This document shows positions 1 through 27,765 of a DNA stretch of 27,765 nt, one piece after another. Both the position numbers and the translations under genes were made by a program. Within the stretch, counting starts at the first letter, position 1; each line of letters opens with the position of its first letter. The notes below the pieces were generated by a model. It was not told the DNA's origin and made no database searches. It worked only from the letters and a program-made list of their open reading frames with translations. Source of the stretch: a virus; IMG/VR virus record IMGVR_UViG_3300025131_000319, positions 1 through 27,765 of that record; one strand, written 5' to 3'.

Positions 1-377
1 TCTCCCTCACCCGGATTATGGACGACTGTATACTGAATCTTCTTGCCGACGAACTCGAAATCAGGGTCGAAGTCGGGGGATTGAATCTCCTCTGGCGTCA
101 AAGGGCGACCCAGAATTATCTCACGATGCTTCCTGAGATTGCTTCGAGGGTCATTGGATAAAGAAACCCTCATCCACACCGTGAAGGGTTCGCCTCCAGC
201 CGTAGGGTGATCATCAGGGAGGAAGTGTTGATCGGATTGAATCTTGAGAGCGATCATAGGCTTGACGCCAAATCGCGTCTCAACCATACCCAGATCTTCT
301 GTTTCGTAAAAATGTCCTACGCTTTGGCCTGCCGGATGGGGAGTGTAATCTCCCTGAGGCAGTGGAATACGGGCCAT
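1..377 (-). CDS. Partial phage protein, ssDNA-binding/DUF669-like (3' end off window)
   Basis: This leftward frame opens at the ATG at 375-377 behind a GGAGG Shine-Dalgarno 4 bases upstream and stays open to the left edge, so only the first ~125 residues are seen. The protein begins MARIPLPQGDYTPHPAGQ. Later it has a WMRVSLSNDPRSNLRKHREI stretch followed by LTPEEIQ and then a beta-like FVGKKIQYTVVHN segment. That layout (short Pro-rich start, a patch listing serial, non-aspartate residues before 'LRK', then a '(L/I)T.EE' helix and a 'VGK' strand) is what I associate with phage ssDNA-binding or DUF669-like replication/recombination proteins. The function is inference only. It lies directly downstream of the small membrane ORF at 388-486 and is probably cotranscribed with it from the leftward promoter at 499-527. 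Confidence 0.7.
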   Translation of the reverse strand, partial: MARIPLPQGDYTPHPAGQSVGHFYETEDLGMVETRFGVKPMIALKIQSDQHFLPDDHPTAGGEPFTVWMRVSLSNDPRSNLRKHREIILGRPLTPEEIQSPDFDPDFEFVGKKIQYTVVHNPGEG

Positions 378-387
378 TAAGCCTCCG

Positions 388-486
388 CTACAGGTTGCGA
401 GTGATCATCAGCAGGGCCATTATACCCAGCATGATGAGGATGTAACGAGCGATGCGATCTGGTGATTTTTTATCTAATCGAGGCAT
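388..486 (-). CDS. Small single-span membrane protein (32 aa)
   Basis: This 32-codon leftward ORF has a strong ribosome site (AGGGGG, about 5 bases before the ATG at 484-486). It reads MPRLDKKSPDRIARY, a basic N-terminal segment, then a hydrophobic run rich in I, L and M, and ends TRNL. The basic head plus ~16-residue hydrophobic run predicts one membrane-spanning helix. Its stop codon is followed at once by the GGAGG site of the next gene (start 377), so the two form an operon. No function is known to me. Phage mini-proteins of this form include holins, superinfection-exclusion and host-takeover peptides, but nothing here selects among these. Confidence 0.6.
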   Translation of the reverse strand: MPRLDKKSPDRIARYILIMLGIMALLMITRNL

Positions 487-498
487 TCGATCCCCCTA

Positions 499-527
499 AA
501 TATAGAGTGCTGGCCCCTTGCGGGCAA
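499..527 (-). promoter_or_regulatory. Leftward sigma70-like promoter, overlapping its opposed partner
   Basis: On the minus strand a TTGCCC box (522-527) lies exactly 17 bases from TATATT (499-504). This is a plausible -35/-10 pair for the operon starting at 486. Its -35 box overlaps that of the rightward promoter at 518-546, and both sit on the inverted repeat CTTGC-GG-GCAAG (517-528), a candidate operator. Confidence 0.45.
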
Positions 528-546
528 GATGTAGGGGAGTTATCAT
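518..546 (+). promoter_or_regulatory. Rightward sigma70-like promoter for the regulator gene
   Basis: A TTGCGG box (518-523) lies 17 bases before TATCAT (541-546; one mismatch to TATAAT). Transcription would start at about 553, giving a very short leader before the AAGGAG site (555-560) and the ATG at 566. The -35 box is interleaved with the opposed leftward promoter. Confidence 0.4.
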
Positions 547-565
547 TGGAGCAAAAGGAGACATC

Positions 566-1321
566 ATGAACGAACTTCAGCCGTTGGATATCAATCAGTC
601 GCCCATCCCTCACTCCCAAGGCTTTTCTGGGAGGCTTTCGGATATGGGTTATGAACCTCCTGCCGATATGAAGATCGAACAATTCAGCCATGAGGTTGGG
701 TTGACGATGCATATGCAACGGTGGATCAATTGGGCTCTCGGAGATCTATTGGTATATGGTGAAGAGAGATGGCCTGAACGGTATAAAGACGCCGTGCTGC
801 TTACAGGAAAGTCTGAGCAGCATCTTTATAATGTCGCTTGGGTAGCCAGAGTATTCCCAATTGACCGCCGTAGGGGTGATCTCACTTGGTCCCATCATTT
901 GGAAGTCGCCGGATTGCCTCGAGAAGAGCAGGATATGTGGCTCGACAAGGCTTCCGAAAACCATTGGAGCAGGGCGAAACTCCGATCCGCTAGAGAAGGT
1001 GGCAAAGCTACGCATGGGGATGAAGATACGCCCCCCGGAATTGAGATTCCAGAGGGCTTCACGACTCCTATGCGTGAAGGAATCATGAAATTCATTGCCG
1101 CTTGTGAGATCCAGCGTCCTGAAAAGGAAAAGACCGTAGAATACGTTGCTGATTGGGGAATCGTCAGAGTCACGGTCAGTCCTTCGGCTCAGTCCATATC
1201 ATCCTCTCAAGAACATCTCCCTCAGGAGACTTCTTCAGAGCCCCAATCTCCTTCGCAAAGCCTAAGCATTCCTCATGCAGATCCTCCAGCCATGAACCAA
1301 TCATATGGATCGCATGAATAA
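566..1321 (+). CDS. Putative DNA-binding regulator (KorB/ParB-HTH-like), lone rightward gene
   Basis: This 251-residue protein starts at the ATG behind AAGGAG (555-560); in-frame codons upstream to 518 lack a ribosome site. Residues 53-69 contain a WALGDLLVYGEERW block. Residues ~80-97 read as a helix-turn-helix (GKSEQHLYNVAWVARVF). Residues 106-142 contain LTWSHHLEVAGL followed by a WLDKA/WSRAKLR block. I associate this order (WxLGDxLxYGE, HTH, LSWSHHxEVA, WSxxxLR) with phage and actinobacterial proteins of KorB/ParB-HTH type. The assignment is from memory of the pattern, not a search. The last ~48 residues are Ser/Pro/Gln-rich and are encoded opposite the gene at 1176-1595. It is the only rightward gene in the left block and lies beside a two-way promoter region, which suggests a regulatory role. 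Confidence 0.75.
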   Translation: MNELQPLDINQSPIPHSQGFSGRLSDMGYEPPADMKIEQFSHEVGLTMHMQRWINWALGDLLVYGEERWPERYKDAVLLTGKSEQHLYNVAWVARVFPIDRRRGDLTWSHHLEVAGLPREEQDMWLDKASENHWSRAKLRSAREGGKATHGDEDTPPGIEIPEGFTTPMREGIMKFIAACEIQRPEKEKTVEYVADWGIVRVTVSPSAQSISSSQEHLPQETSSEPQSPSQSLSIPHADPPAMNQSYGSHE

Positions 1322-1595
1322 CGGCCTCCTTTTCCACAGGGGAGCCTGACAATGAACTCTTGCGTAAAACCGTAAGAGAGTTTTCGACAAGCTCTCGATG
1401 GAAAGCCATGGCTCCCAATAGGCAAGCCATGAAATCCTTCTTGTCATCACTGAGGAATGGTGCGTAATGATCGACAAGTGAGTTCAGGATCTCAACGGCT
1501 CCATTAAAACCCTCCGTTGCAGCTTCCTTCAACTCAGGAGTTTCCTGAACAACACTATCCCTCATTTCATACAACATCTTTTCGATGGGCCTCAT
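1176..1595 (-). CDS. Hypothetical helical protein (139 aa)
   Basis: The start chosen is the ATG at 1593-1595, which overlaps the stop of the upstream gene as ATGA and has an AAGGA site 9 bases before it. An in-frame start further upstream (1640) would lie inside the neighbour. The protein begins MRPIEKMLYEMRD, is predicted mostly alpha-helical, and has a central LLGAMAFHRELVENSL helix and a C-terminal WLEDLHEECLGFAKEIG helix. No catalytic motif is seen and I do not recognise the family. Its layout is loosely like that of the next upstream gene (1592-1942), so the pair may be distant duplicates. Its 3' end overlaps the convergent gene 566-1321 by 146 bases. Confidence 0.7.
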   Translation of the reverse strand: MRPIEKMLYEMRDSVVQETPELKEAATEGFNGAVEILNSLVDHYAPFLSDDKKDFMACLLGAMAFHRELVENSLTVLRKSSLSGSPVEKEAVIHAIHMIGSWLEDLHEECLGFAKEIGALKKSPEGDVLERMIWTEPKD

Positions 1596-1942
1596 AATTT
1601 CCATTCCTTTCTGACAACGGAAGGAAACTTTCCGCGCCACGGGCCAAAACTTTCGGTTGCGCCTTTCATCCTTTCCAGATTATCTACGTGCATCTTGGCG
1701 ACGACATTGAGGATGTCCTTCAATCTCTTGGAGCCTTCATTGTCTGCATCCTCAGTCTTATGCCACATGAATCCAAGCTGTACTTCTGCGGCCATAAAGC
1801 AACCGATCAGTCCAGACAGCAGGTTGATCTCTTCGCTGTCTTCAGCGGAGGGTTTGTGGAGGACTTCTTCGATCAGGCTTTGATATTCCCGGCCCTCTTC
1901 AACCATTCTATCCAGAAACTCGTTTAGATTTTCATCATCCAT
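1592..1942 (-). CDS. Hypothetical acidic helical protein (116 aa)
   Basis: This leftward gene starts at 1940-1942 behind a very strong AAGGAGGT about 11 bases upstream, and overlaps the tail of the upstream gene by 8 bases. The protein begins MDDENLNEFLDRMVEEGREY. It is acidic and helical in its first two thirds and turns basic at its end. A middle segment (LLSGLIGCFMAAEVQLGFMWHK) could be a buried helix. Function is unknown. The next gene starts inside its stop codon (ATGA), so the two are likely translationally coupled. Confidence 0.7.
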   Translation of the reverse strand: MDDENLNEFLDRMVEEGREYQSLIEEVLHKPSAEDSEEINLLSGLIGCFMAAEVQLGFMWHKTEDADNEGSKRLKDILNVVAKMHVDNLERMKGATESFGPWRGKFPSVVRKEWKL

Positions 1943-2279
1943 AATCTATTTTTACCTCCTTCTCTTGAGGAATGATCCTCCACCAACATTCATAACCCCA
2001 GATCGTCTTATTCCCCTTATCCATTCGAATGCATGGACATCGGTCGATTACTATAGACCCCTTTTTCAGGGCAGACCTGAAGCGGTCAGGATCAGCAGTT
2101 TGACAATCTTGAGCGATGGTAATTTTGCGGTGTGAGGTAACGGTCCCGTCACCTTCAGCCCCTTTATCGGTGCAGGGCATAACGTGAACTCTTGTTCCGA
2201 CAGGAGGATGAGGAGGCCAGTCAGCCGTCACTTTATTGGGCGGACAAACACCCCCTTTAGGTTTCCTGAGCGATACCAT
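1935..2279 (-). CDS. Hypothetical Cys-rich small protein (114 aa)
   Basis: The frame is open further upstream, but that part lies opposite-phase inside the gene at 2257-2727. I chose the ATG at 2277-2279, which follows a GAGGG and overlaps that gene by 23 bases. The start is uncertain. The protein has a Pro-rich N-terminal third (WPPHPPVGTRV), an acidic/Gly loop, and a C-terminal C81-P-C83 pair followed by W94-G-Y-E-C98-W-W. The six Cys (12, 36, 59, 81, 83, 98) could bind a metal, but no known zinc-finger pattern is clear. I do not recognise it. Confidence 0.6.
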   Translation of the reverse strand: MVSLRKPKGGVCPPNKVTADWPPHPPVGTRVHVMPCTDKGAEGDGTVTSHRKITIAQDCQTADPDRFRSALKKGSIVIDRCPCIRMDKGNKTIWGYECWWRIIPQEKEVKIDYG

Positions 2280-2727
2280 AGCCCTCGAATAAAGCGTTGA
2301 TTTCGGCGGTGGTTTCGAGAGTCCAGATCTGATTGGTGACGAACTCTTTATCGTTGGGAAGTACTTGGAGACTATTCGATGCGGATGTTTTGGCAGCAAA
2401 TTCTTTGGCTTTAGTGTTGATGCTTTGTCTGGTTGCTGGCGGCAAGTCTATCTCATTAACGCTTAGCCTTTCCCGAAGCCTCCATGCAGTCGACGCATTG
2501 GTGAACTCAGCCAGTTCCTCTCCTGCCTTGTTTAGCTTTTCGACCGCTCTGTTGTAGACGGCCAAAGCCTTGCCTCCAGACCAATTTTTTATGGCAAATG
2601 CTTCAAGGGCTTTACGTTTCTCCTCCTCGATGTCTTCCACTTCCCTTTTAAGTCGGTATGTTTCTTCGCGGAAATGATGTAAAGCGATCTCCTCCAGCCT
2701 CTTACGTTGCTGAACGATCAGCTTCAT
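2257..2727 (-). CDS. Hypothetical coiled-coil protein (156 aa)
   Basis: The start is the ATG at 2725-2727 behind GGAAGG 7 bases upstream. A longer reading to 2772 would begin without a ribosome site. Residues 1-45 (MKLIVQQRKRLEEIALHHF onward) are rich in charged heptad-like repeats and predict a coiled coil, and a second helix with Lys/Glu repeats follows. The C-terminal third looks globular and ends TAEINALFEGYGIAQET. Function is unknown. It is the first gene after the terminator at 2782-2835, so it needs its own promoter or read-through. I saw no convincing promoter in the ~50 bases between. Confidence 0.7.
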   Translation of the reverse strand: MKLIVQQRKRLEEIALHHFREETYRLKREVEDIEEEKRKALEAFAIKNWSGGKALAVYNRAVEKLNKAGEELAEFTNASTAWRLRERLSVNEIDLPPATRQSINTKAKEFAAKTSASNSLQVLPNDKEFVTNQIWTLETTAEINALFEGYGIAQET

Positions 2728-2781
2728 AATAAAACCCTTCCTAAATGAGTGAGAAAAGAATTGAACAAACACAACAACAAA

Positions 2782-2835
2782 AACCCCAGAGCCTTCAGAT
2801 CTCAGGGAAGGGAACGACCATCGGGCTCTGGGGTT
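2782..2835 (-). terminator. Intrinsic terminator of the leftward unit 3382-2864
   Basis: A perfect 12-bp inverted repeat, AACCCCAGAGCC (2782-2793) and its complement (2824-2835), encloses a 30-base loop. In the leftward RNA the stem is followed by TTTTTGTTGTTG. It lies 28 bases past the stop codon at 2864, as expected for a terminator. The long loop is unusual. Confidence 0.7.
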
Positions 2836-2863
2836 CTTTAGCTACAACGTTGGCGAGGGGTGC

Positions 2864-3382
2864 CTATGAAGTAGCCTCGGCGGATTCGGAAACGACCGTC
2901 TCGGTAGACTCGGCCTCAGCAGTGGCCTGAACCTTGGCCAGCAAGTCAGCCTTCGACAGACTCGACAGGTCCTCATCGGTGGCCTGCTCATCGGCAGTGC
3001 CGAGATCAAAGCGACGGACTCCAACCAGTTCAGTGTTAGAGGCATCTTTCGAGGTCGGCTGGGGACGCTTGTCAACGCCACCAGAGGCGATCAACTGGTC
3101 ACGAAGGCCATTGATGACGGCCTTGAACTTCACTGGGGCTTTCTTCTTCAGGTTGTCTCGAGCCGTGAACACCTGCTCGAGCAGATCGGAAGCCTCCGAC
3201 ACCGTAAGTGCCGGATCAAGGCTCCGAACATCAACCTGAGTTTGGGTAAAGATAGCCCACGTCTGCTTCGACGAGGCTGGTGAATTGGAAACGCGACCTT
3301 CTTTAGCCACGGCCTCGTCCTCTTGAGAAGCGACCACATCCGACGTCTTTGCGCCGTTCGTGCTTTCGGTCTGCTTAGCCAC
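2864..3382 (-). CDS. Paralogue A of a two-member family with SAP/HeH-like tail (172 aa)
   Basis: Translation most likely starts at the GTG at 3380-3382, 7 bases after a GAGGAG site; no ATG fits. Residues 1-38 are Ser/Thr/acidic and probably disordered. Residues 40-110 form a conserved domain (KQTWAIFTQTQVDVR, LTVSEASDLL, KFKAVINGLR, GGVDKRPQP) shared with the protein at 7713-8558. Next come VRRFDLG (123-129) and a short helix-loop-helix, LSKADLLAKVQA (142-153), like the SAP/HeH/Rho-N family, then an acidic Ser/Glu tail. Such tails often bind nucleic acid, which is inference here. It is the last gene before the terminator at 2782-2835 and lies 4 bases after the stop of 3387-3704. Confidence 0.8.
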   Translation of the reverse strand: MAKQTESTNGAKTSDVVASQEDEAVAKEGRVSNSPASSKQTWAIFTQTQVDVRSLDPALTVSEASDLLEQVFTARDNLKKKAPVKFKAVINGLRDQLIASGGVDKRPQPTSKDASNTELVGVRRFDLGTADEQATDEDLSSLSKADLLAKVQATAEAESTETVVSESAEATS

Positions 3383-3386
3383 AATA

Positions 3387-3704
3387 CTACTCCTCGTAAA
3401 GAGTGTAAAAGAGATACTGCTTACAACGGTGTAACGAAGGATGACAGTCGAGGTACTGTGCATCAGACCACATCAACCATTCGATCCGACGACTATCCTC
3501 AACCCAGACCTTTGCGGCTTTCACGAGCCGTCCATGCAATCGACCTATGACCTTTTGGCCTGTCATGAAGGTCGGCGGAACTGTCGTGACTTTATTGCCA
3601 TCAAGATCTGTCAAAGCGAAACGACGTGTAGGGTTTGAAACATCAGGTTCTGTGTGTGCTCCCGGTTCGTTGCCCAATACGTTGAATCGTCTTATTTCTG
3701 TCAT
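3387..3704 (-). CDS. Hypothetical protein (105 aa)
   Basis: This leftward gene's ATG (3702-3704) shares one base with the upstream stop (TAATG) and has GGGGAG about 8 bases earlier. The protein has a small beta-rich look: an N-terminal MTEIRRFNVLGNEPG, a TRRFALTDLDGNKVTTVPP segment, then GRLVKAAKVWVEDSRRIEWL, a tryptophan-rich strand or helix. The 'LTDLDGNKV' phrase is common in small beta proteins and is not diagnostic. I do not recognise it. Its stop codon overlaps the ribosome site of the paralogue gene downstream, so their translation is likely linked. Confidence 0.65.
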   Translation of the reverse strand: MTEIRRFNVLGNEPGAHTEPDVSNPTRRFALTDLDGNKVTTVPPTFMTGQKVIGRLHGRLVKAAKVWVEDSRRIEWLMWSDAQYLDCHPSLHRCKQYLFYTLYEE

Positions 3705-4276
3705 TACAGATGCTCCCCAATGACATACTCATCATTGTCAATGGGCATAACTTCGTAAACGTGATTATGATGCCACCGATCATGGAACTCAGCATCGCCG
3801 ACGTAGACGATGGATTGAGTTTCTGTAGCCAACAGGATTGCCTTTGGCCGTGAAGACTCTGACTCCCCATCATCTTCAGCCAACTCCTCAGTAACCATTG
3901 TATCCAGCGTAGCCACCACCTCTGGCGAAGCCTCTGCTACAGCCTTCAATACAGCGGCTGTATTTTCAGGGCCATCAATTACAGCGGTGGTTTGTCGATG
4001 TATGACATACTTAGCGGCATAACACCGACGTTGCTGAGCCTCAGAGATAATCCCTCCGATTTGCGCTGTCATAGGTCGAGCAATTGGTGAACGACGTTGC
4101 ATCGTCTGCATGTTGGTCCCTTCCCTTAGATGACCAAATACATCACAAGGTGAATGAGGGCTATCCTCATCAACCACAGTCCTGATTCTCGGTAACTCAT
4201 AGGCTTTCCCTATCGATATAACGGCGGCCCGCTCCGCTTTAGAGGGCTTATCCTCCTCCTCCCTCCCCACCGCCAC
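3704..4276 (-). CDS. Hypothetical protein, start uncertain (up to 190 aa)
   Basis: The frame opens at GTG codons at 4274-4276 and 4268-4270. GGGAAGGG gives the second of these a 5-base spacing. A third choice is the ATG at 4109-4111, with AAGGGAAGGGA 5 bases upstream, which would give 135 aa. The shared part begins MQTMQRRSPIARPMTAQIGG. It has a helical middle (EAQQRRCYAAKYVIHRQ), an acidic stretch (ELAEDDGESESS), and a C-terminal beta-like domain with FHDRWHHNHVYEV. The HDRWHHNH cluster could bind a metal. It is unrecognised. If the shorter start is right, 4112-4326 would be free to hold the tiny ORF at 4126-4200. Confidence 0.6.
   Translation of the reverse strand: MAVGREEEDKPSKAERAAVISIGKAYELPRIRTVVDEDSPHSPCDVFGHLREGTNMQTMQRRSPIARPMTAQIGGIISEAQQRRCYAAKYVIHRQTTAVIDGPENTAAVLKAVAEASPEVVATLDTMVTEELAEDDGESESSRPKAILLATETQSIVYVGDAEFHDRWHHNHVYEVMPIDNDEYVIGEHL
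4126..4200 (-). CDS. Possible 24-aa membrane peptide, alternative to the longer reading
   Basis: In a frame different from 3704-4276, an ATG at 4198-4200 has AGGG 8 bases before it and reads MSYRESGLWLMRIALIHLVM before ending LVI. This is a short hydrophobic peptide. Its stop is followed by the AAGGGAAGGGA site of the internal ATG at 4111. This tight order mimics the mini-gene at 388-486. It conflicts with the long start of the overlapping gene, so only one arrangement is likely. Confidence 0.25.
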   Translation of the reverse strand: MSYRESGLWLMRIALIHLVMYLVI

Positions 4277-4299
4277 CCTTCCCGGTGGGGAGGAGGAGG
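4255..4299 (-). repeat. GC-rich inverted repeat between two leftward genes
   Basis: CCTCCCCACC (4262-4271) pairs with GGTGGGGAGG (4284-4293). A further 6 bp (4255-4260 with 4294-4299) extends the stem beyond a one-base bulge; the loop is 12 bases. It covers the GTG candidate starts of the downstream gene. It lacks a T-run, so a structure that occludes translation or stabilises RNA fits better than a terminator. Confidence 0.5.
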
Positions 4300-4326
4300 T
4301 TAATGCCTCTGGTTAATAAGCCCCCC

Positions 4327-4614
4327 TTAAGAGGTCTGTCTCTCAATGGGCTCGGCCCTCATCGTTTGCACTGCTTTATCGTGCAACCTTTTTCTTACGA
4401 CCCTTAAATTGTCGCTCAAGTAGTCCTTTTTCTCTTCAAGCGCAGTGATATCCTCTGAAATGGCTTTGTAGAGGATGGAGTTTGGGCCTTCGAGATCACG
4501 TAGCCTTTTGGCGGCCTCAATCTGATAGGATTTCTCCTGAATCTGGGCCACTATGGCTTGATCCTCAGGATGATTCGTAGCTTTCATCATCTTCTGTTGA
4601 GCACTGTATGGCAT
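4327..4614 (-). CDS. Hypothetical coiled-coil protein (95 aa)
   Basis: I chose the ATG at 4612-4614, which has GAGAGGG 3 bases upstream; an in-frame start at 4668 lacks a good site. The protein begins MPYSAQQKMMKATNHPEDQA. It is almost entirely helical and charged, with heptad-like runs (IVAQIQEKSYQIEAAKRLRD and ITALEEKKDYLSDNLRVVRK), so it should form a coiled coil. Function is unknown. The imperfect hairpin at 4638-4683 lies in its leader, and TATATA with a weak TTAATC box 17 bases earlier may be its promoter. Confidence 0.65.
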   Translation of the reverse strand: MPYSAQQKMMKATNHPEDQAIVAQIQEKSYQIEAAKRLRDLEGPNSILYKAISEDITALEEKKDYLSDNLRVVRKRLHDKAVQTMRAEPIERQTS

Positions 4615-4637
4615 TCGCCCTCTCCATATATAGTGAA

Positions 4638-4683
4638 CCGGTGGCCTAAGATTAAGGGGACCCTCCACTTAATAGACCACCGG
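4638..4683 (-). repeat. Imperfect hairpin in the leader of 4327-4614
   Basis: CCGGTGG (4638-4644) pairs with CCACCGG (4677-4683). Inside, ATTAAG (4651-4656) pairs with CTTAAT (4668-4673). It lies between two leftward genes, has no T-run, and is followed by CACTATATATGG. A regulatory or RNA-processing role is possible but unproven. Confidence 0.35.
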
Positions 4684-4696
4684 CTCGATTCATTTC

Positions 4697-4897
4697 TTAA
4701 TAATCCTCTGGCTCGATAGGCTCGTCGGCTTCATAGTTCGGGTTGATCCGAACGTCCAATCGATACTTCGACAGCTTCCTTTCCTCACATTCATCACAGA
4801 CAGTGCAGAGATAGATACCACGAGCGTCGTACTCTTTCCATGACGACTCAGGTTGGCATACGTGCCTTGAGTCCCACTCTTCATTTCGACGGATCAT
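4697..4897 (-). CDS. Conserved small zinc-ribbon-like phage protein (66 aa)
   Basis: The ATG at 4895-4897 overlaps the upstream stop as ATGA. The protein has Cys at 14, 31, 34 and 37 in a YLCTVCDECEERKLSKYR block and ends YEADEPIEPEDY. I recognise the pattern 'CDxCxxxKxSxYRP ... EPIEPExY' as a common small uncharacterised phage protein often found in replication or early regions. The Cys spacing suggests a zinc ribbon. Its partner is normally the gene just upstream, as here (4894-5310). No biochemical role is known to me. Confidence 0.75.
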   Translation of the reverse strand: MIRRNEEWDSRHVCQPESSWKEYDARGIYLCTVCDECEERKLSKYRLDVRINPNYEADEPIEPEDY

Positions 4898-5310
4898 GAG
4901 TAGACGACCTCACCAAATAAGCAGCATTGAAGGAAGACGTCTCCGGTTTCGGCGTCATCATTCTCGTTTAACAAGTCAACCAGATGCCGTCCATTGGCTA
5001 CAGTCTGGAAGACAGCCATGCCTTTGTCGATACTGGCACGGTTTAGTGTGGCCATCTCGAGATGTGTCAAGTGGCCGTAACCATCTGGGTCATAGAAAAC
5101 GAACACAGTACCACCGGCCATCGGTACTTGGTGGGCGTACTCCTGTCCTTTGTAGTCGTCATTCAATACGCTACATCTGACGGCCCAATAGACCGAGCCG
5201 CCTTCTAATGCACTACAGAGCATATCGTTGATCCGCTCAGCCGGTACTGCGATGTTAAGCGTCACAGCAAGATGCTCTTGCATTTCCTGAGTCGGTGTTG
5301 TGATCGTCAT
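4894..5310 (-). CDS. Conserved phage hypothetical protein of the 'FLQCCLFGEVVY' type (138 aa)
   Basis: The start at 5308-5310 overlaps the upstream stop as ATGA. The N-terminus (LNIAVPAERINDMLCSALEG) is followed by GSVYWAV. Later comes LTHLEMATLNRASIDKGMAV, and the C-terminus is NENDDAETGDVFLQCCLFGE. I know this layout ('EGGSxYW', a helix with 'GLxxM', 'NDDAETxDxFLQ') from many phage genomes, where it is annotated only as hypothetical. It is probably a soluble alpha/beta protein acting in early infection, but its function is not known. Its pairing with the downstream Cys-rich gene supports a shared role. Confidence 0.75.
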   Translation of the reverse strand: MTITTPTQEMQEHLAVTLNIAVPAERINDMLCSALEGGSVYWAVRCSVLNDDYKGQEYAHQVPMAGGTVFVFYDPDGYGHLTHLEMATLNRASIDKGMAVFQTVANGRHLVDLLNENDDAETGDVFLQCCLFGEVVYS

Positions 5311-5669
5311 TCACTCTCCTCTCCATTGAGAAACGCTAAATAACGGCAGTCTTCGTGATGAATTGAACCAGCGCCCATGCCTCCACACTCTCTGCAATAG
5401 AGCCAGCCATCACAGCCCTCTGGAACGACAACTTTATACCTCCTATCACTCTTAACATCAGATGCGGTTTTCTCCAGTAGATCTATCGCTTTCCGTTGGG
5501 CATCGATCAGATAGAGTGTGTGTTGATCTGCATCACGTTGATGCTTTTTGTTCACGAATAGTCTGACCACAAAGTCTTCCCACATTAAATCGAACAAAAT
5601 GATCACTTTGAGTTCAGTGATCGATACACCGTATCGATTAATGGTCTTCGAATAGGTCCTGACCCTCAT
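5307..5669 (-). CDS. Hypothetical protein with C-terminal zinc-finger-like motif (120 aa)
   Basis: The ATG at 5667-5669 follows AAAGGAG at 5 bases; a longer start at 5699 would run into the neighbour. The N-terminal half looks alpha/beta (KVIILFDLMWEDFVVRLFV). Then comes a helix (AQRKAIDLLEKTASDVK). The C-terminal part has C86, C92-x2-C95 and H104-H105-x2-C108, consistent with one zinc site of CCHC type. A role in nucleic-acid or protein binding is plausible. I do not recognise the family. It overlaps the next gene by ATGA. Confidence 0.65.
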   Translation of the reverse strand: MRVRTYSKTINRYGVSITELKVIILFDLMWEDFVVRLFVNKKHQRDADQHTLYLIDAQRKAIDLLEKTASDVKSDRRYKVVVPEGCDGWLYCRECGGMGAGSIHHEDCRYLAFLNGEESE

Positions 5670-5679
5670 GACTGCTCCT

Positions 5680-5937
5680 TTAGGCAAAACAACTAGCATT
5701 TGGGTTAGCTAGCCGATACATGCCCTCAATATCTGGCATCGCACCATACCCTGACGCAATCCACAGATCGGTAAGCTCCGACATTTTATCCTGTGCCGCC
5801 TCGGCTTTCTTATATGCCTGCGTTTCATAGTGTCGTTCAAAAATATATTGAGGCCACTGCATACCTTTTGGCCCAATGAAAGAATGAGCAATCGGGTACA
5901 ACTCAACCATTTTGGCGACGATCTTTTCTTCAGTCAT
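5680..5937 (-). CDS. Hypothetical small protein (85 aa)
   Basis: The ATG at 5935-5937 has GGAGG 6 bases upstream. The protein begins MTEEKIVAKMVELYPIAHSF and continues with aromatic-rich WPQYIFERHYETQAYKKAE, then a helix and a SGYGAMPDIEGMYRLANPN tail. Its stop codon TAA is part of the AAAGGAG site of the next gene, so the two are closely linked. No motif gives a function. Confidence 0.65.
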   Translation of the reverse strand: MTEEKIVAKMVELYPIAHSFIGPKGMQWPQYIFERHYETQAYKKAEAAQDKMSELTDLWIASGYGAMPDIEGMYRLANPNASCFA

Positions 5938-5964
5938 CTTGTGCCTCCACTTTTTGTAAGCGGT

Positions 5965-6219
5965 TTAAATAGCGTCTCCCGACATCTCGGTTCCTGCGAT
6001 CTGGAGAAACTGGTCGATCTTCTCCTCCTCAATAAGGCAATCGCACCTGTAATGGTCGCAGTCAAACGGGATCGTGCTGTACTCCCCGATCAGCCTTGCC
6101 AATTCAGCGGCAAGGGGGCACTGCCTTGACACAGGCAGGTTAAAATCGCGGTTAAGAGCCGGACACCGACCGTATGTCTGTGTGGCTAACCACATGCTTG
6201 CGGATTCTCGGGTGATCAT
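5965..6219 (-). CDS. Hypothetical Cys-rich small protein (84 aa)
   Basis: I chose the ATG at 6217-6219, 5 bases after AAGGAG; a GTG two codons earlier overlaps the upstream stop and has no room for a ribosome site. It has Cys at 19, 34, 54, 59 and 61 with H56 (FDCDHYRCDC), so a metal-binding cluster is likely. The remaining part is helical. I do not recognise it. It follows the HNH gene directly, with only 2 bases from that gene's stop codon to its start. Confidence 0.6.
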   Translation of the reverse strand: MITRESASMWLATQTYGRCPALNRDFNLPVSRQCPLAAELARLIGEYSTIPFDCDHYRCDCLIEEEKIDQFLQIAGTEMSGDAI

Positions 6220-6221
6220 GT

Positions 6222-6584
6222 TCACTCCTTAATAGGCCGTGTAGAAATTTTGGCTCTTATGCGATACTTTGTGATCTTACGAGAGGTATGGCGGATGATA
6301 CGAGTGACTGCTTCAATGCCGCCGACTTGTCGTGCAAATGCTCTCCACGAGATGGCTTGTCGAGTACAATTGCAGGATCGACAAGCTGTGATGCAATTCT
6401 TTGGCTCATTTGAGCCACCTTTACTGAATGGCTTCAGATGGTCTATCGTGATATTCTGTGGCGACTCCCCTTCCAAATTCGTGTTACAGTACAAGCATCT
6501 GAATCCATCCCTCAGCTTCAATGCCAGCTTGAGATCGGGCCTTGCTCTGAATCCTGCGTTATCACCGCGTGTTAGCTTACCCAT
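6222..6584 (-). CDS. HNH endonuclease (120 aa)
   Basis: Residues 30-33 are C-L-Y-C. The core ITIDHLKPFSKGGSNEPKNC carries D48-H49 and N59/N63, and C68-x2-C71 closes the zinc site. Together these make a complete HNH (ββα-metal) nuclease motif. The protein is small and basic at both ends (GKLTRGDNAGFRARPD and TSRKITKYRIRAKIS). HNH proteins of this size are common as free-standing homing endonucleases or as packaging partners. This one lies far from the terminase among early genes, so homing or general cutting is more likely. Its start at 6582-6584 overlaps the upstream gene by 8 bases. Confidence 0.85.
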   Translation of the reverse strand: MGKLTRGDNAGFRARPDLKLALKLRDGFRCLYCNTNLEGESPQNITIDHLKPFSKGGSNEPKNCITACRSCNCTRQAISWRAFARQVGGIEAVTRIIRHTSRKITKYRIRAKISTRPIKE

Positions 6585-6891
6585 GACGCTGACTCATGAA
6601 TTTGATCGCATCCTTTAGTTCCCGAATATGATTTTCACAGTAAATTCTCAGGAAGTAGGGATCATTCCAAGCCATATTTTCCAGTCTACCATCGGCCCAA
6701 GAAAGCTCTGTCTCGAGCATATCTAAGATGTCTAAATACATGCGGTCTAAAGCCTCGCCGATGGATCGTCCTTCGTAACTCAGCTTGTTGCCCGATCTAG
6801 GAAGCAGATTGGCAAGCTCTTGAGGGATTGTGGCGTCGGCGAAGTAGCCCCCTTTAAAGACTTGATTAACGGTGATCCTCAGCTTTTCCAT
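6577..6891 (-). CDS. Hypothetical helical protein (104 aa)
   Basis: The chosen ATG (6889-6891) shares one base with the stop of the small upstream ORF (TGATG). A GTG one codon earlier is possible. AAGGAG lies 13 bases upstream, far enough that coupling to the upstream gene is likely. The protein begins MEKLRITVNQVFKGGYFAD, has an Arg/Ser/Asn loop, and continues as long acidic helices (ALDRMYLDILDMLETELSWA). No function is recognised. Confidence 0.65.
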   Translation of the reverse strand: MEKLRITVNQVFKGGYFADATIPQELANLLPRSGNKLSYEGRSIGEALDRMYLDILDMLETELSWADGRLENMAWNDPYFLRIYCENHIRELKDAIKFMSQRHG

Positions 6892-7052
6892 CACGTAGAC
6901 CCGTCTCCTTGATCTCCTGCCAGCAAGAGATCCGATATGAAGTAACCGAAGGAGGTGTCATTCAGATGTAGACCGAACGACTCTACACTCAAAGCCGATC
7001 CCATCCCTCGCTCAGATTTCAGACGCTCTCGGTAGTCGCTCAGCCCCACCAC
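6891..7052 (-). CDS. Small hypothetical protein (53 aa) filling a gap
   Basis: A leftward frame is open from GTG codons at 7050-7052 and 7047-7049, and ends at 6891-6893 with a TGATG overlap into the next gene. It reads VVGLSDYRERLKSERGMGSA and then LSVESFGLHLNDTSFGYFIS before a DLLLAGDQGDG tail. The composition is protein-like and the ending is coupled to a real gene. There is no clear ribosome site for the GTG codons. The ATG at 7002-7004 (37 aa) is an alternative, with GAGGG directly against it. Function unknown. Confidence 0.45.
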   Translation of the reverse strand: MVGLSDYRERLKSERGMGSALSVESFGLHLNDTSFGYFISDLLLAGDQGDGST

Positions 7053-7078
7053 GTGAAGGTGGCGTCTTAGGGGCCATA

Positions 7079-7104
7079 AGAGCCGACCCCGAAAGGCCGA
7101 CTCT
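7079..7104 (-). terminator. Hairpin after 7115-7312, twin of 7676-7701
   Basis: In the leftward RNA, AGAGTCGGCC (7104-7095) pairs with GGTCGGCTCT (7088-7079), with two G-U wobbles that would be mismatches in the opposite strand. The loop is 6 bases. The U-tract after the stem is poor (TTATGG), so termination may be weak. It lies 11 bases past the stop at 7115. Confidence 0.5.
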
Positions 7105-7114
7105 ATAGATGCGT

Positions 7115-7312
7115 TTAGTTGATTGTCATAAGGCGGCGTTTCATAGACCGCTCGATGTTCACTTCCTCACCTTTGAAGCCGAGAAGCATCCATTGAGTAC
7201 TCCCATCAATAGGGGAGTCCACCTTCTGGAGGTACTTCATACCGTCAAAAGTGACGTCGCTGGACTGGAGCAAAGCATCCAGTAAAACGGTCTGATTTAT
7301 GGTGTTCGCCAT
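7115..7312 (-). CDS. Hypothetical small protein (65 aa)
   Basis: The ATG at 7310-7312 follows GGAGG at 9 bases. The protein begins MANTINQTVLLDALLQSSDV and has a beta-like middle (YLQKVDSPIDGSTQWMLLGF) and a short basic tail (SMKRRLMTIN). I do not recognise it. It follows the membrane-anchored gene 7340-7639 by 27 bases and ends just before the hairpin at 7079-7104. Confidence 0.65.
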   Translation of the reverse strand: MANTINQTVLLDALLQSSDVTFDGMKYLQKVDSPIDGSTQWMLLGFKGEEVNIERSMKRRLMTIN

Positions 7313-7329
7313 CTTAATATGCCTCCCTT

Positions 7330-7343
7330 GTAAACGCGTTTAC
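7330..7343. promoter_or_regulatory. Perfect 14-bp palindrome, possible operator
   Basis: GTAAACGCGTTTAC is a perfect palindrome covering the stop codon of the gene at 7340-7639 and lying in the spacer before 7115-7312. Palindromes of this length with a central CG often bind dimeric repressors. This one could also be chance. Confidence 0.3.
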
Positions 7344-7639
7344 TTAGTAAGAGCGTCACACAGAGTGACCAATTCACTCTTGGTCATCTCTGATACGTCT
7401 TTGTCGCCGAATTGATCAGATAGAATCTGTAAGCTGGTCGGCTCTTGAGGTTCGGTCGATCTCGTAGACCCTTTACAAGACTCAGCGAAAATTGCGTCTC
7501 GGTGATCGTCGAGTCTTGAAGCGTGCTCGTCTATGACTTGCTGCAATTCTTTGGTCTTACGACCAGTAGCCCAGACGAGGAAAAACTGAAGGAACACGAC
7601 ACCGATCAGAAACGGACCTGCTCCATGAAAATCAAACAT
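7340..7639 (-). CDS. Membrane-anchored protein with SAP/HeH-like C-terminus (99 aa)
   Basis: The ATG at 7637-7639 has GGAG 7 bases upstream; a GTG two codons before it is less likely. Residues 8-25 (GPFLIGVVFLQFFLVWAT) form one membrane helix followed by Arg/Lys, so the body should lie in the cytoplasm. Residues 28-50 are a charged helix, probably a coiled coil. The last 15 residues (SEMTKSELVTLCDALTK) match the helix-loop-helix ending seen in the two paralogues of this window. The family is not recognised. A role at the inner membrane, joined through this domain to the paralogues, is a testable guess. Confidence 0.7.
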   Translation of the reverse strand: MFDFHGAGPFLIGVVFLQFFLVWATGRKTKELQQVIDEHASRLDDHRDAIFAESCKGSTRSTEPQEPTSLQILSDQFGDKDVSEMTKSELVTLCDALTK

Positions 7640-7675
7640 GTGCACACTCCTATGAGAGTTTAGATGGCTGAAAAT

Positions 7676-7701
7676 GAGCCGACCCCATACGGGGCCGACT
7701 C
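7676..7701 (-). terminator. Terminator of the leftward gene 8558-7713
   Basis: The leftward RNA forms an 11-bp stem, GAGTCGGCCCC with GGGGTCGGCTC (two G-U wobbles), around a 4-base loop, followed by ATTTTC. It lies 11 bases after the stop of 7713-8558. The opposite strand would have two A-C mismatches, so the structure belongs to the leftward RNA. Confidence 0.65.
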
Positions 7702-7712
7702 AAGAGCACTAC

Positions 7713-8558
7713 TTACGCGGCGATTTCAATTCCGCCGTTGGTGATATACTCGATCAACTCAGCCTTGGTCATCTTGTCGACAGGCTTTACCTCGACTACC
7801 TCGTCTGCCGGGGCGTCTGCTTCTTCGGTGGCACCAAGGTCGAAGCGGCGAACCAACGGGGCCTCTTCAGTCTGAGCATCGGAAGCCTTCGGCTCAGGTC
7901 GTTTGTCCTCACCACCAGCCTCAATCAACACGGGTCGAACCTTCGTGTTGATCCACGTCTTAAACTGAATCTTGCCGAGCTTCTCCTTCTGAGCGAAAAT
8001 GTCCTGCAACAAGCCAGAGGCTTCCTCTACAGTCAGAGGACTCTTGAGAAAGCGGCAATCGATCTGAGTGATCGTGAAAATGGCCCAACTCTGCTTTTTT
8101 GTCATAGCCGAAGGCTTCTTTGCGGTGGCCTTATCAGAAGACTTCGCGGCTGCCTTGGTCTGCGTCTTGGTCGTCATCTTGCTATTCCCCTTGGCCGAAG
8201 GCCGTTTGGGTGTTTTGACAGTCTTTTTAGCGGCGACTGGCTTACCGGTCTTCAGTCCCTCACGTGGCATACCGTCGTTTACTACAGCGACGTGATCTTC
8301 AGCATCCCACTTTGTCGGCTCCCCTTTCAGAGCCCTCTTGATATTGAGGATATCATCCTCGACGGTCTCCATGAACTCTTTGATTTTGCTGACGTAGTCA
8401 CTTGAACGGCTTCCTCGATCTCGGCTTGCCTCACACAGGAGCCCATGCAGACGCTCCCGGTCCTTCTCGGCGAACTTCAATTGCTCGGTCCACAATCGGA
8501 CGTCGGATTTCGGCATCACAATCGGGGCAAGCTGGCTGGTCATGGTTCGGTTCGGCAT
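7713..8558 (-). CDS. Paralogue B, larger member with Lys/Ala-rich linker (281 aa)
   Basis: I chose the ATG at 8556-8558, 8 bases after AAGGAG; an ATG eight codons earlier lacks a site. Residues 15-85 form a charged helical domain absent from paralogue A. Residues 105-155 are rich in Lys, Ala and Thr like histone-H1 tails. Residues 155-223 repeat the paralogue A domain (KQSWAIFTITQIDCR, LTVEEASGLL, KTWINTKVRP, GGEDKRPEP). VRRFDLG (237-243) and a SAP/HeH-like MTKAELIEYITN (263-274) follow. The domain function is unknown, and DNA binding is an inference from the basic linker and the tail. An internal ATG at 8175-8177 has AAGGGG 9 bases upstream and would give a short form like paralogue A. It is the first leftward gene after the dyad array. 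Confidence 0.8.
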   Translation of the reverse strand: MPNRTMTSQLAPIVMPKSDVRLWTEQLKFAEKDRERLHGLLCEASRDRGSRSSDYVSKIKEFMETVEDDILNIKRALKGEPTKWDAEDHVAVVNDGMPREGLKTGKPVAAKKTVKTPKRPSAKGNSKMTTKTQTKAAAKSSDKATAKKPSAMTKKQSWAIFTITQIDCRFLKSPLTVEEASGLLQDIFAQKEKLGKIQFKTWINTKVRPVLIEAGGEDKRPEPKASDAQTEEAPLVRRFDLGATEEADAPADEVVEVKPVDKMTKAELIEYITNGGIEIAA

Positions 8559-8588
8559 CGGCAAATCTCCTTGTGGGGGCATGTTTTA

Positions 8589-8637
8589 GCTTTTTTCTTT
8601 TTGGGTTCAAAAGCGACAGCCCCAAAAAGAAAAAAGC
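8589..8637. repeat. Perfect 17-bp AU-rich hairpin beside a GC stem with T-run
   Basis: GCTTTTTTCTTTTTGGG (8589-8605) pairs perfectly with 8621-8637 across a 15-base loop. In the leftward RNA its 5' arm is the T-tract of a short GC stem (CCCC-GGAAGTT-GGGG), so the T-run can either end transcription or be locked in the long stem. It lies 31 bases upstream of 7713-8558. A role as leader switch or two-way terminator is likely. Confidence 0.55.
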
Positions 8638-8679
8638 CCCAACTTCCGGGGTGGAAGGGCAAAAGATCTGCGTGTGCCC

Positions 8680-9272
8680 GTAAGAGAGGAATCCAAATCG
8701 GCTCAGTCATACGCGCGTGTAAGAGAGAAATCGGCATGGATTCCAGTCATACGGGTGCCTAAGACTGGCAAGAGATTGGCCGGTCCAATGACACACACGT
8801 AAGAGAGCCAGCTTCAGTCTTACACGTCATGTAAGAGAGGACCAGCCAGTCTTACATGTGCGTATGACTAATCCAATCGGCAAGGCTTCAGTCATACGGG
8901 TGTCATTGGTAGGACGGTCCAAAGGCTACCTCTTACACTCGTGGCTTATACTGAATCCACGTAAGACTGAACAAAGCCAACCTTTTAAGCAGAGTCACAC
9001 ACATACACATGACTCCAGACTAGGGGGCTATCCAGTCATACACATGTGTCATTGTAGCTGGACTCCCTATACGCGGCCTTGATAAGGCTTGTGGGTGTTA
9101 GATGACCCTTGCCGAGAGGGATTTCTTCTATACGGGCGTATATAAGAGAGGATTGCTGCTATACGGGCGTGTGATACTATCGATAATCCTCATTATGGTG
9201 AGTATCACTCACTAAATGTGTGCGTAAGTGTCTGTAAGAGAGGAATTTACTTCTATACGCGCGTTTAAGAGG
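8680..9272. repeat. Array of ~16 imperfect 22-bp dyads in the gene-free control region
   Basis: Recurring arms AGTCATAC/AGTCTTAC on the left and GTAAGAGAG/GTAAGACT/GTGTCATTG on the right flank an ACG-CGT-like centre. Two-armed copies are at 8705-8727, 8745-8766, 8786-8807, 8816-8839, 8848-8869, 8890-8908, 8992-9015, 9034-9054, 9127-9150, 9159-9177 and 9252-9272. Single arms are at 8680-8688, 8929-8936, 8959-8969, 9067-9076 and 9234-9242. GTAAGAGAG occurs five times, always on the + strand. No convincing gene lies within. The array could be an operator cluster, replication iterons, or phage promoters. Confidence 0.75.
9173..9206. repeat. Nested dyad within the array
   Basis: GATACT (9173-9178) pairs with AGTATC (9201-9206), and inside it ATAAT (9183-9187) pairs with ATTAT (9192-9196) around CCTC. 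The sequence differs from the surrounding repeats and could be a separate operator or a small hairpin. Confidence 0.4.
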
Positions 9273-9502
9273 AATTTCCTCTCACGTGGACCCTTGTATG
9301 GGGGTGTGGGGGTAGGTGCCATTGGGGGTTGGCCTTTAAAAAACTATTTAATGATGCCCGTACTGAGCGCACCAAATTTTGGCCTCAATGTTTAAAAACA
9401 GTTCTCTTGCCGATAAGTGAGCCAAAGGGGGTAGAATCCGTCCTTTTCTTACTGGGCAAGAGAGTTACTCACTATAATTACCCATAATCTCGGGGTTAGT
9501 AA
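9273..9502. other. Gene-free AT-rich leader with inverted repeat and a TATAAT box
   Basis: After the array the region turns AT-rich (TTTAAAAAACTATTTAATG near 9345, TTTAAAAACAG near 9391). CTCTTGCC (9404-9411) is inverted at 9455-9462 (GGCAAGAG). A perfect TATAAT at 9473-9478 has only weak -35 candidates (TTACTG at 9449-9454, spacing 18). I see no coding frame. An AT-rich stretch beside an iteron-like array also suits a replication origin. Confidence 0.4.
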
Positions 9503-9530
9503 TTGACAGGACTGAAAAAGCCACTATATA
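9503..9530 (+). promoter_or_regulatory. Strong sigma70-type promoter for the rightward block
   Basis: A perfect TTGACA (9503-9508) is followed after 16 bases by TATATA (9525-9530); the overlapping TATATA at 9527-9532 gives spacing 18. It lies ~30 bases before the first rightward gene (9561) and is the best promoter in the window. It is likely to serve the small genes and perhaps the packaging and head genes, which show no other clear promoter. Confidence 0.7.
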
Positions 9531-9560
9531 TAGGAATGGGCATAAAAGAGGGGGTTTTGA

Positions 9561-9752
9561 ATGTGCTGGGTTGAAGAGAGTAAGTACACGGAGCTACAGA
9601 ACAGATACGGCGCTCTTGAGGAGAGGCTCAGTGTAAAGCAGGAGGAATTGGATAGGGCGAGGGAGGCAATCCAAGTAATTCAGAGGGATAAGCGTGATGC
9701 GTGGACTGGATCATGTTTACCTGAGGACTTGAAGAAATGGGGGATAGAATAG
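9561..9752 (+). CDS. Small coiled-coil protein (63 aa), first rightward gene
   Basis: The ATG follows GAGGGGG at 6 bases. The protein begins MCWVEESKYTELQNRYGAL and is dominated by a heptad-patterned helix (EERLSVKQEELDRAREAI) that predicts a coiled coil. It ends LPEDLKKWGIE. It is unrecognised. Being first after the strong promoter and the array, it may be an early or regulatory protein, but nothing in the sequence says so directly. Confidence 0.7.
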   Translation: MCWVEESKYTELQNRYGALEERLSVKQEELDRAREAIQVIQRDKRDAWTGSCLPEDLKKWGIE

Positions 9753-9753
9753 G

Positions 9754-10026
9754 GTGGCTTTAGCGAAGAGTGTTGAGGCATTGATAGAGGAGCCGTATGT
9801 GGATTTGATACCATCAATGCGTCAGATGGCGTTTGAGATTCCTGTGACATCGTGGCGGCTCAGTGTGGATTTGATGGGGATTTACAAGATGATGTTGACG
9901 GCACCCAACGATGGGGACTTCCGTGATACGGAGTATTTGTTCAGGGGTGCAGTGGTGCGGGAGGATATTGATTTGGGGTTGAGGGAATTGGTGGCGGAGA
10001 CGGATCAGGATGGTGACACGGGTTAG
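9754..10026 (+). CDS. Hypothetical protein with GTG start (90 aa)
   Basis: The frame begins with GTG at 9754-9756, one base after the previous stop; the ribosome site is weak (GGGATAG). The protein reads as helical with a hydrophobic middle (WRLSVDLMGIYKMMLTAP) and an acidic end (ELVAETDQDGDTG). The coding strand is unusually G-rich here compared with the structural genes. No function is recognised. Confidence 0.55.
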   Translation: MALAKSVEALIEEPYVDLIPSMRQMAFEIPVTSWRLSVDLMGIYKMMLTAPNDGDFRDTEYLFRGAVVREDIDLGLRELVAETDQDGDTG

Positions 10027-10057
10027 GTAAGGGAACATTTACTGAAGGCGGTGTTAG

Positions 10058-10306
10058 ATGGCTGTGAAGTGTCATTGCGGGGCGCAGACGAAGGTGTTGG
10101 AAACGAGGGATTCTGGGGGCAAGGTGTATCGTAGGCGGGAATGCACTGAGGGCCATCGTCACTCGACGTATGAGATATCAGAAGGGGAGTTGGAGAAGAT
10201 CACGGCGTTTCGCAAGTCTCTGCGGGAATTCACTCCTGCGCTGTTGCGGTTCAGGCGTGAGTCGCGGGATTTCGCTCAATACATCGCAACCATGCTGGAG
10301 GGATGA
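10058..10306 (+). CDS. NrdR-type zinc-ribbon protein without ATP-cone (82 aa)
   Basis: The N-terminus has C5-H-C7 and then YRRRECTEGHRHSTYE (residues 24-39). This matches the NrdR zinc-ribbon signature 'CPxCG ... RRRREC ... RFTTYE', with the last Cys pair altered to C29...H33. The rest is one helical segment (LEKITAFRKSLREF...). True NrdR is ~150 aa and has an ATP-cone domain that controls ribonucleotide reductase genes; this protein lacks that domain. I infer a small DNA- or RNA-binding protein, and regulation of nucleotide metabolism is only a possibility. Its stop overlaps the next start (ATGA). Confidence 0.7.
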   Translation: MAVKCHCGAQTKVLETRDSGGKVYRRRECTEGHRHSTYEISEGELEKITAFRKSLREFTPALLRFRRESRDFAQYIATMLEG

Positions 10307-10575
10307 TGTATCAGCTTAGGCCACACTTCTTGCTGGCAGGAGATCCGGGGAGGACCGCTTCTGACATGAAATCCTTCAGGGAGTTTTACAAGCTGAAGGA
10401 GTATCGTCTGGGGTGGAATGCGTGGAAAACCATGATCACGCATTTGCATTTGGAGGAAGAGCCCAAAAACGACATGGAACTGATCCAGACATCATGGGAT
10501 GGGTATCGGATGGTCAAAGACGAGATGCTGCCGCCGAACGCGATACGGTGCGTCCATCATGACCAAGACGACTAA
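10303..10575 (+). CDS. Hypothetical protein (90 aa)
   Basis: The ATG at 10303 overlaps the previous stop as ATGA, so translation is probably coupled. The protein starts MMYQLRPHFLLAGDPGRTAS and has a basic helical middle (FREFYKLKEYRLGWNAWKTM) and an acidic, His-containing end (IRCVHHDQDD). The family is not recognised. It overlaps the next gene by 17 bases. Confidence 0.6.
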   Translation: MMYQLRPHFLLAGDPGRTASDMKSFREFYKLKEYRLGWNAWKTMITHLHLEEEPKNDMELIQTSWDGYRMVKDEMLPPNAIRCVHHDQDD

Positions 10576-11059
10576 GAAGCTTAAGGGGGCGGGATCGCCG
10601 GATGATTTCTACGAGAATCGAGAATCTTGGAGGAAGACTCTCAGGCAGATCAGGGAGGCGGTCAGCAAGGAGGCGTTTTGGCGGTGGCCGTATGATCTGG
10701 GCAGACAGATTATGAGGGTGAAGAAGTTCTCTTCAGCGACCTTTTTTTATTCGCCTCACGTTCCGACCAGCGAATGGATGGAGATCCCTAGAGATGATTC
10801 ATTATGTTTGGTATGTTCAGATACCAAAAAGATTCCTGATCTTGAGTCATATCCCTTATATCTGATCGGGGCACAGATGGAATGCCCTTTATGCGATGAT
10901 CAAGCGTTGCGTGGACATGGTCGTAGAATACCGTCACTCACTGAAGGTTCGGGGTCACGTCTGCCAGCAGACAGACTCACCAGAAGTCTCGTTGAAAGCC
11001 CGGACCAAGCAAGAAGTGGAAGCATTATTCTCCCCGACAACTCTGGGGGCGTTAGTTGA
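10559..11059 (+). CDS. Zinc-ribbon protein with doubtful C-terminal extension (166 aa)
   Basis: I chose the ATG at 10559; no clear ribosome site is seen, so coupling to the upstream gene is likely. Residues 1-80 are helical with aromatic clusters (AFWRWPYDLGRQ, ATFFYSPHVPTSEW). C83-x2-C86 and C109-x2-C112 then form a zinc ribbon. From about residue 113 the sequence becomes Arg/Ser/Gly/Pro-rich (RGHGRRIPSLTEGSGSRL), typical of an out-of-frame reading, and overlaps 10896-11285 by 164 bases. The real protein may end soon after the second Cys pair or continue through a +1 frameshift into that frame. Function unknown. Confidence 0.55.
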   Translation: MTKTTKKLKGAGSPDDFYENRESWRKTLRQIREAVSKEAFWRWPYDLGRQIMRVKKFSSATFFYSPHVPTSEWMEIPRDDSLCLVCSDTKKIPDLESYPLYLIGAQMECPLCDDQALRGHGRRIPSLTEGSGSRLPADRLTRSLVESPDQARSGSIILPDNSGGVS

Positions 11060-11285
11060 TGTCGTTGCTGGAGAGCCGGATTCAGTTATGGACAAAGTAA
11101 CTCCCAAGGGCACGGATATGGCTCGTGAGATGCTGAAAATCAAATATCCTGATTCTCTTTGCGGCCACCTTAACGTAAAGCGTATAATTGATGCAGATGC
11201 ATATGCCTGCGCTTGTTGCCAAGCTACAGCGTCCGGTCTTGAAATTCGCGCTAATCAGTATCGGCTTGCTCGTAGTGATACGTAG
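10896..11285 (+). CDS. Hypothetical protein overlapping the previous gene (129 aa)
   Basis: This +1 frame has protein-like content: MIKRCVDMVVEYRHSLKVRG, then ARTKQEVEALFSPTTLGALV and MAREMLKIKYPDSLCGHL, ending with a Cys cluster (YACACCQ). It has no good ribosome site at the ATG, and the frame has a stop at 10863-10865, so it is not simply a longer gene. Either it is an independent gene with an unusual overlap or the downstream half of 10559-11059 joined by a frameshift or assembly error. The family is unrecognised. Confidence 0.5.
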   Translation: MIKRCVDMVVEYRHSLKVRGHVCQQTDSPEVSLKARTKQEVEALFSPTTLGALVDVVAGEPDSVMDKVTPKGTDMAREMLKIKYPDSLCGHLNVKRIIDADAYACACCQATASGLEIRANQYRLARSDT

Positions 11286-11360
11286 TAGTATCTTGCTAAT
11301 AAGGGGGAAACATTTTCCCTATGATTTAGAAAGATCCGTATCACTTGAGGGAGGTGTCCA

Positions 11361-11558
11361 ATGCAACGAATTGGACGAAAGCGATTATCGTTCGTAGGCA
11401 GGAAGCCGCAAATTGCAAGATATGACTTTGCTCTGCACTGCTCTTATTGCGGATGCTCCGTGGAGGATGGTCAGATCTATCGTCGGATTAAAGGCCGAGT
11501 TTACCACGCCCTCTGCGCCCAGACTCAAGGCTGGAATTGTAATGCCGGAGACGCCTAA
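11361..11558 (+). CDS. Small zinc-finger-like protein (65 aa)
   Basis: The ATG follows a strong GGGAGG at 7 bases. A basic N-terminus (MQRIGRKRLSFVGRKPQIAR) is followed by C27-x2-C30-G-C32, then Y48-H49-x2-C52 and C60. This suits one zinc site resembling a treble-clef or LIM-like knuckle (CSYCG ... YHALC). Such phage proteins often bind nucleic acid or host factors. The role is unknown. It overlaps the next gene by 17 bases. Confidence 0.7.
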   Translation: MQRIGRKRLSFVGRKPQIARYDFALHCSYCGCSVEDGQIYRRIKGRVYHALCAQTQGWNCNAGDA

Positions 11559-11814
11559 GACTCCAATACACCTGATGTCACGAATAGCGGGTGAGTTTTT
11601 AGACCGCAACTTACATACGCCCGATGAATTGGTCATGGTCATTCCTTCGCATGTTGCTGAGGAAGCTGTTCAATCTTCGGGCGTTTGTCCTGTTACCATC
11701 CGAGGCATCGCTGTTATGCAACGATCTGATTGCCCACAAGGGTCTGTATACATCATCGAACGCGCCGTTTACGATACATCAGATTGGGATTTCTCCGATG
11801 ACGACATTGCGTAA
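11542..11814 (+). CDS. Hypothetical protein (90 aa)
   Basis: I take the ATG at 11542, because the longer frame from 11413 overlaps the zinc-finger gene without a ribosome site. The protein begins MPETPKTPIHLMSRIAGEFL and has a beta-like middle (VIPSHVAEEAV, CPVTIRGIAVM, SVYIIERAVY) and a strongly acidic end (SDWDFSDDDIA). It is not recognised. It lies just before the terminase genes and overlaps the small subunit by 17 bases, so cotranslation is likely. Confidence 0.55.
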   Translation: MPETPKTPIHLMSRIAGEFLDRNLHTPDELVMVIPSHVAEEAVQSSGVCPVTIRGIAVMQRSDCPQGSVYIIERAVYDTSDWDFSDDDIA

Positions 11815-12541
11815 GCGCCAAAGACACAAGAGACGAACTCTTGTGCAAAAGCGAGCCGATCAGACCCAGATCGCTCAGCTATATCTAAAGCAGAAAACGC
11901 AAAAAGAGATCTCCGAACTTATGGGTTGTTCATATCAGATGATCGCCCATGACCTGAAAGAGATCCGCGAAGAATGGCTGACGCAGGCTGCTGCTAACTT
12001 CGGCACCAGACAGGCTACTGAGCTTGCTCGCATTGATGCCCTCGAAGCCGAGTATTGGAAGGGATGGACTCGCTCTCAAGAAACAACAGAGACGATTACC
12101 GAAACTGAAGAGAAAGACGATGAGTTCGAAGGGCTTCAGCTAACTAAAAAACAACTTCAAAGGGTGAAGAGGGATGGCTCGGTTGCGTTCCTTCAGGGCA
12201 TACAATGGTGTGTCGATCAGAGATGTAAAATTCTCGGTCTACACGCTCCTAAGGAAGTGCGGGTGGATCAGCACACATCGCAAACACTTGAGCTTTCTGA
12301 AATGAGCACGGATCAGTTGCGGGAGATCGTCGAACGAAACTCTCGTACTGCCGTTGAGCCTGAGAAGGCCGAGATCGAGGAAGCCTCCTTTTCTGAACAA
12401 TTAGCTGAAGACGATGCGGCCTACGAGAAAGAGCATGATCGCGTCTTCGGTGCCTCTGAACGGTCGCCTCTACCTTCTGTGCTGCAACCGAATAAGTGGA
12501 CAAAGAAGGAAGGGGACAATTATGACAATGAAAACCCTTGA
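11798..12541 (+). CDS. terS: Terminase small subunit-like HTH protein (247 aa)
   Basis: I take the ATG at 11798, where a very basic N-terminus begins (MTTLRKRQRHKRRTLVQKRA); the longer frame from 11624 covers the neighbour and looks non-coding. Residues ~25-60 hold a helix-turn-helix (KTQKEISELMGCSYQMIAHD). A long charged helix follows (ARIDALEAEYWKGWTRSQE), then a Gln/Lys segment and an acidic tail. An N-terminal HTH, then 'LxRIDALExEYW', directly before the large terminase is the usual layout of phage small terminases that recognise the pac/cos site. The position is strong support; the sequence alone is moderate. It overlaps the large subunit by 20 bases. Confidence 0.7.
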   Translation: MTTLRKRQRHKRRTLVQKRADQTQIAQLYLKQKTQKEISELMGCSYQMIAHDLKEIREEWLTQAAANFGTRQATELARIDALEAEYWKGWTRSQETTETITETEEKDDEFEGLQLTKKQLQRVKRDGSVAFLQGIQWCVDQRCKILGLHAPKEVRVDQHTSQTLELSEMSTDQLREIVERNSRTAVEPEKAEIEEASFSEQLAEDDAAYEKEHDRVFGASERSPLPSVLQPNKWTKKEGDNYDNENP

Positions 12542-14120
12542 TGCTCGGGAACTGAAAGCTGCACAGGAACTGCTGGCCCGCAAAGAGGCCGCTGAGTCTT
12601 TGCTGGAATTTACCAAATACACGTTCCCTGAATTTGTCGTCGGACCCCACCATCGACTGATGTGTGAGCTACTGGAGTCGGTGGAAAGAGGCGAGAAACG
12701 ACGCGTCATGATCTTTATGCCGCCTCGTTACTCCAAGTCGGAAATCAACTCGAGGCGTTTTCCGGCTTTCTTTTTGGGCAGGAATCCAGATAAATTCGTG
12801 ATCTGTGCTTCATACAACCAAGACCTCGCAGATGACTTTGGACGCGATGTTAGGCAAATCGTTTCGTCCCCCGAATATCACCGTGTGTTCCCGGACGTTC
12901 GTCTGGACCCCGCTGTCTCGGCAATGGATCATTGGCGTCTGGAAGGAAGAAGAGGTCGATATATTGCCTCCGGCGTCGGAACTTCAATCACAGGCCGAGG
13001 AGCGCATCTCTTCCTTATCGACGACCCCTTCAAAGACCGAAGAGATGCAGACTCAGCCCACATGCGAGAACTCGTCTGGAACTGGTACAAAGCTGTTGCG
13101 TTTACCCGTCTACAACCCAAAGGCGCAATAATCTTGATCATGACTCGCTGGCATGACGATGATCTTGCAGGGCGACTCATCGAACAAGCTCAATTGGATG
13201 ATCGTATCCAGCCGTGGGAAATAATTTCTCTCCCAACAGAGGCTGAAGAAAATGATCCACTCGGAAGAAAGCCCGGAGAAGTTCTTTGGCCAGACTGGTA
13301 TTCAGCCGAAGAAGTCCAAGAGCAAAAAGCAGTCATGGGAGAACGAGAATGGGCGAGTCTCCACCAGCAGAAACCCATTCGAGATGAAGGCGATACTTTC
13401 CAGCTTGACTGGTTTCAGAGGTATGAAACACTACCTCCTCACGACACTCTCCGATTCTACGGAGCATCAGATTACGCAACAGACGATAGTTCAAAAGATT
13501 ACACTGTCCACGGCGTCTTCGCCATTGACCCTGACGCGAATATTTACGTGGTTGACTGGTATCGACGAAAAGCTAAGGCGCTGGATTGGATCGAAGCCTT
13601 AATTGATCTGATGATGGAGTGGAAGCCCTCAAAGTGGTTTGAGGAAAAAGGCCAGATCCTTAACATGGCTGATCCTCTTATCCGCAAGAGGATGAAGGAA
13701 CGGAGCGTATTCTGTTACCGTGAAGCCTTCCACATGTCCACCAAGAAAGCGGATCGTGCCGTTTCCATCGCCGGTAGAGCGCAGATGGAAATGATCTGGT
13801 TGCCGAAGCGTGCGCCTTGGGTTGGAGATCTCTTACACGAGCTAACACGTTTCCCTGCTGGAGCGAATGACGATCAGGTCGATGTATGTTCCCTCTTGGG
13901 CAGAGGGTTAGGAGATCTTCGTCCCGGACGCCGTAAGCACAAGATGCCCGAGGATGTGAAGCCTTCTGGAAGGTCTTTTAACGATCTGTTAAAGCGTCAC
14001 GAAAATAGGATGAGGGGAAGGGCTTCGTCTTCAGAGGCCCCTATTGTAGGAAGCCATCCAACCTTCACACCGGATGCTGAGTACATCAAGATGTTGCGAG
14101 ACTCTCAGTTGATTCTGTAA
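12522..14120 (+). CDS. terL: Terminase large subunit (532 aa)
   Basis: The start is the ATG at 12522, behind GGAAGGGGA at 5 bases. Residues 66-74 (MPPRYSKSE) are a Walker A-like P-loop. Residues 165-169 (LIDDP) are Walker B, and TRWHDDD (208-214) is a coupling motif. The C-terminal RNase H-like nuclease shows D317 (YGASDY), E374/E375 (WFEEKG) and D450-D454 (NDDQVD). The whole ATPase-nuclease arrangement is intact and the length is normal for TerL. It pumps DNA into the prohead through the portal at 15097-17196 and cuts the concatemer. The lack of an obvious Gly in the P-loop (PPRYSKS for PPRxGKS) is a known variation of this terminase type. Confidence 0.95.
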   Translation: MTMKTLDARELKAAQELLARKEAAESLLEFTKYTFPEFVVGPHHRLMCELLESVERGEKRRVMIFMPPRYSKSEINSRRFPAFFLGRNPDKFVICASYNQDLADDFGRDVRQIVSSPEYHRVFPDVRLDPAVSAMDHWRLEGRRGRYIASGVGTSITGRGAHLFLIDDPFKDRRDADSAHMRELVWNWYKAVAFTRLQPKGAIILIMTRWHDDDLAGRLIEQAQLDDRIQPWEIISLPTEAEENDPLGRKPGEVLWPDWYSAEEVQEQKAVMGEREWASLHQQKPIRDEGDTFQLDWFQRYETLPPHDTLRFYGASDYATDDSSKDYTVHGVFAIDPDANIYVVDWYRRKAKALDWIEALIDLMMEWKPSKWFEEKGQILNMADPLIRKRMKERSVFCYREAFHMSTKKADRAVSIAGRAQMEMIWLPKRAPWVGDLLHELTRFPAGANDDQVDVCSLLGRGLGDLRPGRRKHKMPEDVKPSGRSFNDLLKRHENRMRGRASSSEAPIVGSHPTFTPDAEYIKMLRDSQLIL

Positions 14121-14176
14121 CTTTCTTTGAGGGCTATTATTATGACTGATACAGAGAAAGCTTTAGGGAGAATATT

Positions 14177-14413
14177 ATGGCTAGTAAAATAGCAACGGGT
14201 GTTCAGTCTTTTGTTGGGGGAGCAGCTTCTGTTGCCGACGAGGCTGCTAGAATGCGAGACAGGAGAAAGAAAAAGAAAGAGGAAAAGAAAGACCCTAACG
14301 ATCCTTTCGGTCATATTTATCCTGCCCTTGCAAACGTAAAACTTCCTGATATTACGAAGAGTAATACTAGGGCCGGAAACCCGAATCGCGCTACTCTAGC
14401 CACATTAAGCTAA
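14177..14413 (+). CDS. Hypothetical basic protein (78 aa)
   Basis: The ATG follows AGGGAG 6 bases upstream. Residues 1-20 (MASKIATGVQSFVGGAASVA) are small and mildly hydrophobic, and then a strongly charged stretch rich in Arg, Lys and Glu (MRDRRKKKKEEKKDPNDPFG) follows. The end is polar. It resembles small internal head or portal-associated basic proteins, but no homologue is known to me. It is the first of three small basic genes between terminase and portal. Confidence 0.6.
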   Translation: MASKIATGVQSFVGGAASVADEAARMRDRRKKKKEEKKDPNDPFGHIYPALANVKLPDITKSNTRAGNPNRATLATLS

Positions 14414-14424
14414 AGGGTACTGTA

Positions 14425-14715
14425 ATGGCAAAAGCAAAAGCATCAAAATCAACGTCCAAGGCTGCTGGTGTGAATTATGACTATTATCAAGCAAAGCACT
14501 ACGCAATTGGCGGGAAGCCTGTAGACCCGGAGGAAGATCCTCGCACCTCTCGTAACATAAAAAAGATCTCTGATAAGGAATTATTTGGTTGGACAGACCG
14601 GTATGATGAAGCGGCCAATCTGGGCTTTAGTAAAAAGCAAGTGGACAACGAAATAAAACGCCGACGTGGGCTGCGTGCAGTAAGTGACGGTGTACAAGAA
14701 AGGTCGTCTCAATAA
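14425..14715 (+). CDS. Small basic protein with MAKAKASK tail (96 aa)
   Basis: The ATG follows AAGGG at 7 bases. It begins MAKAKASKSTSKAAG, a Lys/Ala/Ser tail, then NYDYYQAKHYAIGG. A helix-rich part follows (ELFGWTDRYDEAANLGFSKK), and then an Arg-rich stretch. The first 8 codons share a 19-base exact repeat with the next gene (14747-14765). Such tails bind nucleic acid or anchor proteins in some phage heads. The function here is unknown; the position suggests a virion role. Confidence 0.65.
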   Translation: MAKAKASKSTSKAAGVNYDYYQAKHYAIGGKPVDPEEDPRTSRNIKKISDKELFGWTDRYDEAANLGFSKKQVDNEIKRRRGLRAVSDGVQERSSQ

Positions 14716-14742
14716 TGCGGCCACTTTGCAAGCTGATATAAT

Positions 14743-15096
14743 ATGCCAAAAGCAAAAGCATCAAAGACGACCTCGGATTCTTCCGGCGGAGGCTGGCCAG
14801 AGAAAGCTCGTAAGATAGCAAAGGCCTCGCCCCTAGGGAGAGGTCAGTGGAGTGAGCCCGAAGGGGGATTCCCGGATAACCTGAAGGAGTTGATTCTCAA
14901 TGATAAATCGACTAATATTCCGGGTTTCAAACCGTTCGAAGATGCTAAAGAGCGTGGATTTACATGGGTCCATAACGATGGAAGAACAATACGGGAAGTT
15001 TTACAAACCCGCTCTGGTCCCTCTGACATTTGGGTAGATTTTCGATCCAAGGCTCGTAAAAATCGACCCGATGCCCGTATTAAAAAGAAAAAATAA
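14743..15096 (+). CDS. Small basic protein with MPKAKASK tail (117 aa)
   Basis: It starts MPKAKASKTTSDSSGGGWPE, with the same leading Lys/Ala/Ser run as its neighbour. The middle has ARKIAKASPLGRGQW. The C-terminus is basic (FRSKARKNRPDARIKKKK). The ribosome site is weak (GCAAGCTG region). The protein is Trp/Gly/Lys-rich with no catalytic pattern. Its N-terminal similarity to 14425-14715 and the shared DNA repeat suggest a duplicated 5' end. It ends next to the portal start (TAA then ATG). Confidence 0.6.
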   Translation: MPKAKASKTTSDSSGGGWPEKARKIAKASPLGRGQWSEPEGGFPDNLKELILNDKSTNIPGFKPFEDAKERGFTWVHNDGRTIREVLQTRSGPSDIWVDFRSKARKNRPDARIKKKK

Positions 15097-17196
15097 ATGG
15101 CCCTATCTTATCCAAATAGAGGCGACACCGAAGGCCGTCTGAAGTATTGGACGCGCCAGATTGATTTCGCCGAGAAGTATTACGCTCCGATCTTTGAGGC
15201 ATCTGAAACACTGATATCTCAATACAACATGGAGCCTGCTTCTCTACGTGAAAAGCTGACTGATCAGTCATCTTCCAGAAAGGTTGATCCTGCGGTTCGC
15301 GTCAAAGCGAATCTGGTGTATGGATGGGTTGATCAGCACATCAGTAACCTCGCTGCCCATGATCCCCGCTTTCGAGTCCAGCCGTTCAATCAGCAGGGCG
15401 TGGGAGCCGAGACGTCGGTAGCCAGAATTTCTGATTACTGGTATCGAGAGACGGGCCAACTTGCACAGGACAAGAGGGTTCTGTTGGATGCCTTCCTTTC
15501 GCCTTTCGGCGTATCGAAGATCGGCTGGACTGCCGACATCGAAGGCATCGTTGAGAGGCTGGTCAATTTCGATCCTGATTCAGTGATCGACGATCCAATG
15601 CAGGAGACAGAATTCTTGCTTGGAGGCCAGCCCACTCGAATCATGCCTGATCAGCTACATGAACAGCACATCGAGATTCATGTGGCAATGACGCAACAGC
15701 CAAACATAACCCCTGCTGCGCGCCAGTTAGTCGAGGCACATATTAAAGAACATGACCGGATGTTGAATCGGGGTGATCCAGACAGGAATACCACGGTCAA
15801 ATGGGAATCCCCCTTCGGCCAAAGGTGGGAATTCGGATCATTCCTAATTGATCCCCTCGCTCAGAATGGACTCTCGGACGCACGGTGGATTGCCTTCAAG
15901 TGGCGACGTCCTGTAGATGAGGTCGTGTCAGATGGTTCGTTGAGCAATACGACCCATCTTGAGCCTGATCCCCATGAGCGCATTGCCGGGGCTCCTGAAA
16001 TGGACCCACGGTTCGTATTAGATGACTTCGGTATGGTCACCGGCTATGAGATCTGGGCCCGAAACTTCCCTGTTGATATCAATCAGCGGCGAAATCTGTT
16101 CATCAACTTCTCCAAACATCACAGTAAGTTCTTCAGGGACGACGAAGACTGGCCGTATGAGCGTTTGGAGGATTACCCTGCCGAGATCCTGAACTTCAAT
16201 GCAGGCATCCATACGTGGTTCAATAAGCCGCCTCTGTTGATGGCCGGGGCCGATTCAGTGCAGACGCTGATCCACGAAATCATGGACTCCTACCTGCACG
16301 TCGTGCGTAAGCAGAAGAATCTCTTCCTGTATGATCCTGAGTATCTGGAAGAAGGTGAGATCGACGACGTGTTAGCCTCACCTGACATGACCGCCTTCTC
16401 TGTTGAGGGGCTGGCTCAATCCAACGGACGTGCTGTTATACCGATTGAGTTTGGGAATGTCATGTCTGAGAAGGGGGAATTGCTATCTATCGCAGAGAGA
16501 CTTCTCGATAGAGCGGCAGGAACCCCGCAGCCGGGGCGCGTCCCCGACCCAGAGTCAGCCACAGAAGCGAATATCATTGACCGCAAAGCCACTGCTCGGG
16601 AAGATGAGAGATCAGATCTGTTCGAGAAGTTCCAGATCCGTAAGGCTAACAAATTCTGGAAACTTACCACTGAATTTAAGCCCGAACGACTGTTCCTCAT
16701 TGACCCCCGAGCGCAAAAGTTCGTGCAAATTGATGATGATGTCGTGAAGGGGGAGTATGCCTTCGAGATCGACATCTCGTCTTCAGCACAGGCAGTGGCC
16801 CTTGAGCGCAAACAGTGGCTCGACCTGTTGAATCTGTTCGCCGGTATGACTGAGGTTTTCCAGCTAATTCACGGCCAGCCACCGAATATAGCTCGGATTG
16901 CCGAACTTTTACTGGTTCGGGGGTATCAGATTCAGGACCCGGCAACAATTCTTCCCTTCTTGGAGCAGGCACTAGCTGCCGGTCCCGAGAACATCGAAGA
17001 AGAAATTATTCAGCAGCTAACTGGCCAACCCGGAGGCGGAGGTGGTCCATCCGCAGCGGTGAGTGCGGCCATTCAAAAAGGAGGCGACAGAGGCCCCATT
17101 AAATCGGAACAGTTCCGAGGCGGGGAACCTGCTCAGTCTCGCGTCTTGGGTCAAGCGACCCGAATAACTACGGAGGGATCTAATGGCCAAGAGTAA
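15097..17196 (+). CDS. Portal protein (699 aa)
   Basis: The gene follows the terminase after three small genes and is of portal size for P22-type podoviruses. It begins MALSYPNRGDTEGRLKYWTR. Early features are an amphipathic helix region and VKANLVYGWVDQHISNLA. The middle has TVKWESPFGQRWEFGSFLID and DARWIAFKWRRPVDEVVSDG. Later come long helices (SYLHVVRKQKNLFLYDPEYL) and a Gly-rich C-terminal tail (GGGGGPSAAVSA). The 12-mer portal would form the DNA channel in the head vertex and bind terminase. The start codon is directly adjacent to the previous stop and has no ribosome site, so coupling is likely. Family assignment is by size, order and general layout. Confidence 0.85.
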   Translation: MALSYPNRGDTEGRLKYWTRQIDFAEKYYAPIFEASETLISQYNMEPASLREKLTDQSSSRKVDPAVRVKANLVYGWVDQHISNLAAHDPRFRVQPFNQQGVGAETSVARISDYWYRETGQLAQDKRVLLDAFLSPFGVSKIGWTADIEGIVERLVNFDPDSVIDDPMQETEFLLGGQPTRIMPDQLHEQHIEIHVAMTQQPNITPAARQLVEAHIKEHDRMLNRGDPDRNTTVKWESPFGQRWEFGSFLIDPLAQNGLSDARWIAFKWRRPVDEVVSDGSLSNTTHLEPDPHERIAGAPEMDPRFVLDDFGMVTGYEIWARNFPVDINQRRNLFINFSKHHSKFFRDDEDWPYERLEDYPAEILNFNAGIHTWFNKPPLLMAGADSVQTLIHEIMDSYLHVVRKQKNLFLYDPEYLEEGEIDDVLASPDMTAFSVEGLAQSNGRAVIPIEFGNVMSEKGELLSIAERLLDRAAGTPQPGRVPDPESATEANIIDRKATAREDERSDLFEKFQIRKANKFWKLTTEFKPERLFLIDPRAQKFVQIDDDVVKGEYAFEIDISSSAQAVALERKQWLDLLNLFAGMTEVFQLIHGQPPNIARIAELLLVRGYQIQDPATILPFLEQALAAGPENIEEEIIQQLTGQPGGGGGPSAAVSAAIQKGGDRGPIKSEQFRGGEPAQSRVLGQATRITTEGSNGQE

Positions 17197-17416
17197 GGCA
17201 CCTGCAACGCCTAAGACAAAGGAACCTGTAAAGCCTAAGGCACCTGTAAAGAAGAAAGATGAAGAACTTCTTATAGGGCTGGTCGCCATCCGAACTGCGA
17301 TGACGGGTATGCGAATAACCTTTGGAGATCAGGAAGAGACTCTGTATCTCATGGAGGCTCAGCTTCGAGATCAATTGGTTGATCTGATCGACCAGATGAT
17401 CGGAGAAAGGAACTGA
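17183..17416 (+). CDS. Hypothetical protein with basic Pro/Lys tail (77 aa)
   Basis: The ATG (after GGAGGGATCTA) overlaps the portal by 14 bases. It begins MAKSKAPATPKTKEPVKPKA, a Lys/Pro/Ala-rich tail like those at 14425 and 14743. The rest is helical (LYLMEAQLRDQLVDLIDQMI) and may dimerise. The position suggests a small head protein. No family recognised. Confidence 0.6.
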   Translation: MAKSKAPATPKTKEPVKPKAPVKKKDEELLIGLVAIRTAMTGMRITFGDQEETLYLMEAQLRDQLVDLIDQMIGERN

Positions 17417-17417
17417 T

Positions 17418-17672
17418 ATGAGTGGCGTGGACGCCCTTGGTGATATCGTCGTTACTGGTTCAGCGAAAGCGTCTAAGACGATGGTCGATGATATGGAAGA
17501 GGCACGCCTCGAAGCAGAACTTGAAGTCGCGGAAACAAAAGTCCATCATTTAATGCAGATGGATCCTTTTCATGATGACCTGATAGGTTTGGTTGAGAAG
17601 AGGAATATGCTATGCCGCGAACTTCATAGACGTCATATGGAGCGTGAGTTTGAGAGGATGGAAAAGTCATGA
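17418..17672 (+). CDS. Hypothetical helical protein (84 aa)
   Basis: The ATG follows AAAGGA at 6 bases. The protein is mostly charged helix, with MDDMEEARLEAELEVAETKV-like Glu/Ala repeats and a later REFERM-like basic segment (CRELHRRHMEREFERMEKS). A coiled coil is expected. It lies in the head module between small genes and a zinc-ribbon gene, whose start overlaps its stop (ATGA). Function unknown. Confidence 0.6.
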   Translation: MSGVDALGDIVVTGSAKASKTMVDDMEEARLEAELEVAETKVHHLMQMDPFHDDLIGLVEKRNMLCRELHRRHMEREFERMEKS

Positions 17673-18175
17673 TGTATGACTACAAATGCCCGCATTGCCA
17701 GACGGTCCACAAGGATGTGATCGTAGCAATGTTAGAGCGTGATACTCATGTGGAAACCTGTTCAACATGCGAACTACACGGCATGAAGAGGACTTTCCCT
17801 GTTGAGGCCGCTATGGGTTACCAGCCTTTTGAGGCATATTTTGATCCGGCTCTTGATATGGATATCAATGGCCGGGGCGAATTGAAGGAAGCCATGAGCT
17901 TCTACGGCGTTCAACAAGCCGGTGATAAGAAGCGTGGCGCACGAAATGAAGAAGTATCCGAGAATGCGGCTGTTATCGACATCTCGGCTCCTACCGGCAG
18001 GAGACTGTCGACCGTTCAGCGGGAAAAGGAGCAAGATGCCGAAGACGCCCGAAGAGCTTGGCAGGTGCAGTCAGAGGATCAGGATGGGAATCTGAGTGTG
18101 CCCCAAGAAGTTGCTGGACTGCCGAGTCCATCAACAGCAGTCCGAACCGGGAAACTTGAAGGAGAAGAATCATGA
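17669..18175 (+). CDS. FmdB-type zinc-ribbon protein (168 aa)
   Basis: Residues 3-44 have YDYKCPHC (C7, C10), then C31-x2-C34 and MKRTF. This is the FmdB/CxxC regulatory-type zinc ribbon seen in small bacterial and phage proteins. A conserved-looking block follows (FDPALDMDINGRGELKEAM, then FYGVQQAGDKKRGARNEE). I recognise this block from other phage genomes, where these proteins lie between portal and capsid genes. The C-terminal third is acidic and disordered-looking. The exact role in assembly is not known. Confidence 0.7.
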   Translation: MMYDYKCPHCQTVHKDVIVAMLERDTHVETCSTCELHGMKRTFPVEAAMGYQPFEAYFDPALDMDINGRGELKEAMSFYGVQQAGDKKRGARNEEVSENAAVIDISAPTGRRLSTVQREKEQDAEDARRAWQVQSEDQDGNLSVPQEVAGLPSPSTAVRTGKLEGEES

Positions 18176-19110
18176 ACCGTGCTGAAGATGCTGGTCCCCA
18201 GACGGCGGATCTGTCCAAAAACGCTGCTTATGATGAGCTACGTCAGATGGACGCCCGCGCAAATCTGGATGAGATCAATTCCGTCAACAGCGAAACGGGT
18301 AGGGAGCTTACCCGCAACACCGACCTTGGAAGAGACGAAGATCCCGGCAACGGATCATCTGACTCGAATTCAGGGCAGAAAGCCGGTCGAGATAATGTGC
18401 TTCGTTATCTGGAGGATCATGCAAATGATCTTCCGGGGGGTGCTGAAACCTTTCGAGATCTTCAGCGCCAGATTACACGCATGGGAACTGAACGAGCCGA
18501 AACAAGCGAGCGACTTGCTCGCCTTGAAGGCCGCCTTGAAGGTCAAGGCGGAACTGGAGGTGAGGAAGAGCCCGTTTCTGAAGAAGCAACCAAACGCGAG
18601 GCAATGCTCAATAAGCTTCGTCCGGGACAGCGCGAGATTTTTGAAGCGCTTGTCGACGAATTGGGCTTAGTGAGCCAAGATCAAATCGAACAGGAGAAGG
18701 CAGATGCTGATGCAGAAGCCTTTACTGCGAACACTATCACTGAGGGAATCGAGAAGTTTGGCGATGACTTTGGCGAGATGGTGAACGGGCGATTTGAGTG
18801 GAATCCTGATCTAAAGGAGTCTGTCAGTGAAGTCTTTCAAAGGCTGACATCTGAGGAGACGGGAATCACCCCGATGGATCTGTATTGGCTTGTGAGGGGG
18901 CCTCAGTTGATTGCTGATGCTTCAGGTCGTGCGGTTGGTCAGGAGCAGAACAATTCGCGTGAGCGTATTGCGAAGCGCCTCAGAGCCTCTACGACGGAGC
19001 AGTCTTCTCCGGGCGTTCGGTCCCAATCAGTTATCTACGACCGTGCTAAAGGAGACACACTCGATACCGTTGTAAACAGAGCGGTATTGGAGTCTCTTAG
19101 AAGCGGTTAA
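18172..19110 (+). CDS. Scaffolding-like protein (312 aa)
   Basis: The gene lies directly upstream of the capsid gene, with its start in the previous stop (ATGA). It is acidic and hydrophilic, with long helical predicted segments. A coiled-coil stretch (TERAETSERLARLEGRLEGQ) lies at ~105-125, and a Gly/Glu-rich linker follows. A C-terminal helix-rich part includes NNSRERIAKRLRASTTEQS and ends LDTVVNRAVLESLRSG. High charge, coiled coil and position fit an assembly scaffold that leaves or is cut from the mature head. Sequence identity to any named scaffold was not tested. Confidence 0.7.
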   Translation: MNRAEDAGPQTADLSKNAAYDELRQMDARANLDEINSVNSETGRELTRNTDLGRDEDPGNGSSDSNSGQKAGRDNVLRYLEDHANDLPGGAETFRDLQRQITRMGTERAETSERLARLEGRLEGQGGTGGEEEPVSEEATKREAMLNKLRPGQREIFEALVDELGLVSQDQIEQEKADADAEAFTANTITEGIEKFGDDFGEMVNGRFEWNPDLKESVSEVFQRLTSEETGITPMDLYWLVRGPQLIADASGRAVGQEQNNSRERIAKRLRASTTEQSSPGVRSQSVIYDRAKGDTLDTVVNRAVLESLRSG

Positions 19111-19130
19111 AACCGTCAGGAGCATTAAAA

Positions 19131-20120
19131 ATGGTAGGCGAATCTAGCCTAACCCGGACATATGGTCCTCTACTGACGACGACTCTGGATAAGATTCTGG
19201 GGTCTGGAGTAATTCAGGATAACGTCTTTGACGCTAATCCAACATTGGATTACTTCCGCAGCGGAGATCGTATTAAGGTGGTCGATGGTGGTGAGCGTAT
19301 TCGCATCCCCGTCATGACTGGCAAAAACAGCACGTTTAAGTGGTATTCAGATTACGAAATGCTCAACGTCACGCCGCAGGTCGGTCAGACTACGGCGTGG
19401 TTTGCGTGGAAGCAGGCGGCAGTTGGTATTTCGATCTCCGGTATGGAGATTCGACAGAACAAGGGGCAGGCAGCGGTAGCGGATCTCCTGAAAGAGAAGG
19501 TTAATCAGGCCCAGCTTTCGCTTGTCGACGGATTGGCCACAGGCATCTTCTCAGATGGCAGTGGATCTGCGAATAAGCAGATTAGTGGTCTTGAGTTGAT
19601 GCTTGAAGACACCCCCGGAACGACTGCTTATGCTCAGGTTCCGACGACGAACACCAGTTGGCGGAACAAGTCAGCGTCCTCCGTTGGTGCTGCGGCAACC
19701 AACCTCGTCCCGAATGTGCGCTCAATTTTCAACCAGTGTTCTCAGGGCAAGGATGGCGCAGCTTCCAAGCCAGACTTCATTGTATCCACCCGAACGATTC
19801 ACGAATCGGCTGAAGCTCTCATCACGCCTCGCGTTCGTTTCGCACCCAACCCTTCGGGCGGTGCGGATCTCGGCGTTGAGGAGTTGATGTTCAAGGGTGC
19901 GCGTTGGATCTGGGATGATTTCTGCACCTCAGGCAACGTTTACATCTTGAATGGCAATCATGTGATGTTGTTCGTCCATGCTGCTGCGAACTTCGCCCAG
20001 ACCGATGAGGGCTTCCAGAAGCCTATCGATCAGGACGCGCTGTCCGCGCAGATTCTTTTCATGGGTAATCTTGCCACAAACAACCGTCGGAAGCTTGGCA
20101 AACTGACGGGCGTGACTTGA
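19131..20120 (+). CDS. Major capsid protein, HK97-like fold (329 aa)
   Basis: The ATG follows CAGGAG at ~10 bases. The protein is of standard capsid size. It begins MVGESSLTRTYGPLLTTTLD. An E-loop-like segment follows (VVDGGERIRIPVMTGKNSTF), then a long spine-helix region (QAAVADLLKEKVNQAQLSLV). The C-terminal part (DQDALSAQILFMGNLATNNR) resembles the A-domain ending of HK97-type capsids. Its place after a scaffold-like gene and before decoration-type genes strengthens the call. The fold is inferred from layout, not modelled. Confidence 0.85.
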   Translation: MVGESSLTRTYGPLLTTTLDKILGSGVIQDNVFDANPTLDYFRSGDRIKVVDGGERIRIPVMTGKNSTFKWYSDYEMLNVTPQVGQTTAWFAWKQAAVGISISGMEIRQNKGQAAVADLLKEKVNQAQLSLVDGLATGIFSDGSGSANKQISGLELMLEDTPGTTAYAQVPTTNTSWRNKSASSVGAAATNLVPNVRSIFNQCSQGKDGAASKPDFIVSTRTIHESAEALITPRVRFAPNPSGGADLGVEELMFKGARWIWDDFCTSGNVYILNGNHVMLFVHAAANFAQTDEGFQKPIDQDALSAQILFMGNLATNNRRKLGKLTGVT

Positions 20121-20134
20121 GAGAGGGGCCATAA

Positions 20135-20440
20135 ATGGCTGCGGGAGATGTCACAATTGATACCGTCCATTCTGCGGGAGACTACTCTGTTGTAGTAGGC
20201 ACCGTAGAGGTGGATGTAACAGACCGAAACTTTGCCATTGGTCCGACGTCGTCGACGCTTTTGTATTTCAATACGATGGTGGCAGACAATTCGGCGTCTG
20301 ATGATGCTGAAGATGCTGCTCTGCCCGCCGCGCAGTTGAATATGAATGTGGCGAACACGGCGACCAATGGGACAGTCAGTATCGAAGCCACAGCCGCTCA
20401 CACTTGGCGGTTTGAAGCCGGAATTATCGGGATTATTTAA
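20135..20440 (+). CDS. Small beta-rich structural protein (101 aa)
   Basis: The ATG follows GAGAGGGG at ~6 bases and comes 14 bases after the capsid stop. The protein starts MAAGDVTIDTVHSAGDYSVV and alternates short polar and hydrophobic segments typical of beta strands, ending TWRFEAGIIGII. It has no catalytic residues. Its position directly after the capsid gene suggests a head-completion or decoration protein; this is inference. Confidence 0.65.
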   Translation: MAAGDVTIDTVHSAGDYSVVVGTVEVDVTDRNFAIGPTSSTLLYFNTMVADNSASDDAEDAALPAAQLNMNVANTATNGTVSIEATAAHTWRFEAGIIGII

Positions 20441-20449
20441 GGAGATATA

Positions 20450-20902
20450 ATGCAGATTCCCAAGCTGACACGCGGTGTGGCCGAAAAGGTCTACATCGTA
20501 GTCGAGAACAATGAAGGGGCTGAACTACTTCCGGGCGTCGTTACCGAATGGACAGCGACTGCTACGGTGGCAGATCAGGGCCGCCTTGTTGAGAAGGTGG
20601 ATATTATCGTTAATGCAACCACAGGACTCGCGGCTGGTGTCGCGGGGGTGGTGGATTCAACGATTGCAACAGGTGACACCGGACGTCTTCAGGTCTACGG
20701 GCCTGCTGAGGTTCGATGCTCAACGACAATTGCCGTTGGACGCCTTGCAGTGGCCACTTCTGCCGGTGTTGCACCGACAGCCGTGGTTACTTCTGACGTT
20801 CAGACGACTACAACAACTGCAATGTATGCTCGCGCAGGCGTTGGTGTGTGTCTTGAAGACACCTCTGCCACGCAGGCTTGTATTCAGTTGGACATTCTGT
20901 AA
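20450..20902 (+). CDS. Capsid decoration-like protein (150 aa)
   Basis: The ATG follows a strong AAGGAG at 5 bases. It has alternating strands, with the pattern DTGRLQVYGPAEVRCS, then TIAVGRLAVATSAGVAP and GVGVCLEDTSATQACIQLDI. The alternation of 'G.L..V.GPA.V' and a closing 'G...E....A.I..D' resembles small DUF2190-type decoration proteins that stabilise heads. This is a family-level guess. It is the last head gene before the strong terminator at 20913-20949. Confidence 0.65.
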   Translation: MQIPKLTRGVAEKVYIVVENNEGAELLPGVVTEWTATATVADQGRLVEKVDIIVNATTGLAAGVAGVVDSTIATGDTGRLQVYGPAEVRCSTTIAVGRLAVATSAGVAPTAVVTSDVQTTTTTAMYARAGVGVCLEDTSATQACIQLDIL

Positions 20903-20912
20903 ACACCAATTG

Positions 20913-20949
20913 GCGGGATGGGGGCAGCGCACTCCCATCCCGCTTTTTT
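20913..20949 (+). terminator. Strong intrinsic terminator after the head genes
   Basis: GCGGGATGGG (20913-20922) pairs perfectly with CCCATCCCGC (20934-20943), and two more pairs (one G-U) close the loop. TTTTTT follows (20944-20949). It lies 10 bases after the decoration gene stop, so the cassette from 20967 would be expressed by read-through or its own promoter. Confidence 0.85.
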
Positions 20950-20966
20950 ATAACCGGGAGACAATA

Positions 20967-21881
20967 ATGAGCGAAGATAGCTGGGATATCCCAGACAATG
21001 TAAAGGTGTTGGTTGCAACGCCGAATTACACAAACTTGTTCGATTCATCCACTCATGTGAATCATATTGAGTGTGCTACCCAATGGACCAAATGGGGGAT
21101 TGATTTTAATTGGACTGTTGTTGGCCGAACGTTTGTTCATTTTGCCAGAACGCAGATGTGTCAGGCTGCTGTTGATGGAGACTTTACTCACATCTTCTGG
21201 GTTGATGATGACGCCATTATTCAGCCCAACTTTCTTCCTCGCTTTCTATCCCATCGAAAAGATGTCGTGATCGCCCCGTATCCCATGCGAAAGATGCCTC
21301 ACGAAATTGGCGTCTTGTATTCCAAGACAGGTAATTTCCATGATCATGCGTCCTATAAGAATATGGAGCTTGATGAGCTTGATCAGGGTCTGATTCAGGT
21401 GGATGGCGGTGGGACGCATTGTATGCTGATGTCCACAGAGACTTTGTTGCGTGCAGGTGAAGGCACTGATGAAATGTCAGTGCCCGCAGAGCTTACTGCG
21501 GCGTTTGAGAATCTCACGGACGAGCAGCGTCTATTGGCAAAGCAGTTTATAGGTGAGCCTATGGAAGGACTGCGATCTTTTGCTGACGAGGATACAGGAG
21601 GCAATATGTCCTATTTCGTCATGCCAAAATCGGGAACTGAGGATATGTATTGGTGTTATCGAGCCAAGCGTAAAGGCATTGAGGTTTGGTGTGACACGGA
21701 TGTCTTCGCCGACCACCTTGGGTTTACTCCCACCGTTACCAGAGGCTGGTGTGAACATGCAAAGCAAGCTATGGCTGATAACAATCTTCAGAGCACACAA
21801 CGACTGACTATTATTCCGGGCGACTCTGACTCACGCGATCATCATGGTATCGTTCGTGACAAGACGTCGAATCTTATTTAA
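20967..21881 (+). CDS. GT-A-type glycosyltransferase (304 aa)
   Basis: The ATG follows GGGAG at ~7 bases; the longer frame from 20511 runs through the previous gene and is not used. Residues 10-20 (DNVKVLVATPN) start a nucleotide-sugar fold. D80-D81-D82 within THIFWVDDDAIIQPNFL is the DxD metal/nucleotide motif. A C-terminal TEDMYWCYRAKRKGIEVWCD segment and ADHLGF match the acidic 'ED..W' and 'D...HLG' features of GT2-like enzymes. It likely transfers a sugar from a nucleotide donor; the acceptor (virion protein, host glycan or DNA) cannot be told. It heads the three-gene cassette to 22928. Confidence 0.8.
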   Translation: MSEDSWDIPDNVKVLVATPNYTNLFDSSTHVNHIECATQWTKWGIDFNWTVVGRTFVHFARTQMCQAAVDGDFTHIFWVDDDAIIQPNFLPRFLSHRKDVVIAPYPMRKMPHEIGVLYSKTGNFHDHASYKNMELDELDQGLIQVDGGGTHCMLMSTETLLRAGEGTDEMSVPAELTAAFENLTDEQRLLAKQFIGEPMEGLRSFADEDTGGNMSYFVMPKSGTEDMYWCYRAKRKGIEVWCDTDVFADHLGFTPTVTRGWCEHAKQAMADNNLQSTQRLTIIPGDSDSRDHHGIVRDKTSNLI

Positions 21882-22168
21882 TGGAAGGGCTGGGACCACT
21901 CAAAGGACAGGAAGAAATCAGCCTACTGCGCTGTGCTACATGCAGAAAAGGGTTTGATACCAGTCATTCTAACGGAGTTATATGTCCATCTTGTCATGGC
22001 AAGAAATGGACAAATCAGATCGGTCGTATGACGGTGCGACAAAGAATTAAGGTCTACAGAATGTCGGGGGCATGGTTTCAGCAAGATCCACCTGACAATT
22101 TTGATCGATTTGCAGTAGCGATGGAGCCGTTTATTACCGCATTAGAGAGGACAAACCGGGATGCCTGA
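21881..22168 (+). CDS. Small zinc-ribbon protein (95 aa)
   Basis: The ATG shares its first base with the previous stop (TAATG). C18-x2-C21 and C35-x2-C38 form a classic four-Cys zinc ribbon (RCATCRKGF, VICPSCHGKKW). The rest is a basic helix (MTVRQRIKVYRMSGAWFQQD) and an acidic/aromatic end. Between a glycosyltransferase and a methyltransferase it may be a binding partner. It has no enzymatic motif and its function is unknown. Confidence 0.75.
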   Translation: MEGLGPLKGQEEISLLRCATCRKGFDTSHSNGVICPSCHGKKWTNQIGRMTVRQRIKVYRMSGAWFQQDPPDNFDRFAVAMEPFITALERTNRDA

Positions 22169-22928
22169 TAACGGCGTATATACAGAAGAAGAACGTGCAT
22201 TGGTTGATGAATATGCATCTGGAGCGAATCGAGATTCAGCAGAAACAAGCAAAAATCAGAACCTTAAAGTGTGGTCCGAGGTGGAGATTGAAGAGCCTGT
22301 TGCGGAGGGAAGCAATGTCCAGATTCGATCGAAAGCAGTCGTCGGAAGAAAAGATGGAACAGGTCGAGAATGGGAGATCTGTCCCACATTCCCCGCACTT
22401 GGCGTCGACCTCCCACTTAGATTATGGTCCATCGATGAGGGGTTTGCACAGGTGCTCACAGGATTGGTGCGGGCGATCAAACCGAGGGTCTGTCTTGAGG
22501 TCGGGACGAATTACGGGAGATCGGCCAGAGCCATTAGTGAAGGGCTTGTCGCTAACGGTTATGGTAGCCTCACCACCGTGGATATGATGGATCATCAGAT
22601 ACATGAATCGGGAGCCCTTCTGGAAGATCAGAAAACGTTTGTAAATCAGGTGATTGGCAAGACTCCTGAGATTTATAAAGAATTTCCTCTTGCCGATATG
22701 AAGAACATCGATTTTGTCTTTTTAGATGGAGAGCACAAAGCTAAGGGGGTAGAAGAAGATCTTCAGTTTGTAGAAGACCACAGGGCCAGTGAATGCTTAG
22801 TATTACTTGATAACTCACGAGATCCAAACTGGCCTGAGGTAGAGGAATTCTTTGGCGGATATGGCAAATATCCACACATTTGTCTTAACACTATTTCTGG
22901 CACTCAGATGATTTGGATGAGAGATTAG
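22161..22928 (+). CDS. Class I SAM-dependent methyltransferase (255 aa)
   Basis: Residues 111-121 (CLEVGTNYGRS) are the SAM-binding motif I. LTTVD (137-141) is the acidic strand-2 end. DFVFLDGEH (184-192) and LVLLDNSRD (213-221) complete the Rossmann fold. This resembles the Methyltransf_24-type families that act on sugars or small molecules. Residues 1-85 are an N-terminal extension without a motif. It overlaps the zinc-ribbon gene by 8 bases. Together with the glycosyltransferase it suggests modification of a glycan on the virion or host surface; the substrate is inference. Confidence 0.85.
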   Translation: MPDNGVYTEEERALVDEYASGANRDSAETSKNQNLKVWSEVEIEEPVAEGSNVQIRSKAVVGRKDGTGREWEICPTFPALGVDLPLRLWSIDEGFAQVLTGLVRAIKPRVCLEVGTNYGRSARAISEGLVANGYGSLTTVDMMDHQIHESGALLEDQKTFVNQVIGKTPEIYKEFPLADMKNIDFVFLDGEHKAKGVEEDLQFVEDHRASECLVLLDNSRDPNWPEVEEFFGGYGKYPHICLNTISGTQMIWMRD

Positions 22929-23013
22929 GCCAAAAGGACGCTGGAGGCCGAAAGGGGCACAGGGGGTTTCTTCCCGGTTACCCCTAACGCCCTGACTTTT
23001 AAGGAGAAGTAAA

Positions 23014-23322
23014 ATGGCAATTGAATTTCAAGGCCCAACCGAGTTTGAATCTGGAACGGCTGATTCCGAGATCGGCACTGCCGATAAGGCGAAGTCTGTC
23101 GTTTCAATCACAGTGAACGCTGATACAGGTGCTGCTGCAACACTGACGGTTTATGATAACAATGCTGCTTCTGGCACTGTGTTGGTCATTCTTGATGCCC
23201 TTGCAGGCACTGCGAATCATTTGTTTTTCGGTGATCAAGGGGTCTATTGTGCCAACAGTGTTTACGCTGACATTGGCGGGAGCAGTGCCAACTTTACAGT
23301 AACATACCGGGAGGATAAGTAA
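23014..23322 (+). CDS. Small beta-rich structural protein (102 aa)
   Basis: The ATG follows TAAGGAG at 8 bases. The protein has a repetitive beta look (SVVSITVNADTGAAATLTVY, NNAASGTVLVILDALAG, ANFTVTYREDK) like small immunoglobulin-type or decoration proteins. No motif gives a name. Its stop overlaps the next start (TAATG). The ~85 bases before it (22929-23013) hold no gene. Confidence 0.6.
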   Translation: MAIEFQGPTEFESGTADSEIGTADKAKSVVSITVNADTGAAATLTVYDNNAASGTVLVILDALAGTANHLFFGDQGVYCANSVYADIGGSSANFTVTYREDK

Positions 23323-24098
23323 TGGCAAAAGTTAAACTGACTTTGGATAAGAATGTTCCTGAGGCCCTTCAGGAACAGGTTAATCGGGGGGAGTTGTCTC
23401 TGGCCAATGGCGTAGAGATGCCTCTGTCCGAATCAGATAAGAACAAAGTCATCTACACAAAGCTAGAGTCCCACAATCCGATGATCTCAGATTCTGATCA
23501 CGGCGAGTTGTGGACGGAGCAGGTCACGGCCAGTGCAAATTTGGCTGTGCATGGTGGGGATGGAGAAACTGGTGTCACAGAGGAAGATGGATTGATCTTG
23601 AGTTTTGAGGGCACGCCGGATGGTGAAGTTGCTATTGATCTCAGAACCAATCGTATGATGAGCGAGGACGATGCTGAGCTTGAAGAGGAGACTCTTGAGC
23701 TTACGTATCCCCGCTACACTCGATATGCGTTTCGTTTGAAGTCAGTGCAGATTACCGATGGACCTGAGCGTCGGGCAAAGCTACTGGCTACAGACGAGCA
23801 ACAGCGCAACGATTCTGAGTCGAAGATGTTCTCCAATATGGAAGCGTTTTTCCAAAAGCTCATGACTCAGATGGGGAACGCTCCAGAAAATGGGAGTTCA
23901 ATGATTGAGAATATCAATCCTCAAGATGCGCTTGATACAATTATGTCACAGATGTCGCCTGACCAGCTTCGTGCTCAGATTGAAATGCGGGAAATCGAAA
24001 AAGAGGACGAGGAGATCGACGCTGCAATCGAGGCTGGATCGACAGTCGAATTCGAGGAAGACGGGGCAGGAGTAGGCGAAGGAGAGGCTGACAAGTAA
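23322..24098 (+). CDS. Hypothetical acidic protein (258 aa)
   Basis: The ATG shares a base with the previous stop (TAATG). The N-terminal half reads as beta-rich (LTLDKNVPEALQEQVNRGEL, YTKLESHNPMI). The C-terminal part is helical, with Met/Gln-rich stretches (MSQMSPDQLRAQIEMREIEK), and the end is very acidic (EEDGAGVGEGEADK). The family is unrecognised. Its place before the adaptor suggests a virion or assembly protein. Its own stop overlaps the adaptor start (TAATG). Confidence 0.6.
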   Translation: MAKVKLTLDKNVPEALQEQVNRGELSLANGVEMPLSESDKNKVIYTKLESHNPMISDSDHGELWTEQVTASANLAVHGGDGETGVTEEDGLILSFEGTPDGEVAIDLRTNRMMSEDDAELEEETLELTYPRYTRYAFRLKSVQITDGPERRAKLLATDEQQRNDSESKMFSNMEAFFQKLMTQMGNAPENGSSMIENINPQDALDTIMSQMSPDQLRAQIEMREIEKEDEEIDAAIEAGSTVEFEEDGAGVGEGEADK

Positions 24099-25324
24099 TG
24101 ATCTACCGCGAGATTCTTGATCACGGTCTGGACCTCGGCTCTGAAGAGTCGGGGGACGACTATGAAGACATGCTAAAATTCACTGTCAACATGGTATACC
24201 GGGAAATTCTGGAGGAAACACAGGCTGATACGGAAACTCGTGAGTTTACACTGACGACCATTGCTAATGTGTCGCAGTATGGTTGCCCTCTCTATGTCCG
24301 TCGGATCTTGAATATCAATGATCCGACGGACAATAATAAGCTGGATCATATCAGTGCGTCCCAATACGACAGGTCGTTCCCTGACGCCACTTCTACAGGG
24401 GCTCCTCTGTCGTATTACGATCTGGCTATCAAGGGGGTTCAGCGTCATCCCATCGTCAATTCTGCGCTAAAGGTCGTCTCAAGCTCAACGAATGACGATG
24501 GGGCGAATTACCTGCTATATGCTCGAGGGTTTGTCTCTGATGTGCTGACGCGTGAAGAGATCACGATGGATGGCACCACCATTGTCACCAGTTCAACTAC
24601 TTTTGACGCGGGCGCTATGGAGCGGATTACCCTAAAGACGTTGAACAACAAGACGTTTTTGGGCACAGTGACGGTGAAAGATGCTACTATAACCGACGCC
24701 GTTTCGACAGCGAGCGTCACTCCCACAACCACGATTTGGGCGGGATCATCTTCGCTGTCGTCTACTGATGACATCTACAATGGCAAGACCCTCACCTTTA
24801 CTTCGGGGGCTAATAGTGGGACTTCGACTGTCATCACCGATTATGATGGATCGGATCGTAAGGTCACGGTCGAGACTGCGGTTACAGCCCCATCCAACAC
24901 TGATACCTTTACCATTGACGGATGGAACATCGCAGAAATCCCTCCTTATTATGGCTCATCTCCGTCTTATCAGTGGATCGAGTTCAACCCAATACCAAGT
25001 GATAAGCGCGACCTGACGGTTCGTTGTGAGATGGCCAAAGCTCCTTTGGTGAACGATGATGACTGGCCGGATATCCCAGAGGAATACCATGATCTGCTGG
25101 TCTGGGGCCCTGCTGCTGCTTTGATGCCTGCTGTAGGCAAGACGGCAATGGGGGATCGCTATCAGAATCGGTTTAATCGCAGGCTGAAGCGGTATATGAC
25201 AGGCCAGCAGAAGCGTCGTGGCATGATCAGAACCTTTGAAAACGTCACCAACGTATTCGTCAACAGTGGTCCTAATGGGGCTCGCTTCCCTCGTAACACC
25301 GCGACCAGTGTGGATCTACTTTAA
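24098..25324 (+). CDS. Head-tail adaptor-like protein with inserted beta domain (408 aa)
   Basis: The N-terminal ~45 residues (MIYREILDHGLDLG, then DYEDMLKFTVNMVYREILEE) are helical like adaptor proteins (P22 gp4 type). The C-terminus has DDDWPDIPEEYHDLLVWGPA, a common signature of such proteins, and a basic helix (QNRFNRRLKRYMTGQQKRRG). Between them, residues ~165-280 form a Thr/Ser-rich beta domain (WAGSSSLSSTDDIYNGKTLT then DYDGSDRKVTVETAVTA) not expected in a plain adaptor. The length of 408 aa is well above the ~166 aa of P22 gp4. Order after the head genes and before the tail hub supports the role; family is moderate. Confidence 0.75.
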   Translation: MIYREILDHGLDLGSEESGDDYEDMLKFTVNMVYREILEETQADTETREFTLTTIANVSQYGCPLYVRRILNINDPTDNNKLDHISASQYDRSFPDATSTGAPLSYYDLAIKGVQRHPIVNSALKVVSSSTNDDGANYLLYARGFVSDVLTREEITMDGTTIVTSSTTFDAGAMERITLKTLNNKTFLGTVTVKDATITDAVSTASVTPTTTIWAGSSSLSSTDDIYNGKTLTFTSGANSGTSTVITDYDGSDRKVTVETAVTAPSNTDTFTIDGWNIAEIPPYYGSSPSYQWIEFNPIPSDKRDLTVRCEMAKAPLVNDDDWPDIPEEYHDLLVWGPAAALMPAVGKTAMGDRYQNRFNRRLKRYMTGQQKRRGMIRTFENVTNVFVNSGPNGARFPRNTATSVDLL

Positions 25325-26874
25325 TGGCAGAGCCTCAGGTATCTCCTGATGTCCAGACGTCGCCGATCTTTCGGATTCGAGGGCAGCGTAGTAGGTATCG
25401 CTATCCTCACGAGAGGCTGACCCCGGAGAATCAGACTTTTGCGCGGGATTTGAACCTGTCTGAGTTCGGGACGGCTGATCGCCGTGGTGGCTATGAAAAA
25501 TGGTCAACGAGTCAGTTATCGCCGAATGAGCCAGTTACAGGGCTATTTCAGCAGACGTTTGTCACCCCTGCTGCTACTCATCAGGTCATTTGCACCAGAT
25601 CGAAAATATGGGCAGATGACGGCACAACTCGAAAAGACATCACCGGATCTGTGTCGCTGTCTGGGGGGAATGATGATCGCGTGCGCTCGGCTCACATTCT
25701 TGACCAGATGTGTATGACGAACGGGAAAGATGCACCGTTTGTATGGGCGGGAGATTACGCTGGGCCTACTACTGCGGCAGCCATGACGCTGGGCGGCACG
25801 TTCAGTGCCTGCAAGGATCTTGTGGCCTACGAAAACCTGCTTGTGGCCCTTGCCCCGACTGAGGGTGGGACGCTTAAAAATACGCGTATTCGCTGGTCTG
25901 ACATTGATACAAAACTCTTCCGACCTGACATCGAAGTTTGGCCGTCAGATAACAGCTACGAACTGGACGAGGGCTCAGAGAGCATTGTCGGTGGCGTGAA
26001 TAACTTTGGACGTCTACTGGTCTTCAAGGAAGATGGCCTGTATCCGGGCTTTTTTGAGTTCGATGTGGGCTATATCTCGTTTGAGCAGGATCAGCCGAAG
26101 CTGGGTTTCCGGCCTATTGCAAAACACTCTATCCTCGCTCACCCGCAGTTTGTCTGGTGTGTGGCCAATGATGGGGCCTATATCGTTCGGCCTGATCTGT
26201 CAGTGCAGAAAGTGACAGGTGATGTGCAGAATGAATGGTCTGATCTGAACTCAAGTCGCATTCAATACGCCGTTTCCACCTTGCGGCATAAGGATCATCA
26301 GGTCCGCACACTGCTGTCGACGGCTAATAACGATGCTGGTCATGATCTGATAATGGTTTGGGATTGGGAGACGGAAGATATTTTCTTTGAACGTCCCACC
26401 GACACCATGTCCCATCACAGCAGATTGCTCGAGAGTGAAGTAGAATACGACTTTCTCGGTGGACAGACTTCTGGCTATGTTTATAGAGGCAATAAGGGAA
26501 CGGATGATGACGGGACATCATTCGGATGGGAGCTAATTACAGCCGCAAACGACTTGGGATACCCCAATCGTGCCAAACAGATTGTATCTGTCATTGTTTG
26601 GTATAAGGCAGTGGGGGGATCGCAGACTGTAACGGCTCAGCTGGTTCGAGATCAGGGCACCAGATCCAGTCGTTCAAAGAACCTAACGTTTGGCTCAGGC
26701 ATGAGTTATAACTCTGGGCTGGCTTATAACGCGGGCCTTAGTTGGCCGGGGGGCAGTAACCGTAAGGGCCGATTCTTCGTGAATCGGACTGCGGAGAACG
26801 TTTCGTTGCATTTAACCGGGACTGACGATGTTAATCTGCACGGCTATTCAGTGGAATTCATACTACTTGAATAG
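25324..26874 (+). CDS. P22 gp10-like tail/packaged-DNA stabilisation protein (516 aa)
   Basis: This gene overlaps the adaptor by one base (TAATG). It begins MAEPQVSPDVQTSPIFRIRG and has repeated strand-rich units typical of a beta-propeller, with blocks such as TGLFQQTFVTPAATHQVICT and LLVFKEDGLYPGFFEFDVGY. A Trp-containing FVWCVANDGAYIVRPDLSVQ block follows. The C-terminus contains the repeat SYNSGLAYNAGLSW. P22 gp10 is ~470 aa and plugs the portal-adaptor channel. Position, size and strand pattern fit, but no motif proves it. Confidence 0.7.
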   Translation: MAEPQVSPDVQTSPIFRIRGQRSRYRYPHERLTPENQTFARDLNLSEFGTADRRGGYEKWSTSQLSPNEPVTGLFQQTFVTPAATHQVICTRSKIWADDGTTRKDITGSVSLSGGNDDRVRSAHILDQMCMTNGKDAPFVWAGDYAGPTTAAAMTLGGTFSACKDLVAYENLLVALAPTEGGTLKNTRIRWSDIDTKLFRPDIEVWPSDNSYELDEGSESIVGGVNNFGRLLVFKEDGLYPGFFEFDVGYISFEQDQPKLGFRPIAKHSILAHPQFVWCVANDGAYIVRPDLSVQKVTGDVQNEWSDLNSSRIQYAVSTLRHKDHQVRTLLSTANNDAGHDLIMVWDWETEDIFFERPTDTMSHHSRLLESEVEYDFLGGQTSGYVYRGNKGTDDDGTSFGWELITAANDLGYPNRAKQIVSVIVWYKAVGGSQTVTAQLVRDQGTRSSRSKNLTFGSGMSYNSGLAYNAGLSWPGGSNRKGRFFVNRTAENVSLHLTGTDDVNLHGYSVEFILLE

Positions 26875-26916
26875 ACCGTCTTCTGATGGGGCTTAAAACC
26901 AGCTTCAGGGGATATC

Positions 26917-27765
26917 ATGGCCGGACCCACGTATTCTTCACCGTCAACGCTACCGGCTGCTGGTGGCGATATTGATGCAGAACCTCTTTCCAATAGACTA
27001 TCTGGACTCCACAGCTTTCTGGATGGCGGCGGCAACCTTGATGAAACGAACGCTGACTTAGCAGGAACCGATGGGCTGGTCGGTAAATCTACCGCTCAAA
27101 CGATTACTGGTATCAAGACGTGGCAGACTACGGTTAATGCCGCTGGCAGTGTTCAAACTGTTGCCGTATTTGAGTGGGACCCCGGAGACGGGGGCAACCT
27201 AACTGACAACAGTTCGGGGGTTGCTCTTTCCTTCAAGTTGCCTGATGATGGTGATAATCAAGATGAGGTTGCCAATCTTACTGTCATGTGCGTCTCCGAT
27301 GCGGCTGGATCTGAGGAGGCCGAGTTTAGTTTCAGGCTGGTCAAGGCCGGATCACTAACTGAGATAGCAACACTGGCCCCTACAACGGGCCTGACAGTTG
27401 GCGTCGATGGCACCGGATATGACGTAAAGTTCTTTGGAGACACTTCCGGCCAGTACATGCTATGGGATCAGTCTGCGGATGAACTGGTGTTGGCTGGAGA
27501 CTCAAAGCTGAGTTTCCATGATGCCGCTGGAGGCGAGAACATCATCGCCAGTTCAGACGGACACCTTGAGATAAACGCCGGAACGACTCTGGATATAACG
27601 GCCCCTACGGTCGATCTGAATAGCGCTACTGAGTTCAACATTGATACGGCTGCTTACGACCTGAATGCGAGTGGGGCCATTACAGCCACTGGTACGACCA
27701 TTGATATAGACGGCTCCGGTGCCATGCAGATCAACAGTTCGGGTGGCGCTATCAGTGTTGCCAAC
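26917..27765 (+). CDS. Tail fibre-like protein, N-terminal part (3' end off window)
   Basis: The ATG follows AGGGG at 6 bases and the frame stays open to the window end (283 codons). It begins MAGPTYSSPSTLPAAGGDID. Later comes a block I associate with marine phage fibres (GYDVKFFGDTSGQYMLWDQS, then ELVLAGDSKLSFHDAAGGEN). Regular beta repeats follow (HLEINAGTTLDITAPTVDLN, EFNIDTAAYDLNASGAIT) that read as a beta-helix shaft. The receptor-binding end is not in the window. It follows the tail protein at 25324-26874 with a 42-base gap. Confidence 0.8.
   Translation, partial: MAGPTYSSPSTLPAAGGDIDAEPLSNRLSGLHSFLDGGGNLDETNADLAGTDGLVGKSTAQTITGIKTWQTTVNAAGSVQTVAVFEWDPGDGGNLTDNSSGVALSFKLPDDGDNQDEVANLTVMCVSDAAGSEEAEFSFRLVKAGSLTEIATLAPTTGLTVGVDGTGYDVKFFGDTSGQYMLWDQSADELVLAGDSKLSFHDAAGGENIIASSDGHLEINAGTTLDITAPTVDLNSATEFNIDTAAYDLNASGAITATGTTIDIDGSGAMQINSSGGAISVAN

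Follow-up and report, generated by a model that had tools for sequence, protein, structure and literature searches.

The window, meaning the whole stretch of DNA analysed here, is a virus record of 27,765 bases in which a plus-strand gene at 566-1321 is followed by a minus-strand block of small genes reaching to 8582. A 978-base intergenic region (8583-9560) separates this block from a plus-strand block holding a putative terminase small subunit (TerS), the terminase large subunit (TerL; phrog_38, E 3e-116), a gene of portal size and a capsid gene. The largest open reading frame wholly within the intergenic region is 74 aa, in agreement with the earlier sequence-only reading, which had seen about 600 bases here without a credible gene. 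The genes and surrounding features are as follows:

566-1321, plus strand: ParB/Noc-type helix-turn-helix protein, a weak candidate reader of the array; conserved in longer relatives, with a structure model
7713-8582, minus strand: left flanking gene, Lys-rich protein with the domain IF..T..D.R....LT..EAS.LL; a Lys-rich gene lies at the same place in relatives, with a clear homologue in G001
8583-9560, no strand: divergent intergenic region, a putative control region, with the small genes of the minus strand to its left and the plus-strand block to its right; from the ORF map, with a 9-mer pair excess of z ~29 over shuffles
8589-8637, no strand: long inverted repeat with an 18-bp stem, GCTTTTTTCTTTTTGGG...CCCCAAAAAGAAAAAAGC, in the interval between left gene and array
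9503-9532, plus strand: possible sigma-70-type promoter TTGACA-16/18-TATATA before the right block, by direct reading
10058-10306, plus strand: NrdR-type zinc-ribbon protein, a phage-specific candidate reader; tblastn match absent in the relatives tested
11624-12541, plus strand: putative TerS, a helix-turn-helix protein directly 5' of TerL
12414-14120, plus strand: TerL

The Lys-rich proteins sharing the domain IF..T..D.R....LT..EAS.LL form paralogous pairs, 7713-8582 and 2864-3463 in the window and L070:9182-9727 and L070:5139-5489 in G001, and the first gene left of the junction is Lys-rich in the relatives read. No paralogue of 566-1321 was seen in the window, although '566-1321 and paralogues' had been put forward as regulators; the paralogous pair is the Lys-rich one.

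The 593-base stretch 8680-9272 contains 118 8-mer pairs, compared with a mean of 5.5 and a maximum of 19 in 2000 dinucleotide shuffles. The corresponding 7-mer and 9-mer counts were 190 and 70, against shuffle means of 21.6 and 1.4. Repeat density per 600 bases was 110 in the array, 8 at the window median and ~21 at the best places elsewhere in the window. Lack of an excess over shuffled sequence had been named beforehand as the result that would speak against the motif, and the excess is very large. Palindromy alone, scored at a spacer of 6, was not in excess (10 versus 6.7 in shuffles, reached by 13 of 100 shuffles), and the signal therefore resides in the repeated arms. Unsupervised iteration of a position weight matrix on the array drifted to background.

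The words repeated exactly within 8680-9273 are CAGTCATAC (four copies), CAGTCTTAC (two), GTAAGAGAG (five), CTKCTATAC (three) and GTGTCATTG (three). These are half-sites of one imperfect dyad whose outward half is GTAWGAvwG; the typical dyad is 24 bp long and arranged 9-6-9, with a centre that is usually 6 bp and mostly alternates purine and pyrimidine. A scan of the window found the exact arms to be nearly restricted to the array. Half-sites scoring at least 7 bits numbered 17 inside the array, where the rest of the window would predict 0.9, but the matrix used was trained on the array itself and this comparison is circular, so that the dinucleotide-shuffle test is the unbiased measure of the excess. 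The sites are:

8680-8688, plus strand: single right arm GTAAGAGAG
8704-8727, plus strand: dyad CAGTCATAC-GCGCGT-GTAAGAGAG
8744-8767, plus strand: dyad CAGTCATAC-GGGTGC-CTAAGACTG
8786-8807, plus strand: dyad CAATGACAC-ACAC-GTAAGAGAG, one good and one divergent arm
8815-8839, plus strand: dyad CAGTCTTAC-ACGTCAT-GTAAGAGAG, spacer 7
8847-8870, plus strand: dyad CAGTCTTAC-ATGTGC-GTATGACTA
8889-8908, plus strand: left arm CAGTCATAC, then GTGTCATTG at short spacing
8961-8969, plus strand: single right arm GTAAGACTG
8992-9015, plus strand: degenerate dyad GAGTCACAC-ACATAC-ACATGACTC
9033-9054, plus strand: dyad CAGTCATAC-ACAT-GTGTCATTG
9125-9148, plus strand: dyad of the CTKCTATAC sub-family, CTTCTATAC-GGGCGT-ATATAAGAG
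9156-9179, plus strand: dyad CTGCTATAC-GGGCGT-GTGATACTA
9234-9242, plus strand: single right arm GTAAGAGAG
9250-9273, plus strand: dyad CTTCTATAC-GCGCGT-TTAAGAGGA

The recount gives four dyads in which both arms are good (8704, 8744, 8815 and 8847), about six in which one or both arms are degenerate (8786, 8992, 9033, 9125, 9156 and 9250, of which 8992 is degenerate on both sides) and four single arms (8680, 8889, 8961 and 9234). This is ~13-14 sites, in place of the ~16 previously listed as 11 two-armed and 5 one-armed. The further claim that one arm always lies on the plus strand holds for GTAAGAGAG (5 of 5 exact array copies) but not for its reversed near-copy CCTCTTAC at 8929-8936. The dense cluster of half-sites is real and well beyond chance.

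Arms belonging to the same dyad are no better matched than arms taken from different dyads, with complementarities of 4.89 and 4.81 of 9, respectively (p 0.48), and the description of the arms as mixing freely between copies is thereby upheld. The offset from left to right arm is concentrated at spacers 2-7, with the best at 6. Because the arms fit a common half-site consensus and not their own partner, the sequence favours protein half-sites over hairpins. Successive centres are 39, 40, 40, 31.5, 31.5, 42, 57, 87, 92, 31, 63 and 31 bp apart, the gaps of 57, 87 and 92 bp containing only weaker sites. The spacings group near 31, 40, 42 and 63 bp, most of them near whole helical turns. A local ±7 bp jitter null on the neighbouring centres (39-42, 31-31.5 and 63 bp) gave p 0.007 in a test picked post hoc, after the spacings had been seen, while a single fixed helical period over the merged centres was not significant (p 0.067, R(10.5) 0.19). 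Helical phasing of the sites is suggestive only.

The candidate rightward promoter at 9503-9532 lies ~230 bp right of the array. It is missing from both promoter scans, probably because its −10 lacks the final T. These two scans found no good promoter overlapping the array and none directed leftward, and one of them placed weak promoters within the array. Similar C-rich long hairpins, CCTCCTCCCCACC...GGTGGGGAGGAGG, are present at 4251-4300 in the window and at L070:5534-5576, 8996-9039 and 9935-9984 in G001.

A capsid search for relatives returned 29 loci, including contigs of 20-55 kb at 56-69% capsid identity. Searches of viral contigs with the terminase, portal and left gene found near-identical fragments or distant proteins only; together with those using 566-1321 and the motif, they ended in near-identical fragments stopping short of the array, distant terminases without a junction, or contig L023. 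Pairwise identity grouped the records into the clades window+G001, G004/G005/G008/G007/G009, G010/G012/G014 and G011/G013/G015. The longer records keep the gene order: 566-type gene, early block, Lys-rich gene, divergent junction, terS, terL. Models for the tyrosine integrase, the DnaB C-terminal domain and PolA were unmatched in G001, G004, G005, G008, G010, G012, G013 and G015 (records up to 55 kb). In two clade-mates, a stretch of coding sequence (L041:430-1000 and L042:960-1480) is full of short hairpins with TTCG or TTTG loops (CTCCTTCGGAG, CACCTTCGGTG).

The window motif was found in 0 of 22 related records, among them the relatives of 56-69% capsid identity that keep the divergent junction. 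Its one match in viral contigs (L023) is a chance match in coding sequence. In genome contigs the window dyad had 44 single matches and no cluster, which by our own estimate is about the chance number, and a host origin of the motif was rejected. In these scans the motif has no relative elsewhere. Absence of the motif from relatives that keep the flanking genes had been proposed as evidence against the array; the motif is indeed absent from these 22 records, yet repeats of other sequence stand at the same position. In every junction piece tested but one, 9-mer pairs exceeded shuffles with z 7-41, the exception being a 291-base left piece from G001 with no repeat excess over shuffles. What these junctions share is thus their place and not their sequence, and on these sequence comparisons the junction looks like a conserved control region with fast-changing letters.

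The repeats differ in kind from record to record. At the G001 junction, AACARCTGAWC sites occur in L033 at 45, 66 and 87 (plus) and at 113, 199, 221 and 252 (minus), with spacings of 21, 21, 26, 86, 22 and 31 bp; with up to 2 mismatches the word appears about once per kb elsewhere in G001, so it is enriched at the junction and not exclusive to it. The oriented 13-mer TAACGCGCAAGGA is present three times at the G007 junction and four times at that of G013, always pointing the same way with respect to the late block, with no copy elsewhere in G013 and, in G007, with a TTACCC-17-TATAAT sequence between copies. The 14-mer CTAACGCGCAAGGA matched 84 stretches when all viral contigs were scanned, mostly as single matches. 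Its tight clusters are in group members (L126, L163, L183, L192 and L193), and L152, a contig without marker genes, has a loose triple spread over 580 bp with a mismatch in two copies. Besides the repeat, the junctions of G007 and G013 have nothing notable in common, and the two phages come from separate clades, so the distribution of the repeat is not explained by descent alone. Long hairpins are present in G008, as are CTCCACGAAGGGAG repeats, which stand across the Lys-rich gene from its junction. The junction repeats of all these relatives may do one job.

Elsewhere in G001, ~800 bases at L070:5580-6350 consist of GGACTGTGCTATGC/CTGTGCCGTAC-type repeats (377 nine-mer pairs versus 8 in shuffles, z 85), upstream of the second Lys-rich paralogue and beside a hairpin with a 20-bp stem. 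The named phages MW202803, Mx9, ppBjS10J-1, BUCT555 and MW202489 (27-33% capsid identity) have repeat clusters that are weaker, coding, or G+C-rich and of low complexity, none of them array-like. Contigs L033 and L034 both begin inside the junction; a physical genome end was not adopted, because contigs of other relatives run through the junction and a long hairpin lies near the break.

The protein encoded at 566-1321 has matches in seven related records. Its alignment-based AlphaFold2 model, which replaced a poor single-sequence structure, is good for residues 21-146. These residues matched the DNA-binding domains of Spo0J-parS, Noc-NBS and ParB-parS with Z 10.9, 10.6 and 10.5 (VIA-align), several of the matched Spo0J/Noc/ParB structures having been solved with their palindromes, and KorB and SopB followed with Z 6.6 and 5.7. 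Foldseek E-values were weak alone (0.1), with a probability of up to 0.99, and the ParB CTPase domain was not seen in 566-1321. The model thus predicts a ParB/Noc-type domain, and the earlier suggestion of 566-1321 as a DNA-binding regulator gains support as regards DNA binding.

The helix-turn-helix of this protein is nearly constant among relatives whereas the arrays change. Between G013 and G015 its recognition helix hardly differs, nor does it between G007 and G008, although the junction repeats are unlike, and the window and G001 have a divergent recognition region in common (HLYN against TLRN) and the same helix with different junction motifs. A parS-like 16-mer with up to 2 mismatches occurs exactly once in 10 of 15 records and not in the window; the G001 copy has two mismatches and sits in the 566-type coding sequence. 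Since the helix is almost constant and most relatives have one parS-like site, 566-1321 is a weak candidate for the array reader; the 566-type protein probably reads parS where that site is present. Mimicry of parS by the window dyads was not supported. ParA (PF13614) had no match in 11 records, some of them fragmentary.

A near-perfect bacterial parS-like 16-mer, TGTTYCACGTGRAACA, with at most 1 mismatch, is found once per record in G004, G005, G007, G008, G010, G011, G012, G014 and G015, in or beside the junction/terminase region (for example L074:2485-2500, L073:3425-3440 and L041:2484-2499). This phage group accordingly combines parS-like sites and a ParB/Noc-type protein with no ParA detected. 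The Stenotrophomonas phage BUCT555, distantly related in its capsid, has two parS-like palindromes (L030:46-61 and L030:1542-1557, 1 and 2 mismatches).

The NrdR-type zinc-ribbon gene at 10058-10306 had no tblastn match in the relatives tested and is, on sequence, a candidate phage-private reader. TerS fits poorly as reader because clade-mates with similar TerS carry different repeats. A host protein is possible.

The explanation we prefer, with slightly less than even confidence, sees in the array a cis-acting region where protein binds at multiple sites, most likely an operator or enhancer for transcription of the two divergent blocks. The half-sites are repeated and confined to a junction between divergent blocks, and the junctions of relatives are rich in repeats of different sequence. 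From this pattern we infer that a protein binds, that it does so as a dimer and cooperatively, and that transcription is what it controls. The dimer, of a regulator encoded by phage or host, would bind each ~24-bp dyad (half-site ~GTAWGAvwG, 9-6-9), and several dimers, lying on about the same helix face at 3- and 4-turn distances, would cooperate. The bound array would set transcription of both blocks, and related phages would use the same control region with other repeats, its position kept and its sequence turned over. Protein-binding half-sites are supported by the arms of common consensus, the near-helical spacing and the confinement to the divergent junction. The multi-site operator for a dimeric protein suggested from the sequence therefore stands only as far as protein-type half-sites are concerned.

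The main rival is a replication origin, in which an initiator would bind the iteron-like dyads and open nearby DNA so that both blocks are replicated outward; we consider this unlikely. The GC-skew check proposed for a replication start did place the cumulative minimum at the junction (8251-8750, followed by a strong rise), but the skew switches where the coding strand changes, and the two are inseparable. Repeats in relatives are spaced 21-39 bp, as iterons are, and, with no PolA or DnaB match in 11 records, these phages may rely on a site in cis that recruits host machinery. Against this, spacing in the array varies, unlike that of typical iterons, no initiator gene was recognised in the window (the record is a fragment), and no AT-rich opening element stands out: the adjoining AT-rich stretch reported earlier proved unremarkable, with at most 67% AT per 60 bases compared with 72% elsewhere in the window. 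A nucleoprotein array read by the phage's own 566-1321 protein, like the sopC centromere of plasmid F, appears distinctly improbable. The modelled ParB/Noc domain (Z 10-11) would suit it, as would the divergent recognition region common to the window and G001, neither of which has a good parS-like site. However, the same pair has no motif in common, helices stay near-identical within G013/G015 and G007/G008 despite differing repeats, ParA is unmatched, and the single parS-like 16-mer of most relatives is a better match to such a domain.

An explanation of the array as structured RNA, as hairpin DNA or as neutral expansion of repeats in a long untranslated region is improbable, even though 8670-9290 folds with z −5.8/−4.9 as RNA and −6.7 as DNA and the junction of G008 is rich in hairpins (z −7.4 in one 200-nt piece). 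An arm is no more complementary to its own partner than to others, so co-varying stems are not seen; folding is ordinary at the G001, G007 and G013 junctions, and Rfam gave no family at gathering score, only three sub-threshold matches to unrelated families. Neutral expansion would agree with repeat content that differs between relatives, but inverted arms at preferred spacers are unexpected from random slippage. The earlier proposal of a packaging or recombination site survives in its packaging half alone, as a very unlikely reading. A site for a tyrosine integrase is disfavoured by the absence of any PF00589 match in the 11 records. A pac region read by TerS would accord with the position of the junction upstream of terS in relatives, with the variability of TerS (31-47% identity to that of the window) and with the start of L033 and L034 in the junction. 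On the other hand, the array and terS of the window are 2.3 kb apart, G007 and G013 have the same repeat with TerS only 37% identical, clade-mates at 69-83% TerS identity lack the repeat, and the contigs of G008, G010 and G012 span the junction.

Should the junction prove to be a conserved control region whose arrays are private in sequence, it would offer a natural series on how a regulator and many sites change together, or on the ways in which phages use DNA-binding proteins borrowed from the host. Because gene order is kept among relatives and the arrays differ, the question is directly testable, and a motif missing in relatives does not refute function at the junction. A more speculative proposal, which we regard as unlikely, is that each lineage of this uncultured podovirus-like clade has its own private multi-site code at one junction, which turns over more quickly than the genes on either side and is in some cases common to distant lineages (G007/G013). 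Possible roles of such a rapidly switching specificity locus would be homotypic regulation or exclusion when phages co-infect, or adaptation to a DNA-binding protein of the host.

Divergent phage genes are known to have clusters of operators or iterons between them. What we did not find described in the open-access literature searched is the variant seen here, with this number of sites, arms that mix freely and, most notably, a motif that turns over at a fixed junction within one phage group. The sopC centromere of plasmid F consists of 12 repeats of 43 bp. The array resembles it in having about a dozen dyads at ~4-turn spacing over ~500 bp in a phage that encodes a ParB-type protein, and differs in that ParA was not found, spacing is variable and the ParB-type helix does not track the array sequence. 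With iteron origins, such as the lambda O sites among phages and plasmids, the array has in common repeated sites at near-helical spacings close to a skew switch; unlike them, it has dyads of unequal arms, and an initiator or opening element was not recognised. The Cluster O mycobacteriophage repeat TGTTCGG-N3-CCGAACA, of unknown function, is also a short palindrome in many copies in one phage genome, but its 34 copies are dispersed with invariant arms, whereas those here are clustered at one junction with variable arms (PMC4351075). In phage phi11, three operators lie between divergent transcription units (PMC3991615). The array has 13-14 sites over ~590 bp compared with about three there, its motif is private, and no regulator gene was recognised next to it. 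As in such phage multi-operator regions, related dyads suited to a dimeric regulator, with binding here putative, are repeated in the intergenic region between divergent units.
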